In this document: positions 1 through 64,000 of the stretch, piece after piece | Position numbering within the stretch: position 1 is the first letter of the stretch | How the letters are laid out: each line of letters opens with the position of its first letter | Assembly: GCA_938743325.2 (NCBI GenBank) | Contig: OW568868.1 | Span: 930,001-994,000, forward strand | From: Pycnococcus provasolii | Taxonomy: Eukaryota > Chlorophyta > Pseudoscourfieldiophyceae > Pseudoscourfieldiales > Pycnococcaceae | Direction of reading: 5' to 3' | Length of the DNA stretch: 64,000 nucleotides | Notes under the pieces: model-generated | Database searches by the model: none | Told to the model about the DNA's origin: nothing | What the model saw: only the letters and a program-made list of their open reading frames with translations | Translations under genes and position numbers: made by a program

Positions 1-83
1 CCAGCCACTCACTTGAACTTGTGCTCCTCCTCATCTCAATAATCTCCCCCTCTCCGAACTTTCCTTCCCCCTTGCGATTCCGG

Positions 84-1847
84 ATGATGATGCCCGCCGC
101 CTCTCTTGCTGCGCGCTCACCCGCCTCTGCACCCTCACGCGTTCCTTGTGAAACCACTCCCTCTAAAGTCTCCCATCCCAAACGACTTGTTCGACGCATC
201 CAGGCGTCGACATCAACGTCAGCTTCAACATCAACGACTTCAGCGACTCCTCAGCAGCTCACAGACACGCACGAAACTCTGAACTTTCCCATCGAGCGTG
301 TCATCTCAGACTGGCAGACGGGGTATGTGTCACTCCACGGTGAACGCTCGGATGTCAAGCTCGACGTCACGAGTGGAGCAATTCCGAACAGTTTAAAGGG
401 TGGGGTGCTCATAAGGAATGGGCCAGGTGCGCTCGAAAGAGGGGGAGCGAAACTAAACCAGCCGTTCGACGGCGATGGGATGCTCGTGCGTCTGGCATTT
501 GACACGGAAGGCGACTCGGTCAACTTCAGCAACGCCTACGTGAAAACCCAGGGATATGTCGACGAAGTGGCTGCGAACAAGTTCATCTACAAGAGCGCCT
601 TCTCTACGGGAAATCCAGCAGGCGACTGGTTCTACAACCCGTTCGACTTCTCGACCAAAAATGTCGCGAACACGCACGTCGCCCTGCTCGGTGGACGTCT
701 CCTCGCGCTGTGGGAAGGTGGCCTGCCACACGTCGTGGACCCGAAAACGCTTCAGACAACCGAAAAGGAGAGCCGGTGGGTTGACGGAAGTGTTGATGCG
801 CCGTTCGCAGCTCACTACAAACGCGCAGCCGCACCACCAGGCCAAACGGGAAGGCGGCTCGTCAATTTTGGCGCCAAGGCGGGACCAGGGGAGGCAATCA
901 TCACCTTCTACGAATTCGAAGACTCCGCCGACGCGAACGGACGCTGCGTTAGCAAGCGTGTCTTCCAAGTGCCCGGTGCTGGATTTGGATTCTTTCACGA
1001 CATGGTCGTGACACCGTCATACTACATTCTTTTTCAGAATCCTGTGGAGATTGATGGCCGTGCCCTACTAACGGAGTACACGTTCGGACAGCGCAGCCTT
1101 GCAGGATGTCTTCAGTACATCGGAGGACCGGAGCAGCCTTCGAGGGTGCTCGTCTTCCCACGAGGCGAGAAGCACGAGGCTCACGGGTACCAAAGCATCG
1201 AGTTGGACCCACACTTTGTGTTCCACCACGGGAATGCCTTCGAGCGCGAAGATGGAACTCTCGTCATTGACTCAGTGCACTGGCGCGAATTCGACTTCAC
1301 TGCGACCGTAGATGTCATACCGTCGAGCATTTATGTCGGTGGCATGCGATCGGAGATGCACCGCGTCGAGATCAATCCAGCGAATCCGTCGGCACGCGGG
1401 AAGCGCCAACGCATCTCGAATCGGTGCTGCGAATTTCCTACCATCCATCCGCGGTGCGTAGGCTCGGAACATCGGTACATGTATGCCGCAGCCAGCCCCA
1501 TCGATCATCCCGTTCTGTGGTCACCGAACCAGGGCGTGGTGAAGTTTGACATGGAGACGAACGCAACGCAGTACTGGCATGCGGGAGATCGCCGCTTTAC
1601 GAGTGAGCCGATCTTTGTTCCTTCCAACGACGATCTCGACAATTTTGACGGCGATGAGGATGCGGGAAACATTTTAGTTCTCGTCCACGATGCTGAAGAG
1701 CCTGACGAGAGCAAGCGCACGTCGCTTGTTATTCTCGACGCTCAGAATATTGAGGACGGACCTGTGGCAACCGTGGCCATGCCAGAGACAATCCCCTTCG
1801 GACTTCATGGCGAATTTGTGAGTGCAAAGAAATGGGCCGCCCTCTAG
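84..1847 (+). CDS. Carotenoid cleavage dioxygenase (RPE65/CCD family)
   Basis: A 587-residue carotenoid oxygenase, an iron(II) enzyme that cleaves double bonds in carotenoids or apocarotenoids. The four iron-ligand histidine contexts are visible: AAHYK, FFHDMVVTP, FHHGNAFE and the C-terminal FGLHGEF. The fold-opening FDGDGM and NTHV motifs are also present. The first 60 residues are rich in Ala, Ser, Thr and Arg, consistent with a plastid transit peptide. Three ATGs follow each other (84, 87, 90); I chose the first because no in-frame ATG lies upstream in the window. The stop is 116 bp from the stop of the convergent flavodiiron gene. The sequence does not tell which CCD subgroup or substrate applies. 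Confidence 0.9.
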   Translation: MMMPAASLAARSPASAPSRVPCETTPSKVSHPKRLVRRIQASTSTSASTSTTSATPQQLTDTHETLNFPIERVISDWQTGYVSLHGERSDVKLDVTSGAIPNSLKGGVLIRNGPGALERGGAKLNQPFDGDGMLVRLAFDTEGDSVNFSNAYVKTQGYVDEVAANKFIYKSAFSTGNPAGDWFYNPFDFSTKNVANTHVALLGGRLLALWEGGLPHVVDPKTLQTTEKESRWVDGSVDAPFAAHYKRAAAPPGQTGRRLVNFGAKAGPGEAIITFYEFEDSADANGRCVSKRVFQVPGAGFGFFHDMVVTPSYYILFQNPVEIDGRALLTEYTFGQRSLAGCLQYIGGPEQPSRVLVFPRGEKHEAHGYQSIELDPHFVFHHGNAFEREDGTLVIDSVHWREFDFTATVDVIPSSIYVGGMRSEMHRVEINPANPSARGKRQRISNRCCEFPTIHPRCVGSEHRYMYAAASPIDHPVLWSPNQGVVKFDMETNATQYWHAGDRRFTSEPIFVPSNDDLDNFDGDEDAGNILVLVHDAEEPDESKRTSLVILDAQNIEDGPVATVAMPETIPFGLHGEFVSAKKWAAL

Positions 1848-1963
1848 CTAGGACTCTACTGAGACTATCGATGTAACAAACAATTTGTTTTCCCTTCTTC
1901 TTACCATGGTATTTGTGTTTTGAGGAGGGAGGGGCGTATCTATGGTTTCCTGCCTTCAGCAGC

Positions 1964-4219
1964 TCAGTACGACATCCCTGTCTTTCGGTAGTGCAAACTT
2001 GGCGTCGCCGAGTTGTCGAGTAGACCGCCAACGAGCACCTCGGCGTACATCACCGCGTGATCACCGCACTCCATCCTAGACTTCACGACGCAGCCACACC
2101 AACTCGCCGCCTCTTCGAGAACCGCGAATGCATCCTCATCATCCTGCGCTTCCTCCACGACGTCAAGCTCAGGATCCACATCGGGTGTCACATCAACATC
2201 CTCCGCCTTTTTCTTCGGAGGTGGCTTCTTCTTTTTCTTCTCATCCTCGTCGCCACGAAGCATCTTAATCCCGGAGTAGCCAGCAATGCGATCCACCCCC
2301 GGCTCGAAGCTCTTGAGGAAATACTTGAGCGCATCGCGCTCAGCACCCTCTGCCAGCACGCTCAATCCGAAGCGGTCACCAACCTGCAGAAGTGGCTCTC
2401 CCGCGCGGTCATCCTTCACCGCAATTGTCAAGCCTGGCGGTGCGAAAGATGCTTGGCTGACCCAGCTCGCGACGAGCGCGGCGGATGCGTCGCCGCGGCG
2501 GCACGTTACCACGCAGAGCGTGCCGATGACGCGTCCAACCGCCTGCGCGATGGGCGTGGTGAACGCGGGAGGTGCTGCGGACTCCTTGCCAGGCATCGCG
2601 CGTCCTCCTTTCTTTGCCTCCTCGCGTCGCTTCTCAAGCACCTGCCGTGCGAGCGCACGCCCAGACTCCTCGCACGTCATGAGCATCTTCGTCGTGGGAC
2701 TGAACTTGCACCGAATGGGCTTGAATGCAGACTTGAAGCCGCCATCCATGAGCTTGTCGTTGAGAAGGTCCACCGCCTCGCCAGACCAGCCGAACGAGCC
2801 GAAAACGCCGCACGGCTTGTTCTTGTTGCCCGGCGTGGAAACTACACGACCGAGTGCCGTGGCAACTGGCGTGGGCATGTTCCCCGCGAGCGTTGGGCTG
2901 CCAATGGCGAATCCCTCGACGCGCTCCATCACCTCGTCAATCTGCGACGCAGACAAAATCTCGCAGTTGACCATTTCGATGCCAAGCCCCGAGCGCTGCA
3001 CGCCACGTGCGATCGCCTGCGCAAGACTTGCGGTGTGGCCGTACGCGCTCGCGTACAGGATTCCGACGGAGCACGCCTTGCGCTGCTCCGCCGCCGCCGA
3101 CGTGTACTTGCGGTACGTGTCAAGCAGCTGCGTGGTGTATCCGAAACTCGGGGGGCCGTGCAGAGGGGCGAACAGCGCCACGGGGCGCGCCGTCGCGGTG
3201 CGATAACCTCCGACGACACGAGGGCCTTCGTTGCTGGCTGCCGCCGCGGCGGCAGCGGTGCCGCCACCCTGCAGCGTGAGCTTGCGAACGAGCTGGTTGA
3301 AGTTGATCCCACCGCCTTGTTTGGAGGTTGCGGCTAATCCCTCGAGCGGCCAGTAGCCGCTGTCCGCGAGCGGTTTAGCGCCGAGTCGATTGAGCGCAGT
3401 TTCTGCGTGCGAGTCGACGGGAGCCAGCATGCACTCGAAGTAGTGGCGGTGCTCCGGCAGCGCATTCTCCCAGCTCACCTTGGCGTCACGGTCTGACTGA
3501 ATTTCGACGTGGGTTGAGAAAAATTTCCCAGTGAAGGCGACGTTCGTGGTTGCGTCGTGGAATGCAGTTGCGTACGGCCACCGCGGCGTGGGCAAAGGCA
3601 CGGTCGAAAGCATCCTGGTTCCATCCCCGAAGACGTCGACGGCATCGCCGAGCTTGACGACGACCGGTTCCACGCACTCCGCGGCGTTCGCCTTCTCCGC
3701 AGCCTCGGCGAGCGCGTCCGCAGCCGGCTTGGACGCGAACACGGGCAGTGGCTCACCGTCGCAGGTGTTGTAGTGCCTTCGCGCGACGCTGAATAGCGCG
3801 CGAGCCGCCTTGGGGTCGAAGCGCGTGAGCAGCACGCATGCGACGTCCGCCCGTCCTAGCGCGCGTTCAAAGTCGCCTGCAAACGCGTCGTCCGGCACGT
3901 CGACGAGCGCCACCTTTTCGTCCTTTTCGTCGTGCAGTATGTACGTGTTGTCTGACGTTCCCGCGCGTCGTCCGTACTCGACCTCGAACTTGAGTCTTTC
4001 TGCGGTGGACGACGCGAGCATGGACGTTTTGCGTGCGACGTGCGCCTTTGCGACGTGGACGTCCGGCGGCGTGGGCGCGAGCTTGGGAGCTGGAGGTGGC
4101 GCGGAGGTGGGCGCCACCGCAGTGGTTGCAGCCACAGCAGTGGGCAGCCACCGCGACCGCGAAGAGGACGGAGGGAGTCTGCAGGGGAGTCTGCTTTTGC
4201 CCGTGTGCGACGCCATCAT
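1964..4219 (-). CDS. FLVA: Flavodiiron protein, FLVA (Flv1-like) type, plastid
   Basis: A 751-residue flavodiiron protein. The family acts as a photosystem I electron sink, reducing O2 to water in the stroma, usually as an FLVA/FLVB pair. Order: basic Ser/Pro/Ala-rich transit-like N-terminus, metallo-beta-lactamase-like domain, flavodoxin domain (starting SVGILYASAYGHTASLA), and a C-terminal flavin reductase domain ending in HYRKTGMSY. Where canonical members have an HxExDH iron motif this one reads TRFDPKA, so diiron ligands are replaced as in cyanobacterial Flv1 and algal FLVA. Inside the reductase domain is a roughly 40-residue Lys/Pro then Asp/Glu insert near 2140-2260. Tandem ATGs at 4219 and 4216 are the first in frame. 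No FLVB partner is in the window. Confidence 0.88.
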   Translation of the reverse strand: MMASHTGKSRLPCRLPPSSSRSRWLPTAVAATTAVAPTSAPPPAPKLAPTPPDVHVAKAHVARKTSMLASSTAERLKFEVEYGRRAGTSDNTYILHDEKDEKVALVDVPDDAFAGDFERALGRADVACVLLTRFDPKAARALFSVARRHYNTCDGEPLPVFASKPAADALAEAAEKANAAECVEPVVVKLGDAVDVFGDGTRMLSTVPLPTPRWPYATAFHDATTNVAFTGKFFSTHVEIQSDRDAKVSWENALPEHRHYFECMLAPVDSHAETALNRLGAKPLADSGYWPLEGLAATSKQGGGINFNQLVRKLTLQGGGTAAAAAAASNEGPRVVGGYRTATARPVALFAPLHGPPSFGYTTQLLDTYRKYTSAAAEQRKACSVGILYASAYGHTASLAQAIARGVQRSGLGIEMVNCEILSASQIDEVMERVEGFAIGSPTLAGNMPTPVATALGRVVSTPGNKNKPCGVFGSFGWSGEAVDLLNDKLMDGGFKSAFKPIRCKFSPTTKMLMTCEESGRALARQVLEKRREEAKKGGRAMPGKESAAPPAFTTPIAQAVGRVIGTLCVVTCRRGDASAALVASWVSQASFAPPGLTIAVKDDRAGEPLLQVGDRFGLSVLAEGAERDALKYFLKSFEPGVDRIAGYSGIKMLRGDEDEKKKKKPPPKKKAEDVDVTPDVDPELDVVEEAQDDEDAFAVLEEAASWCGCVVKSRMECGDHAVMYAEVLVGGLLDNSATPSLHYRKTGMSY

Positions 4220-4462
4220 CGTGGGTGGGTTAAGGGAAATGAAATGGGGAGGTGGTGACGAGGCGTTCGGTGTCGTTGGAGGGGGACTGGAGGGGGGCAA
4301 CAAATCTTATCTGGCGGGCATTTGAGGCTTCCGTTCGCTTCCTTCCCCCTTCCCCTCCCCTTCTCCCCGTCCCTTCCCCGAACAGTGAACCCTACTTCCT
4401 AACCCTAGTTGGGGAAATATAATACCCTAACCAGAATCAATCCATGCGAGCTTCTTCTTCAT

Positions 4463-5060
4463 TCACGGATTCCAGGGTTCAATGCGGGTGGTCAATGCGC
4501 GTCGACGATCCGTCTCTTCGATCGACGCGTACTTCTTTTCCACATCATCATTCTTCAGCATCATAGATCGTAACTGCACTTGGTCCAAGGTTGCGACGCT
4601 CTTGCACTTTGAGTGCCGCACGCAATCAGGATCTCCCTTGGCGTTTGTTGCAGCAACGCTTTCTTTGCAACGAGTTCGCCCACGCTCCAGTCGGCTTTCT
4701 CCCGTCGGGACTCGCGCGCCAGCCTCTTGGCCTTCTTCGGCTCAATCTCGTCTTGCCATGCACTAGTTGGCGCGCACTTACCTATGTGCGTGGTAAAAAC
4801 CACTCACTGAGATACATTCGAGCTCGTCCATGATGTCTTCTTCGTCGAACAAGCGCAAGCGATGCCAAAGCATGCCGCAGCACATGTTGTGGTCGTTCTC
4901 GAGACCCATCCACCACCCGGGCAAAGAGAAGTTGTCGAGCTGACTGAAGACCAAGTGGAAGGCGTTGTTGTTATTAGGAGGAATGACAACTGTGGCTCTG
5001 TGCGTGCAAGTCAGATACCTTGGCGGCCAAGGTAGAGGGCTAGAGGCGGTGCGAGGCAAA
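4463..5060 (-). other. Possible small spliced gene, unresolved
   Basis: Between the flavodiiron start (4219) and the protease start (5435) no long ORF stands out, but the minus strand has protein-like stretches in more than one frame. One reads through 4809-5060 and ends at a strong GTGAGT donor (residues before it FDEEDIMDELECIS). Downstream, two overlapping frames are both open: one with KKAKRLARESRREKADWS (stop near 4561) and one ending in ASIEETDRRRALTTRIEPW, stop at 4463. The composition of the second is typical of a helical charged protein. I could not find one splice pattern that joins them cleanly and do not recognise the product. A noncoding promoter region remains possible. Confidence 0.22.
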
Positions 5061-5434
5061 GCGAGGCAGCTAAAGGCGTGCCATCTTTGCCACGGTGAGC
5101 AACTACCCGCTAGCTAGCGGGAAAGCCCTGAAGCACCGGCTGTGGGAGGCCGTGTTCGTCCTCTTCAATATCCTCACCATTGAGTTGTTGTCAAACCGAC
5201 CGCCCGACCGGGATCCCGCAGGGGAATCGACAATCGACCGGAAAAATAGCCAGCGACGGGTCCCCTGATAGCAAAAAACCCGCCTAAAAACTTGGACTTC
5301 CCGCACCACCAAAGAAAAGACGAACTGCCGACGTCACATTATTCTTCTTTTCTGGTCATCGCACTCACTCGTGAATTCACTCCATCTGAGTTAGCTTGCC
5401 TCCGTCTCTCTCTCTCTCTCTTTCTCTCTTGACG

Positions 5435-7201
5435 ATGACGACGACGATAATAAGCATGATGGCACGACGACGTGCTCTCATCAACGCCGTGACATTTTTG
5501 CTGCTGCTTACGACCAATATTTTTGTTGTAGCTGCTCGTGATGAGAAGAATGACGACGACAACAACAATGTCAATGTGGTCCAGAAAAAGTCTCGGGCGA
5601 CGACGACGGTGGTGCTTCCGCTCGTGCGCCGCCGCCGACGTATCATACTACTACCTAATACTAGTACTAGTAGTAGGAGCCTTCGGCGGCAGCTCTTGTT
5701 GGAGGAGGAGGAGCAGGAGGGGCAGAAGAACAACGGCGCAGCAGCCCTAATGATGGAAAGGAGGAAGGTATCCGTCTTTGAGAAGTCACGGCGAGGTTAC
5801 ACAGGCGAGCTCTTTGTCACGCTAGCGACGGGACCTCTCGGAACGCAACAACAAAATCATGACGTACTGCTCGACACCGGGTCAAGTCCTCTCGCACTGC
5901 CACACGTCACGTGCACAACATGCGTGCAGCTGCACTCTGCATCACGCACAACAAACACCAAACCGCCGCTACAGATGTACATCCCAAGCATCGCAAGCTC
6001 GTCGATGAAATGTCCCGTACGTGCGCCACAGGGATCTTCTTCCATGGGTTTCATTCGTCTACCCCTTGCATCGCTCTGGACCGATGAACAGCAACACGAG
6101 GAAGACGTGTGGTGGCAGCAGTTCACACAAGAAGACCCTCCTGCTGCTCCTAAAGAAGAAACAGAAGGCGAACCGGCAGAACCGTCGACGAACGACGATG
6201 AAACATCGATGGTGCAGCAACAATGCACCAGCGACGTATCATTCATCGATGGTTCTGGTTACCAGGCAATGTTATTTAGAGAAACCGTCTCCATCGGCAA
6301 ACTCGTCGCGCACAACGTGACTGTGGAAGGCATCACGCGCTGGAATGCCAATATGCCTCTGGGCGGCATCCTCGGGTTGGCACCGTCGTCGATGCACACA
6401 CGCAGAAGATCGATCGCGCCGTCGGCAAAAGAATCAAATCTGTCGCTTCTCGACGCCTTGCTGCAGACTGGGACTCTACGGGAAAATGCATTCACCGTAT
6501 GTCTGTCGCCGTCGAAGAACGGTACATTAATTCTAGGAGCAATGCCGACGTCACTGCTCAAATCAGCTTGGTTCGTCCCTTACGACGATCAATTCGGGCT
6601 GTACGAGGTGGACATCGCTCGTATCCGGATTGGCAACACGACCGTGTTCGTCAAGCAGCCATTGGAACCCCCACCACCCCCACCACCACCACCAAGATGG
6701 CCACGACGACAACTGGATAACACGAAGCCACCCGCTATCGTTGTCGGCGTGCTTGATTCTGGCAGCAACAGTATCGTAATGCCTCGCAACATAAAGAACG
6801 CCTTTGCGAAGGCGTTTCAACGGGAGGTGTGCCTTACATGGCCACGTCGCTGGCGGAGTGGGGGAGTGGCAACATTTGCATGCTCATCTGAGAGCAACTT
6901 GCAATTTCTATTTGATGGTTACGTCCTGAGTGGCAAGGCGTCGCAATACGTGGACGATCTGCCACCACTCACATTGGAACTCGAGGGTGGCAGGAACCTC
7001 CATGTGCCAGCTACCAGCTATCTTGTTGAGATGGACGACGAGGGAACGCAGAGGGCGCTCAGCATTGTTGACATCGAGAGCGCGGCGACGCGAGCGATGA
7101 TCATCTTGGGCGCACCCATGATGGAGAACTACGCCGTGCTCTTCGAACGGCAAGAAAAACGAGTTGGATTCGTTTGGCAGCCAAACTGCCCATCTTCTTG
7201 A
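5435..7201 (+). CDS. Secreted or vacuolar pepsin-like aspartic protease (A1)
   Basis: A 588-residue A1-family aspartyl protease. A hydrophobic signal sequence (VTFLLLLTTNIFVVAA) follows a few basic residues. The first catalytic motif is VLLDTGSSPLALP near residue 147; the second is GVLDSGSNSIVMP near residue 441, giving the two aspartates of a bilobed enzyme. Features beyond a minimal pepsin are an acidic Glu/Gln-rich insert (about 6080-6225) and a run of eight or nine prolines (about 6666-6695), both likely surface loops. The ATG at 5435 is the first in frame and sits just before the signal sequence; a CT-rich tract precedes it. The stop is 46 bp from the convergent KDM5-like gene. Substrate and compartment are not evident. 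Confidence 0.87.
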   Translation: MTTTIISMMARRRALINAVTFLLLLTTNIFVVAARDEKNDDDNNNVNVVQKKSRATTTVVLPLVRRRRRIILLPNTSTSSRSLRRQLLLEEEEQEGQKNNGAAALMMERRKVSVFEKSRRGYTGELFVTLATGPLGTQQQNHDVLLDTGSSPLALPHVTCTTCVQLHSASRTTNTKPPLQMYIPSIASSSMKCPVRAPQGSSSMGFIRLPLASLWTDEQQHEEDVWWQQFTQEDPPAAPKEETEGEPAEPSTNDDETSMVQQQCTSDVSFIDGSGYQAMLFRETVSIGKLVAHNVTVEGITRWNANMPLGGILGLAPSSMHTRRRSIAPSAKESNLSLLDALLQTGTLRENAFTVCLSPSKNGTLILGAMPTSLLKSAWFVPYDDQFGLYEVDIARIRIGNTTVFVKQPLEPPPPPPPPPRWPRRQLDNTKPPAIVVGVLDSGSNSIVMPRNIKNAFAKAFQREVCLTWPRRWRSGGVATFACSSESNLQFLFDGYVLSGKASQYVDDLPPLTLELEGGRNLHVPATSYLVEMDDEGTQRALSIVDIESAATRAMIILGAPMMENYAVLFERQEKRVGFVWQPNCPSS

Positions 7202-7247
7202 GAAAAAAAAAGGATTTTAGTTTACACAAACACACATATTTTCCATA

Positions 7248-10200
7248 TCAACTTCTCACGCGCTTCGCTCCCCACTCTTTCGGGAGGCCAAACTTGCGCT
7301 CGAGCACCTCGTTGACACCGACAGTCTCCAGATACCGTTCGAAAGCCGTGTCGCTGAGGTGGTTCACAAGTGCGGGAATGCACTGCAGGTTGCCCAGCTT
7401 GATTGCGAGGGCGTTTTTCAGGAGCACCTGGATAACAGGACAGGTGTCCGCACCCTCTCCCGCGGTTGCCGCGGCAGCTGCAGAGTTGTCACCATCGAGC
7501 ACTGCCGCGACACGCGCATCGAACGCCTCAACCTTCGCCAGAATTTCACCAAGGATCGCCGACTCGTCAGGCTCGCATGGAAGCATTGTGCTCTCCTGCA
7601 GAACAGCCCTGACGACAGGCATCGACGGGTACAGCGACGTGTCAGCATTGGTCGCCGCTGCTGCTGGTCCGTCGCCGCCATCGCTCAACTCACTTTTCTT
7701 CTTCTTCGTCTTCTTCCCCTTATCCTCCTCGGTGATAAACTCATCGTCGACGTGGTAGGCAGGGAAGCGCCTCTGCGACAACTGCTTGCACACATCGAAC
7801 CCCGTGGGGTCGATCGAAGCAGCTGTGCACAAGGGACACACGTAAACGCCGTCGCCGATGGTTCGAACAGCCTTTGCATTCAGGCCAAGGCAGTCGACAT
7901 GGTACCAGTCGCCACACAGGTCGCATCCAAGCATCGTGCCGCCATTGTAGAATCGACGGCAGATGCAGTACACGCCGGCGTGCTCATCATCGACACCGTG
8001 CTCTTCCATCTGCTGCCTGATGATGCGCTGCACATGCTCAGCATCGCGGCCGCCAGGATCGGTGTTCAGAAGCGCTTCGGACAGGGACGCCTGCGCAATC
8101 TCGAGAATGGCGACGAGCTTCTCCTCGTCTGGCGAGTGCACCAACCGTATCGCAGCATTTCGGCGCCAATCCTCCACCAAGGACATAGCCTTACGCACCT
8201 TCGTCAACGAGGGAAGGGAACAGCGCAGCTCCGACGCGGCAATCAGGTGGCGCATCACCACCTCCTGCTTCGGGCGCGTAATCTGCGAAGACGACAACGA
8301 AGGTGAGACGAGGAGCCGCCCCTCGTCATTCAGCCGCGAAAGCCAATCGCCGAGGCTTTCGTGTACAGCCTCGTTCCACGCCTCGCTCGCATCCACAGCT
8401 TGCTCCAATGCCAAGATGTCGTTCGACACGGTACACGGAAGACGTCGTGCTTCGACAAGAAGGTCGCGGTAGACTTCGATGGGAGCGTGCGACTCGAGCG
8501 CCGAGCGCGCCCGGATCGCCCACGCGTCGCCAACTTCAGCCAACTTGCCAAGGCGAACGAGCTGCTCATGCACCCCGCTCAGCTCGACGGCGTGCTCAGA
8601 CCACTGCTCCTTCGGCTGATTATCGATTAGAAGCTTCACCTCCTCGAGCGTCGGACGCGCATCCTTCTCTGTCGCAGCGGCATGCGCGTCCACCACCGCT
8701 GCCTCCGCACATGCCATGGAAATGTCATTCCCGTGGCTAGGCTCCTCTTCCAAAGGCTTCGCCTTGCCAAGCATCGCCCCAGCCTTGCTCATCCACGCGA
8801 CGCCGTCGCGACGCATCTGCAGCCGCCGGATCTCATCCATTTGGATGCTGATGCGATGTGCTTCGTCCAGCAAGCGCTCGAATTCTTCCATCGCCACGGG
8901 AGGTGGCGTTGCAAGGAAAGCGGACGTTTCCTTTCGCCAAGACGACGCCATCTCATGCTTCTCGTGCAGCAGCTCAACCTCGCGGTCCGCGACGCCAACA
9001 AGCGAAGGAACCTGCGCAAGCAGCTCTTCCACCTTGGCAAATGTGGGAAGCTTGATGTTGCCCCGGTCCGTCTGCCGTCGCGACGTGCGCTCTCGCAGGC
9101 AGTCCATGACGCCATCCAGCCACACCTTCGCAACGTCGACAACAGCCGTGATCTCCCGCAGAGACGGAAGCGCCACCCCGGACGTGCTCCCCTCTCTATG
9201 GTGGGCCATAAGCTCGTCGAGCGGCACTTGATTGCCGCGCCCTGCACAAGCCAAGATCTCGGCAGATCGAACCTCCCACTTCGTGGCAAAGTCGCAGCGC
9301 GCCTCCACGTTTTCGAGCAGCTCCGACATCGCCGGCGGCGGCCCCTCCGGCGGCTCCGGCGCATTCGCACCAGCCATCTTCGGCGCATGCCATGTTACCG
9401 CCGCCGCCATCAGCGCATTTTCGAATTTGTCCAGTAGCTCTGTGCCCGCATCGCGTGCCTTGGCGATGTCTTCCATCGCCTGCGCTGGCTTGTTGGTAAG
9501 CGCACGCTCGGCATCAAGCGACCACGTCGCAAGGTCCTGGATGCTTGACAGCAGCTCGCACTCGGGGCGAAGTCGAACCGGAAGGCTCTGCGCGCCAGCG
9601 ATGAGCGTCTCCGCCTTCGATGCGCAGACAGCCGCAGCGTTTGCAGTTCCTCCGCCGCTACCAACGCTGCGTCCGCGCGCGCCGCGACCAGCCACCGAAA
9701 AGTCTAGGAGAGTTGCGCGGAACGACGCCTTCCATCGCACCAGCGCGTCGATCGAATGTACGGTCGAAGCCACCTCGCGCGTGCGAAGTCGCAGGGTTGC
9801 CGCCTCTGACGCAAGGCTCTCAAAGGCGACGGGAGATGCCCTCGATGCTTCGTTCGCATCGAGCACCGCGCTTGCCTTGCGTAGAAAGGCATCGCATGCC
9901 TCCACCGCATCCCTTAGAGTGGGCAGGTCCACGAGAGCTGCGCCGAGGCTGAGACCCCTGTTCAGAAGCGCACGACCATCCTCAATGCTTGGCAGACTAT
10001 TTGCATCCTGCTCGATACCCAGATCAACCGCTCCCAGAACTCCGTTGTCGGCAGCACTGACCCGGCTCTCTCGGGCACGTGCCTTGTTGCCACCCTTCTT
10101 CTTCGAGCGCGATGCACCCACAGGCGCAATTGATGCCTCCGCCTCCGCCTCCGGCTCGGGTGCCTGCGCCAACCACTCGGTGTGCATGGCATCGCCATTG

Positions 10201-13200
10201 TCGTCGATCGAGCCTGGGGCGACGGCGCGTGACACGCCTGGGAAGAGGCGCGCCACCTCGGCACTCCAGTCGTTGCATTCAACCGCGCGCGCGCGAAGCG
10301 TGCTCTCGTCGTCAAGGCGTAAGGGCAGCGCGTCGCACTGCCTCGCGAGATTGTGGTACTCGCTTGGATCGGGTCGTTCCAGCAGATTTTGATTTTGTCC
10401 GCGCAATTTAAGATCGTGGAATTTGCGCGCGACCGTCTGGCAGCGAGGAAGTACATCGGCGAGGACTTTCGTTTCCGGGATGGGTGGCAGTACCATGGGA
10501 TTCGGCCCACGCCCGGCGAGGAACGCCGGAGAAATGGGCTTGCGCTCTGCCGCCACGAGTCGCTCAGCCTGGCTTACCGTTGCATTTCCGCTCGTCGTCG
10601 AACCAACCTCTTCAGCATGCTTGCACAGCGCGCGTAGCGCGGACGCCAGGTCACGGCTGGCACGCGTCTCCGCGCCACCCCAGCAGAGCCTCTGCCGCTC
10701 CTCCATGAGATCGGCGAGCGCCTCCTGAGTACTTGCAAATCCCGGCTGCTTTTCCACATCCACAGGGGCTGACGAGGGTGGCGAAGCCATGTCCGCCGGA
10801 TCGTAGCGACGCTTTTCCTTGCGTATCCGACCACCTCCCACCCTGTGCTTGCCATCCGTGTCAACAGCTGGCGGCAGTTTGACAGTCTTCAGCGGCGTCA
10901 CGCGCTCGGCACCCGGCAACCCAAAAGCGGTCCACTGACCGCTTAGCGCCGCGCGCGCCTTCGCCTCCCACTCAGATGCCTCCTTGCGCCGCACTGCATT
11001 CACTGCTGGAACGGACTTCTGGCTGCCTTGCGCCTTGACGCTGCATGGTTGGCATCGTTTTGCCGTCGTCGTGCCCAAAACCGCGCCCGCCGGTAAACCT
11101 GCACTGGCGCACCGGGTCGCCTCGCTCGTGGCGGCATCGATAGCCTCGAGACTGTATCGCCACAGCAACGTGCGCTTCGATGGCGCACATTCGCACAGCT
11201 GATCCGCATGACGAAGGCAGGTGAGCCGCCCGGGTGTGCAGCTGCACTCGAGTGCCGACAGATGCAAGCGCTGTCTGCAGATGGAGCACTCGGGATCGCT
11301 CCCACGCCCACCACACCTTCCGAGCGGCGCGCTTTTCACCGTTCCACTCACAAACACATCCTCGCGCAGCGCACGTTCCTCCTCCGCAACCTTGGCAAGC
11401 TCGGGTGCAAGCCAGCAAGCCACGCCCGGCTCGAGGTTTCGTGTGCGGCGCGCAGCGGCGGCGGGCACGTTCGGTCCGCCGCACGCAAGCAGCTCCTCGC
11501 GCTCCTCGCAGAGCAGCTCGCCGCCATCGGTCAAATTCTCAGGCGGCGTATCTCTTAGTTCCTCCTTTCCTACATCGATGCCCACAGCCTCCTCAAGCAC
11601 GAGCTCCTCGTGGCAGAGGCTCTGAGCGAGGCGATTCTCGCGATACCACGCCGACGCCTCACTTGAAAGCGGGAGCCAGTCAATCGGCGCCGCGGCAACG
11701 GACTCCATGCAGTTCATGCCCATATCGACGCGAGCAGTGACGGCGCCAGGGAACACGACGACAAATTGCCGCGGTCGCTGCACTGCCCGGAAGACAGGCA
11801 CGCCATCAGCGACGAGCGTTCGCGGGTGTATCATATCCACGCCGCTAAGCGGCACTGATGTATTGAACGAGTCTGCTCGCCGGGCCGAGTCCAGGAAATC
11901 GTCCACCGCATCATTCGGCACGCTGTACCAGATCTTGTCGTGCCCCCAGTGGTGGTAGGTGATAGAATACAGGTTGTGCTCTTCTATTTTCCACTGTGTG
12001 CTGGAGAAGAGCATTCCCAGAGACAACGTGGGCGTCACCTTGCCAGGTGCGCGTCCCTCAAGGCACCGTAGTAGGCTTGGACACGTGCCACCGAGGTGCG
12101 CGACGTTGTTCAGATTCCACGCGGACTCTTCCACGTCGACGCAATCTCCGTGCATTGGCACGCTGAGCCCGAGGCCGCTACCACGACGTCGTCGATCGTC
12201 ATCGATAACGCCGTCCTCATCTGTGACGACGACGCCGCGGCTTGATCCCTCACCGTCCTGCATCACCTCACGCTGCGCACGACGCCGCGGGAATCCGCTG
12301 CCATGCTTGGCGGAGTCAAGGTTCACCGCCGCCATCACTTCCACAGGCTCCACCGCGCTCTCGACGATGCGCCAGAACTCAGCCTCAAGCTCCTGCCACG
12401 CCGCTCCGAGAGCTCGCGACTCGCCGCCGAGGCGCTCATTCATGAATCCGTCCGCCAGCTGTCGAAAGGTCAGAAAGTCCATTTCGCCGCCATCCTCCAA
12501 GGGCGGTGTTGCGGAGTTGTCTCCCAACGCCGCGCAGCGCGGGCATATCCAGTCACCCTCAGGAATGTCCTCGAGCGGCGGCGACAGGCAGAACGTGTGG
12601 TAGCCGTCATCGCACCTGTCGCACAGAACCATCTTATCTTCATGGTGGCCTCCGTGGCACAGGGGGCAAATCTGGTCGAGGCGAATCGAGGCGTCCCACG
12701 CCAACTGAGGAGACTCGCCGCTCTCCGCTCCCGGGCTCATTTCTGCGTCATTTGGATCTGTCAGTGGGGGCGTCGTCTGCGAGTCCGTCATCTGGTCGTC
12801 GTCGGCATTGTGCAGATGCCCTGTGCAGCCGCCGCCGTCGCCGCCGTCGCCATCGTCATCCTCCTCGTTGGCGTGGCTGTGCCGTTGCTGCGCACCCTCC
12901 GCAAGGTAAGCGACAGCATCTCGCATTTCGTCCGTCGAGTCGTCGCCAAGATGCCGAGGTTCGTCCGCCACATTGTTGTTGTGATTCGTGCTTCTCGGCA
13001 TGATCGTTGACCACGCTGACCCGTCCGCTGCCTTGGCACGCTTGCGTCTCTCCTGGTTTCCCTCGACGCTGCTGATCTGGTTGTGGTCGTTGTTGATGCT
13101 TTCTTCAATGTTTTTGTTGGAGTTTGGTGGTGCATGGCTGCTGCGCTCCAGTGCAAGCAAGCCGCTCACGCACTCGGCGCACGCGCTGTCGCCCTCCCCG

Positions 13201-14161
13201 AAAGCGGGGAACACCTTCCGTGGCAGCGGCCTCGTCGCGTCAATCTCGTCCACGTCAGGACCAATCTTTCTGGGGGTTCCCGGGACCGCCCCGCCTCTGG
13301 AACCCCGAATCGGGCTCCCCGGAGGCGACGCCGCAAGCGCGCCGAATCCGGGGCCCGCCGGGGCGGGAGCCGCTGCCGCCGTCGATGGCGCACCTTGGTT
13401 GTGCGCTCGGGCGCACGAGCGCACCTGGTCGTTCCGGTACACCTCGTACTTGCCAAGGTACTTGCCGTAGACGAGGCGAAGAGAATATGCCGCGTTGTTC
13501 ATGTGCTGGCCCACCTGTGGTTTCGTCGGAACGAAAAGGGAGAACATTTGTTCCAGGGTTGCGTTTGTTTGCTGTTAGTCTCAAGGTTTCCCTAGCGCTT
13601 CAAGTTGTTTCTTTTAATTTTGTGCGAACGTACCATCATCAGCCTAGCGACGTCCTTCCACTTGCGTGTTTCACTCACTCTCTGAGCACCGCCCAGCTCT
13701 GTGACGATGCGAAAGAGCCGCGCGAGGTTTACGACGGCGCCGCCCACCGTGGGCGGCTTGTTCGGAACGCCCACCTGGGCGCCACGCCCACGCCCACCGT
13801 CGTTACGCTCCAGGAATGCGTCGTAGTCTTCCTGGAACGCCGCAGCACTGTCTGCGTTGTGCAGGCGCCGCTGCAGCTCCGCTAGGTGCTGAATCTGCAT
13901 ACGAAACTTGAGCGTGTCCTTGCGCAGGCTGAATCGCGGGTGCCACGAGCGCGGCGGGACAATGGTGGCGATTCCATACCTCTGCACCTCGTCGCGTATG
14001 GCTGCGATGTACGCGAGCGGGTTTGCGAACTCCGCGTCGGTGGGGTGGTAGACGGGCGCCGACCTGAGCGCCACCTTCTCCCCCGCCGATGTGAAGTGCG
14101 ACGCGCTCTCGTCGCGCGGTCGCTGCGCCACGGAGTGTGCGCGCCGTTTGTCGCGAGGCAT
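7248..14161 (-). CDS. KDM5/JARID1-type protein with degenerate JmjC centre
   Basis: Two exons, 14161-13634 and 13514-7248, joined across a 119-nt phase-0 intron (donor GTACGT, acceptor after a pyrimidine-rich CCACAG), giving 2264 residues. The splice completes the ARID domain: [11 protein letters not shown] joins [20 protein letters not shown]. Domain order is that of KDM5: JmjN (about 36-77), ARID (88-203), PHD (452-502), JmjC (630-800), C5HC2 zinc finger (908-965), a long helical PLU-1 region, and a second PHD (2018-2075). KDM5 enzymes demethylate H3K4me2/3. Here the iron motif HxE reads K685-I-E687 and the third ligand histidine aligns with T769, so catalysis is probably lost although the 2-oxoglutarate lysine context (DKIWYSVP) remains. 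A reader or scaffold role is inferred. Confidence 0.88.
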
Positions 14162-14519
14162 TGGCGGCGCGCGTGTGTGTTTGCGTTGCGTAGCACCACA
14201 CTCACCAGCCAGCCTACCCTACCTACCCCCGGCGACTGACGCGCGTACACGAGCGGTAGCGCAGGAGCGCAGGACGCTGATGGCACGAGCGCCGGAGGAG
14301 GGAGCGAGGGAGGGAGGGAGGAGGCTCTCTCCGGGTCTCGGAAACCCTGCCCTGCCCTGCCCTCCGCTCTGCAAATTGGTGGAAAGGGGACCCGTCGTTG
14401 GACGACATGACGATGGCGTGTTCTGGGGATACCTGTTTCCCACTTCGACGTCACCCTCGTTTCGTTGCTCCCCCCCCTCCCTCCCTCCCCTCCAAAATAC
14501 AGCTCGCAGAAGCACAGCC

Positions 14520-15989
14520 ATGGCGCTGCGAGGGTTCGCCAACTCCGCGGTCGCACTCGTGCGCTCACGATGCACGAGCAGTGTGGCCACTACTGCCCCT
14601 GCGGCAGCATCCTTTAGGGTTGGGGGGCTAGGACTGCGCGCCTCGTCCAGCTCGTCCAGCGCATCCGAGGAAAAGACCGTCTTCGGAGGCCTCTCCGACG
14701 AAGACCGCATCTTCACAAACCTCTACGGCAAGCACGACCCCTTCATCAAGGGCGCGCTCGCGCGCGGCGACTGGTACAAGACCAAGGAGCTCGTGCAGAT
14801 GGGACCGGACTGGATTGTCGAGGAAATGAAGGCGTCCGGACTTCGCGGGCGCGGAGGCGCGGGATTCCCCAGCGGACTCAAGTGGTCATTCATGCCCAAG
14901 GTGAGCGACGGACGACCATCCTACCTCGTCGTCAACGCCGACGAGAGCGAGCCGGGAACATGTAAGGACAGGGAAATCATGCGGCAGGACCCTCACAAAC
15001 TCATCGAAGGGTGCCTCATTGCGGGTACTGCCATGCGCGCAAGGGCGGGGTACATCTACATCCGCGGAGAGTACTACGCGGAGCGCAAGGCGCTTGAGCA
15101 GGCGCTGAAGGAGGCGTACGACAGGGGGTTCCTCGGGAAGAATGCGTGCGGCAGCGGCAAGGACTTTGACTTGGTGGTGCACTACGGAGCGGGCGCGTAC
15201 ATCTGCGGCGAGGAGACGGCTCTCATCGAGAGTCTCGAGGGCAAGACGGGAAAACCCAGGCTCAAGCCGCCGTTCCCCGCGGGCGTCGGCCTGTTTGGCT
15301 GCCCCACGACGGTAACGAACGTCGAGACGGTGGCCGTGGCGCCAACCATCCTACGCCGTGGCGCTGACTGGTTCGCGAGCTTCGGGCGACCGAACAACCG
15401 AGGCACAAAGCTGTTCTGCATCTCGGGACACGTTAACAAGCCCTGCACGGTTGAGGAGGAGATGTCCATTAGCCTGCGTGAACTCATCGAGAAGCACTGC
15501 GGTGGAGTGCGCGGCGGATGGGACAACCTGCTTGCCGTCATTCCAGGTGGCAGCAGTACGCCTCTGCTTCCCAAGTCGATTTGCGACGACGTGCTCATGG
15601 ACTTCGATGCGCTCAAGTCATCGGGCAGCGGACTTGGAACCGCCGCGGTGATCGTGATGGACAAGAGCACGGACGTCGTCGACGCCATCGCGCGGCTCAG
15701 CTACTTCTATAAGCACGAGAGCTGCGGGCAGTGCACGCCGTGCCGCGAGGGTACTGGATGGCTGTACAAGATGATGCAGAGGATGCAGACCGGCGACGCG
15801 CGCGTGGAGGAAATTGACCAACTGTGGGAGCTCACGAAGCAAATTGAGGGGCACACCATCTGCGCGCTCGGCGACGCCGCGGCGTGGCCTGTCCAGGGCC
15901 TGATCCGTCACATGCGCCCAGAGCTCGAGAAGCGCATCAATGCGTACAGTGCAGATGCGGCAAATAAGGCGAAGGAGATTGCGAAGTGA
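14520..15989 (+). CDS. NDUFV1: Mitochondrial complex I 51 kDa subunit (NDUFV1/NuoF)
   Basis: A 489-residue NADH-binding subunit of respiratory complex I, which passes electrons from NADH through FMN to the N3 iron-sulfur cluster. Visible are the NADH/FMN loop [15 protein letters not shown] near residue 107, the [14 protein letters not shown] motif, and the 4Fe-4S ligands [15 protein letters not shown] near residue 400. The first 45 residues are rich in Arg, Ser and Ala with no acidic residues until SSASEEK, as expected of a mitochondrial presequence. The frame is open further upstream without a supported start; the ATG at 14520 begins the presequence. The gene is divergent from the KDM5-like gene with about 360 bp between starts. 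Confidence 0.95.
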
Positions 15990-16050
15990 AACCTAAAAAC
16001 GCTCATTTAGTAATGGAATTGAAAATTTAAGTTCTCTAGTAGGTACATAT

Positions 16051-19000
16051 TTACACATCCTGTTCGTCAATCTTAGCGTCCACCTCCGCCTCATCCACCT
16101 CCTCCTTGGGCTTGGCGCCTTGCATGGCACCTCCGCCTCCAACGCACAGTCCACTGTTCACCACAGCGCCCACGGTGCCGTCGGATCCCAGGAACGCCTT
16201 CACGCCAACAAAAATGAATACGAACATGCAAATCAAAATCAGTGCACCTAAGCACACCAAGAACGACCGACGGCCTGGGCTCAATCCCAGCTCGTTCATC
16301 GCCTCCTCTACGAGAACAGCCTGTATGTCCCCCCACGCCGTCTTGAATTCTTGGTACCCAATGCTGCCCGAGCCATCGGTGTCGGCGCTTGCGTACAGCT
16401 TCTGAATACGGTCCTCGGGAAGCGAAACATTCAGATCGTTGAAGATAGCACGGAATTCTGAGTACTCGATTTCCTCGTCAGCACCTGCGTACCTCTTGAA
16501 GGTCTTAAACAATGCTGCGTCACCACCGTCCGCGCCGGCTGATGCACCAGGGCCAAACCCGTTGCCACCACCACTACCGGTGCCAGCGAAAGCAGTTCCC
16601 ATAGACGATACGCCCCGAGCATTCGAAAACGACTCCACAACAGGTCCGGCAGTAGAGCCAGGCTCCTGCTCAGTCATGGGAGCGGGTGCCGCGGCGGCTG
16701 ACGAAGGTTCTTTGCCTGGCAACTCAGCACTGCGGCGTGGGGAATCGTCCGCCACATCCTCCTCTGGATCCATCGCTTCGGCATTCGCGTCGTTAATCTT
16801 CATCTCGAATTTCCGTGCATTCTTCTCCTGAATGTTGTCCGCATAACTCTGCGCCTTCTTCGCCAGCGCCTTTGCACTCGACGTCACGGATGTCACTAGC
16901 GTTCCGGCAGCGGCTATGTACGGCAAGAAGATGTTCGGGTTGATGATCACGCCTAGCACCACCCAGCAGAACGCGCTCACGATGTAAGCGCAAGTCAGCA
17001 CAAACATAAGGCCAAGCACGGCATAAAAGAGGAGGCGGACGGATCGCGTGATAAAGTTCAGCCGCTCACCCATGATGTAGTAGTTCCCCAGCTCGAACGA
17101 GGCTACGACAATCCACGCAAGCACAGATAGCATGCCGTAGAGAAAGGTAGGCTGCACGCTCTTTTCAAATGCAAAGCCGTCGAAAGGCGAGTGCACTAAA
17201 GTCTTGAGATCTAACAAGTAAAATGTGCCAGTCTGCTGACCCGTTAGAGACTCGATATTCGCCACCGTGTTCTGAAGCGTGAGGAAGGCAAGCATCGCGG
17301 GAACTGGAACGAGCAAGACGAAAGTCACGTGAGTCAACACTTCGGACAGCTGTAGAAAGAACCAAGTCAGAACGTTCAGTTGAAGTACATCCGGGCCGCC
17401 CGAAGGCATCTCGAGCACGCCGTATAGATCCGTGTACTTCTCTCGCTTAGCGGGAATGCCCAGCAGCTTCTCCAGCTCGGCGCAGAACGAATTTTCGGTA
17501 ATCTGCTTGGCAAGCGTCGTCAAACCTCGATGACGCAGATATGACTTATAGTCTTCGAGCAGCGGTTCCATGAGAACAGCATGGTCCGCTTTGTTGTTCG
17601 TCACCTCTACATCAGCCTCGCGCAAGAACGCGTCGAGCTGCGTGCGAGGCTCCGGCCGTTTACCATGCACGACATTGTATCTTTGCTTCGGATCCAGGCG
17701 GTGCTTGCCATTCAGGTGCCGCACGCCACGCAGGACGTAGGGAAAGCGATCGCGAACTTTGATGCGAAGCTTCCTCCACACCTTGTCATCCAATTGCACG
17801 GCATCCACGCCGCTCTTGCGGCAGAAGCGGAGATAGTTTGCACGGAACTTTCGGAGGGTTGTCCGGAACGCTAACTCCGCAGTATGCGCGTAGTACAGCG
17901 TGATGGAGCGCAACACGCCCTCGTCCTCGCAGCCGAGCATGTACGTGATGTTGCGCGAATTGTCTGCGCTACGCGGGGCGGCACGAAGCAGGAATGACGC
18001 CGCTTTCAATGGCTCATCACGAACATTTGCCTGGCTCTTCAAAATAGGCGCGCCGACGCGATAGCGGGGCCCGTCGAACGCGCGCATGGCACCGAGCACC
18101 AGTTGGTATGCTGGGTCTCCAACGCCACACACGCGACTGGCGATTGACTCGGCGCTCGTCTCTCGAACGGTGGTCCAGTACACCTTTGAATTAATTTCGC
18201 CACACGAAGGCACCACATGTGTACATATGAGAGGCAACCCACCGCTAATCTTCGAATACGCGCTGCGCAGCAGTAAGAAGAGAGCAGCGAATATGCGAAA
18301 GTTTTTAATATGCTCCGCCACAGTTTTCATGTAGTTTGGACTCGGAACGTTGACGGACACGTAGTCAAGCTCGCAAAGGCGTTGCGCGGCGAGAGACTGC
18401 GGGGTGACCATTAGCTCAACGCACGTCGTATTGGGGAAGTCGCCGGGAAGCACGATGCCGCTTGTGCCTCCGATGCCACCGGCGAGCTTGCCAAACGCGA
18501 TATTTCGGTAGCATTTCAGGTTGACAAATTCTCTCAGCGAGTTGACGAGAAAGCCCTGAAGTCGCCTCACAATCACCTCGCTGATACGCTGGAAAACACT
18601 AGGTAGACTCGAGCGCACGCGTGTGGGTAGGACTGAACTTGCCAGACTCGCACCCTTGCTTTCAACGCTGGATATCGCCATTTCCAGCATACGCATGCAA
18701 GGAGCAAGCATGACAGGCCGCCTCTTTCGTATCAGCACCTGAATCTTGTCGACGACGTCCTTCAGGTGTGTGTCCTCCTGGCGTTCCACCTCCGCCAGAG
18801 CCGCAATAAAGGTTTCAAACTTAGCCTTCATAGACACCAAGAGGTTCTGGTGTGGGATGTGCATAGGCGACATGCCGTCCTGCGGATTGGTATTCGCCCC
18901 GAGTGCACCTGCCGTCTCACTGGCAATTTTAGAGAGCTCGCTTCCCATGCGAAAGGTGACCAATCGTGCGTGGGCAAGCATCACGTCGTTGAATGAATCC

Positions 19001-22000
19001 GTATATCCGAGCAGCGAAAAGAAGCCCCAGTACGCTTGTGCAACTCCGTACGATATCGTGGACTTGTACGAGGCAAACTTCATGTTCCGACCACGCTTCT
19101 CAAATTGCGCCTGCTTTGCAGCCACCTTCTCGAGAGCATCGCCACCAGAAGCGCCCAATCCAGCGCCAGCGCGCCGCCGGAACGATAACATCGACCGTGC
19201 CTCCTTGCGAAGCCCCCTCCACTTCGCTGCCGTTCCCTCTGGACTTAGGTCATCCACGACCGCATCCTCCTTCCAGCCGCTGCTCTGCAGGAATAGATTT
19301 CCCCACGGATTCCTAAGTTGCCTGGCAATCGGATCGAATGCCATGCCGCACTCTGCCCCGAACGCTTTCGTCTTTTCTGCAATGATATTCTTGTTGATTT
19401 GAAGCGCCCTGTAATCCTTGATTCGCTCGGTGCGATGCTTCTGAATAGCGCGATCTACCTTTGCACTTAGGAGAATGATCAGAACGAGCGCCGTCATGCC
19501 ACCAATCAAGCTGCTCAGAGCAATTGTGATAACGATCATCGTGTTCTTCGCCCACACCGCTTGAATGAGCTTCGGCGCGGCAATGTGCGACTCATCAGCT
19601 ACATACAGTGCCTCATTCGTGGAAAGCCGTCGCTTGCGCACGGTAAACTCCAAGCTCTCACCTTGTGATAGCCTCCGTCGACGGTACCAGGGGAATGTGA
19701 ACCACTGCTTGGTTTGATCCACAAACTTTGTGCCTGGCTGAATGCCGAAGTAGAGACGCGTCATATTGGGAGCCGTCTCAGCAACTGCCGTGAGATTCGC
19801 TGCATTGTGCGCCCGGCGCAACCACAGTGTGCGCTGAAGCGGCTTGCCATCAACGACATTCGGCAGCTCAGTCATCAGCATCTCGAGCAGCGCGACATCA
19901 CGCTGCTCTCGCAAGCTTGCACTCTGCGCATTGCTGCCAGCAGATGTAGATGTTGCATTATCGCTGCTGAGGAGGGTCACAGTGCTATTTCTATTCACCG
20001 CAACGGCGGCAGAGGCGGCGGCGGTGAATGGCACGTTCCATTCAAAATCATTCGTGTAGACGACCGCACCGGAAGACTTTTCGCAGAATCCCTGAGCGAG
20101 GTCAACTTCCATGGCGGAAATCTCAGGTTGAAGGACGCTGGCGGAGAGAAATGAGAGGATAGCTGGACCGAGCTCCATGTAAACTCTGCGTGACGCCCAC
20201 GTCCACGCCGCGTGGTTTGGCACGCCGGGGCCAGCCAGACGCATGAACACGAGCGCGTCTTTGAATTTGCCGTCTTTTGTGTACGCAGCCTGCAGCTCCG
20301 CCATTGTCTTGTTTGCGTTCACGCTCGGGTGTAAGCCACCGGAGAAGCCCTTGTAGAATGCATCGAGGTCGTCAACGGTTTGCCCTGATGCCTGAACCTG
20401 AAAGTGTACCGATCCCTCCTGAACGGTGACGAAAAAGTGCGAAGTGTTGCTCCGTGCCGTGTAGCTCTGCAGCCACGCGGAGTCCAAGGGCGGCGATGAG
20501 GGAGTCGGCGTGGTGGTGGCATTCGTCTCAGATGAGTTATTAAGGGCCGGCGATGATTGTGGTGGTGCTGGCGCACCATTCTGCGAAGTCAGATTTGTCG
20601 AGAGCAATGCCACCTGAAAGCAGTTGGGAGCAAATAGATGATGATCTTCCCCTAAAATGGACTGCGATGTTGCAAGGCGATCGTTGAACGTATTGTACGG
20701 CAGCGTCTCAAGCAGTGCGGCGGGAGAGGTGGAGTTGCTATCACTATGAAAGAGGTGATTGATGAGCGCGTCGCGGCGCGATAGCTCAGCAGCTGTGACT
20801 GGAATTAATCCTAGCTTGATCAGTCCTTCATCTACCTCTTTCTGCGTGACGAGATTATCCTTCTTGTCGTCGAAGAAGGCTGCAGCGCCGTCAAACGTGC
20901 ACGGCTCCAAGCGTGTGCTGCTGGAACCAGCTATGTTAATGGCCGAGGTGGCCACGCCAGGTTGCTCGAGATGCTTCCCCTGTAGGCACGCGCGCGACTT
21001 CGCTGTGCGATACAGCAGGTCTGCATCGCGTGCATGCGCAATCTCGACATAACCCTTGCCTATCATCACATCTGCCGCTCCGATTCGCGCGGCTGGTGTT
21101 GACTGCAAAACTCCACGCTGCGCGTGTATGCTTAGGCGGCCAATGGCCGAGGCGGCGAGCAGCTTTATCTGAACAGACTCCTCAGGTGAGCTCACCTTTA
21201 GCTCATCAAGGGCCAAGGCTTCGTGTGCAAGTACCACCTCGGCGCTGCCCGCAAGCTGTGAATCAGCTTCGGCAAGCTTTGGTAACGACATTGGATCGCT
21301 CGAATCAGTTGTATTTGTCACGTTAGTACCTTCTGCGTTGGTGGGAGAAGCCACAGGAAGTGCATCGACCGCACTCCCAATGTTGACATGCAGACTAAGA
21401 GGCCCGCTTGCCTTGCCACGGTACAGTGTAACGAAGCAGCTCCGATAGCACTCGGAATGGACGATACTTCCAGCGCAGCCTTTCTGATTTTTGATGGAAA
21501 GACGAGCGGTGCGATTCGCGTCCGCCAATTGAAGCACTTGCTTAGCCGTTGTGTTCGGAAACGAGGCATCCGAGGTACCGAGAGTGCGGTGAACGTAGAT
21601 GCGATGTTGCGTCGCATTGTCCATCGTCGTGACGTGAAGATAGCACGCCGTGAGATTCAGCTCGAGTCGAGAGACGTTGCGCGGCACCGTGAGATAACCC
21701 GGCTCGTAGTCGTAGCCACCATTATCATGCAGCCAGAAGTTCACGCTGACGTCCGGCAAGACGAGCGCTAATATGAGAAAAGTGATCGTGACGCAGGCTG
21801 CGATGACTGTCTGTCCGATGCGCATTCCATCTTCGGACGTGTAGTGCTGCTGGCGAGTGAGCGACGCCATGAACGATCCAGCGCTACCGAAGCTAACGAG
21901 GCGATGATACAGGTACGTGGGCATCGCGAAGCCTGATCCGTCCATGTCCATCCTAGCACTCGCCTCGCCGTCGCTGGGTGCACCGTCATCGTCGTCGTCG

Positions 22001-22875
22001 TTCTTCTGCATTTCGGCCACAGCGCCGGGGGGAAAGCTCTGCAGCGCGCCGAGAACCTGCGCGCGTCCTGTCCTACGATCCGGCTCAGCACTCTGTAAGC
22101 CGAACAATCGAGACGCAAGCGGGCGGGGCAACCTTGTCATATTCATCGCGGCACTCTCTGCGTCTAGCGATTCGTTGGTAGCTGCTTCGTCGTGAAGTCC
22201 TAGTTCACCGACGTGGTACTCGCGCTCGACAGCGTCGTGCATGTACCTTCCGACGAGTAAAACCGCCGCCTTGTTCCGCGCGTCTGCGTCGTCCGCCTCG
22301 CCGCCGCCCATAGTCTCACTTCTCTGCATCGATTTGCTCGACATGCCGCTCTTGCCAGCATTTCCTAACGTCGCCGTCGGTTGCTGCTGCTGGTTCACGA
22401 CGTACTGCTGCTGCAACGCGGGCTGAGGTGCGGCTGAATGTGCGAGCTGCTGCAAGTGGTGAGGCCGTGTCGTCGGCACAGCAGCATCTGCCGGCCCCTG
22501 TTGTGCATAGCTGTTGTTGGGCGGTGCTGTACCCACCTTAGCCGTTCCTGGCCTGGCCTGTATGGGAGGTAGGTGTCGTCGTGCCTGTCTCTGCGGTGGC
22601 GCGCTGAGCACCTCCTCGAGCGAGCGTCCCGCGGTGGCCGTTGCACTTGTTCCCTGAAGAGGCACCGCCGTCGCCGCCGCCCTCGCCGCGGCATCCGCGT
22701 CACCGTTCCTCCTCCTCCTCTCTTGCCTGTGCGCCGCCTTGGACTGGAAGATGGCGAGCGCGCCTCCTCCTCCTCCTCCTCCTCCTCCTCCTCCCGCGTT
22801 AAGGCGGCTTCTACCCGCGTGAGCCGAGGAGCTGGCGTTGGCGTTGTCCTCCCACGGCGCCACACGTCCGCCCAT
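16051..22875 (-). CDS. Giant multi-pass membrane protein with EF-hands, unrecognised
   Basis: A single 2274-residue open frame. The first 350 residues are disordered, with poly-Gly (about 28-38) and Gln-rich stretches. Transmembrane helix 1 is near 353-374. About 740 mostly polar residues follow with very many N-x-S/T sites, suggesting a large lumenal or external domain; it holds an EF-like loop (DDKKDNLVTQKE, near residue 675). Helix 2 is near 1115-1140. A roughly 700-residue presumably cytosolic region leads to a cluster of helices (about 1845-2010), a canonical EF-hand (DTDGSGSIGYQE, near 2160) and a final helix near 2210-2233. This suggests a calcium-responsive transporter, channel or surface sensor, but I recognise no named family. 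The ATG is the first in frame. Confidence 0.75.
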   Translation of the reverse strand: MGGRVAPWEDNANASSSAHAGRSRLNAGGGGGGGGGGGALAIFQSKAAHRQERRRRNGDADAAARAAATAVPLQGTSATATAGRSLEEVLSAPPQRQARRHLPPIQARPGTAKVGTAPPNNSYAQQGPADAAVPTTRPHHLQQLAHSAAPQPALQQQYVVNQQQQPTATLGNAGKSGMSSKSMQRSETMGGGEADDADARNKAAVLLVGRYMHDAVEREYHVGELGLHDEAATNESLDAESAAMNMTRLPRPLASRLFGLQSAEPDRRTGRAQVLGALQSFPPGAVAEMQKNDDDDDGAPSDGEASARMDMDGSGFAMPTYLYHRLVSFGSAGSFMASLTRQQHYTSEDGMRIGQTVIAACVTITFLILALVLPDVSVNFWLHDNGGYDYEPGYLTVPRNVSRLELNLTACYLHVTTMDNATQHRIYVHRTLGTSDASFPNTTAKQVLQLADANRTARLSIKNQKGCAGSIVHSECYRSCFVTLYRGKASGPLSLHVNIGSAVDALPVASPTNAEGTNVTNTTDSSDPMSLPKLAEADSQLAGSAEVVLAHEALALDELKVSSPEESVQIKLLAASAIGRLSIHAQRGVLQSTPAARIGAADVMIGKGYVEIAHARDADLLYRTAKSRACLQGKHLEQPGVATSAINIAGSSSTRLEPCTFDGAAAFFDDKKDNLVTQKEVDEGLIKLGLIPVTAAELSRRDALINHLFHSDSNSTSPAALLETLPYNTFNDRLATSQSILGEDHHLFAPNCFQVALLSTNLTSQNGAPAPPQSSPALNNSSETNATTTPTPSSPPLDSAWLQSYTARSNTSHFFVTVQEGSVHFQVQASGQTVDDLDAFYKGFSGGLHPSVNANKTMAELQAAYTKDGKFKDALVFMRLAGPGVPNHAAWTWASRRVYMELGPAILSFLSASVLQPEISAMEVDLAQGFCEKSSGAVVYTNDFEWNVPFTAAASAAVAVNRNSTVTLLSSDNATSTSAGSNAQSASLREQRDVALLEMLMTELPNVVDGKPLQRTLWLRRAHNAANLTAVAETAPNMTRLYFGIQPGTKFVDQTKQWFTFPWYRRRRLSQGESLEFTVRKRRLSTNEALYVADESHIAAPKLIQAVWAKNTMIVITIALSSLIGGMTALVLIILLSAKVDRAIQKHRTERIKDYRALQINKNIIAEKTKAFGAECGMAFDPIARQLRNPWGNLFLQSSGWKEDAVVDDLSPEGTAAKWRGLRKEARSMLSFRRRAGAGLGASGGDALEKVAAKQAQFEKRGRNMKFASYKSTISYGVAQAYWGFFSLLGYTDSFNDVMLAHARLVTFRMGSELSKIASETAGALGANTNPQDGMSPMHIPHQNLLVSMKAKFETFIAALAEVERQEDTHLKDVVDKIQVLIRKRRPVMLAPCMRMLEMAISSVESKGASLASSVLPTRVRSSLPSVFQRISEVIVRRLQGFLVNSLREFVNLKCYRNIAFGKLAGGIGGTSGIVLPGDFPNTTCVELMVTPQSLAAQRLCELDYVSVNVPSPNYMKTVAEHIKNFRIFAALFLLLRSAYSKISGGLPLICTHVVPSCGEINSKVYWTTVRETSAESIASRVCGVGDPAYQLVLGAMRAFDGPRYRVGAPILKSQANVRDEPLKAASFLLRAAPRSADNSRNITYMLGCEDEGVLRSITLYYAHTAELAFRTTLRKFRANYLRFCRKSGVDAVQLDDKVWRKLRIKVRDRFPYVLRGVRHLNGKHRLDPKQRYNVVHGKRPEPRTQLDAFLREADVEVTNNKADHAVLMEPLLEDYKSYLRHRGLTTLAKQITENSFCAELEKLLGIPAKREKYTDLYGVLEMPSGGPDVLQLNVLTWFFLQLSEVLTHVTFVLLVPVPAMLAFLTLQNTVANIESLTGQQTGTFYLLDLKTLVHSPFDGFAFEKSVQPTFLYGMLSVLAWIVVASFELGNYYIMGERLNFITRSVRLLFYAVLGLMFVLTCAYIVSAFCWVVLGVIINPNIFLPYIAAAGTLVTSVTSSAKALAKKAQSYADNIQEKNARKFEMKINDANAEAMDPEEDVADDSPRRSAELPGKEPSSAAAAPAPMTEQEPGSTAGPVVESFSNARGVSSMGTAFAGTGSGGGNGFGPGASAGADGGDAALFKTFKRYAGADEEIEYSEFRAIFNDLNVSLPEDRIQKLYASADTDGSGSIGYQEFKTAWGDIQAVLVEEAMNELGLSPGRRSFLVCLGALILICMFVFIFVGVKAFLGSDGTVGAVVNSGLCVGGGGAMQGAKPKEEVDEAEVDAKIDEQDV
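22763..22794. repeat. CTC trinucleotide microsatellite in coding sequence
   Basis: About ten CTC units on the plus strand encode the poly-glycine run near the N-terminus of the giant EF-hand membrane protein on the minus strand. Length polymorphism would change only the number of glycines. Confidence 0.9.
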
Positions 22876-23384
22876 GAGTAGGTATCGTAGTGTGAGCTTA
22901 AGCCGTGCCGTCGTCGTCGCCGCGGGGCAGGGAAGGGGAGGGAAGGGAAGGGTTAGGGCGGGTCCAGCGGTTTGACCCGTTCAAAGAATAGTACGGGATC
23001 GCATGGGGTGTTCAAACTCTTGCAAGCAAGCTCGTGGGCTCAAGGGCTCTGCATTACGATAGTGCATGGCATTGCCTTCGGACTACTCCGGTCAACGTTG
23101 ACGGGGCAAAACGGCTCAACGAGAACTATGTACTTTTTAGGCGGCGAACCCGGGCGGAATGCGTATCCCCTACACACACCCAATGCACGACGTGAGATCA
23201 CGCTGCAAATGGGACTCCGTCTGTCCGTGGTGCCGTAGGCGAACGTTTCGGCAAGGGCGAAGGTGTGACTGCCATATCAAACGTGACGCCGCTCTTTCGT
23301 GCGATTGGAGATCACCTTAAGAACGGAAACATCGACGCAGCGAGGGCTTCATTGCTGTATTACACGTTTGTTTTTATAAATTTA
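22876..23384. promoter_or_regulatory. Intergenic region upstream of the giant membrane protein
   Basis: About 510 bp between the start of the giant membrane protein and the stop of the PACRG gene, both on the minus strand. It holds a G-rich tract with one telomere-like GGGTTAGGG element near 22945-22962. I see no supported gene and presume it carries the promoter of the giant gene. Confidence 0.4.
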
Positions 23385-24641
23385 TCATGCGTTGGCTGGC
23401 GCACCGGCATCCTCGCTTGCACGCGGACTTCCCATCTGAATGGAGTCCGATTCCGCGCTGCCGCGCAAGACGTTCGTCAAAGGCGGCGGTGAAGGCAGTG
23501 CGCGCCCACCCGACCGCCGCACGAATGCCGCACGGTCGTCGTCATCCTCCTGCGGCTCGAACGGCGCACTTGGCCAACTTCTCCGCAGTGCGGTCTTGGG
23601 CCGCCGTGGCACCTCGCGCGACACCGTCACGCTTCGCGTGACGAGCACGTCGCGTTCCCACAACGGCGCGTCCACGCCGTAAGCGGTCCGAGGTCGCGGC
23701 GGCAGCGGCACGCCGGCGGCTGTCGCCTGAAAGTCCAGCCTTTCCGGGTACGGCATGGGCGCATCGTATCCAAGTCGCACGAGGTTCAGCGCACGCGCCG
23801 CGGCATCCGCGACGTGCACCGACCGGCCACGGCCGTATCCCATGTCAACGTGGCATCTCCTTGCGTCGACGCGCGTGAGCTTGCCAAGCGCGGAGACGAG
23901 GAGTCGGCAGTGCATGCCTGGCATGCGCTTAGGCCCACGCGTGATGGCCGTCGCGAATTTGTCATCCGTCTCGCAAGCGAGTATGAAGACGTCAAGTCCG
24001 ACGGCGTTCGTGACGAGGCTTTCGCTGCGAAAGAGCTTGAGAAATCCCTCCGCCGCGCGCTGCGCGCAGCGGCAGAGCGGCCCTCTCGGACCTCGCTTCC
24101 TTTGAAATCGCGCGATGAGCGTCTGCGAGCCTGCGTACGCGACGAACCTGTGCGGTTCGTTTTCCTCCTCGCACCCTTCAACGAACAGCGGCAGCCAGAG
24201 TTTGATTTCATCGTCCGTGGGCGTTCGAGTCCAGTGTACGGAATTTCTGCCCTTGTGTTCGACTCTGAGCGGGAAGTCGCGCCTTTCGTACATGCGCCTC
24301 CACAGCGTGTGTTTGGATGGCGCGATGCCCCTCTCGAGTCGTTCAGCCGCGACTTCTTCGCCGCGTCCAATTTGCGTATCAGGCGTGGGCGTGGGCGTCG
24401 GGTTGTTGTGCAAGCCTGCCAAGGCCAGTTTATGCTTTTGGATTCCCCTCCCTCCTAGCCCTTGTTGTTTCTTTAAGAATCGGTCCGGTGCGGGCGGCGA
24501 GGTTGGGTGGTCGAACCCGCGCGCGCCTGCGTTGAGGAACGCGGCGGGCATGGCTTTGAACTGCGTGACTTCCGCCCCCCCCAGTTCCTGGAGCGTGGCC
24601 GGCCGCCTCTTCCTGGCTTGCATGAGGCGGTTGTCCGCCAT
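23385..24641 (-). CDS. PACRG: Parkin co-regulated gene protein (PACRG family), flagellar
   Basis: A 418-residue protein with a PACRG core from about residue 113 to 300. Diagnostic segments are LWRRMYERRDFPLRVEHKG, then IKLWLPLFVEGCEEENEPHR and FVAYAGSQTLI, matching the family's short-helix repeat start (YERGDLP, YLPLFFDG, EPYRF). PACRG lies at the inner junction between A and B tubules of axonemal doublets. The last 100 or so residues are an Arg/Pro/Ser-rich extension longer than in animal proteins, and the N-terminal 110 residues are also extra. The frame is open upstream but the first ATG is at 24641 (MADNRLMQARKRR). It neighbours a CFAP119-like gene, supporting a flagellar grouping. Confidence 0.82.
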   Translation of the reverse strand: MADNRLMQARKRRPATLQELGGAEVTQFKAMPAAFLNAGARGFDHPTSPPAPDRFLKKQQGLGGRGIQKHKLALAGLHNNPTPTPTPDTQIGRGEEVAAERLERGIAPSKHTLWRRMYERRDFPLRVEHKGRNSVHWTRTPTDDEIKLWLPLFVEGCEEENEPHRFVAYAGSQTLIARFQRKRGPRGPLCRCAQRAAEGFLKLFRSESLVTNAVGLDVFILACETDDKFATAITRGPKRMPGMHCRLLVSALGKLTRVDARRCHVDMGYGRGRSVHVADAAARALNLVRLGYDAPMPYPERLDFQATAAGVPLPPRPRTAYGVDAPLWERDVLVTRSVTVSREVPRRPKTALRRSWPSAPFEPQEDDDDRAAFVRRSGGRALPSPPPLTNVLRGSAESDSIQMGSPRASEDAGAPANA

Positions 24642-25436
24642 GGCAAGGTGGTAAGCTGACGTCACGCCTATTGCAGTCGATGCGTCGTTGTTGACTTGGA
24701 GAGTCAAGTAAGGTTAGGAGCGGAGAGGAATGGCGGGGGGGGAACGAAGGCGGGGCGGTCAACAAGAGGGCTTTGCTCGAGGGAATACGGGTCAGGTGGG
24801 GATCCGTCGTTGCCCACTCATGCAAGTAGACAAGTTGTCTGATGGCACTTCCCTTTCGCAAGGGCACAACGCATTCACGGGTCCCCTTTCGGCCCCAGGC
24901 CCAGGGACCTCACAGATGACAGAGGCACAGGCAACAGGGTGGACCTTGGTTCTTGAATACAGGGAACCACCATTCGTGAATTTTCGCCTGGCTGCCTGGT
25001 ACAACAGACTAATAACAGGTCGGCGCCTTCCGACCTACTGTAATTAATAACCCGTCTCGCATACATTAGTGTCCATCTGAAGGTAAGAAACCACACGCAG
25101 ATACCTTAGGCCGTCCTGTATTGATACCTTTACCGGTTCCGTGCACCGCACCTGTCACCTGTGCCTGTGCCTGTAGTACTACTGTAAGTACCGGTGGCAT
25201 GCAAGGCTGAATTCAGGGGATTGATTGGTCGATGAGAGGGTGCGCATCCCTCCCTCCTGTCCTGTCGTGTCCGTCTGGTTTCCCTGGTAGAGTGCACTGC
25301 AGGTCGTACTAACCTTACTGTAGGCTTCCTACCCGGTACTTACTAGTCTAGGGAGGCGTCCTCTGGTGTGCGTGTTTCGCATCACCAATCACCTCTCGGG
25401 ACCCGTCTTGTCCCTTCCTCGTGCCGAACGTCCGTG
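24642..25436. promoter_or_regulatory. Divergent intergenic region, PACRG and unknown gene
   Basis: About 795 bp between two divergent starts. No coding region, RNA gene or repeat array was recognised. It is likely a shared promoter for PACRG (minus) and the protein at 25437 (plus). No core promoter element could be named with confidence. Confidence 0.35.
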
Positions 25437-26219
25437 ATGGCCGACGAAGAGCCGGCACCCGAACAACAACCAGACGCTGAGGCGGAGGCGGAGGCGGGGG
25501 CTCCCGCCGCAGAGCCGGAACCCGCGCCCGAGCCTGATGCGCCCGCAGAGCCGGAAGCGGAGGCTGACGCAACGGCGGAGCTCTCGCCGACGGCGACGAG
25601 AGCAGAGGAACAAACAGGGGCGACGGCCAACTCCTACCTGGCTGTCGAGGTGACAGCGCGCGAAATTCGCGCGTTCCGAACGTCGCAGGCGGCAAGGCGT
25701 TTCCCGGCGTTGCGCACAATGTCAGACGAGGACGTTGCGGCTCTCATCGTCGCGGACCGCGCGTCGAAGGCGGCACGAGGGGTGCGCCAGAAGGTGACCC
25801 CCAGGCCGGTGGTGGAGGCGCCGTACCGCCCGAGCCTTCGCCCTCCTGTGCAGAACGAGGGTGGCGTCGCCGAGAAGCGACCTAACTTCAGCCCGGTCAA
25901 CCCGCACGCAGCAAGGCGCACCGTCGAGCGCAAGGGTCCGGACAGCTTCGCCATCTGCGAGGCGCCGTACGATGAGGCGAAGGATGAGTACCTTAACTCG
26001 CTCTTCAACGACCAGCGCAACCGCATCGGGCTCGGGTTCACGTACAACAACCCCAGCGAAGCGAAGTCGACCATCGCCGTGAACTATTACCTCAACTCGC
26101 CAGACGCTGAGACGCTCGCGATGGAGAAGGAGGAGACGCTTCGTCGCTCTATCGCCAACAAGGAGTCGTTCATTATGTCGTACAACGCCATGAGGGAAAG
26201 GCGCATGCAAGCCGAGTAG
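25437..26219 (+). CDS. Unrecognised protein in flagellar gene group
   Basis: 260 residues. The first 60 are almost wholly Ala, Glu, Pro and Asp, a disordered acidic tail, followed by a basic middle region and a C-terminal part with conserved-looking turns (SLFNDQRNRIGLGFTYNNP and MSYNAMRERRMQAE). No family is recognised. It is divergent from PACRG and convergent with the CFAP119-like gene, with only 65 bp between stops, and its acidic Ala/Glu/Pro tail resembles that of the CFAP119-like protein. By position I infer, without direct evidence, an axonemal or flagellar protein. The ATG at 25437 is the first in frame. Confidence 0.7.
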   Translation: MADEEPAPEQQPDAEAEAEAGAPAAEPEPAPEPDAPAEPEAEADATAELSPTATRAEEQTGATANSYLAVEVTAREIRAFRTSQAARRFPALRTMSDEDVAALIVADRASKAARGVRQKVTPRPVVEAPYRPSLRPPVQNEGGVAEKRPNFSPVNPHAARRTVERKGPDSFAICEAPYDEAKDEYLNSLFNDQRNRIGLGFTYNNPSEAKSTIAVNYYLNSPDAETLAMEKEETLRRSIANKESFIMSYNAMRERRMQAE

Positions 26220-26284
26220 TGAGCTTGGGAAAACAGAGCAAGTGGAACAAGCGCTTGTAAACAAGCCCGGTTTTTGTTAAAAAT

Positions 26285-27202
26285 TCATCCACCGAGTTTC
26301 GCCTCCAACGCGGCGATTTTGGCGAGAAGTTCCTCCTCGCGTGCCTTGTACAGCGCGCTCAGCTCCTTCTTAACCTCCTCGACGCGCTTCTCCGCCGAGA
26401 AGTCCACCGCCTCGTCGACGTTCTGCGGCTCCTTCTTTTCGGCAGCCGCCGCCTCCGCGGCTGCCGCCTCCTCCGCCTCCTTTCGAAGGCGCTCCTCCTC
26501 CTCGGCCGCAGCCTTTGCGGCCGCCGCCTCCTCCGCGAGCCTCTCCTCCTCCGCAAGCCTAGCCTCCTCGAGCGCGGCGTTGTGTGCGTCGAGCTCCTCC
26601 TGCGTGCGGCTCAGTAGCAGAGGCTGGGGCACAGCCGGCTCCTCGACAATGCGGTGTGTATTCCTCGCCTCGAGCTCCTGCTCTTGCGTGAACATGTACT
26701 TATACAGGTTAAAGTGCCTCACGATTCCATCCGCGAAGTACTTGGCGACAGTCGGCGCGTCCGCAGGCACGAGGCACGGCTGTCCCAACACCGCCCTCGG
26801 CTTAGCGATGGCAACAAGCTTGCTCTGCACCGCCGCCTGCACCTCCTGTGCGGCTGCCCCGTTTCCAATTTCGTCTACAGCCTCGCAGGCTATGCTAAGC
26901 ATCGCCGCGGTTGTCTCAGGCGTCTGCCCCGAACTCCTCGCCATATCGAGCGTGTACGTGACGAGGTCCACCTTGACGGCAGACCTGGCGTGTCCCGTGT
27001 GGTCTTCGAGCTTGAGGCACTGCGCGACGAAGGCTGCCCTTTCGTCGACATCCTCGTACTCGTAGAAGGCGGCCTGCTCCTCCGCGAGCAGGACGATGAA
27101 GGGCGGTTCGCGCGGCGCCTCCGCCTCCTCCTCCGGCGGCGCCTCCCCCTCGCCTTCCCCCTCTCCCTCGGCCGGCTGCTCTGCGTCCTTGTCGTCTGCC
27201 AT
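26285..27202 (-). CDS. CFAP119/CCDC189-like flagellar protein
   Basis: 305 residues: an acidic Glu/Gly/Pro-rich N-terminus, a globular helical domain (about 35-180), and a long Ala/Glu/Lys coiled coil (about 195-300). The globular part matches my memory of the CFAP119 (CCDC189, C16orf93) family: a segment with VTYTLDMARSSGQTPETTA followed by VAKYFADGIVRHFNLYKYMF, comparable to the family's FKHFKLYKYVFTP. Family members are axoneme-associated and needed for sperm or ciliary motility in animals. The start chosen is the first ATG (27202). The gene is 65 bp from a convergent neighbour and two genes from PACRG. The assignment rests on two motifs and overall layout. Confidence 0.68.
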   Translation of the reverse strand: MADDKDAEQPAEGEGEGEGEAPPEEEAEAPREPPFIVLLAEEQAAFYEYEDVDERAAFVAQCLKLEDHTGHARSAVKVDLVTYTLDMARSSGQTPETTAAMLSIACEAVDEIGNGAAAQEVQAAVQSKLVAIAKPRAVLGQPCLVPADAPTVAKYFADGIVRHFNLYKYMFTQEQELEARNTHRIVEEPAVPQPLLLSRTQEELDAHNAALEEARLAEEERLAEEAAAAKAAAEEEERLRKEAEEAAAAEAAAAEKKEPQNVDEAVDFSAEKRVEEVKKELSALYKAREEELLAKIAALEAKLGG

Positions 27203-27870
27203 ACGTGCCACACACACTAAGCGCCCGCCGTTCGTTCGTTCGGTTGGTGGCGTGAGGGGAGGCGGGGCCCCCGTGAGGGCGGAGTTGGGGACGGAGGGGG
27301 GAGGGTGTGATTCAGGACTGCGACTGCCCCCTCCTCTTAGACGAGGAAGGAGGAGTTGCGTTGAGTTGCGGAACCCACCGACCGACGAAACCAGGGAAAA
27401 CCAAGGTTCCTGTGAGAGTGTGAGGCCACCTAAGGTAGTCTAGGAAGCACCGTACCTGCCCTGCCCTGCGTCTTGTCTTGTTGACGAGCGTTGAGCAATC
27501 AGACAACGCAGTATTAGTTCTTATACTGCAGTGGTGTCGTCGGGTGAGCTCATGTATGTCAGTCTGCTTGCTGCCCCGACACAAAACACGACACGAAGAA
27601 CGGAAGAAGCAGGCAGGCAGGGAAAGAAAGTAGACTTCTTTCGGCTCTCCTCTCTCCTCTCCTGCTGGTTCCGCCTCGCCTCGTGCAATCACAGGGTACG
27701 GGTAGGCTACCTCTCAGTTTTAGCGAGGAGAAGGCCGTTCAACCGGTCCATATGCCGGTAATTTCGTGGGACCATTCTCCAAAGTCCAAACCCAGATAGA
27801 TTAGGGTTTTGTTGGTGTGGACCCCAGAATAGTACTAGGCAAGAGTAGTACACGCGGGACGACTTCGCTC
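27203..27870. promoter_or_regulatory. Divergent intergenic region
   Basis: About 670 bp between the CFAP119-like start (minus) and a small membrane protein start (plus). I see G-rich and pyrimidine-rich patches but no supported gene or repeat array. Presumed to hold promoters for both. Confidence 0.35.
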
Positions 27871-28095
27871 ATGGCGCCGCCGCATCCACCTCAGGCTGCG
27901 AACAGGAGAGGCGCGCCGTCGTGGCACATGTTCGCGCCACTCGTATATGCCACGGTCATCCCGTCCATCAGGCACATCGGAAAGCGGGTGGGAGCGTCGA
28001 AGCAAACGACGCACCTCGTGTTCGGCGCGAGCGTTCTGACTGCGCTCGCTCATGCAGGGTATATGATGAGCCAGGAGTCGTCGGTTCTCGGATGA
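27871..28095 (+). CDS. Small membrane protein, unrecognised
   Basis: 74 residues from the ATG at 27871. A short Pro/Arg N-terminus is followed by a hydrophobic stretch (HMFAPLVYATVIPSI), a basic loop (RHIGKRVGASKQ) and a second hydrophobic stretch (LVFGASVLTALAHAGYMM), suggesting a two-helix hairpin with a positively charged turn. Small proteins of this shape are common in mitochondrial and plastid inner membranes. No family is recognised. Both flanks are genes on the other strand, so this is the only candidate using the plus strand here; a chance ORF cannot be excluded. Confidence 0.5.
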   Translation: MAPPHPPQAANRRGAPSWHMFAPLVYATVIPSIRHIGKRVGASKQTTHLVFGASVLTALAHAGYMMSQESSVLG

Positions 28096-28238
28096 GTAGA
28101 CGACGCCCACAGCTCACACAGATTTATGAAACTAAATTTGAGAGCGTTTTCGATTATGTAACAAAAAAAACTTGTTGTACGAGGAACACTACTACTGTAC
28201 ATGATAGTAATACGTGGGTGGTTGGAGTTGGGATTCGC

Positions 28239-28556
28239 CTATGTTGACGTTGGCGGCGGTGCTTGAGCCAACGCGACGTCGAACGAGCTCTCGAGCGCGT
28301 CACACACGTCGACGAGCTGGTTTCCCGCGTCTATGAGCGCCTGCTTCGCTGATATTTCTCCCGTCGTCTGCACGCGCACGTGAACGACGTGGTCCGACGG
28401 GTGCGGCACGGAGTACCCGCAGAAGTCCACGTTGTTATTTCCGTTGAGCAGGAACCTGACTGCGTTTCCGAGCGTGTGCGTTTCGTCGAGCAGTGCGAAA
28501 GTGGCCATGCTATCGTCGCCGGCGTCTCCGACGACATCCGCCTTCTCCTCGGGCAT
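28239..28556 (-). CDS. RPAC2: RNA polymerase I and III subunit AC19 (RPAC2/POLR1D)
   Basis: A 105-residue protein with the family's alpha-like dimerisation motif: TFALLDETHTLGNAVRFLL, then GYSVPHPSDHVVHVRVQT. AC19 pairs with AC40 as the counterpart of the bacterial alpha dimer, nucleating assembly of RNA polymerases I and III. The length is normal for the family and the whole protein is one exon. It is divergent from MCM4 across 429 bp, so both growth-linked genes may share a promoter. Confidence 0.93.
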   Translation of the reverse strand: MPEEKADVVGDAGDDSMATFALLDETHTLGNAVRFLLNGNNNVDFCGYSVPHPSDHVVHVRVQTTGEISAKQALIDAGNQLVDVCDALESSFDVALAQAPPPTST

Positions 28557-28985
28557 TTGTTCTTTGCTCTAAGGGAGGGGGGGAAGGAAGTGCGCCGCCA
28601 CGGACAGACGGAGCCACTTGTTTACGTTCTCTCCCCGGCTGCCCGGAGGCCGGAGAAGGGCCGGAGACGGCAACGGGACGGGGGGGGTTCAGGGAAGGTT
28701 CAGGGAAGGGGGGGAACAAGGGGGCAACCATTGGCCACGGTCCAACGGTGAATCCCGATTAAAGTAAAACAAAGGCGAGACTCCTGGAAATCTGGGCATC
28801 GCTCGGGATGTGTTCTGTTTCCCGCCCACTGAAACTTCCCCAAATTCCCCCCCCGAGGGCAGACAGGTGAGGGAAGGGGAGACTGAAGGAAGTGGTCTGG
28901 TCTTGTTCTTTCCCGGTCCCGCCTTTTTCCCCCGCCCCATCAATCACGTCGCGCCCATCACATCACAACTCCATCACTCGCTACC
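28557..28985. promoter_or_regulatory. Bidirectional promoter of RPAC2 and MCM4
   Basis: 429 bp between divergent ATGs, with G-rich and C-rich runs (28560-28575, 28680-28700, 28840-28858) and no supported gene. The pairing of a polymerase subunit and a replication licensing factor suggests growth or cell-cycle co-expression. Confidence 0.45.
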
Positions 28986-31694
28986 ATGTCCTCGAACGGT
29001 GAAGACTTGGCCATGGGCGCGCCATCCGCATCCTCGCCCATTGCGCTTGAGCCTTCCGCGCAGACGGGTGGGGCGGCCGCGGCGGCGGCGGCTGGTAACG
29101 CAGGTGCACAGCGCACAACGCCTGGCTCCAGCCAGCCAGCGTCGTCGTCGGGGGGACGCATGGCGAACAACAACAACAACAACAACAACAACTCCGAGTA
29201 CAGGCGGGCAGCCTCGCCGTTCTCAAGCAGCCACGGCGTCGGCGCACGGGGAGCGGGGCGAAGCAACATGACAATGTCGCCGCTGCACTCGCCGTTCACA
29301 CCCACGGAGGTGGGACCGACGCCGAGGCGGAACGACGTGCAGCCGACGCGCCGAATCAGCAGACGCACGCCGCGCACGCCCACGTCCGACGCCGCGCGCT
29401 CGGACGACGTCTCCATGAGCAGCGACGTCGAGACGACGTACGTCTGGGGAACCAACGTCAACATCGCAAACACCAAGGAGCGTTTCCGAAGGTTCATCCA
29501 CGGCTTCGAGGATCCCATCACGGGGCAGCCAAAGTACCCGACGCTGCTCAAGGAGATGGTGCGCAAGGGAGATCGGAGTCTCAACTTGGACTGCACGAAC
29601 TTGCACGTGTACGATGCCGAGCTGTACCGCCAGCTCGTCGCATACCCCAGCGAGGTGATTCCTCTCATGGACTTGAGCGTACACGAGATCGCAAAAGACC
29701 TGCACAAGGAAGACCTCGCGAACGTCGACGGTGCGCTCGACGACCTGCACGTCGCCGAGATGGAGGAGACGCTGCGCTGCCTGCAGATCAAGACGTTTAA
29801 CCTGCACAAGGACCAGAAGAAGAACATGCGTGACCTCAACCCCACGGACATTGACCAGCTCGTGTGCATTCGCGGCATGGTGACGCGCACGACGAACGTC
29901 ATCCCCGACCTCAAGGCTGCCTTCTTCCGCTGCTCTCTGTGCGGATACACGCCGGAGCCCACGACGATCGATCGAAACCGCATCCAGGAACCGACGCTGT
30001 GCGGAAATCCTGAGTGCGCCGCCAAGATGAGCTTCCAGCTCGTGCACAACCGCTGCACATTCAGCGACAAGCAGCAGGTGCGCATGCAGGAGACTCCGGA
30101 TGCCATCCCCGAGGGCGAGACGCCGCACTCCGTCACCCTGTGCACGTTTGACGACCTTGTCGACGTCACCAAGCCTGGCGACCGCATTGAGGTCACGGGC
30201 GTGTACCGCGCCGTGCCCGTGCGCGTGTCCACCGCGCAGCGCGGATACAAGTCCATCTACAAGACGTACATCGACGTCATCCACGTTCGCAAGGACAAGC
30301 CGAATCGCATGCGCAACGACACGGAGAGCGGCATGGGGGAGCACGAGCACAACGTGTCGTACAAGGAGGGCGACGCGACGGTGGTGCAGCAGGAAACGAT
30401 GCAGCAGAGGATTGAGGCTCTCGCGCAGAGTCCGGACATCTACGAGCGGCTCACCGCGAGCGTCGCGCCGTCCATCTGGGAGCTCGACGACATCAAGAAG
30501 GGCATCCTCTGCCTCCTGTTTGGGGGCACGAACAAGGAGGTGGGAACGGGGCCCACGCAGCAGCGCTGCCGCGGCGAGGTGAACGTCCTGCTTGTCGGCG
30601 ACCCTGGCACGTCGAAGAGCCAGCTTTTGGGATACGTGCACAAGCTCGCGCCGCGAGGCATCTACACGTCCGGCCGCGGCTCTTCCGCGGTGGGACTTAC
30701 GGCGTACGTCACGCGCGACCCGGAGACGAAGGAGATGGTGCTGGAGAGCGGCGCGCTCGTGCTGAGCGATCGGGGCGTGTGCTGCATCGACGAGTTTGAC
30801 AAGATGTCCGACTCCGCGCGCGCGATGCTGCACGAGGTGATGGAGCAGCAGACGGTGAGCGTGGCCAAGGCTGGCATCATTTGCACGCTCAACGCGCGCA
30901 CGTCTGTGCTGGCGAGCGCCAACCCGGTCGGAAGCCGGTACAACCCGCGCATGAGCGTGGTGGAGAACATTCAGCTGCCACCCACGCTGCTAAGCCGCTT
31001 CGACCTCATCTACCTGATGCTCGACAAGGCTGACGAGGCGACGGACAGGAGGCTCGCGCGCCACCTCGTCAACCTGCACGGCCCGCACGCAAATACGAGC
31101 ATCCAGTCGGCGGACGTGATCGAGCCGAACTTGCTTGGCGCTTACATCAGCCACGCACGCACGAAGGTGCACCCGTGCATCAGCGAGGAGGCTGAGGAGG
31201 AGCTGGTGAACGCGTACGTGGAGATGCGCCAGCTCGGCCTGAACCGCAAGGTGGTGACCGCCACACCGCGGCAGCTCGAGGCTCTCATCCGACTCAGTGA
31301 GTCTCTGGCGCGCATGCGCCTCAGCGGGACGGTGGAGCGGTCTGACGTGCAGGAGGCGAGGCGGCTTATGCAGGTGGCTCTGCAGCAAAGTGCGACAGAC
31401 CCTCGCACGGGAACGATCGACATGGATTTGATCCAGACGGGTGTGAGTGCCGCGGCGCGCAAGCAGCAGCAGGAGATTGCGAGCACAATCCGCAGCCTTC
31501 TCGGCGGCGTTGGTGTGGGCGTGACGGTTCGGCAGCTGCTCGAGCAGCTGAATGCCGCACGCCGTGCGGACGACCCTGGCGCGGCGGATCTCAGCGTGCA
31601 GGAGGTGCGCGAGGCGATCAACCAGCTGCAGGATGCTGACTTTCTGCTTCCGGTGGTTGGCGATGTCGTTCGCGTGCGCACAGCAGCTGCTTGA
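28986..31694 (+). CDS. MCM4: DNA replication licensing factor MCM4
   Basis: A 902-residue MCM4, one of six subunits of the MCM2-7 replicative helicase. The N-terminus is a long Ser/Ala/Asn-rich tail, the usual target of DDK and CDK, and includes an Asn run. The MCM4 hallmark VWGTNVNIANTKERF opens the folded part. The zinc motif FFRCSLCGY with CGNPEC lies near 318-345. In the AAA+ core are Walker A GDPGTSKSQLL (about 538), Walker B CCIDEFDKM (about 598) and the arginine finger SRFDLIYLMLD (about 669). A winged-helix C-terminus completes the protein. It is a single exon. Confidence 0.97.
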   Translation: MSSNGEDLAMGAPSASSPIALEPSAQTGGAAAAAAAGNAGAQRTTPGSSQPASSSGGRMANNNNNNNNNSEYRRAASPFSSSHGVGARGAGRSNMTMSPLHSPFTPTEVGPTPRRNDVQPTRRISRRTPRTPTSDAARSDDVSMSSDVETTYVWGTNVNIANTKERFRRFIHGFEDPITGQPKYPTLLKEMVRKGDRSLNLDCTNLHVYDAELYRQLVAYPSEVIPLMDLSVHEIAKDLHKEDLANVDGALDDLHVAEMEETLRCLQIKTFNLHKDQKKNMRDLNPTDIDQLVCIRGMVTRTTNVIPDLKAAFFRCSLCGYTPEPTTIDRNRIQEPTLCGNPECAAKMSFQLVHNRCTFSDKQQVRMQETPDAIPEGETPHSVTLCTFDDLVDVTKPGDRIEVTGVYRAVPVRVSTAQRGYKSIYKTYIDVIHVRKDKPNRMRNDTESGMGEHEHNVSYKEGDATVVQQETMQQRIEALAQSPDIYERLTASVAPSIWELDDIKKGILCLLFGGTNKEVGTGPTQQRCRGEVNVLLVGDPGTSKSQLLGYVHKLAPRGIYTSGRGSSAVGLTAYVTRDPETKEMVLESGALVLSDRGVCCIDEFDKMSDSARAMLHEVMEQQTVSVAKAGIICTLNARTSVLASANPVGSRYNPRMSVVENIQLPPTLLSRFDLIYLMLDKADEATDRRLARHLVNLHGPHANTSIQSADVIEPNLLGAYISHARTKVHPCISEEAEEELVNAYVEMRQLGLNRKVVTATPRQLEALIRLSESLARMRLSGTVERSDVQEARRLMQVALQQSATDPRTGTIDMDLIQTGVSAAARKQQQEIASTIRSLLGGVGVGVTVRQLLEQLNAARRADDPGAADLSVQEVREAINQLQDADFLLPVVGDVVRVRTAAA
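29165..29192 (+). repeat. AAC microsatellite in MCM4
   Basis: A run of about nine AAC codons encoding poly-asparagine in the disordered N-terminal tail of MCM4. Confidence 0.9.
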
Positions 31695-31879
31695 GCGAAG
31701 GATATAGTGTGGGAAGATACCAAAGATTTGAAAAAGAAGAAGAAGAAGAAGAAAGCAGTTGGTTGAGGCGGTTGAGGGAGACCAAAAACAATGAATTCAG
31801 ATGTGGTGTAATACATTTGAAAAATGGTCGATTCAGAGAAAAAGAGGAAAACAAAAACGAACACGTTGCACGTTACATG

Positions 31880-33133
31880 TCAAGCAGTTCGCTCACCAAC
31901 GCAACGATAATGTCGAATGGGTGGCGCCTCCTCGCGGCTGCACTTCCTGTTGAGCGTCGCACGCCACAGAAGTCTTCCTTCTTCATCAAAAAACATCACC
32001 TTGAACAACCCGTCGTCTCCAACGCCATAAATGGCAAAGCCACCATCCCCGTCGTCGAGGTCCGCTGCATACACGTAGCTCTCGTGCTCAGGATCGATGT
32101 TGAGAGCAGAGCGCTGGCTGGCGCCGTAGCCCGCCGCGCCGCTGATGATTGTCGTGAATCCGCTTTTCTGTGACTCGAGATGCTGCAAGCTGTGGTCGTG
32201 GCCAGCTAGCATCACATCCACCCCTGCGTCGACGAGTGCGTCGTGCAATCGTCCGTTGACAAGCACCGCCTCAGCATACCACATTCGCCCGCCAAGTTCG
32301 CGCGTCGCACCGTCTCCGCGCCACTGCCGATTAGCGGCGGTGATGGCTGGCTTATGGCCCACGGCGACGATCCACTCAGCACCATTGCGCCTTGCTTCGG
32401 ACGCCTGAGACTTGATCCAAGCGAGCTGGCGCGCACCCGCCTCCTTGCTAGTGACCTGCTTGTCCATCTTGTACTGGAAGCGTCGATTTTCGATATCCTG
32501 ATCCTCCGGAGCGAAATACGCCTCGAGGCTTGACGTCTCGATGATCAGCAGCGCCACGACGACCTTCCCTCCTTTTCCCGCCTGCAGCGTTCGCATGTAG
32601 TATGGCGCGGGCATGTCCCACCGTTCGCTGTTTTTGCTGTAGTCAATCTGCGCCTGAACGTTCCCGCACACGTCGTGATCGCCGAGCGACGGCCACCACG
32701 GCACGAAGAGCGCGTCCGTGTCGCTGTACTGCTCCTCAAAGCACGCACGAAAGCGAGGGTCGCGCAGAGAAGCAACGCCGTCAGGGTAGAAGTTGTCGCC
32801 TCCCGTGACGACGGCGGAGATGTTGTAGTGGTGTGCCGCCGCGCCGAGCACCTTGGCGACTTTGCGTTGATTTCGATTGTTGACGCCAAAGTCAGATATG
32901 TGCGCAAAGTATACGTCATTTTCACCTTTCGCTGGCCAAGAGGATGCGCCCGCTGGCTTGGGTGGCGGCACCGCGCGTCCGGCGCTCCTGCTGTTGATGT
33001 CTGTAGATGATGTGTCGCGTCCCCAACCCTGGAAGAACGCGTCAGCCACGCCCACGTGAGGAGAGGTAGCATGCATCATCATCATCATCATCAGAAGAAG
33101 ATTCGTCGTCATCATCATCACGAACTTGGTCAT
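31880..33133 (-). CDS. Purple acid phosphatase (ACP5/TRAP-like), secreted
   Basis: A 417-residue metallophosphoesterase. The dinuclear metal motifs are in order: DFG (HISDFGVNN, near 78), GGDNFYPDG (near 113), GDHD replacing the usual GNHE/D (near 150), VGHKPAI (near 260) and GHDHSLQHL (near 312). This spacing fits small tartrate-resistant (type 5) acid phosphatases, which release phosphate from organic esters outside the cell or in vacuoles. The N-terminus is a signal peptide with six consecutive Met codons from an ATG repeat. Frames extend upstream without ATG; the first ATG is at 33133. It is convergent with MCM4. Confidence 0.88.
   Translation of the reverse strand: MTKFVMMMTTNLLLMMMMMMHATSPHVGVADAFFQGWGRDTSSTDINSRSAGRAVPPPKPAGASSWPAKGENDVYFAHISDFGVNNRNQRKVAKVLGAAAHHYNISAVVTGGDNFYPDGVASLRDPRFRACFEEQYSDTDALFVPWWPSLGDHDVCGNVQAQIDYSKNSERWDMPAPYYMRTLQAGKGGKVVVALLIIETSSLEAYFAPEDQDIENRRFQYKMDKQVTSKEAGARQLAWIKSQASEARRNGAEWIVAVGHKPAITAANRQWRGDGATRELGGRMWYAEAVLVNGRLHDALVDAGVDVMLAGHDHSLQHLESQKSGFTTIISGAAGYGASQRSALNIDPEHESYVYAADLDDGDGGFAIYGVGDDGLFKVMFFDEEGRLLWRATLNRKCSREEAPPIRHYRCVGERTA
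33074..33092. repeat. ATC/ATG microsatellite in signal peptide
   Basis: Six tandem ATG codons on the minus strand encode consecutive methionines in the phosphatase signal peptide. Each is a possible start, so repeat length could alter the signal sequence. Confidence 0.9.
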
Positions 33134-33368
33134 CGTCGAAGTCACAACAAAGATGAAAGTGAGGAAGTGAAGTGATGAAAGTGGAAGTCTACGTGTGACT
33201 GTCGACAAATAAATGTGACTCTCGGAAGCTACAACGTTTGTTTGGCTTCCTCCCAACCCAGGGTCAGGGCAGGGGAGTCTCGAGTTGGGGGTTTGTTTGC
33301 GCCAACACGATGAAAGCTTGTTCAGTGTTCACCCCGAACCCATCGTCGCATAACCCACGAATATACGA

Positions 33369-34461
33369 ATGCGCACACAACTGCTACTAGTGCTCTTCAC
33401 GCGTAAACACGTCATGCGACCGAAAGCGAATCCTGGCACTGACGGTGGTGGTGGTGGTGGTCGTCATCGTCGCCCGCGTAGGACAGCCTGGTGTGCGTCG
33501 ATCCTTCTCGTCGTCACCACGCTCGTCGCGATCAACACTGTCGGCGGGATTCTGAGAAGTGCCCCGGAAAGGGAGACGACGGATCATACGAATCGTCGTG
33601 ACGCACCGGTGCTCACCAGTCACCAACTCCCACCACTCCGACGAATTGGCGACGACCCATCGACTCACGACAAACGACGATCGTGTGCTTTCATTGCAAA
33701 TCTCAAACATCGCGATCAGCAACAACAACAGCAACAACAACATGGTTATATCAAACATCGCGACCAACAACAACAACAACAGCAACAACAACATGGATAT
33801 ATGCCATAACCATACGTGGAATGGAAACTTTGGAAACTTTCCCAATACCAAATACCAACTTGGTGATATCATCAAGTTCTACAAAGGAGAGCTAGAAGAA
33901 AAGTATCAATTGAAGAATGGAATCAGGCCTTGTCGTCTTTTCAATAACAGCATCGCTTGCTCGTACATACGCTCGTATCGAGAGAACGGCCAACATCCCA
34001 ACATCGATGTGCTGAATGAAGTTACCCCGATGGTTGAGCCACGACCGGAAGCGGTGATGCACTTGCGGCTCGGTGACGCGGCACGATTTGGCGACTGCTG
34101 GGTGCATCCTTGCCGTAAAGGGGGAAGATTATACCAGTTCACGAAAGATGATTACGACACCGTCCGCGATGAACTAAAAAACCTTACTACTACAATTACC
34201 ATCGTGGCGAATCCGGGTCATAAAGCCGGTGACGTCGCAAGACAATATTCAGCGAATTACCTCGAAAACGTTATGGGATACTTGAGAAGCCTCGGCGTGT
34301 GTCCAGAGTACCGCGGCATCAGGAATGCGGACGACGATTTCGCCTTTGCCGCCAGTGCCAAGGTGTTTGTGCGAGGAGGAGGAGGTTACTCTAAATTCAT
34401 GGCAGAACTTGTGAGAAAGCGAGGTGGCAAGGTGCTCACGCCTAACTTGCGGTTTAACTGA
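33369..34461 (+). CDS. Glycosyltransferase-like type II membrane protein, split over two frames
   Basis: The ATG at 33369 opens a frame with a basic N-terminus and a membrane anchor (WCASILLVVTTLVAINTVGG), typical of a Golgi type II enzyme; this frame stops at 33809. The catalytic-looking part is in the next frame, open from 33559 to 34461, and has few usable ATGs. It holds VMHLRLGDAARFGD, like the HxRxGD nucleotide-sugar motif of fucosyltransferase families, and AKVFVRGGGGYSKFMAELV near the end. The two frames overlap across a duplicated CAA/AAC repeat, read as Gln in one and Asn in the other. An undetected intron or a repeat-length frameshift would connect them; I cannot tell which. Family assignment is tentative. 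Confidence 0.5.
33718..33792 (+). repeat. Duplicated CAA/AAC repeat block
   Basis: Two near-identical copies of a unit of about 46 nt, each with an AACATCGCGA(T/C)CA leader, a CAA run and an ATGG(T/A)TATAT tail. Both reading frames are open across it: one gives poly-Gln with HGYIKHRD, the other poly-Asn with MVISNIA. The copies differ by several bases in repeat length. Confidence 0.8.
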
Positions 34462-34545
34462 CTGGGGTTTAACAAAACAAAAAAACTTTCCTGCTTGTGA
34501 AAAATACAAAGGTTTAACTACACTAATCGCACGCAATACATCGTC

Positions 34546-36643
34546 TCACCAGCGCACACGAAGTGCGTATCGCTTGAAGCGCCACAGGGCACCACGCCAC
34601 TGACGCAAGCGCTGAAGAAGTGCGGCTAAGATTTTGTGAAACCATCCAACCTTGCGCGCCGCAGACAGTCTGGAATCGCGCATGCGCACAAAGTTGCTCC
34701 ACTCTTGTGCTAACTTGAAGGTCGTGATGTTCATCTTGGCACACAGTCCTCTGAGAAGAACGCTTGCACGGCCAAGAAAAACGAGACTCTGCGGGAAGCT
34801 TTTCACCTGCGCCACAGGACTGTACTTGCTGAGCTCACCGCTCTCAAAGTCGAAATCCTCACCACTCGGTAATTTTTCCGCCGACGCATCGAAGAGCCAG
34901 GTGGCCAAGGCTGCTGCCGTTTGCTTTGGTGCCGTGGGAAAAAAGCGTACGCCTAGCCCACCGACCAACGACGCCATCTGCAAATCCACCTCCGCTTGCT
35001 CGTCAGCTGTGCTTGCATCGCGCGTGAGAAGAAGCTGCACGATCTGCTCCACTCTAGCGACGTCCTCGGATGGCAGAACTTTGCACTGCCCCCAGTCAAT
35101 CAGTGCGACGCGAGGGGGCATCTTCTCCAAGTCAATCAAGATGTTTCCGGGGTGGGGATCGCCGTGAAATAGCGCACCTACTGGCGCTGCTCCCTTGGAG
35201 GCTGTGTCCGGCACGTACTCAGGTTGCATTTCAGAAGGCGACTTGCCAAATAGCATCGCTGCGTAGCCTCGCGCGAGAGCCTGCGCGATGGCCATGCCAA
35301 CCACCTTCTCGGCAGCACCCGCGAGTGGGCCTTTGTCGACACCGCCACTATCTTTCTCAGCTTTCTGAGCTTTTGCGGCGAGTGCTGACAGCGACTGTCC
35401 ATTCATTAGATCCATCACGAGAACGGTTCGAGACGTGAGATGCATGAACGGTTGTGGAACGTCGATCGGCCAATCGCCAGTCAGTCCTGAGTTGCGAGAG
35501 AGGACGCGTCGCAGAGCACGAATTAGTTTCAGCAGCACATGTCCACCTCGTCCTGCGTCGCCTTTTTGTGATCCGTACGCTTTCGTGAGGGCTGCTCGAA
35601 CGACGTTCATGTTCGCCGCCTCACGGCGGAAGTCAAATTCATTCTCCATCGCGTCCGCAATTTCCTGGAACACAACAGAATAGTCGACAGGAAGCCTATC
35701 CCTCAGGGCACCTGCGACGAGAAGAACGTTCGTGACGTCGCCGCGCATGACATCCTCGACGTTCGGTCGCTGCACCTTGACAGCCACCTCCGTATCCTTT
35801 CCTGACTTGCTCCATCTCGCTCGCACGACGGCGCGGTGAACTTGAGCGATGGATGCGCTTCCGATGGGATTTTCGTCGAATTGCGCGAACACGTCATCAA
35901 TCTTCGCTCCGTTGAGGTTGCGAGTTAGCGAGTCTTGCACAACCTTCCTTACGACGTCGATGGGCATGGGATCCATGCCGTCTTGGAGTGCGCGAAGCTC
36001 CGTGCAGTACTGCTGCGGGAAGAGGTCAGGCCTACTTCCGATGATTTGCCCTGGATTTGATGCGTGTGGTGGTGGTAGACTGTTAGTGCATGTTGTTTTG
36101 TGCGCCGTGGCTATTTTGAGGTATGAAGGTAGACTTACCGCTCTTGACGTAAAAACCCTTGAGTCGATATGTGGCGTCTGCCACCTGTTGCGCCCCCCAG
36201 TCGTGACATTTTTCCCATTCGTCCTGTGCCGGAGGCGGTAGCATTTTCAATGTCTTCGCAATGTCTTCCCAAAGCCCGAGTCTCGCGCAGTTGAGCAGGA
36301 CAGGCCCGACCTGTTTCCAGAACTCTGCGGACCTCTGCGCGCGTTCGAGCGGCGTGTTCGGCTTAGGCGCTGTCCCGTTTCCGTCTCCATCGATGTTGGC
36401 CAGAGCCGCCGCTGTTGAGACTGACGACGCCGCGGCGTATTTTTGCGCCACACGAACTTGCCCAGTGCAGTATTTTTTTCTCGCGCATGGCCCACCAGTT
36501 CTCCAGTCGCGAGAACGCCCCGTTGAAGTTGTGCGTTTTGCTTTGGCGCCGTTGGAGTGCGTACCCACACACAGTTGAGTGGCGGGCATGGCTCCAAGCC
36601 GGGTACCCGTGTTGCTACGAAATATGTGGTATGGGGCGAACAT
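34546..36643 (-). CDS. ABC1/UbiB-family atypical kinase (ADCK/ABC1K), organellar
   Basis: Two exons, 36643-36139 and 36050-34546, joined over an 88-nt phase-1 intron (donor GTAAGT, acceptor ATCCAG), giving 669 residues. The splice recreates the family signature YVKSG plus QIIGSRPDLFPQQY (KxGQ motif). Also present are SIAQVH (the Ala-rich nucleotide loop), VAVKVQRP, DFRREAANM, VLVMDLMNGQS, the catalytic GDPHPGNI and metal-binding LIDWGQCK. ABC1 kinases support ubiquinone or plastoquinone metabolism in mitochondria and plastoglobules. The N-terminus is basic and Ser/Thr-rich, consistent with organelle import, target uncertain. A second ATG lies at 36589. It is divergent from the HARE-HTH gene. 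Confidence 0.9.
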
Positions 36644-36945
36644 AGGGGGATTAGATTTGGGATCTCCATCCCGGACGAGAGGGAAAGGGAAGGGAGGGGG
36701 ACCAGTTAGGGTTAGGGTTAGGAAGGAGGGGAAACCCTAACTCCCTCTTCGATCGCAGGTCGGGAGAAGGAGAGGGAGAGGAGAGGAGTTCCGAGTTCCC
36801 TTCCCCGTGTGCCCGTTCCCGTTCCCGTTCCCTTCCCCTGTTCAGTTCTTCTCCTCCCCAACTCCAGTCCCCCTCCCTCGTCCTCCCTCCCCCCTCGTTC
36901 TCGGAGCACGCGAAAGCAGCTCTAAACAACAACAAGGTTCCAGCC
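36644..36945. promoter_or_regulatory. Divergent promoter with telomere-type hexamers
   Basis: 302 bp between the ABC1 kinase and HARE-HTH gene starts. At 36705-36722 are three GTTAGG hexamers in perfect tandem, followed by purine-rich and pyrimidine-rich tracts (36723-36900). It resembles the telo-box seen in promoters of land-plant translation genes, but a promoter role here is inferred. Confidence 0.5.
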
Positions 36946-38346
36946 ATGGCCACGGAAGAAGGGCACGCGCTGGCACTGCCAACGCCACTGCCCAACCCCT
37001 TCCCGCTCGGCACTACCAAGCAGGCGGCGTACGAGGTGCTCAGGGTGGCGACCGAAGAAGAAAGACGAACGGGACTGCCGCTCGAGGAGTTTGTCACGCG
37101 CATACGGGCCATGAGAAAGGCTGACAGGGGCATGTGGCCTGCAAACACAAAGACGCCGGACGGTACGCTGACTGCCGCGATGGGAGGAGACGTGTGCTTC
37201 CTCAAGACGATGAAGAGAACGTTCACACTGTCAGGCGCAGCGCCGGGTAAGGTGGACGGATACGGCGTTCGGGCGCACCTGCTGCAGCCGCCTGCGGCGA
37301 GAGAGAGGGAACACGTGGACGACGACGACCCGAACGCGCCGAAAACGTCAACCGGCAGGCGCATCTCCGTCAAAAAGCGCACGTACGAGGACATCATGGA
37401 GGCGGAACACGAGGCGCGCGTGGAGCAGGCGAAGGTGAGAGCTGCGGCGAAGGCGAAGGAGGAGGCTGCGAGGAAGGCGAGGGCTAAGGAGGAGGAGAAA
37501 GCTCGGCGCATACACGCGGCTCAAAAGGAGCAGGAGGCGAAAGCTCGTCGAAAGCAGGTGGAGCTCGCAAGGGCGAAGTTGAAGGCACAGCGGCTTGCCA
37601 GCTCGCCGACGGTGAAGGTGAAGGTGAAGGCGCCGAAAAAGCCGGCGTCGGCAAGGGGGTCCAAGAAAGCCGCCGCCGACAGCGACGACGACGAAACGGA
37701 GGAGGATGAGGAGAAGGAGGAGGCTGCGCCCACACCATCTCGAGGCAAGGCGGGTGCGGGTTCAAAGACGCCTAAGGTGCCGACTGTCTTCGACATGTTC
37801 CCGTACACGTCGAAGACGGAGGTGCTCAGTGGCCTCGATTCCCCGTTGCAGGCAATTGACATCTCCGACGTGGTAAATGCGGACACGCTCGCGTCGCTCG
37901 ACGAAGAGAGCCGCAACATGCTCGCTACTTTGGCATCGGACGTCGACGTCAACGGACGGCTGTTCAACTCACCGAGCTGGAAGGAGACGCTCACGTTGTA
38001 CCAGGAACTGCTGGCGATGGGACTCTTCGACACGAAGAGCGGGCAGCCTCGTCGTATCGTGGAGATGTACCAGGAGCTGCGCAAGGACAAAAATGCGCTG
38101 AGGAACGAGTGGTGCTCGCGACTCTACGCAAACCGTCGAGCGTCCGGACGTCATAGCGCGGTGAGCAGTGACCTACTGTCGCAGTGGGAGGGCGTGGATG
38201 AAGCATTCAGAGAGGCGATGAACGCCGCGACGAAGAGGAGACGCGAGGAGGAGATGCGGCAGTCTTCAGCTCTGGCTGCAAGCGCTGCTGCCGCCGCCGC
38301 TGCCGCGGTGAAAGCCACAGTCTTAGCTTCGTCGCCACCGATGTAA
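36946..38346 (+). CDS. HARE-HTH plus DEUBAD-like chromatin protein (ASX-like)
   Basis: 466 residues. Residues 22-95 match the HARE-HTH winged helix: AAYEVLRVATEEERRTGLPL, a helix with FVTRIRAMRKADRGMW, then KTPDGTLTAAMGGD and a closing RTFTLSG. A highly charged Ala/Glu/Lys/Arg coiled coil follows (about 145-215), then an acidic stretch. Residues 295-370 resemble the DEUBAD (ASXH) domain of ASXL proteins: VNADTLASLDEESRNMLATL then LASDVD, LFNSPSWKETLTLYQELLAM and GLF, paralleling ASXL1's INSRTFHALP, LLPEVD, LNNEFF and GEF. In animals ASXL activates BAP1 to deubiquitinate H2A. The HARE call is strong; the DEUBAD call is by eye. The C-terminus is Ala-rich. Confidence 0.68.
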   Translation: MATEEGHALALPTPLPNPFPLGTTKQAAYEVLRVATEEERRTGLPLEEFVTRIRAMRKADRGMWPANTKTPDGTLTAAMGGDVCFLKTMKRTFTLSGAAPGKVDGYGVRAHLLQPPAAREREHVDDDDPNAPKTSTGRRISVKKRTYEDIMEAEHEARVEQAKVRAAAKAKEEAARKARAKEEEKARRIHAAQKEQEAKARRKQVELARAKLKAQRLASSPTVKVKVKAPKKPASARGSKKAAADSDDDETEEDEEKEEAAPTPSRGKAGAGSKTPKVPTVFDMFPYTSKTEVLSGLDSPLQAIDISDVVNADTLASLDEESRNMLATLASDVDVNGRLFNSPSWKETLTLYQELLAMGLFDTKSGQPRRIVEMYQELRKDKNALRNEWCSRLYANRRASGRHSAVSSDLLSQWEGVDEAFREAMNAATKRRREEEMRQSSALAASAAAAAAAAVKATVLASSPPM

Positions 38347-38502
38347 AAGAATAAATTGATGACCACTACTCACACCCCACTTTAAGAAGTAGAACAGGAA
38401 AGAGAAAAAAGGGTGGGATGGATAGTCGAACTTATTTGGGGAGTCGGGGATTCCCCGACCAAGACGGGCGTTATTTGCACTGGTCACAACTGCGTCGAAA
38501 AC

Positions 38503-39471
38503 ATGGTCGACGGCATCGATACAACTGCGAACGACATAAGAATATACAAGCACGGTCCTGTCGTAGCTGGCGTGCTCACTGCCGGAAAAGACAACGATCC
38601 TGTCGCAGCGGCGCGATGCGCTTCAGATGCCGTGCGCCAAACCCTGCTGCTATCGTATGCAGCAGTCGATGATGATGATGATGGGGACAACATCTTCATT
38701 GCCGTGCGTTCACCGATGCTGCACGTCCTGTCCAGCCCCGCCGCCGTAGCAGCAGGAGATGGTGGTGGTGGTGGCGAATCGTTCTACTGCATAATGGAGG
38801 ACAAGCAGCTGCAACCCGCATCAACTGTGGAAGCGCGACCACGCGGTCAGTCATGGAGTACACGCATCATTCCAATCATCAAAGGGCTCGACGACTTCCC
38901 GCTGATTGGAGATGTCAGCGCGATTGCGTGCACAGCCGCTCAACTTGCGTGGCTGTCATCACCATCCTCTTCTGTCTCGTCAGCATTGGCACGCGGGTGG
39001 GCACTTTGGCGCACACTTCTCTGGGCATTTGTGCTTGCGATTCAAAGCATACTACTGCGCAATCATCGCAAACTGGTGGTCATCGCACTCGGCGCCAGCG
39101 CAGATGCTCGAGACAGCAAACCTTTCAACTCCTCCCACATCGCTTCTCTGTGGAGTCGACTGGAGGCGCTACGTGAATTTGTCGGCATGACGCCGATGCC
39201 GGCTGATGAGCAAGCAGATTGGAATCATCGACGAGGAGGACGAGGAGGAGCCGACGACGGCGACGACGACGAAAGCAGCAAGGCGGCTACTACTACGGCT
39301 CAGCTGCTCAGTGCGTGCCTAGCTGAGACGGAGGTGTTCATCGGCATTCCTCCACCGCCTGAGCTAACACCTAGCAGCTACCACCACAGTACTACGAGCT
39401 TCGTGCACAGCCTCGGCCGGCGCATCCGCAACGCGGAACAGTTCGTGTGCGGCGACCAAAAAATAAACTAG
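38503..39471 (+). CDS. Unrecognised protein with a hydrophobic central segment
   Basis: 322 residues if it starts at the ATG at 38503; the frame is open back to about 38413 without an ATG, so a longer protein from an unseen exon is possible. The N-terminal third has IYKHGPVVAGVLTAGK and DNIFIAVRSPMLHVL; a hydrophobic part (WALWRTLLWAFVLAIQSILL) may span a membrane, followed by KLVVIALGASADA. Asp, Gly and Ala runs mark flexible loops. No family is recognised. It follows the HARE-HTH gene on the same strand with 156 bp between. Confidence 0.6.
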   Translation: MVDGIDTTANDIRIYKHGPVVAGVLTAGKDNDPVAAARCASDAVRQTLLLSYAAVDDDDDGDNIFIAVRSPMLHVLSSPAAVAAGDGGGGGESFYCIMEDKQLQPASTVEARPRGQSWSTRIIPIIKGLDDFPLIGDVSAIACTAAQLAWLSSPSSSVSSALARGWALWRTLLWAFVLAIQSILLRNHRKLVVIALGASADARDSKPFNSSHIASLWSRLEALREFVGMTPMPADEQADWNHRRGGRGGADDGDDDESSKAATTTAQLLSACLAETEVFIGIPPPPELTPSSYHHSTTSFVHSLGRRIRNAEQFVCGDQKIN

Positions 39472-39475
39472 AGAG

Positions 39476-39490
39476 TAACCCTAACCCTAA
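39476..39490 (+). repeat. Short CCCTAA telomere-type element
   Basis: TAACCCTAACCCTAA, two and a half units, five bases after a stop codon and about 70 bp before the next ATG. Too short to be a telomere; it may be a promoter telo-box for the gene starting at 39561. Confidence 0.6.
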
Positions 39491-39560
39491 AGCCCTTCCC
39501 CGGGCACCACCAATAGGGGACTTATCCCTCTGGCTTATCCACATTTTCCATCCTTTCCCG

Positions 39561-39956
39561 ATGTTGTTGTTGCTGTCGTCGTCGTCGTCGTCGTCGTCGC
39601 GAGTAGTCCGCGCCGTGCCCGTGCGAACGAAGCAGCAGCGCTGGACTACGCACACGCACGCACACGCACACATGCACACGCACGCACAGCAGAAGCAGAA
39701 GCAGAAGCAGAACCGCCGCTGCAAAGGACAACACACGACGACGACGCGCATACATTGCTCGCCAACGCCGACGCCGACGCCCGAGGAGAAGGATAAGGAC
39801 AACGACTATTATGCGGGATTTATCAAGGCACCTCTCGATGGAAGCGACTTGCAAGAGCGAGACAACCTCACTCCATCGCTCAAGCTCATGGGACAAAGCG
39901 CAGTCGTCATCGCGGTGCTATTCCTTGGGTTCCTCATCTCCAACGACCTCATCTAG
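39561..39956 (+). CDS. Small single-helix protein with transit-like N-terminus
   Basis: 131 residues. The first 80 are Ser, Arg, His, Gln and Thr-rich with dinucleotide-repeat coding (THAHAHMHTHAQQKQKQKQ), consistent with an organelle transit peptide but low in information. The C-terminal 50 residues look like a mature small membrane protein: YYAGFIKAPLDGSDLQERDN, then one transmembrane helix (SAVVIAVLFLGFLISNDLI) at the very end. A plastid thylakoid location is a guess. Family not recognised. Confidence 0.5.
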   Translation: MLLLLSSSSSSSSRVVRAVPVRTKQQRWTTHTHAHAHMHTHAQQKQKQKQNRRCKGQHTTTTRIHCSPTPTPTPEEKDKDNDYYAGFIKAPLDGSDLQERDNLTPSLKLMGQSAVVIAVLFLGFLISNDLI

Positions 39957-40097
39957 TTTTGTTTGTTTCATTTTTTTTAATAATATCATTTTTGTTGTTT
40001 CACATCCACCAACTCCAAAACTGACGCGTACGCGCATCGCACACGCGTACGCACACCCACCCATCCACACCAACTCTCTGGTTCTCTCACGGACAGC

Positions 40098-41804
40098 CTA
40101 CATCAACCCAATGGCCTTCCACCAAAACGCACCCACGCCGAACATCACCCCGTACTGGAACAGTGCCATAATACCGCCAACCTTCCACCACGTGGGTAAG
40201 TCGATGTATCCAGCTCCGTAATATACCACACCCTGCGCAGATGCGTAGTGCGTGATGGCGCCAAACAGATTCGTGCTGAACGACAGCGTGAGCGCCGCAA
40301 TCAGCACCGGAACGCCAGATCCAACCATCATCGCCAGGAAGGCTGCGTAAAGAGCACCAACGTGAGCAGTCTGGCTCGCGAATAGATAGTGGATCGCGAA
40401 GTACGCAACGTGAAGCACGGTGAACGCCATCGGCCAGGACATGGACGCACCCGCGAGCATGGTAGAGACGTTGTTCGCCAACCACGAGATAATTCCGAAC
40501 GTCTCGAGCTGCGCGGACATGCCAACGAGCGCGGAGAACCACAGGAGCGTGTCCCACGCACCCTTTTCCTGCAGGCAGTCCTGCCAAGAGATGACGCCGG
40601 AGCACAGCAACGCGCTCAGGCCGAGCAGCGCGGTGACGGGAGCGCTCACACCAAGCAAACCTGGCCCGAAGATCCACAGGAAGAGCAGGCTAGCGACGAC
40701 GCCGAGCGTAATCTTCTCGCCGCTCGTCGCAGGTCCCATCTCCTCAAGCTTCGCAGCCGCCATCGTGGGTGCGTCCGGCGTCTCCGTCACCTCCGGCGGG
40801 TAAATCTTGAAGAGCACGTACGGCGTGAGGACGAGCGCAAGGAAACCGGGAACGCACGACGCCAAGAGCCAGGATCCGAAGGTGATTCCGACGGCGCCCG
40901 CCGCCTCGGCGAGGCGTGCGCACAGCAGGTTCTGCGCGGCACCCGTCAGGAAGATTCCAGACGTGAGGTTGCAGCACTGAAGCGAGTTCTGGATCAGGTA
41001 GGCACCCATCTTCTTCTCCGTGCCTTTCGCAGGATCGCTGCCGCAAGCTTTCGAAAGGCTAAGAATCACGGGAAGCATCACACCGCCGTGTCTGGCAGCC
41101 GTGCTCGGCAAGCCGGGTGCGACGATAGCCTCCGCGGCAGTGAGCGCATAGCCCAGCCCGAGCGTCGTCTTGCCGAAGAATCGCGCGAACATGAATCCCA
41201 CACGATTGCCCAGCCCCGTCTTCACGAACGCGCGCGCGATGAAGAAGACGCTCACAATGAGCCAGACGACGTCGAGCGTGAATGCGGAGAACGCTTGCTG
41301 GAACGTGAGGGTCTTCGTCACGAGCGCGAGTGTGACGCTGCACATGGACCACGCTCCGACGGGAAGTGGGTTGAGAACGATGCCAGCGATGGTTCCGACG
41401 AAGATGGAGAGCAGCGACCACGCCTGCCCGGTGACTCCAGCGGGGATGGGCAAGAGGAACCGTATCGCCAGCCCGAGCGCGATGGAAGCCGCCGCGGGCA
41501 CCAACTTGATTGGTGTGAGCGAGGGCTTCTCCGCCGCCGCCGCAGCAACGACCGCATGCTTCGACGCCGACAGCGCCGTGCTGGACGCGGGCACACCGCC
41601 TTGGTCGTTTTGCTGCCGCTTCGCCGCCCGTCTGTCCCGGGTGTGCGCGTGTGGCGTCGTCTCCCCGTTCGCCGCGAGATGTGTCGTCAGCGTGCGAGGC
41701 GGAGGCGTCGTCGTCGAGCGCGGGGCTAGCCGTGCGCGCGACGCGGTGGTTGCTCGCGCCTGCTTTGGAGCGCGAGACGGCAGCTTACACGTGGCGGCGA
41801 GCAT
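40098..41804 (-). CDS. DiT: Plastid dicarboxylate translocator (DiT, DASS family)
   Basis: 568 residues with a Ser/Arg/Ala-rich transit peptide of about 75 residues and then 12 or so hydrophobic helices of the divalent anion:sodium symporter family. Family-typical parts are LGLAIRFLLPIPAGVTGQAW, the loop MLPVILSLSKACGSDP, and SLQCCNLTSGIFLTGAAQN, a DASS substrate-site region. Plastid members exchange 2-oxoglutarate or glutamate for malate, linking nitrogen assimilation and photorespiration to the cytosol. The frame is open upstream to a non-ATG; the first ATG is at 41804. It is divergent from HMCES over 176 bp. Confidence 0.93.
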   Translation of the reverse strand: MLAATCKLPSRAPKQARATTASRARLAPRSTTTPPPRTLTTHLAANGETTPHAHTRDRRAAKRQQNDQGGVPASSTALSASKHAVVAAAAAEKPSLTPIKLVPAAASIALGLAIRFLLPIPAGVTGQAWSLLSIFVGTIAGIVLNPLPVGAWSMCSVTLALVTKTLTFQQAFSAFTLDVVWLIVSVFFIARAFVKTGLGNRVGFMFARFFGKTTLGLGYALTAAEAIVAPGLPSTAARHGGVMLPVILSLSKACGSDPAKGTEKKMGAYLIQNSLQCCNLTSGIFLTGAAQNLLCARLAEAAGAVGITFGSWLLASCVPGFLALVLTPYVLFKIYPPEVTETPDAPTMAAAKLEEMGPATSGEKITLGVVASLLFLWIFGPGLLGVSAPVTALLGLSALLCSGVISWQDCLQEKGAWDTLLWFSALVGMSAQLETFGIISWLANNVSTMLAGASMSWPMAFTVLHVAYFAIHYLFASQTAHVGALYAAFLAMMVGSGVPVLIAALTLSFSTNLFGAITHYASAQGVVYYGAGYIDLPTWWKVGGIMALFQYGVMFGVGAFWWKAIGLM

Positions 41805-41980
41805 CGAGAGAGAGAGATACGAGAGGGAGCAAAAGGACGGGGAGAAAAGAGAGAGAGAAATATTCAAAGAAAGATACAACCTTATCTGAAAGCAATTAGG
41901 GGTTTGAAAATCTTTTTTGCAAGGTGATGCTCCCCCCGGCCCTGTTCCCCGGCCCGGACGCCAGGCGTATTCACGCTCTC

Positions 41981-42944
41981 ATGTGCGGTCGCGGCGTCGT
42001 CCACGCGTCTGGCGCGCACGTCAACCGCGTCTCCAAGGCGGCGTCCGGGAAAAACGCCACGTGCGGAGGAACGGCGGTGCTCGACGACGAGCAGGTCTGC
42101 GCGCACAACTACAACTACCACCCGGGGCAGACGTGCCCAGTGCTCGTGCTGAAGACGCACCACGACGGAACGACACGTGTCTGCGAGCTGCAGAACAAGC
42201 AGTGGGGTCTCGTCCCTCGATTCACGCGGCTGGATGAAGATGAAAAGCCGAACTTCTTCAAAATGTTCAACGCGCGTTCAGAGTCCGTCGACTCGAAACC
42301 GTCGTTCAAACAGCTCGTCAACACACACCGGGGCGTGGTGCTGTTTAGCGGGTACTACGAGTGGATGACGCCGCCAGGGTCAAGTCAGAAGCATAAGCAG
42401 CCTTACTACGTCCATCGCACGTCCGACGAACCTCTCGCTCTAGCCGCGATTTACGACCAATGTGGCGAGCTGGCAACCTTTACCGTATGTCTGAAGAACA
42501 TCTCGCTAAACAATAGTGGAATAACATTCATTGACTAACCTTAGCAAACTTTTTACCGAACAGATTCTGACGACAGACTCCACGCGCAGTGCGGTATCAT
42601 GGTTGCACGACCGCATGCCAGTTATACTTCGAGACGAGGAATCGATTCGAAAATGGATGGACGTCTCACAACCACTGCCTTACGAATTGCTTGGACCATA
42701 CACCGAAAAGGACCTCGAAGCGTTCAAGGTGACTTCAGACGTGGGAAACATGAAGCTCAATCACCCACGATGCTGCGAACCACTGAAGACCAAGGCGGTG
42801 AGTGAGAGCGCCATAGCGAAGCTCTTCGCGAAGAAGAAGGTGGCATCGCCTACGGCGAAGAGGGAGCGCGACGACGACGACGATGAAGGTGCTGCTGCTG
42901 CTGCTCCAGAGTCCGCGAAAGTGAAACGTGAAAAAGTGGATTAA
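41981..42944 (+). CDS. HMCES: HMCES/SRAP-domain abasic-site DNA-protein crosslinker
   Basis: Two exons, 41981-42484 and 42564-42944, joined over a 79-nt phase-0 intron (donor GTATGT, acceptor AACAG), giving 294 residues. The join makes LATFT plus ILTTDS, matching the SRAP core. SRAP proteins covalently trap abasic sites in single-stranded DNA through Cys2, exposed after Met removal; only the ATG at 41981 gives MCGRG, which decides the start over an in-frame ATG at 41927. Other family residues are FNARSES, GYYEW (active-site glutamate) and SWLHDRMPVIL (active-site histidine). The tail is acidic then Lys-rich. The stop is 38 bp from that of valyl-tRNA synthetase. Confidence 0.93.
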
Positions 42945-42982
42945 TATGTTGCAATTTGTAGAATAAAAAACCCAATTGTGAA

Positions 42983-45900
42983 CTAAATCATGGCGCCACG
43001 CATATCTCTAATGTTAGCGGCGATCTGTGCAAGCTCCTTCGTGATGGACTCAATTTCCGCCGCATTCTTCTCCTTCACGCTATCCGGCACACTCGTGTCG
43101 TATCCAGCGCGATTCACAGCCTGCATCTTCTTCTCAAGCGCAGCCTTGCGGTCAGCCTCCTTCTTCTCCAGCTTCGCGAGCTCCGCCTTGGGGTCCACCA
43201 TGCCCGCTAACATCATGTACATGCTCAATGACTCGTTCACCACGCTCACGCCGCAGCCCTTGGGAACCTCCGCGGGGGAGGCGAGCGACTTGATGGAGCC
43301 CGCGGCGGATAGCGCGCAGATATCCGTCGCCTGCCGCATGATGACGTCGCGGTGCATCGACGAGTCGCTTAATGCGTAAACCTCGGGCTTTTGCTTGTTT
43401 GTCATGCCGTAGCTCATCTTCTGCGCGCGGATCGTGCGCACGGCGGTCATCACGATATCCATCTCCTCCTCCACCTTTCCGTCGTGCATGAAATTCGTCT
43501 GCGATGCTTGTGGATATTCCGCAAGCATCACAGACTCACATGTGTTGCCCTTAGCCTTGGGCAGACGCTGCCAAAGCTCCTCCGTCACGAATGGCATGAA
43601 CGGATGCAGAAGGCGCAGTCCCACGTCGAGGCAAATGCACAGCGTAATGCGGTACGCAAGCTTCACGCTATCGTCGTCGCCGGCAAGCGGTCCCTTGCAA
43701 GCTTCGATGAAGACGTCGCAAATCTCCGACTGCCAGAAGTTGTAGATCACCTGCGTGCTGCCGGAAAATTCGTAGTTCTCCATGCACTTGTTCGTCTCCG
43801 CCACCGCGGCGTGCAGCCTGCTGAGGATCCAGCGGCAGTAGAAGGGATACGAAGAGAGGCGGAAGTGAGGCTGCGGTGCGGAGCCCCCAACGTACTCTGC
43901 AAACGACATGGACGGAACCTGCGCCTCCGTGAGATTGCTGCGCCCCTTCTCACCCACGTGCCCGATGGCAAACTTCAGCGCGTTCCACAGCTTGTTGCAC
44001 CAGTGCCGGTACGAAACGACGCGATTCACGTCGAGGTTGATGTCGCGAGCTTGCGCGGTGTAGTTGGCCAACCCAAAGCGAAGCGCGTCCGTGCCGCACT
44101 GCGGGATGCCACTCGGGAAGTCCTGCGTCTGTCCCTTCTGCGCCTTTTCCACCTCCTTCGGGTCGAGGTTGCCACCCACCAGCGTCTCGTGCAGACCCTC
44201 CAGCGAAATGCCCTCAATCACGTGCAGCGGATCAACGACGTTGCCGAGTGACTTTGACATTTTTCGACCGTGCGCGTCACGCACCATCGCGTGTAGATAA
44301 ATCTGCTTGAAAGGAATCTTCCCCGTCAGCTTCATGCCCATCATCACCATGCGAGCAACCCAGAAGAAGAGAATGTCGTGGCCCGTCTCGAGCATCGCCG
44401 TGGGGTAGAACTTCTCGAGGTCCTGCGTCTGATTTGGCCACCCAAATACGCTGAACGGGAAGAGGCCGGAAGAGAACCACGTGTCGAGCACGTCGTCATC
44501 CTGAACCAACGTAATCTTCTTGTCTCCGCGAGGGTTGAACTTCTGCTGAGCGCGGCGCTCCGCATCCTCAGGCGTGCGGCCACATACCCACCTTTCGAGG
44601 TTCTCCGACGGTGCGCCCGGCTTGCCGGAGTTGTCATCTCCCTCGATGCTGACGTAGTATGCGGGAATTCGGTGACCCCACCACAGCTGCCGAGAAATGC
44701 ACCAGTCGCGGATGTTCTCCAGCCACCGGAACCACGTCGTCTCGAACGACTTGGGCAAGATCTCGAGTTCCCCGCTGCGCACAGCCTTGCATGCATTATC
44801 TGCCATCTCCTTGCAGCTCACCCACCACTGCGGCTTGAGCAGAGGCTCGATGACGTCCTTTGATCGGCTGCAGATGGGAATCTTCATTGCATTGTCCTTC
44901 TTGCCGCGGAACAGTCCCTTCTCCTCCAAAGCCTTGACGACGCTAACGCGCGCTTCGAAGCGCCTCTGACCCTTGAACTCCGCATTTGCCGGATGAGAGC
45001 TGAGCTTTCCGTCGTCGGTGTAGATGTTGATGAAGTCCAGGTTGTGACGCTTTCCCGTCTGAAAGTCGTTCGGGTCGTGCGCGGGCGTGATCTTCACTGC
45101 GCCGGTACCAAACGTCATGTCGACAAGCTCGGCGTCAGTGATGATGGGAATCTTGCGGCCGTTGAACGGGTGAATGGCGTGCTTGCCGTGCAGGTGCGTG
45201 TAGCGCGGATCTTCGGGGTGCACGGCAACCGCCGTATCGCCAAGCATCGTCTCAGGACGCGTGGTGGCAACCACAATCTCGCCCGCGCCGCCCTCAAGCG
45301 GGTAAGCAAACTCCGTGAGTACACCAAACTCCACCGGCTTGTCGTATCCCGGCACGGGCATCATTTTGCGTCCAGTCAGCTCCTCGTAATCCACCTCGAT
45401 GTCAGAGATTGCTGACTTGAGCGTGCAGCTCCAGTTAACAAGGCGGTTGTCGCGGTAGATGCACCCTTCGTCGTGCATACGCACGAACGCCTCCTTCACC
45501 GCCTCGGACAGCTTGTCGTCCATCGTGAACGCCTCGCGCGACCAGTCGAGCGACGACCCGAGGCGGCGCAGCTGCGTGGTGATGCGATTTCCATATTCCT
45601 CCTTCCACTTCCACACCTCCTTGACAAACGGCTCGCGTCCTAGATCGTGCCTCGTCTGTCCCCGCTCCTTCTTGAGCTTCTTCTCCACGACCGTCTGCGT
45701 TGCGATGCCCGCGTGATCCGTGCCTGGGATCCACAGAGCCTCGAATCCGCACATGCGCTTGTACCGGATGACTGTGTCCTGGATCGAGTTGGTAAGAGCG
45801 TGGCCGAGGTGAAGGCTGCCAGTCACGTTCGGCGGGGGAATGACGATGACGTACGGCTTGCGCTTCGTCTTGTTGTCACCCCTGAAGAAGCCTTTCTTCT

Positions 45901-46996
45901 CCCACCAGCTATACCACGTCGCCTCAACAATGTTTGGGTTGTACCCCTTTAGCATTGGCCGAGTCGTGTCCTTGCGCTCGCCCACAGGGACAGCCATCAG
46001 CACATCGAGCTCTTCCTTCTCCGCCGCCGCCTCCTCGCCTGCCGCCGCCGCCTTTTCCGCCGCCATCGCCGCCTTCTTCGCCGCACGCGAGGAGTTGCCG
46101 CCGCCTGCCGCGTTGGCTGCCGCCTTCTCCTTCGCCGCCGCCTCCTTAGCCTTCTGCCTCGCCTCGAATTCCGCCTGCTTCTTCGCCTTCTCAGCCTCCT
46201 TCCGAGCCTTCTTCGCAGCCGCCTTGGCTGCGGGGTCGTCGGGCAAGGCGGAGTCCGCCGGCGGCGCTGCCGCCGGCGGTGCTGCCTTCTTGGCCTTGCT
46301 CTCGTCGCCAGCTTTCGAAGGGGCCGAAGGTGAAGCGCCCGAAGAGGCGACGACCGGCGCAGGCTTGCATCCACCCTTGGGGATGGTCCAACTTGTCGAC
46401 GACGCCTTGGACGAGCCAAGCCCGCTCGCGCCACCCACCGCTTGCAGGAACGGCGACTGGTGTACGACCGTATCAAGCCACCTGAACGTGCACGGATACG
46501 CCGACCGTTCCGCCGCGCCCAGTATGCCATTGCGCGCAAGCAGGTGCAACGACGCAGCGTACGCCAAGTCTGCGAGTGTCATTCTGTGGTTGTTGCCGAG
46601 GAATGTCTGCAGCAGAAGTGCTTTTTCTAGCACCGCAAGACTCTCCTCCACGCACGCCTTCGCCGCCTGAGCCTCAGGCGCGTCGGCACCGTCCTTCGCG
46701 AAGAGCCATCGCTGCGCGGCAGCATCCAGCCTCGTCGACGAGTCGAGCCACGCGTCAATCTGCGACTTCTCGAGGGCTTCCCCACTGTACACCGCGCTCG
46801 ATCCGTTGATGGAGGCGATGTAACGCAGTGTGGCGTGTCCCCCGCGCACCACCCTTCCCTCCGCGGTGGTTGCCGTGAGCTCGCCAGCGTGCTTGTCAGA
46901 GAGCTGTGCGGATACTTCGGTGTTGCACGCCGCGGCTGCGACGCACACCTTCAAGGCGTTTGCGTCGAGCGTGTGCGCGCTGATCTGCGTCGCCAT
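42983..46996 (-). CDS. VARS: Valyl-tRNA synthetase with N-terminal GST-like domain
   Basis: 1337 residues. Residues 1-190 look like a GST-like module (ASINGSSAVYSGEALEKSQI near 65, then a helical C-domain with RMTLADLAYAAS). A Pro/Ala/Lys-rich charged linker follows (about 205-330). The class I synthetase body has GSLHLGHALTNS (HIGH, near 397), IPGTDHAGIATQ, and GRKMSKSLGN (KMSKS, near 912), with an editing domain between and a C-terminal anticodon-binding and coiled-coil tail. It charges tRNA-Val, probably in the cytosol because no transit peptide is seen. GST fusion is best known in animal ValRS and may anchor an elongation or synthetase complex. Confidence 0.95.
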   Translation of the reverse strand: MATQISAHTLDANALKVCVAAAACNTEVSAQLSDKHAGELTATTAEGRVVRGGHATLRYIASINGSSAVYSGEALEKSQIDAWLDSSTRLDAAAQRWLFAKDGADAPEAQAAKACVEESLAVLEKALLLQTFLGNNHRMTLADLAYAASLHLLARNGILGAAERSAYPCTFRWLDTVVHQSPFLQAVGGASGLGSSKASSTSWTIPKGGCKPAPVVASSGASPSAPSKAGDESKAKKAAPPAAAPPADSALPDDPAAKAAAKKARKEAEKAKKQAEFEARQKAKEAAAKEKAAANAAGGGNSSRAAKKAAMAAEKAAAAGEEAAAEKEELDVLMAVPVGERKDTTRPMLKGYNPNIVEATWYSWWEKKGFFRGDNKTKRKPYVIVIPPPNVTGSLHLGHALTNSIQDTVIRYKRMCGFEALWIPGTDHAGIATQTVVEKKLKKERGQTRHDLGREPFVKEVWKWKEEYGNRITTQLRRLGSSLDWSREAFTMDDKLSEAVKEAFVRMHDEGCIYRDNRLVNWSCTLKSAISDIEVDYEELTGRKMMPVPGYDKPVEFGVLTEFAYPLEGGAGEIVVATTRPETMLGDTAVAVHPEDPRYTHLHGKHAIHPFNGRKIPIITDAELVDMTFGTGAVKITPAHDPNDFQTGKRHNLDFINIYTDDGKLSSHPANAEFKGQRRFEARVSVVKALEEKGLFRGKKDNAMKIPICSRSKDVIEPLLKPQWWVSCKEMADNACKAVRSGELEILPKSFETTWFRWLENIRDWCISRQLWWGHRIPAYYVSIEGDDNSGKPGAPSENLERWVCGRTPEDAERRAQQKFNPRGDKKITLVQDDDVLDTWFSSGLFPFSVFGWPNQTQDLEKFYPTAMLETGHDILFFWVARMVMMGMKLTGKIPFKQIYLHAMVRDAHGRKMSKSLGNVVDPLHVIEGISLEGLHETLVGGNLDPKEVEKAQKGQTQDFPSGIPQCGTDALRFGLANYTAQARDINLDVNRVVSYRHWCNKLWNALKFAIGHVGEKGRSNLTEAQVPSMSFAEYVGGSAPQPHFRLSSYPFYCRWILSRLHAAVAETNKCMENYEFSGSTQVIYNFWQSEICDVFIEACKGPLAGDDDSVKLAYRITLCICLDVGLRLLHPFMPFVTEELWQRLPKAKGNTCESVMLAEYPQASQTNFMHDGKVEEEMDIVMTAVRTIRAQKMSYGMTNKQKPEVYALSDSSMHRDVIMRQATDICALSAAGSIKSLASPAEVPKGCGVSVVNESLSMYMMLAGMVDPKAELAKLEKKEADRKAALEKKMQAVNRAGYDTSVPDSVKEKNAAEIESITKELAQIAANIRDMRGAMI

Positions 46997-47193
46997 TTCG
47001 CGTCGCTTGGTATGCGGACGTCAGGCTGGTATTGGTAGCTGCGCCGCCGGGACGAGGGAGAACAAGCAGAGGAGAGGCTGAGGCTGAGAGGAGAGCGACC
47101 CGGCGCAAAACCGGTGTCCCCGCCTTCCCCCTCCCGTCCCCCCTCCCTCCCCGTCCCGCCCCCCGCAGCCACCTCAACAAGCACGATGCGAAG

Positions 47194-48522
47194 ATGAGAA
47201 TGAACTACTGCTACTACTACTACGCCATCACCACGGGCGCGCGCGCACTCAACAAACTCGCGTGGACGGCCGCATTCTCGGCCGCACCGGCGTTGCCGCG
47301 CGTGAAGAAGAGAGACGCGCCTCGGCGGGCGTCCAAGCCGTTCGTCGACGCCGCCTCGGCGTTGGTGCAGGGCGGGGATGGCGGACGTGGCTCGCTCGCG
47401 CTCGCGAAGAGAGGAGGGAGCGGCATGTCTCCGCCGGATGGCGGGAACGGAGGAAAAGGCGGCGGGGCGTACGTCGAAGCTGCGGCGGGTGTGCGCGACT
47501 TGAGCGGCATAACTGCGCTGTACCGTGCAGAAAAGGGAGGACACGGAGGCGGCGACGGCATGTATGGCAGGAGAGCGAAAGACGTCGTCATTCAAGTTCC
47601 GCTCGGAACGTGGGCGGAGGTGTACCGCGTCGACGACGACGGGGACAAGTCTTGGGACGACGCTGGCGGCGACGTGGACTTCGAAGTTAGCCAAAGTGCG
47701 CACGCGACGTTCGAGGTTCCGGTGCTTACGCTCGACCTGTCCACCGCCGGGGAACGCCACCTCGTCGCCGCGGGTGGCGTGGGTGGCCTGGGCAGCCGAT
47801 CAAAAGGCTCACGGCACCGCAGTCGCATTGCGCTAAACACCATGCCCGGTTTTCTTCGTGATAAGCAGCTTGACCCTGAGGACTCGGTGCGCCAAGCCGC
47901 CATGGGAGGCGCGGGTGAGTCGGTGCGTCTCAGCCTGCGTCTGAAAACATTGGCAGATATTGGCCTTGTTGGTGCGCCGAATGCTGGCAAGTCGAGTCTG
48001 CTGCGTGCCATATCGACCGCCCGCCCGGCAGTTGCGGATTATCCGTTCACGACAATCTCGCCGATGGTCGGAAGTGTCGTGTGCCCTCCCGACGGCGCCA
48101 TGCTGAGCGTCGCGGACGTTCCCGGCCTGCTGCGAGGTGCAAGCATGGGCAAGGGTATGGGAATTGATTTCCTCAGGCATGTCGAGAGGGCGCCGTTTCT
48201 CGCGTTTGTCGTCGACGTTTGCGCGGATCCGCACGAGGTGGTCGAGTGGCTGCTGACGGAGTTGGCGGCGTACGACGAAAGCCTCGTATCACGCCCGAGG
48301 TTGGTGGTGGCAAACAAGGTGGATCTTCCCGAGGGTCGCGAACGTGCGCGTGTGCTGCGCGAAGGTCTTCCGTCTGAGGAAGTTATTGCCGTGAGCGCAC
48401 TCACGGGCGAGGGCATGGGCGAACTTATCAGGACCATGAGACGAATGCTCGAAAGTCAAGTTGTTGACTGGAAGGCGAGGGACTACGACCCTGTTGCGCT
48501 TGCGAAGAAGAAGTTGATGTAA
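47194..48522 (+). CDS. Obg-family GTPase, organellar (ObgC-like)
   Basis: 442 residues. The glycine-rich Obg fold is clear (VQGGDGGRGSLALAKRGG, MSPPDGGNGGKGGGAYVEA, LRLKTLADIGLVG). G motifs: G1 GAPNAGKSSLL near 260, G3 DVPGLLRGA, G4 VANKVDLPEG, and G5 ISALTG-type VSALTGEG. Obg GTPases assist assembly of the 50S ribosomal subunit in bacteria and plastids or mitochondria. The frame is open upstream without ATG, and two ATGs at 47194 and 47200 begin a basic, Tyr-rich N-terminus that could be an import signal. It is divergent from valyl-tRNA synthetase over 197 bp. Confidence 0.93.
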   Translation: MRMNYCYYYYAITTGARALNKLAWTAAFSAAPALPRVKKRDAPRRASKPFVDAASALVQGGDGGRGSLALAKRGGSGMSPPDGGNGGKGGGAYVEAAAGVRDLSGITALYRAEKGGHGGGDGMYGRRAKDVVIQVPLGTWAEVYRVDDDGDKSWDDAGGDVDFEVSQSAHATFEVPVLTLDLSTAGERHLVAAGGVGGLGSRSKGSRHRSRIALNTMPGFLRDKQLDPEDSVRQAAMGGAGESVRLSLRLKTLADIGLVGAPNAGKSSLLRAISTARPAVADYPFTTISPMVGSVVCPPDGAMLSVADVPGLLRGASMGKGMGIDFLRHVERAPFLAFVVDVCADPHEVVEWLLTELAAYDESLVSRPRLVVANKVDLPEGRERARVLREGLPSEEVIAVSALTGEGMGELIRTMRRMLESQVVDWKARDYDPVALAKKKLM

Positions 48523-48604
48523 TTTTATTGTATTATATTTTACTTTATGTCTTTAACTACTAACTACTAATCTATTTGGAAAGCTTTCCTAGTAATTCAT
48601 GTTC

Positions 48605-49480
48605 TCACGAGGACTTGGGCTTGGGCTTCAAGAGAGCTTGCACGCCCTCTTTCACGCCTGTAGCCACCTCGACGAACCACATAAGCTGAAGGGCGTAGAA
48701 GACGAGTGAAATGGCAAACACAGCCTGGCCACGCCAGGCATCGGTCCACAGGTGCACCGTGGAGTACTGCCGGATTATCATGTACATCGGGAGAAGAACA
48801 CGTGTGGCGGTGAAGCACAGTGCGAAGAGAGCGCTCGTGATGAGAAATCCAAGAGCCTCTGGTCGTTTCGTGCGCTCGTAGAACCAGCGGATGTGCAGAA
48901 ACACGGTGCTCAGCTCAGACAGATGAACGTACGTGCCAAACTCGCCTCCCTGCTTGCCGCCAAGGACGATGAGATAGCTGATGATCCCAAGCCAGTGGTG
49001 CACGCTGTATCCGACGAACATCGGAAATGTTATGGTTCCGTGCAGGTACGTAACGATGACCAGAATCGTGTCGTATGTGAGGTACGCGAGCATGAGCGCA
49101 AAGCAAGCCTCCTGGAACGGCGAATTAGATGTCCAAAGGCGACACGAGAAGTCGCCGTCGCTGAAGTCGATCACCGCGGTGGTGAAAAAAGTTGCCGCGT
49201 GCACCATCGACGTGGCGATGTTGCGCCAAACGAGCCTCTGCTTTAGGTCGCGCGCTTCTTTTCTGTACGTTCGCGAACACCGCCACAGGATGGCAGGCGC
49301 GACTACGTTGTGGACGACGAGCATGAGCGAAAGGTATGCCGCGTACGTGGCGTAGAACCACCAAGGCTGGTGCGCGAGGTACGCCATGGGTGCTAGTAGC
49401 ATCGCGGTGGTGGTCAAGCGAAAGTGATCGCAGAGGGGCGGAAACAGAACGCGACCCGGGGCGGGAGAATTCTGGGGCAT
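48605..49480 (-). CDS. TLC-domain membrane protein
   Basis: 291 residues with about seven hydrophobic helices and a TRAM-LAG1-CLN8 pattern: a basic loop before the core, the FVGYSVHHWLGIISYLIV motif with its paired histidines, then ELSTVFLHIRWF. TLC proteins include ceramide synthases and lipid-sensing or lipid-trafficking membrane proteins; this one lacks a Hox-like region, so ceramide synthase activity is not supported. The frame extends upstream without support; the ATG at 49480 is 104 bp from the divergent RRM gene. It is convergent with Obg with 82 bp between stops. Confidence 0.85.
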   Translation of the reverse strand: MPQNSPAPGRVLFPPLCDHFRLTTTAMLLAPMAYLAHQPWWFYATYAAYLSLMLVVHNVVAPAILWRCSRTYRKEARDLKQRLVWRNIATSMVHAATFFTTAVIDFSDGDFSCRLWTSNSPFQEACFALMLAYLTYDTILVIVTYLHGTITFPMFVGYSVHHWLGIISYLIVLGGKQGGEFGTYVHLSELSTVFLHIRWFYERTKRPEALGFLITSALFALCFTATRVLLPMYMIIRQYSTVHLWTDAWRGQAVFAISLVFYALQLMWFVEVATGVKEGVQALLKPKPKSS

Positions 49481-49584
49481 CCTAACCCCTAATCTTGGGG
49501 CATGTCGAACCCCCAAACTGATTCTGTCACGCGCAACTATCCATACCTCGCGCAACTCGCAGGCGGCGGCGCTTCTCCAAGACG

Positions 49585-50529
49585 ATGGAGAAGTTGGCGA
49601 AGAAGGAGAAGAAGGAGAAGAAGGAGAAGAAGAGAGAGAAGAGGAAAAAGCACGGCGACGAAGACAACGACGGGGAGGAGCACAAGAACGCAGTCGCTGC
49701 CGATGACAACAACGACGATAACAACCGTGGGGACGACGACGACGACGACGACGACGTCGACGGGGCTGCTCCCAAGAGAAAGAAGCAGCGAGGCAAGAAG
49801 AAGAAAAAAGGAGAAAGCGCTCAGCAGGAGGAGGAGACGAAACATGACGCAGCATTGGCAGAAAGCAGCAAGGACTTGTCGAATGCTGCAGCACCGACAC
49901 CGCAGTCGCACCTCGTGTACGTCGCCGGCCTTCCGTACGACGTGGAAGAGGAGGAGCTTCGCCGCTTCTTTGCCGAGGGCGGCGTCGAGCCACCTGAGCC
50001 AGCGTCGCGAGGTGGCATCGAGTACTTCACATTTCCAGACTCTGGACGATTCAACGGAATCTGCAAGGTGTCGTTCGCAACGGAGAGCGACTCAAAGCGA
50101 GCCATTACGTTCGACGGCACCGACTTTCGTGGAGACGGCGCGCGCTACGTCGTCATCAAGCCATGGACAAAGCCAGCTGCAGCCAGCAGCCCCGCTGCGC
50201 CGTCGTCGGATCACGCTGGCGCATTTTACGCTCCTCGCGTCGACACACTACCTCCCAGCGTTTACGTCGGCAACCTGCACTTCGCCGTAGACGAGGAGGA
50301 GTTGTCGGCAGCCTTCGCCGCCGCAGGATGCACAGTCAGGCGAGTGAGGCTGCACACCGACCCGTCAACCGGCCAGAGCCGCGGATTCGCTCATGTTGAC
50401 CTCGGCAGCCGAATATGCGCGGAGAAGGGGCTCGCACTCGACGGGCAATTTCTACGCGGCCGGAACTTGCGAGTAGGTTACGCTCAGAAAGCGAAGCTGC
50501 CGAAAGGATCGAGAGCCGCCCCTTCGTAA
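49585..50529 (+). CDS. Nucleolin-like two-RRM RNA-binding protein
   Basis: 314 residues. A Lys/Glu-repetitive N-terminus (EKKEKKEKKREKRKKHG) and an Asp run make a highly charged tail of about 100 residues. Two RRM domains follow: RRM1 near 111-190 with VYVAGLPYDVEEEELRRFF as RNP2, RRM2 near 227-305 with VYVGNLHFAVDEEELSAAF and RNP1-like GFAHVDLG. This shape is typical of nucleolar ribosome-biogenesis factors. RRM1 lacks a clear aromatic RNP1 (GICKVSFA). It is convergent with the Tim17-like gene, 42 bp between stops. Confidence 0.88.
   Translation: MEKLAKKEKKEKKEKKREKRKKHGDEDNDGEEHKNAVAADDNNDDNNRGDDDDDDDDVDGAAPKRKKQRGKKKKKGESAQQEEETKHDAALAESSKDLSNAAAPTPQSHLVYVAGLPYDVEEEELRRFFAEGGVEPPEPASRGGIEYFTFPDSGRFNGICKVSFATESDSKRAITFDGTDFRGDGARYVVIKPWTKPAAASSPAAPSSDHAGAFYAPRVDTLPPSVYVGNLHFAVDEEELSAAFAAAGCTVRRVRLHTDPSTGQSRGFAHVDLGSRICAEKGLALDGQFLRGRNLRVGYAQKAKLPKGSRAAPS
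49590..49640 (+). repeat. GAAGAAGGAGAA purine repeat in coding sequence
   Basis: Tandem purine repeats encoding alternating Lys and Glu at the start of the two-RRM protein. Confidence 0.7.
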
Positions 50530-50571
50530 AAAGGCTTTTTGTTTTTCTCTCTCTTAATGTTTGTTTACATT

Positions 50572-51086
50572 CTATCGTCTCAACGAGGCCATGGCGTACG
50601 CAACTGTGCCACACATCGTCGCCAGCAAAGCCACGCTCGCGACGCTTGGCCTCTGCGCGGCAACGTCCGTGAGTGCGAACACCACGCCTGTTGCACACCC
50701 CGCAATTGCGTGGTTCGTCGCGCCGACACGCCGCCTTGTCTTCTGTGCTACACAAAGTGCTGCCGTGTACCTGGTTTTGGTTGTCGTGAGTGAGATGTTG
50801 TGTTCCAGTGAGCGTACATACTGATTTGTCCATCAAATCGTCTAACAGTGTCTCTAATCGAAAAGTCGCACGTGAAGGCGAGTGCACCCGTCGTTCTTGC
50901 CGGACGTAGCACGCGTAAAGTTGGCCGTTTCCGTTTCGTCAACCAGTCCGCGGATGCACCCGCAAGTCCTGCGGCGAGTCCCGTGCTAGCACCCAGCGCC
51001 GTTCCCGCAGCGGTTGCGTGCATCAGAGACGTCCAAGGTGGCGAGGCAGAGGCTGTGCTTTTGCTCTTTTCAGATGTCGTCGCCAT
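50572..51086 (-). CDS. Small Tim17-like membrane protein, possibly complex I B14.7
   Basis: I infer two exons, 51086-50872 and 50770-50572, with a 101-nt phase-2 intron (donor GTGCGA, acceptor AACCAG), giving a 137-residue protein. Without splicing each exon frame breaks; with it a continuous set of hydrophobic segments appears: HATAAGTALGASTGLAAGLA, then TTGALAFT joined to YTAALCVAQKTRRR, then NHAIAGCATGVVFAL and SVALLATMCGTVAYAM. The Gly-rich helices and an (N)HAIAGCATG motif after a basic loop resemble the Tim17/PMP24 superfamily, notably complex I subunit B14.7 (NDUFA11). The donor is not a strong consensus, so the exact junction is uncertain. Confidence 0.58.
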
Positions 51087-51486
51087 CTCGCAGCCTTTAC
51101 GATGGTTATTATGGCAAAAGCCCGTTGCTTTTTGTTTGGAATGTTTGCCGGTTGCCACGTTGGCACTCGGACATGGGAGGGTGGCAGTCGCCGTTGTCAC
51201 CCTTATCGAGCACGCGCACAGACCTTTCCCTTTAGGGACGAGCGGCGCCCCGTCGGCCCCGACCCGACCCTTTTCGTTTTCGTTTTCCAGGTTCCAGTTC
51301 CCACCCGGACTCGCAGTCTCGCACCCGGTAAAGGTAAAGGTAGGAGTGATGCGATCACGGATCCCCCCCCCATCCCTCTCCCTCTCCCTCTCCCTTCCTC
51401 CAACACGCGTTACTCGGTTACTGTACACGACGCCGCATACCCGCATAGTTCTACCATAAGCTCATAAGCCTACGCAACGCGTGCAC
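51087..51486. promoter_or_regulatory. Divergent intergenic region
   Basis: 400 bp between the Tim17-like (minus) and unknown two-helix (plus) starts. A C-rich tract and CTCCCT repeats lie at 51363-51396 and a GTAAAG duplication near 51328. No gene was supported. Confidence 0.35.
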
Positions 51487-53241
51487 ATGGCACAGCGGGC
51501 AACCAGCACTTCGCAAGGCGGCGTGGACGCGACGGGGTTCGGACAACCGTCGCACGCACACCGCCTGCCGCTGTCGCTGCAGAGCCTGGCGTCGAACGCG
51601 GAGTGGCCGTTAAGGCCAGGCGACGCGTCGTCCACCTCGCTCGTGTCTATCCTGCTGCAGCCTGGCGCGTCCGCGTCGGCGCTCAGCCGAGGCGTCCGCG
51701 CGCACGAGGCGGCGCGCAGCAGCGCGCGCGCGTGGTTGCTGCGCGAGAGACTGTACGAAGGAAACAGCTTCACGGCAGACGAGGAGGCTTTGGTCGAACG
51801 TATCGCCATTGCGGCCACAGCCACGGTAGCAAGCGCGCCAGGCGGTGCCGAGCGCAATGCTGCTGCTGCTGCTGCGCTCGTCGAGGCGGATGCGGTATTC
51901 ACGTTCCTCGCTGGTGACGACAACGCGCTCAACGACGAGCTGAATGCCGATGTCGTCGACGCGCTCTGCGTTGCCGTGCACGCTGCGTCGGTGAGCGTGC
52001 TTGCGGACATAGACGAGGTCGCGGCGACGGTACTCGTTGACGATGGGTGGCTCGACGCCGCGTTTACAGTCGCCGACGAGTACGCGACACGCTCAAACGA
52101 TTCGACACGAAGACGTGTGTTCAGTCGTCATGGATTCGTCGGTGCTGCGACGTACTGCGCACGCTTTCGCGACTTGTCCGCGGATGATAGAAGCAAGTTC
52201 CTGTCGCTGCGCCAGCAATTCGAGACGTCGTCGAGAAGCAAACAGCAGAAAGAAATTCCCGCTGGAACGTCCACACCTGCCAGCGGTCAAATGTCCACGA
52301 CATTGTCCGCAAAAGAGAAAGACAGCCCGTTGCAGTGGCTTGACATGATCGTTCACTCGGTACATGACAAGGAGCATGGAAATGCAAACACAAGTCAATT
52401 TACGCGTCAACTCAGTGGCCGGGCAAGCATTGGCGCGCTCTTTGGAAGCTCCTTGTCTGGCGCAGGATCGGGGGACGAAGGCTTTGGCAATGGAAGCGAC
52501 GCACCAAGTGATGATGAGGAAATGTATCCGGAGGTGGAAGAACCACCGAGCTTGGCGAAGCTCTCGCTGACTCTCTACATGCACAATGCTGCTCTTCAGG
52601 CGGGCAAGCTTCTCTCGCTTCTCTCGATTGTTTTCATTGCTGGCACCATATTCGTGCTGCTGTTTAGGGTTGCACGACTGCCGCTGGTCACCGCCCTCGC
52701 GTTGACTGCGGCGATCCACGTATTCGTCGTCGGGATACTCGCAACAATTAGCATTAGGCGAATCCCCCAAACGGAGCAGGAGCTCAAAAAAGAGTATGAA
52801 GTATTTGCAGAGAAGGCGGAGCGCTACCGGAATGCGAACCAAGGCGAAGACGGTAGCGGTGCCACGCATCCCTCGTTCGAGCAGGCTTTGGCGACCACAG
52901 CAGCCACCGTCATGGGTGGACATCCGGGTGGTATGTTGGCGCAGCTTGGGCACCTTGGGCATACTCGCGGCGTTGGCGAACGGAGACTGTCGAGCACGTC
53001 CCCCAGCCTCACGTCGCAGGACGCGTCGATTCTCAACGCCGCCGAGGAGGGCCGCATGCGGCAGTCTAGCCCACGCGATCGTTCGGATAGCGGTCGCACG
53101 AGGCAGCCGCACAGCCCACGCGATCGCTCGGACAGCGGTAGGACGACTCGGCGGCTGATGACAACCGCCCAGCGCGATCGGTCGACGAGTGACCGGAACA
53201 GATCGGTTACGATGCCTCGTCCACATTCGACGAGCATGTAA
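51487..53241 (+). CDS. Unrecognised protein with C-terminal helix pair and RS-like tail
   Basis: 584 residues from the ATG at 51487. The N-terminal half is helical and Ala-rich with no recognised domain. An acidic Ser/Asp/Glu region (SDAPSDDEEMYPEVEEPP) precedes a hydrophobic hairpin near 385-430 (LLSLLSIVFIAGTIFVLLF and ALALTAAIHVFVVGILATI). The cytosolic tail is Ser/Arg/Asp-rich and carries a tandem repeat of SPRDRSDSGRT followed by more RDRS units. The hairpin suggests membrane shaping or ER anchoring, as in reticulon-like proteins, but no family motif supports that. Confidence 0.7.
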   Translation: MAQRATSTSQGGVDATGFGQPSHAHRLPLSLQSLASNAEWPLRPGDASSTSLVSILLQPGASASALSRGVRAHEAARSSARAWLLRERLYEGNSFTADEEALVERIAIAATATVASAPGGAERNAAAAAALVEADAVFTFLAGDDNALNDELNADVVDALCVAVHAASVSVLADIDEVAATVLVDDGWLDAAFTVADEYATRSNDSTRRRVFSRHGFVGAATYCARFRDLSADDRSKFLSLRQQFETSSRSKQQKEIPAGTSTPASGQMSTTLSAKEKDSPLQWLDMIVHSVHDKEHGNANTSQFTRQLSGRASIGALFGSSLSGAGSGDEGFGNGSDAPSDDEEMYPEVEEPPSLAKLSLTLYMHNAALQAGKLLSLLSIVFIAGTIFVLLFRVARLPLVTALALTAAIHVFVVGILATISIRRIPQTEQELKKEYEVFAEKAERYRNANQGEDGSGATHPSFEQALATTAATVMGGHPGGMLAQLGHLGHTRGVGERRLSSTSPSLTSQDASILNAAEEGRMRQSSPRDRSDSGRTRQPHSPRDRSDSGRTTRRLMTTAQRDRSTSDRNRSVTMPRPHSTSM

Positions 53242-53781
53242 ATTGTAAGAACATGAACTTTTCACACGCCGTCGTGCGTCCAACCCCCTTGGTCTCTTGG
53301 CACTTACTTCGCAAATAAGTGTTTTGCGAGATTTGAGGCGTGTTGAAAAAAAAAACGCCGCGAGGGTGTGAACAAAGGTTGAAATTAAAGTTGAATAACT
53401 AAGGATTCACTATCATCTTGGTTTTCTCTCTTTCTGTACTTTCTGCGAGAACAATAATGCGACCAAAACTTCTGGATTGCGACCAAAACATTCCGCTCGC
53501 TCTGGGACTCACACTTGAACTCAAACAAGGTAACGTAAGGTAAGGTAGTTTACCCCTGACGAAGATTAGGGTTAGGGTTAGTCGGTCGTCGCCCGATTCC
53601 CGTCAACGACGGATCCCCCCCTGCCATTTTTGAATCCCAAAGCAGGCCTGCTCTGTTTTCCCCTGCCACGCGCCATTCCCCCCCTCCCCTCCCTCCCCTC
53701 CCCTCGTCCTCCCCCTCTCCCTCCATTTGCAAAATCAAAAAGCACAACCACGACACCACACGACGACGACGAGAGCCAATA
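53242..53781. promoter_or_regulatory. Intergenic region with telomere-type element
   Basis: 540 bp between two plus-strand genes. At 53566-53580 is TTAGGGTTAGGGTTA; a GTAAGGTAAG duplication lies near 53530-53545 and pyrimidine-rich tracts near 53670-53730. No gene seen; presumed promoter of the PHD gene. Confidence 0.45.
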
Positions 53782-56277
53782 ATGGCTGCCGCAGAGCCAC
53801 TTAAGGCTGAGCCAACAGCGGCAAGGTCCACCGTGGCAACCGCCGCCGCGCCGGCGCCTCAGCAGAACCTGTGGCCGGCGGAGCCGTACTGGACGCACGT
53901 CGGGCCGGACAGGTGGTTTCAAAAGCTACGCGACATTCCCGGCGTAAGCGCAGACGAGTGGCGCGTGCTCGACGGCCTCACGTACGGCTCGCAGCTGTGC
54001 TTCTTTGTGGAAGGGTTTGAGCAGCTGCTGTCGCAGAAACTGGGAAACGACTCCAAGGCAAAGCACGCGGAGGTGGATCCCGACGCAACACGGATACGTG
54101 CTGAGGCATTCCCTCACAGTCTCACTCGTGCCATCGAGAAGGTGCGCTTCGTGCGCATGTCTCTGTGCATCCTCAATCCTGTGCGCCAACCTCCCGCACC
54201 AGCGAAGCCGGCACCTGGCTGGCTCAAGGCGACAATCACGCTGTGGTTTGAGGCGGTGGCAGAGCTCGGATTCAAGTCGCACGACGGTGAGCAGGGGTGC
54301 GTGGATGTGACATGCTACCCTGGCAACGACGCAGACGCCTTCCTCGTAAAGCTTTCCACGTACGACAGCGTGGCGCTGTCGACGTTCATGGACAGAAAAC
54401 AGCACAGCGTGACTTGCCGCAAAACTGGGCGCAAGGGGCTTGCGGTGTACGACCCTCTCGACGACACAGGACGCTTCGACTTCTCGCCCTGGAGGTGCCT
54501 GAAGGTTCGGTGGGATGACAAGCCGGACGAGGGGTTCGCTCAGCCAACTTCTCCGTGGGACCTATGCAACGTCGATGGCAAGCGCAGCGAAAATTATTCC
54601 GCTGTGGACGAGCAGCCAGGCACGTGGATGCACGGCATGGGTGGTCGACGTCCTCTGCTGCCGCATGAGGCGCCATTCAGCGGCCTTCCCACTTCGGCGC
54701 ATGGGCGCATCCCTGGACCGCCGCCGCCGCCGCCGCCAGGTACGTGCCCGCCACCGCCGCCGCCGTCATCTTCTAGTGGCCGACCTCTACCCAAGTCACG
54801 CAAGGATCCGTCCGCGTACGCCGCCGCTCATCATGCCACTGCGCAGGCGAAGAAAGGTGCCAACAAGGTGCCAACGGGAGAGCACCACGAGTACGCGTGC
54901 GCGCTCTGCGCCGACGGAGGCAGCCTTTTGCTCTGCGAGGGCACGTGCATGCGCAGCTTTCACGTAGAATGCCTGCGCAATTCCGGCATCGAGGTGCCCG
55001 AAGGCGACGCGCCCTTCTACTGCGACCAATGCCAGACCCAATCGCACGTCTGCTCGCACTGCGGACTTAGCGGCACACCCATGGATCCGACGATGCGCTG
55101 CTCGATGCACAACTGTGGACTGCACTTCCACCTCGGCTGCGTGAAGAAGCTCTTTAAGTACCGCTTCGGAAAGGGAAACAACCCTGGCGACGGCGAGAAG
55201 GGGTTCACCTGCCATGCGCATTACTGCGCCAACTGCCGCATGAGCGGGGACGCGCTCAGGTTGAAGCAGTGCTACGTGTGCCGGCGAAGCTTCCACCAGG
55301 AGTGCCTGTACGATGAGCACAACGTTTTCAGCCTCAACACAGGGGCGTACAACGTGACGAGCGGCGCGGCGATCATCAAGTGCGCGGAGTGCGTGTCCGC
55401 GAAGGAGCGCCGCGGCAACGGCGATGCGAACCCAAAACGGATCGTCAGGTACCACATTCCGCTCGAAACGTACGAAAAGAGCCATGGGTGGGTGCACGAG
55501 CTCGCTTCAAATGGCAGCATCGTGCAGAGCAAGGAGCTGAAGGGCAGGCCGCTCTTCACATTTGGCACGCACCAGAAGGGTGGCGGTGTGGACTTCCTGA
55601 CGCCTCCGCCGGTGGCGAACAAGCTGCACACTTTCCTGCAGTTGTCTCCCCCGAAGCTTACTCCGCCGTCGGACCGCCCGGGGGCTGCGCATGGCACGGC
55701 GGAAGCCATCGACGACGAAGAGGACGACGGGATGCCACACGTGCAGTTGCGTCAGTCTCGATTCCACGAGCCACCGGTCGTTCTGAACGGTGAGCCTGTG
55801 ACGAACGACCTCGTGGGTAGGCGTCTTCGCCACAACGACGTCTTCCAGGTGGGTGCAATCGTTTACGTGTACACCGCACCAAACTGCGGCGGCCCGTCAC
55901 CGCAGGCGCTTGCGACGGTGCCATTGCCAAGGAATCGCATGCCTACGTGGCGCGGCATGGCACGCAACCTAAAGCGCAAAGCGGAGGTGCAGAAGCGTGG
56001 CGGCGTCGTATGCGAGGTGGAGAATGATATCCAGCTTGAATTCTACGATGCGCCCGTAGACGAGGTGAACGAAGCTGCGGAACGTGTCGCAAGTGCCAAG
56101 GCTCGCTTGCCGCCAGCTCCAATTTTTCCTATGGCAGTGGCAGCTGTGCCACCCGAATCGCCCGCTGCCATGTGGCAGTGGCTGTGCCGCCTGATTCGCC
56201 ATAAATTATTTTGCGCGTTTTTCCTCATTTCACCTCTTTTTTTTTATTTTAAAAAAACCAACCTCCTTCTTTTGTGA
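53782..56277 (+). CDS. Multi-PHD chromatin protein with ARF-like segment
   Basis: 831 residues. An Ala/Pro N-terminus is followed by a folded region. Residues about 184-258 end in FSPWRCLKVRWDDKP and TSPWDL, resembling the ancillary (Auxin_resp) region of auxin response factors (KWRSLKVRWDE then RVSPWEI). A Pro-rich linker (about 310-345) precedes three zinc-binding modules: a PHD finger (ACALCADGGSLLLCEG, near 371), a second (CSHCGLSG with HLGCVKKLF, near 421-480) and a third (CANCRMSGDALRLKQCYVC, near 485). This arrangement recalls plant EDM2-like histone readers. The final 35 residues are unusually hydrophobic and come from A/T-rich DNA. Confidence 0.78.
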   Translation: MAAAEPLKAEPTAARSTVATAAAPAPQQNLWPAEPYWTHVGPDRWFQKLRDIPGVSADEWRVLDGLTYGSQLCFFVEGFEQLLSQKLGNDSKAKHAEVDPDATRIRAEAFPHSLTRAIEKVRFVRMSLCILNPVRQPPAPAKPAPGWLKATITLWFEAVAELGFKSHDGEQGCVDVTCYPGNDADAFLVKLSTYDSVALSTFMDRKQHSVTCRKTGRKGLAVYDPLDDTGRFDFSPWRCLKVRWDDKPDEGFAQPTSPWDLCNVDGKRSENYSAVDEQPGTWMHGMGGRRPLLPHEAPFSGLPTSAHGRIPGPPPPPPPGTCPPPPPPSSSSGRPLPKSRKDPSAYAAAHHATAQAKKGANKVPTGEHHEYACALCADGGSLLLCEGTCMRSFHVECLRNSGIEVPEGDAPFYCDQCQTQSHVCSHCGLSGTPMDPTMRCSMHNCGLHFHLGCVKKLFKYRFGKGNNPGDGEKGFTCHAHYCANCRMSGDALRLKQCYVCRRSFHQECLYDEHNVFSLNTGAYNVTSGAAIIKCAECVSAKERRGNGDANPKRIVRYHIPLETYEKSHGWVHELASNGSIVQSKELKGRPLFTFGTHQKGGGVDFLTPPPVANKLHTFLQLSPPKLTPPSDRPGAAHGTAEAIDDEEDDGMPHVQLRQSRFHEPPVVLNGEPVTNDLVGRRLRHNDVFQVGAIVYVYTAPNCGGPSPQALATVPLPRNRMPTWRGMARNLKRKAEVQKRGGVVCEVENDIQLEFYDAPVDEVNEAAERVASAKARLPPAPIFPMAVAAVPPESPAAMWQWLCRLIRHKLFCAFFLISPLFFYFKKTNLLLL

Positions 56278-56499
56278 ACTCCCTTAGGTTCTTTAGGTAG
56301 AAGTAGTATCACGCTGGACGCCAGCGAAAAGTGGTGTGAATATGGACGACGAGTTGGACGAAGGAAACCTAGTTCAGTTACTGGATGGGCAATCTTAGCA
56401 CGCAACCTAACAACAAAAATGTACCACCACACCAACGCACCCAACTTGCTCCTTAAAAGCAGATTATCCCAAGCAGACCCAGCTTTCAGCGCTCGTCGT
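56278..56499. other. Convergent intergenic spacer
   Basis: 222 bp between stops of the PHD gene (plus) and AP2 gene (minus). Nothing beyond presumed 3' ends is seen. Confidence 0.4.
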
Positions 56500-57873
56500 T
56501 TAGGTGGTTGGGTTGGGCTCTTCTTCGTCAATGCAATCACCCTTCGTCTTTGCATCAATCACCACCGTCGCAGCCGCGGCAGCCTGCCACTCGACGCGTT
56601 GTCGCGTCGCGTCCCGAGCAACGTCCGCAACCTCCTTTCCGTGGTTTTGCTCAAGGATGTCGATGTAGTTGCTCACATCGTAGTTCAACACGGCATCCAA
56701 TCCGCGCTGCTTGACAGCCTCGCGATCGTAAGCCATTGCAGCATCCTCCTCCGCATCGTAAAGACCGAGGTAGCGGTACTTCTTGCCATTCAAATTCCCA
56801 ATGCGCGCCTCCCACTTGCCCTTCTGATGGCGCGTGACGCCTCGAAACTTGCTCGATCCTCGGCTGTATCCCTTCGACTGTCGGCGCAGGCTCATCACGA
56901 GGTCATCCTTCGTAATCTCCTTGAGGTGCTCGAGCTCCTGCGCGTAATTTGACATTGCGTAGTTCGTCGCCGCGTGCTGACCGCGGCACTTGATGGCGGC
57001 GATGTCGTACGCGAGAGCAGCCTGCTCCTCGCTGTCGAATCCGCCCAGGTAAACCTGCCTTCCCTGCTCCCAGATGTGCGCTTCCCATCGGCCTGTCCTG
57101 CAGTGGTGAGTGACGCCTCGAAAGCGCGACGTGTTCGTCCTTGATGCCGCCTTCCTCTTGCCGCCGCCCGGGGTGTTTTCTGCTCCCGGTGAGCTGGCGT
57201 CCTTCGCGTCGGTGGCTGCAGACGACGTGGGCGGCGGCACATCGTCCGGTGCGGCTTCTCCAAACATCTCCGACTTTGCCGTCGCGTTTGGCATCGGGCT
57301 TGCTGACGCCGACGCCTGCAAAGCGACCGGCGCGGACGAATGCCTTGGGTTTCGGTTTCCAGGACGCACGAGCGAACGCACCTTCGTCGCAAGGAACGTC
57401 TCCTGTTCCCTTGCCGCGTCAGCAGCCAAGGCGGCGGCGGCTGCGGCAGCCGCCGCGGCATAGTCGTGCGTGGCGCGTCCCGCACGTTTTCGACTTGGCT
57501 TTTTCTGTTCCATCAGCATGGGCGTGTTAGGACTGTATCCAGACGCAGTCGGTGGTGGCGGAGGAGGTGGGGGAGGTGGAAGATTATTGACGACGACAAA
57601 AGCAGCGCCGTGCTCGCCGCCACCACCAACATTCCTCCTCTTATTAGGCGAACTCTCCCCGTTGTGAGCAGCACGCTGTACTGCATCCTGGTGATCCAAG
57701 TCGAAGACGTTCAGGTCGTCGTCGTTGATGTTGTCGTTGTGGTCGATGTTGTTGTTGACGTCATCACAGCGACACAGTATGTCGTTGTGTTCCCCGTCGA
57801 AGATGCTCGTGAGCATTTCGTCTGCAGCTGCCGCGAAGAGCGCGTCCGGCGTGTCGTCTACGTGCTGCGCCAT
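56500..57873 (-). CDS. Two-domain AP2 transcription factor (ANT-like)
   Basis: 457 residues with two AP2 DNA-binding domains joined by a short linker. Domain 1 (about 249-305) holds SRFRGVTHHCRTGRWEAHIW and VYLGGFDSEEQAALAYD; domain 2 (about 340-392) holds SKFRGVTRHQKGKWEARIGN and YRYLGLYDAEEDAAMAYD. Tandem AP2 domains with this linker define the AP2/AINTEGUMENTA class, ancestral in green plants. The long N-terminal part is Asn/Asp/Pro-rich, with a poly-Pro run and an Ala run, and likely disordered. Basic stretches (KKPSRKRAGR) may be nuclear signals. Starts at the ATG at 57873, divergent from plastid S10. Confidence 0.93.
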   Translation of the reverse strand: MAQHVDDTPDALFAAAADEMLTSIFDGEHNDILCRCDDVNNNIDHNDNINDDDLNVFDLDHQDAVQRAAHNGESSPNKRRNVGGGGEHGAAFVVVNNLPPPPPPPPPPTASGYSPNTPMLMEQKKPSRKRAGRATHDYAAAAAAAAAALAADAAREQETFLATKVRSLVRPGNRNPRHSSAPVALQASASASPMPNATAKSEMFGEAAPDDVPPPTSSAATDAKDASSPGAENTPGGGKRKAASRTNTSRFRGVTHHCRTGRWEAHIWEQGRQVYLGGFDSEEQAALAYDIAAIKCRGQHAATNYAMSNYAQELEHLKEITKDDLVMSLRRQSKGYSRGSSKFRGVTRHQKGKWEARIGNLNGKKYRYLGLYDAEEDAAMAYDREAVKQRGLDAVLNYDVSNYIDILEQNHGKEVADVARDATRQRVEWQAAAAATVVIDAKTKGDCIDEEEPNPTT

Positions 57874-58442
57874 TGTTGCAGTAGACGTTGACGAGGAGGG
57901 GTGCGGGAGTTATTGTGGTTGTGAGGTGGATGGGACCCGTGGTTGCCCAGTGAGTGTGCTCGTCGCCGAGGCCTATGGTCCGAGCCAAGAGGAAGTCTTG
58001 TCGTCTTGTCGTCATGGTGAGCTGTGGTGGTGGGTTGGATATGCGCAGTGCGTGACATGCGGAAAGGTTCAAGGGGAGAGTAGAGTAGAGTTGGGGAAGG
58101 GAAGGACAGAGGACAGAGGACAGAGAGAGAGAGAGAGAGAGAGAGAGGAGTGCTCGAGGTGAAGGAAACGGGGAAGGGAACAGGGAACAGGGAACGGGAC
58201 CTCGGAACGCCACCTCGGAAGGCCACATTATTGGGATCGAGGAAATCCAAACCCCGAATTAAATTTTCCTCAGAAGCTCTGCAGATCCACGGGACCCGTG
58301 GGGGATACCGGTTTGTCTCGAGGGGGATACCTGTTCCGTTCCCCCTCTCTCGACGTTGAGCCTCCCCTGAGCCACTCCCTCCCCCTCGCCTTTATCCACA
58401 ACGACCCGGCCTTTTCTCTGCTCAACCCTCAAACTCGCACCC
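57874..58442. promoter_or_regulatory. Divergent promoter of AP2 factor and plastid S10
   Basis: 569 bp between divergent ATGs. Includes a GA dinucleotide run (58122-58147) and tandem GGGAACA units (58170-58200). GAGA-type repeats bind specific factors in plants, but no such role can be shown here. Confidence 0.4.
58122..58147 (+). repeat. GA dinucleotide microsatellite
   Basis: About 13 AG units in the promoter between the AP2 and plastid S10 genes. Confidence 0.9.
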
Positions 58443-58961
58443 ATGGCGACGGCAATGGCTGCACCCAGGACAAACGTCGCGCGCGCAAGGACCAGCTTCG
58501 TCGTGAAGGCGTCTGCCACGCGCCCAGCAGTGGCTGCACGCGTTCCCGCACGCGTTCCCGCACAAAGTCGCGTCACGCCGCCGCCAGCTGTGCGCGGCGA
58601 TTTGCAGGTGTCAAATGCCGCGACGGCGGAGGCGGAATCGGAGACGGCGCTGAAGGTGAGGCGCCTGCGCGTCACGCTCAAGGCGTACACGTCCGACGTG
58701 CTGAACGAGGCGGCGCTGCTCATCACCGAGGCGGCGAAGTTGACGGACGCCATTGCCAAGGGACCGACCGCACTTCCCACGAAAACCAAGCGGTTCTGCG
58801 TGCTCCGCTCGCCGCACGTGAACAAGAAGAGCCGCGAACACTTTGAGATTCGCACGCACAAAAAGATTGTCGACATTATGGATCCCTCCGCACAGACGAT
58901 TGACGCGCTCATGCAGCTGGACATGCCCAGCGGATGTGACGTGCAGGTAAAACTGCTGTAA
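58443..58961 (+). CDS. RPS10: Plastid ribosomal protein S10, nuclear-encoded
   Basis: 172 residues. The first 65 are Ala/Arg/Ser/Thr/Val-rich with no acidic residues, a clear plastid transit peptide. The mature part is bacterial-type S10: LRVTLKAYTSDVLNEAA, then ALPTKTKRFCVLRSPHVNKK, SREHFEIRTHKKIVDIMDPS and a closing DVQVKLL. S10 sits in the head of the 30S subunit. Its bacterial rather than eukaryotic (uS10) style and the transit peptide place it in the plastid. Confidence 0.95.
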   Translation: MATAMAAPRTNVARARTSFVVKASATRPAVAARVPARVPAQSRVTPPPAVRGDLQVSNAATAEAESETALKVRRLRVTLKAYTSDVLNEAALLITEAAKLTDAIAKGPTALPTKTKRFCVLRSPHVNKKSREHFEIRTHKKIVDIMDPSAQTIDALMQLDMPSGCDVQVKLL

Positions 58962-59057
58962 GTCGCCTTTGTCTGTGCGAAACGCCATATGCAAAAAATA
59001 ACTCGACAAAAAAAAATCAGAAAGTAGAAAAGAAAAGAGTGGTGCAACATAACTAAC

Positions 59058-59082
59058 GTGTGTGCGCGCGCGTGTGTGTGTA
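59058..59082 (+). repeat. GT/GC alternating purine-pyrimidine tract
   Basis: A GTGTGTGCGCGCGCGTGTGTGTGT tract downstream of plastid S10, in the convergent spacer. Such sequence can adopt Z-DNA; no function is shown. Confidence 0.7.
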
Positions 59083-59160
59083 ACCACAGCAATTTTCTCT
59101 TCTCCATCTCTCATCATTGCAACTGTGGTTGATAAACAAAGAAAACCAAAGACTTTTTTT

Positions 59161-59817
59161 TTACAGACGTTGGAAAGAAGGTGCGATGCCGTTCAAACTC
59201 CAACCAGTTTCAGCCGCGTTCGCCTTTGTCAAGTCAAGGGACGGCGAGGCTGCGATAGATGCTCGGCGCATCGTCTCGTTGCGCACCGCGCTTGCGGCAA
59301 CACTCCCTCTTCTGTGCGCAAGGTGGTGAGGACTTCCCTGACCTGAGTCTGCGGAAGCCCTCGCGAGCGCGTCAGGTCCCAACAAGGCAGGAGTCTGGTG
59401 CGGTTCCTGCTGCTGCAAGAGCAGCTCTGTCACACTCACACGCCTTCCTCGTCGGTCAGGAGGTCCCATGTTATTTTCTGCCGCGGAGAACAACGGGCGG
59501 CGAGCCGAAGCTCCTCCAAGCGGTGGTGCCTTCACCTCAGGCTCATACCTAAGCAGAGACCCGTCATCGTGCGTGGATAGACCTGGCTGCCACTCCGGGT
59601 TTGACGTCCCAAGATCCTTGCGTGATGCCACGCCCGTGCCGCAGACGCTCGACCGACGACGTGCGCGCAGCACTTCCGGCGCGGCATTCGCACGACTCTT
59701 CTCCTTTCGTTCGAGTCGACGTGCATAGTGCGCAATGGACTCGAGCCGCACTTGCGCTTCGACGTCTGCTGGTATTTTCGCGTTATCCTCGAGCGAAAGC
59801 CGCCGCCGCGACGTCAT
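59161..59817 (-). CDS. Small disordered protein with repeated basophilic kinase sites
   Basis: 218 residues, no recognised domain. It carries five R-R-x-S or R-x-x-S sites spread over its length: SRRRLSLED, RARRRSSVCG, RRGRRVSVTE, AHRRGSVAAS and MRRASIAAS. Such sites fit PKA or PKG consensus. The N-terminus has a short helical charged segment (LESIAHYARRLERKEKSR). The first ATG in frame is at 59817. It is convergent with plastid S10 (199 bp) and divergent, over 1160 bp, from the channel with a cyclic-nucleotide-binding-like domain. A role in cyclic-nucleotide signalling is inference. Confidence 0.55.
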   Translation of the reverse strand: MTSRRRLSLEDNAKIPADVEAQVRLESIAHYARRLERKEKSRANAAPEVLRARRRSSVCGTGVASRKDLGTSNPEWQPGLSTHDDGSLLRYEPEVKAPPLGGASARRPLFSAAENNMGPPDRRGRRVSVTELLLQQQEPHQTPALLGPDALARASADSGQGSPHHLAHRRGSVAASAVRNETMRRASIAASPSLDLTKANAAETGWSLNGIAPSFQRL

Positions 59818-60977
59818 TGCGCGCGTGGTGCGCACGCGTGCACGCGAGCGAAGCGAAGGGCTGTTGAAGCTGATGTTGAAGCCTCCGTGCGATCACTTCG
59901 GTAACGGGCTGACGGGGGGGACTGGGAAGAAAGTCGGGTTGGCAGCCGGTCGGGCTCGCCTATTATTCTCGAATGCAACTCTCTCCTCGCATCTCTCAAA
60001 GTTGCGAAACCTCTCGTGGAAAACCGGTCGGGCAAAGTTGTCGTCATGGCGTGCTCGCATTCGGCCGGCCACGCAAGGCCTAGGTACGCCCTCCTGCAGT
60101 CCTCCTTCGTTGTGTGGTACCTTTAGACCTGTGCCTCTCGTTCGCGCTGCTCGCTCTTCTGTCATCTGTCTTGGACTTGGACTCCTTGCAGTGCTTGGTG
60201 GTTGCCTGGTTGGCATGGGCTGATGGGGGGAGGGAAGGTGGGGAGGGATGGTATTGGCATTTGGCGACTGGCGAGGGACCGGTACACTGGTGATTATGGT
60301 CATTTGCTCCTTGCTTTTGGTGTGGCATCGGCCGCATCGCCTTTGATCACCGCGTGGGCGTGTGAATAATGATGTGTTTCATTTCTCTAAGGTCTAATCT
60401 TCTGGTCTAATCTATGGTAGTGACCAACAGTAGTATCAAGTATGTAGCTATGCCTGCATAAGTGCATAGCTAACTTAGTCTACCTTACGATAGTCTATTC
60501 TCAGCGTGTTCTCAGCCTGCCCAAACGGCCAAACGCAGCTCCGTGAAACGAGCTTCAGCCTTCGAGAGAACAAAGGAGCACGGCCACCTCCGCCGTCGCA
60601 CGTTCACACGTCCCTCCGAGGTCCGAACAGGCACGGAAAAATCAAAAATCGCATTTGCAGAGCGCATTTGAAAAGCCTTTCTAGAAAGGTGCGGCCCTTC
60701 CTGTCCTACACTCGGAAAGTGGGCCGCGAGAAAGAAACCCTGTCCGGGAAAAGCAAGCTTTTGACCCTCGACTTTGCAAAGGTACTTGCACTTTGGTCCG
60801 GTGACCCGCGGCCCACCTCGCAGTCTACACTACATTTTCCCAACACACACGCCTGAGGTTGTCTATCCTTGGCGCCATGGACGCACCCTCGGCTTAGCTC
60901 ATCCCTTTCCTTCGTCTCTTGCTCTTCACTCTACCTCGTCAGCTGGGGACGAACCGATAACATCAGATACTGCTGGT
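59818..60977. other. Long gene-free divergent interval
   Basis: 1160 bp between divergent starts, with no supported ORF. It includes a GGTCTAATCT duplication (60391-60412), several CATAGCTA-type repeats (60444-60474) and a G-rich tract (60223-60250). It may hold long 5' untranslated regions or an unseen 5' exon of the channel gene. Confidence 0.35.
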
Positions 60978-63900
60978 ATGTCGGCGGCGGGCTCGAACAG
61001 CTCGGACGACACGTACAACTCAGGGCCGTACGTAAGTTCCGGGCCGTCGCCCGCGGCGGCTGTCTCCGCCGCCGCCGCGGCGGCGGCGCTTGACAATAGT
61101 ACGACGACGACGAAAGGTGGAAACGGCAACTTCGTCGCAGGCCCGGCGGCGACACTGCCAGGCTCTACGCTGCCAACCCACCATCACCACGATGCCGCCG
61201 TCGTCGTACCCGTGCCCCCTGCCAGGCCTATGCAGGATGCCATTCACCAGCGAAACCCGAAGCTATACAGCGCGCCGGCAGAGGGATCGGCGTGGCGGCG
61301 AAACGACGGACACGTGCTCACGAGTGCCGAAACACTCAAGATTCAACTCGCGGGGAAAGCAGAGGCGGCAGCTGAAAACGGAAATGGAACGATGACGACG
61401 ACCAAAGGAAATGTTGGCGATACTTCACCACACAATGGGAACAGCGTCACGCCACTGGGAAGAAAAAACTCCCAAAGACGACGCTCCATTTTCGGAAACA
61501 ACAAGCCGGAGATTTCAAACAGTATTCTCAAGAAAAAAGCAGACGATTCGACGCGCGCTACCAACATCAAGGTGAAACGCGTCAGATTCAACTTGGTGGG
61601 CCACTCCAAAAACAGAGACAAACGTGGCTGGGAACTTAAGACGTTCGAAATGCTCGAGAATTTCGAACGGACGTACGGCGACGAATGGAGTGCGGTCCTG
61701 GTGCTCGTGTGCATATTGGAAACCTTCATGCTGCCCGAGCGTCTTGCGCTTGAGTACGACATACACGACGTGAGCAAGCTGGAGTTCATCCTCACGGTGA
61801 TTGTAGACTGCGTATTCGCCGTGAACATTTTTCTCACGCTCGCGCACCTCATCTGGCGACGCGCCGAGCGCCTGCACATCGAATCCATGTCCACAAGACA
61901 GCAGAGCAAGCTGCTCAGCTCGAAGTTGTTGTCGTCAGGCGAGGACGGTGATGCCACCGTTGCCACGGAAAGGGCCCCCGGTTCATCACGCACGAAGAAT
62001 CGCCAAGTTATGAAGAAGCAGCGCGAAATCACAATCGCGGTGGCAAGGGAGAGCTCGTCGAAGCAAACTCTCTCCGACAACAGCACCGACGCCATTCATC
62101 GCTATCTCACCGGCAGGTTTGTGCTCGAAGTGGGAGCAATCTTGCTCATGTGGATTGACGCGTACTACCCGACGTACTGGTGGTTGCGACTCATGGCAAA
62201 TGCCCCGCGTGTGATTCGCATTCAGCAACTGGTACTTTTCTTCCGCCAGCAGGAGATGAACCTTCGCGTGGATGTGCGAAAGCTCGCAGTCATCAAGTTC
62301 ATACTGCTCATCATAGGATGCGCTCACTGGGTTGGATGCATATTCTTTTACCTCAGCCGGCTTTCTGGATTCAGCACAACACGAAATCTCATGACCTGGG
62401 TCGCGCAGTGGGAAATCCAAGGTGGTCTGACTGGCTACGACGCGGAATCCAGTCCGAAGTGGGAGAGCTATCTGCTCATTCTGTACAAGGGTTTCAACGG
62501 CCTGACAAATCTGGGATACGAACGCGTCGTGCCGCAACGCTACGACGAGATGGCCTTCTCCGTTCTGACAATATACGTGCACGTCATCCTCGACGCGTAT
62601 ATTTTGGGCACGCTCTTCCACTACGTCGTCAAAAAGGACAGGGCTGCCGAGGAGTTTCGAAAGAAGCTGACGGAGGTTCACAAGTGGAGCCGCTCGCAAA
62701 ATCTGCCCGAGGAATTGGAGTCGAGCCTAGTCTCGCACTACGAGTTCCAGTTCAGCAAGAAACGCGAGGACGACTCCAAGGTAATGAAGATGCTTCCCCT
62801 GCCAATCAAGCTGAAGGTTGCTAGTCACAACTACGGCAGGTTCGTGCAGCGCAACAAGTACATCTTCAAGGGATGCACGACTCAGTTCATCGAGCAATTC
62901 CAGCTCCGGCTTGGCGAGGAATACCTCATGCCGGGTGAAACGCTTGCGCACGAGAAGGACATGGCGAGAGAGCTCGTGTTTCTTGCATCGGGTTCGCTGG
63001 AATTCCACCGAGACGGGCAGTTTGTGAGGGTCCTGCGCGCCGAGTCGGAAATGCCCAACGCCGTGGGCGACCTGCCCTTTTTAATGTCCGTCCCGCATCC
63101 ATACACCGTCTCGGCAAGAACAACCTCCGACTGCACGATCGTGCTCATGCGAAAGAGTGCTTTCGAAGATCTCATCATGAACTACCCCGAGCATATGGAC
63201 ATTCTGCTGTCGAACGTGCTTGAGGCACAGGTGGGACTCGGCAAGTCTGGCGCCGATCTGGAGTCACCCGTAATGATCAATCGCGGCTTTGGTGGCGACG
63301 AGGACGACGAGGAACAATCCTTTCTTCGCTCATACATTCAGCAGGCGCTGCAGAAGAGGAACAACGAAGCTCTTTCCGCGATGACGTTTGCTGCCAGCGA
63401 GGGTGACGTGGAGACTGTGCAATCGCTTATCCATCAAGGCTTGCCCATCGACGCGTACGATTACGACAACAGAACGACGTTGCACCTCGCCTGCGCGGAG
63501 GGGAAAGATAAGGTTGTGGAGCTGCTTGTGAACGAGGGCGCGGATGTCAACGTGAAAGACAGGTGGGGACAAACGCCAATGCAGGATGCGATCAGCAACA
63601 AATTTGAGCATATTGTTGACATTCTGGCAAAGAATGGGGCAAATGTGGCGTATGCGGACCCATCTGGACCATTGTGCACGGCGGCTGCGGATAGTGATCT
63701 CGAAGGCCTGGGAACGCTACTCGACAACGGTGTCAACCCTGATGCGGCTGACTACGACGATCGATGCGCACTTCATCTCGCCTCGAGCAATGGCAACCTG
63801 CAGGTGGTGGAGTACCTCCTGCGACGTGGCGCAAACGTCAATGCAAGGGACAGGTGGACCGGTTCGCCTCTACTGGATGCCATCACTCACGGCCATGAAA

Positions 63901-64000
63901 TATGCGCCAAGCTGCTCCACGCGAATGGCGGTAAGATGAACATGGACGAGGCGGCGAATAGGCTCTGCAGTGCCGCTTCCGAAGGCGACCTAGAAGTGCT
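60978..64000 (+). CDS. Channel with cNMP-binding-like and ankyrin domains, pore filter GYER, partial
   Basis: At least 1007 codons, open to the right edge; the start ATG at 60978 is the first after an in-frame stop near 60762. The first 200 residues are disordered (Ala, Ser and His runs). Six transmembrane segments follow from about 61670 to 62630, including a basic S4-like segment (RLMANAPRVIRIQQLVLFFR). The pore reads LTNLGYERVVPQ where plant Shaker-type channels have TTTGYGD. A C-linker and a cyclic-nucleotide-binding-like domain (about 62850-63200) precede ankyrin repeats (TTLHLACAEGKDKVVELL, CALHLASSNGNLQVVEYLL). The layout is that of AKT-type potassium channels; with GYER the ion selectivity is open. 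The gene is cut by the window end. Confidence 0.87.
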   Translation, partial: MSAAGSNSSDDTYNSGPYVSSGPSPAAAVSAAAAAAALDNSTTTTKGGNGNFVAGPAATLPGSTLPTHHHHDAAVVVPVPPARPMQDAIHQRNPKLYSAPAEGSAWRRNDGHVLTSAETLKIQLAGKAEAAAENGNGTMTTTKGNVGDTSPHNGNSVTPLGRKNSQRRRSIFGNNKPEISNSILKKKADDSTRATNIKVKRVRFNLVGHSKNRDKRGWELKTFEMLENFERTYGDEWSAVLVLVCILETFMLPERLALEYDIHDVSKLEFILTVIVDCVFAVNIFLTLAHLIWRRAERLHIESMSTRQQSKLLSSKLLSSGEDGDATVATERAPGSSRTKNRQVMKKQREITIAVARESSSKQTLSDNSTDAIHRYLTGRFVLEVGAILLMWIDAYYPTYWWLRLMANAPRVIRIQQLVLFFRQQEMNLRVDVRKLAVIKFILLIIGCAHWVGCIFFYLSRLSGFSTTRNLMTWVAQWEIQGGLTGYDAESSPKWESYLLILYKGFNGLTNLGYERVVPQRYDEMAFSVLTIYVHVILDAYILGTLFHYVVKKDRAAEEFRKKLTEVHKWSRSQNLPEELESSLVSHYEFQFSKKREDDSKVMKMLPLPIKLKVASHNYGRFVQRNKYIFKGCTTQFIEQFQLRLGEEYLMPGETLAHEKDMARELVFLASGSLEFHRDGQFVRVLRAESEMPNAVGDLPFLMSVPHPYTVSARTTSDCTIVLMRKSAFEDLIMNYPEHMDILLSNVLEAQVGLGKSGADLESPVMINRGFGGDEDDEEQSFLRSYIQQALQKRNNEALSAMTFAASEGDVETVQSLIHQGLPIDAYDYDNRTTLHLACAEGKDKVVELLVNEGADVNVKDRWGQTPMQDAISNKFEHIVDILAKNGANVAYADPSGPLCTAAADSDLEGLGTLLDNGVNPDAADYDDRCALHLASSNGNLQVVEYLLRRGANVNARDRWTGSPLLDAITHGHEICAKLLHANGGKMNMDEAANRLCSAASEGDLEV

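What the first reader, a model, noticed from the sequence alone, without database searches (positions are those of the whole stretch)
62480..62560. AKT-like channel whose selectivity filter reads GYER instead of GYGD
The gene has the full plan of a plant Shaker channel (six helices, C-linker, cyclic-nucleotide-binding-like domain, ankyrin repeats), yet the pore codons 62502-62525 give L-T-N-L-G-Y-E-R. Potassium channels need T-x-G-Y-G-D; the second glycine and aspartate are replaced by glutamate and arginine. This predicts a channel not selective for potassium, or gated differently, in an otherwise orthodox framework.
Basis: partly seen in the sequence, partly recalled or inferred. Interest (0 to 1): 0.78.

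Follow-up and report, generated by a model that had tools for sequence, protein, structure and literature searches.

The report
Algal potassium-channel relative, degenerate ion filter
A gene that probably comes from a green alga encodes a protein built like a plant potassium channel, but four of the six residues of the potassium filter are replaced, so it probably does not work as an ordinary potassium channel; what it does instead is untested.

Summary
An open frame from ATG 60978 to the window end (1007 residues seen) reads L-T-N-L-G-Y-E-R at 62502-62525. The protein has a cyclic-nucleotide-binding-type domain and ankyrin repeats. Its best solved relatives are the plant outward rectifiers SKOR (E 1.6e-39) and GORK (1.2e-36), ahead of AKT1 (5.3e-16): 'AKT-like' should read 'SKOR/GORK-like'. 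The alignment is ungapped through the pore.

SKOR's TVGYGD aligns with NLGYER: four of six filter positions differ, and the filter Thr is Asn. A Lys enters the pore helix and an Asp replaces a Gly in S6.

No relative turned up in the collections searched, so conservation in a clade is untested. Second-glycine variants (GYRD, GYSD, GYSE) are already described in protozoa as likely non-selective or non-functional (PMC3283738). Deviations in this channel cluster are called rare and individual (PMC7576140). Verdict: a real sequence feature, a new variant of a known kind; the function is inference.

The parts
60978..64000 (+). open reading frame of the channel-like protein, 1007 residues seen, open at the window end; start codon chosen as the first ATG after the low-homology leader (inferred)
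   Evidence: codon usage
61695..61865 (+). S1 and S2 hydrophobic segments (residues 240-258 and 270-296)
   Evidence: hydropathy
61866..62093 (+). long hydrophilic insert between S2 and S3 (about residues 297-372)
   Evidence: read from the translation and the hydropathy gap; boundaries approximate
62106..62243 (+). S3 and S4 (residues 377-422); S4 aligned to SKOR RLYRVHRV as RVIRIQQL
   Evidence: boundaries approximate
62298..62354 (+). S5 (residues 441-459)
   Evidence: hydropathy; aligned to SKOR
62466..62507 (+). pore helix, LYKGFNGLT against SKOR MYFAVVTMA (a Lys in place of Phe)
62508..62525 (+). filter, N-L-G-Y-E-R (residues 511-516) aligned to SKOR and GORK T-V-G-Y-G-D
62550..62627 (+). 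S6 (residues 525-550), ILDAYILG against SKOR ILGAYLIG
62628..62918 (+). C-linker region
   Evidence: aligned to SKOR and GORK
62919..63185 (+). cyclic-nucleotide-binding-type domain (residues 648-736)
   Evidence: PF00027 E 3e-10, 40.4 bits against cut-off 27.5
63387..64000 (+). ankyrin repeats (from about residue 804), cut by the window end
   Evidence: PF12796 E 2e-35

Best explanation
This is a genuine member of the plant-type Shaker lineage by descent (closest solved relatives SKOR/GORK), whose potassium filter has degenerated: TVGYGD has become NLGYER. Shown: the frame, the domains, the alignment and the substitutions. Inferred: a ring of four Glu-Arg pairs at the outer filter, Asn in place of the Thr at the inner site and a Lys in the pore helix do not allow the stacked carbonyl cage, so a tetramer of this subunit alone does not pass potassium selectively. 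The most likely working mode, also inferred, is a subunit that still assembles through its voltage sensor, C-linker, nucleotide-type domain and ankyrin repeats, and tunes or silences canonical partners or signals by conformation, rather than conducting potassium itself. I put about 0.85 on 'not potassium-selective on its own' and 0.45 on the silent or regulatory mode.
For: Ungapped pore alignment with the substitutions; intact long frame with coding-type codon usage through the pore; domains kept C-terminal of the pore. Published passages: mutations of the second glycine eliminate K+ selectivity and function, and natural GYRD, GYSD, GYSE channels are marked likely non-selective or non-functional (PMC3283738, passages); KCNQ1 variants G316E, G316R, D317N and others at the same place are listed in the long-QT table (PMC7212895, table passage). 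Regulatory subunits of this kind exist: AtKC1 is named as a negative regulator of AKT1 in an abstract (PMC9515098, listing), and TASK-5 is silent alone but works in heterodimers (PMC11364637, listing abstract).
Against: One paper reports that KCNQ2 Gly281Glu, which by recall is the same filter position, still carries 77.2% of wild-type current as a homomer (PMC8909571, passages), so Gly to Glu alone need not abolish conduction. HCN channels conduct with another residue after GYG (recalled). No partner channel was found in the window (tblastn next-best E 1.8), no expression data exist, no relative shows the filter conserved, and the structure prediction was too poor to use (mean pLDDT 37.1).
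Confidence: 0.45

Rival explanations
1. The pore conducts, but another way: the Glu ring forms a cation-attracting site at the outer mouth and the channel is a non-selective or divalent-permeable cation channel, as happened separately in animal CNG and plant CNGC channels.
For: The rest of the pore domain aligns end to end with conducting channels, Gly-Tyr is kept, and non-canonical filters in CNG and CNGC are said to have evolved from TVGY/FG (PMC7576140, passage). KCNQ2 Gly281Glu still conducts in one study (PMC8909571).
Against: The filter has an Arg next to the Glu, plus a Lys in the pore helix, which would tend to cancel or repel; no relatives show a conserved new filter; the match to CNGC15b is far weaker than to SKOR (7.8e-12 against 1.6e-39).
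Confidence: 0.35
2. A recent loss-of-function allele or early pseudogene: the filter is drifting and the rest has not yet decayed.
For: [quoted passage not shown] several conserved positions have changed at once.
Against: More than a thousand codons open with coding-type usage in all 20 windows; domain matches remain strong.
Confidence: 0.12
3. Sequence or assembly error, or an intron, hides an ordinary GYGD filter.
For: No reads or second assembly could be checked; GT and AG dinucleotides are present around the site.
Against: At least four base changes separate the codons from T-x-G-Y-G-D; no frame gives G[YFL]G; the homology runs through the site without a gap.
Confidence: 0.04
4. It is potassium-selective after all with an unusual filter geometry.
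For: Selectivity cannot be read from primary structure with certainty (stated in PMC7576140, passage).
Against: Four of six filter residues changed including the Thr and the second Gly.
Confidence: 0.04

Closest known systems
SKOR and GORK, plant outward-rectifying Shaker channels
   Same: Best matches among solved structures over S4 to the nucleotide-type domain (E 1.6e-39 and 1.2e-36); ankyrin repeats after that domain (SKOR/GORK ankyrins recalled and in abstracts)
   Different: About 26-27% identity; filter NLGYER for TVGYGD; Lys in pore helix, Asp for Gly in S6; long S2-S3 insert
GYX proteins of Leishmania, Trypanosoma and Trichomonas
   Same: Potassium-channel homologues whose second filter glycine is replaced (GYRD, GYSD, GYSE), read as non-selective or non-functional (PMC3283738, passages)
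   Different: Those keep D or E after the replaced glycine; those of Leishmania and T. cruzi are neighbours of canonical paralogues, none was found in this window
HCN channels
   Same: 6TM with C-linker and nucleotide-binding domain, a residue other than Asp after GYG (recalled)
   Different: Second glycine kept; much weaker match (HCN4 E 8.6e-13)
Plant CNGC and animal CNG channels
   Same: Relatives with non-canonical filters that conduct cations (PMC7576140)
   Different: Different filter letters; weaker matches (CNGC15b 7.8e-12, CNGA1 3.9e-19)
AtKC1/KAT3
   Same: Regulatory subunit in the plant Shaker family (PMC9515098, abstract in listing)
   Different: KAT3 match is weaker than SKOR (1.1e-18); AtKC1 keeps a GYGD-type filter as far as I recall

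Membership tests
Plant Shaker (SKOR/GORK-type) voltage-gated potassium channel | Sequence kinship through voltage sensor, pore, C-linker and nucleotide-type domain | tested here: met
   SKOR 1.6e-39, GORK 1.2e-36; S1 and S2 lie outside the matched stretch
Plant Shaker (SKOR/GORK-type) voltage-gated potassium channel | Six membrane helices with charged S4 | tested here: inconclusive
   S1, S2, S3, S5, S6 by hydropathy; S4 by alignment with some basic positions kept and one Arg replaced by Gln; Ion_trans below cut-off
Plant Shaker (SKOR/GORK-type) voltage-gated potassium channel | TxGYGD potassium filter | tested here: not met
   NLGYER
Plant Shaker (SKOR/GORK-type) voltage-gated potassium channel | Ankyrin repeats after the nucleotide-type domain | tested here: met
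   PF12796 E 2e-35
Plant Shaker (SKOR/GORK-type) voltage-gated potassium channel | C-terminal KHA domain | not testable with these tools
   The gene runs off the window
Plant Shaker (SKOR/GORK-type) voltage-gated potassium channel | Potassium current | not testable with these tools
   Needs electrophysiology
GYX-type potassium-channel homologues | Potassium-channel pore with the second filter glycine replaced | tested here: met
   GYE at 62514-62522 aligned to GYG
GYX-type potassium-channel homologues | Canonical paralogue next door (Leishmania, T. cruzi) | tested here: inconclusive
   None upstream in the window; downstream side not visible
Plant CNGC | Closest kinship to CNGC rather than Shaker | tested here: not met
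   CNGC15b 7.8e-12 against SKOR 1.6e-39
HCN | GYG kept in the filter | tested here: not met
   GYE

The most novel reading that the evidence does not exclude
A SKOR/GORK-type channel in a probable green alga has turned its potassium filter into a charged Glu-Arg ring and is in use, either as a cation channel of a new selectivity or as a voltage- and ligand-sensing subunit that signals without conducting potassium.
Probability: 0.3. Interest if true: 0.65.

Novelty: new variant of a known kind. Interest (0 to 1): 0.42.

Why it matters
If conserved and functional, it would be a natural experiment on how a potassium filter can be dismantled inside a plant-type channel. A published screen of green-algal genomes used, among three motifs, [S,T]-x-x-T-x-G-[Y,F,L]-G-[D,E] (PMC3410407, passage), which this pore does not match, so motif screens of that kind can pass over such proteins. 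If it is an isolated oddity, it matters little.

Tried and rejected
A DNA pattern for L-G-Y-E-R-V-V-P in viral contigs gave 14 stretches. tblastn of the channel against all 16 loci then held had a best E of 0.33, and the 14 translated contexts do not look like channel pores. These collections hold mainly prokaryotic and viral DNA, so the blank says little about algae.

Structure: AlphaFold2 of residues 61578-63340 without relatives gave mean pLDDT 37.1; not used, no fold search made.

Literature: 'GYER' with 'selectivity filter' in 0 papers; GYER, GYED, GYEN, GYES with 'potassium channel', at least two terms, gave 3 papers, all about Hungarian society or labour and none on channels; a search pairing GYGD with green-algal terms gave 17 papers, none of which holds GYGD. 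Papers seen as passages: PMC8909571, PMC7576140 (26 outline and abstract), PMC8619664, PMC7372795, PMC3283738, PMC3410407, PMC7212895; none was read whole; others only as listings. PMC8619664 reports that the second pore of green- and red-algal TPK channels varies from GYGD to complete absence of the motif, which lowers the surprise. PMC7372795 on Chlamydomonas KCN11 held nothing on the filter.

Full report
What is there. One plus-strand frame runs open from ATG 60978 to the end of the window (1007 residues). Pfam finds a cyclic-nucleotide-binding domain (E 3e-10) and ankyrin repeats (Ank_2 E 2e-35); Ion_trans is found only below its curated cut-off (22 against 25 bits). Against the Protein Data Bank sequences, 97 distinct chains match at E up to 0.01 (60 shown), led by SKOR (1.6e-39) and GORK (1.2e-36), then KAT1 (1.5e-19), CNGA1 (3.9e-19), SthK (2.2e-18), hERG (1.1e-16), AKT1 (5.3e-16), HCN4 (8.6e-13) and CNGC15b (7.8e-12). 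With the pore piece alone the order again starts SKOR (2.3e-10), GORK (2e-8), hERG (7.1e-5).

The filter. In the alignment with SKOR and GORK (identity 27 and 26%) the pore segments are LLILYKGFNGLTNLGYERVVPQRY, TTSMYFAVVTMATVGYGDIHAVNM and TTALYFAIVTMATVGYGDIHAVNL. So TVGYGD becomes NLGYER: Thr to Asn, Val to Leu, second Gly to Glu, Asp to Arg, with only Gly-Tyr kept. The pore helix gains Lys where SKOR has Phe, and S6 has Asp where SKOR and GORK have Gly (ILDAYILG, ILGAYLIG).

Is it real. The codon-usage signal favours this frame in 20 of 20 windows and neither shifted plus-strand frame in any; 4 of 60 minus-strand values are slightly positive. No reading frame of either strand in 62301-62700 gives G[YFL]G. 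From the codons, at least four base changes separate the site from T-x-G-Y-G-D. The homology is continuous across the site, which argues against an intron there, though 123 in-frame GT..AG pairs exist on paper. Reads were not available.

Where it comes from. No genome is held for the window and no taxonomic search was possible. Eighteen other window ORFs were scanned with Pfam: 8 (RPE65-type dioxygenase, flavodoxin plus flavin reductase, complex I 51 kDa, MCM, sodium:sulfate-type carrier, class I tRNA synthetase, ribosomal S10, AP2) and 10 (among them aspartyl protease, JmjC/PHD/PLU-1, PACRG-type, Obg-type GTPase). Seventeen of the 18 had a match, one had none, and no match was to an ion-channel family. 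The plastid-type S10, the carrier, the flavodiiron-like protein and AP2 suggest a green alga; this is inference. No second channel lies in the window: the best match of the channel outside its own gene has E 1.8.

Relatives. Seven protein or alignment searches and one DNA pattern (checked) found no relative. Hence the clade test that would separate function from private loss was not possible.

What is known. [quoted passage not shown] plant CNGC were left out of that analysis (PMC7576140, passages). Protozoan potassium-channel homologues with GYRD, GYSD or GYSE have been described and judged likely non-selective or non-functional, and similar proteins are said to exist in prokaryotes with function unknown (PMC3283738, passages). 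Algal TPK second pores range from GYGD to loss of the motif (PMC8619664, passages). Long-QT tables list KCNQ1 G316E, G316R and D317N (PMC7212895, table). Against a simple loss of conduction, KCNQ2 Gly281Glu was reported to keep 77.2% of current as a homomer, with lower conductance than wild type (PMC8909571, passages); that position 281 is the second filter glycine is my recall.

How it most likely works. By inference, a tetramer of this subunit alone does not form the potassium cage. I favour a silent or regulatory subunit that keeps assembly and sensing domains (0.45), ahead of a channel with a new cation selectivity (0.35), private loss (0.12), and error or preserved potassium selectivity (0.04 each). 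None of these was tested functionally here.

Verdict.

Noticed in passing
window 16054-22875, minus strand: A 2274-residue ORF with several hydrophobic stretches whose only Pfam match is an EF-hand pair just under its cut-off (29.8 against 30 bits); a large membrane protein of unknown kind.
   Followed up: partly
window 23388-24707, minus strand: A Parkin co-regulated (PACRG-type) protein (PF10274 E 3.5e-10), by recall a flagellar protein, so the organism is probably flagellated at some stage.
   Followed up: no
window 61866-62093, plus strand: A long hydrophilic, Ser- and Lys-rich insert between S2 and S3 of the channel-like protein, unlike the SKOR and GORK segments aligned here.
   Followed up: no
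window 38413-39471, plus strand: A 352-residue ORF without any Pfam match at E 0.001.
   Followed up: no
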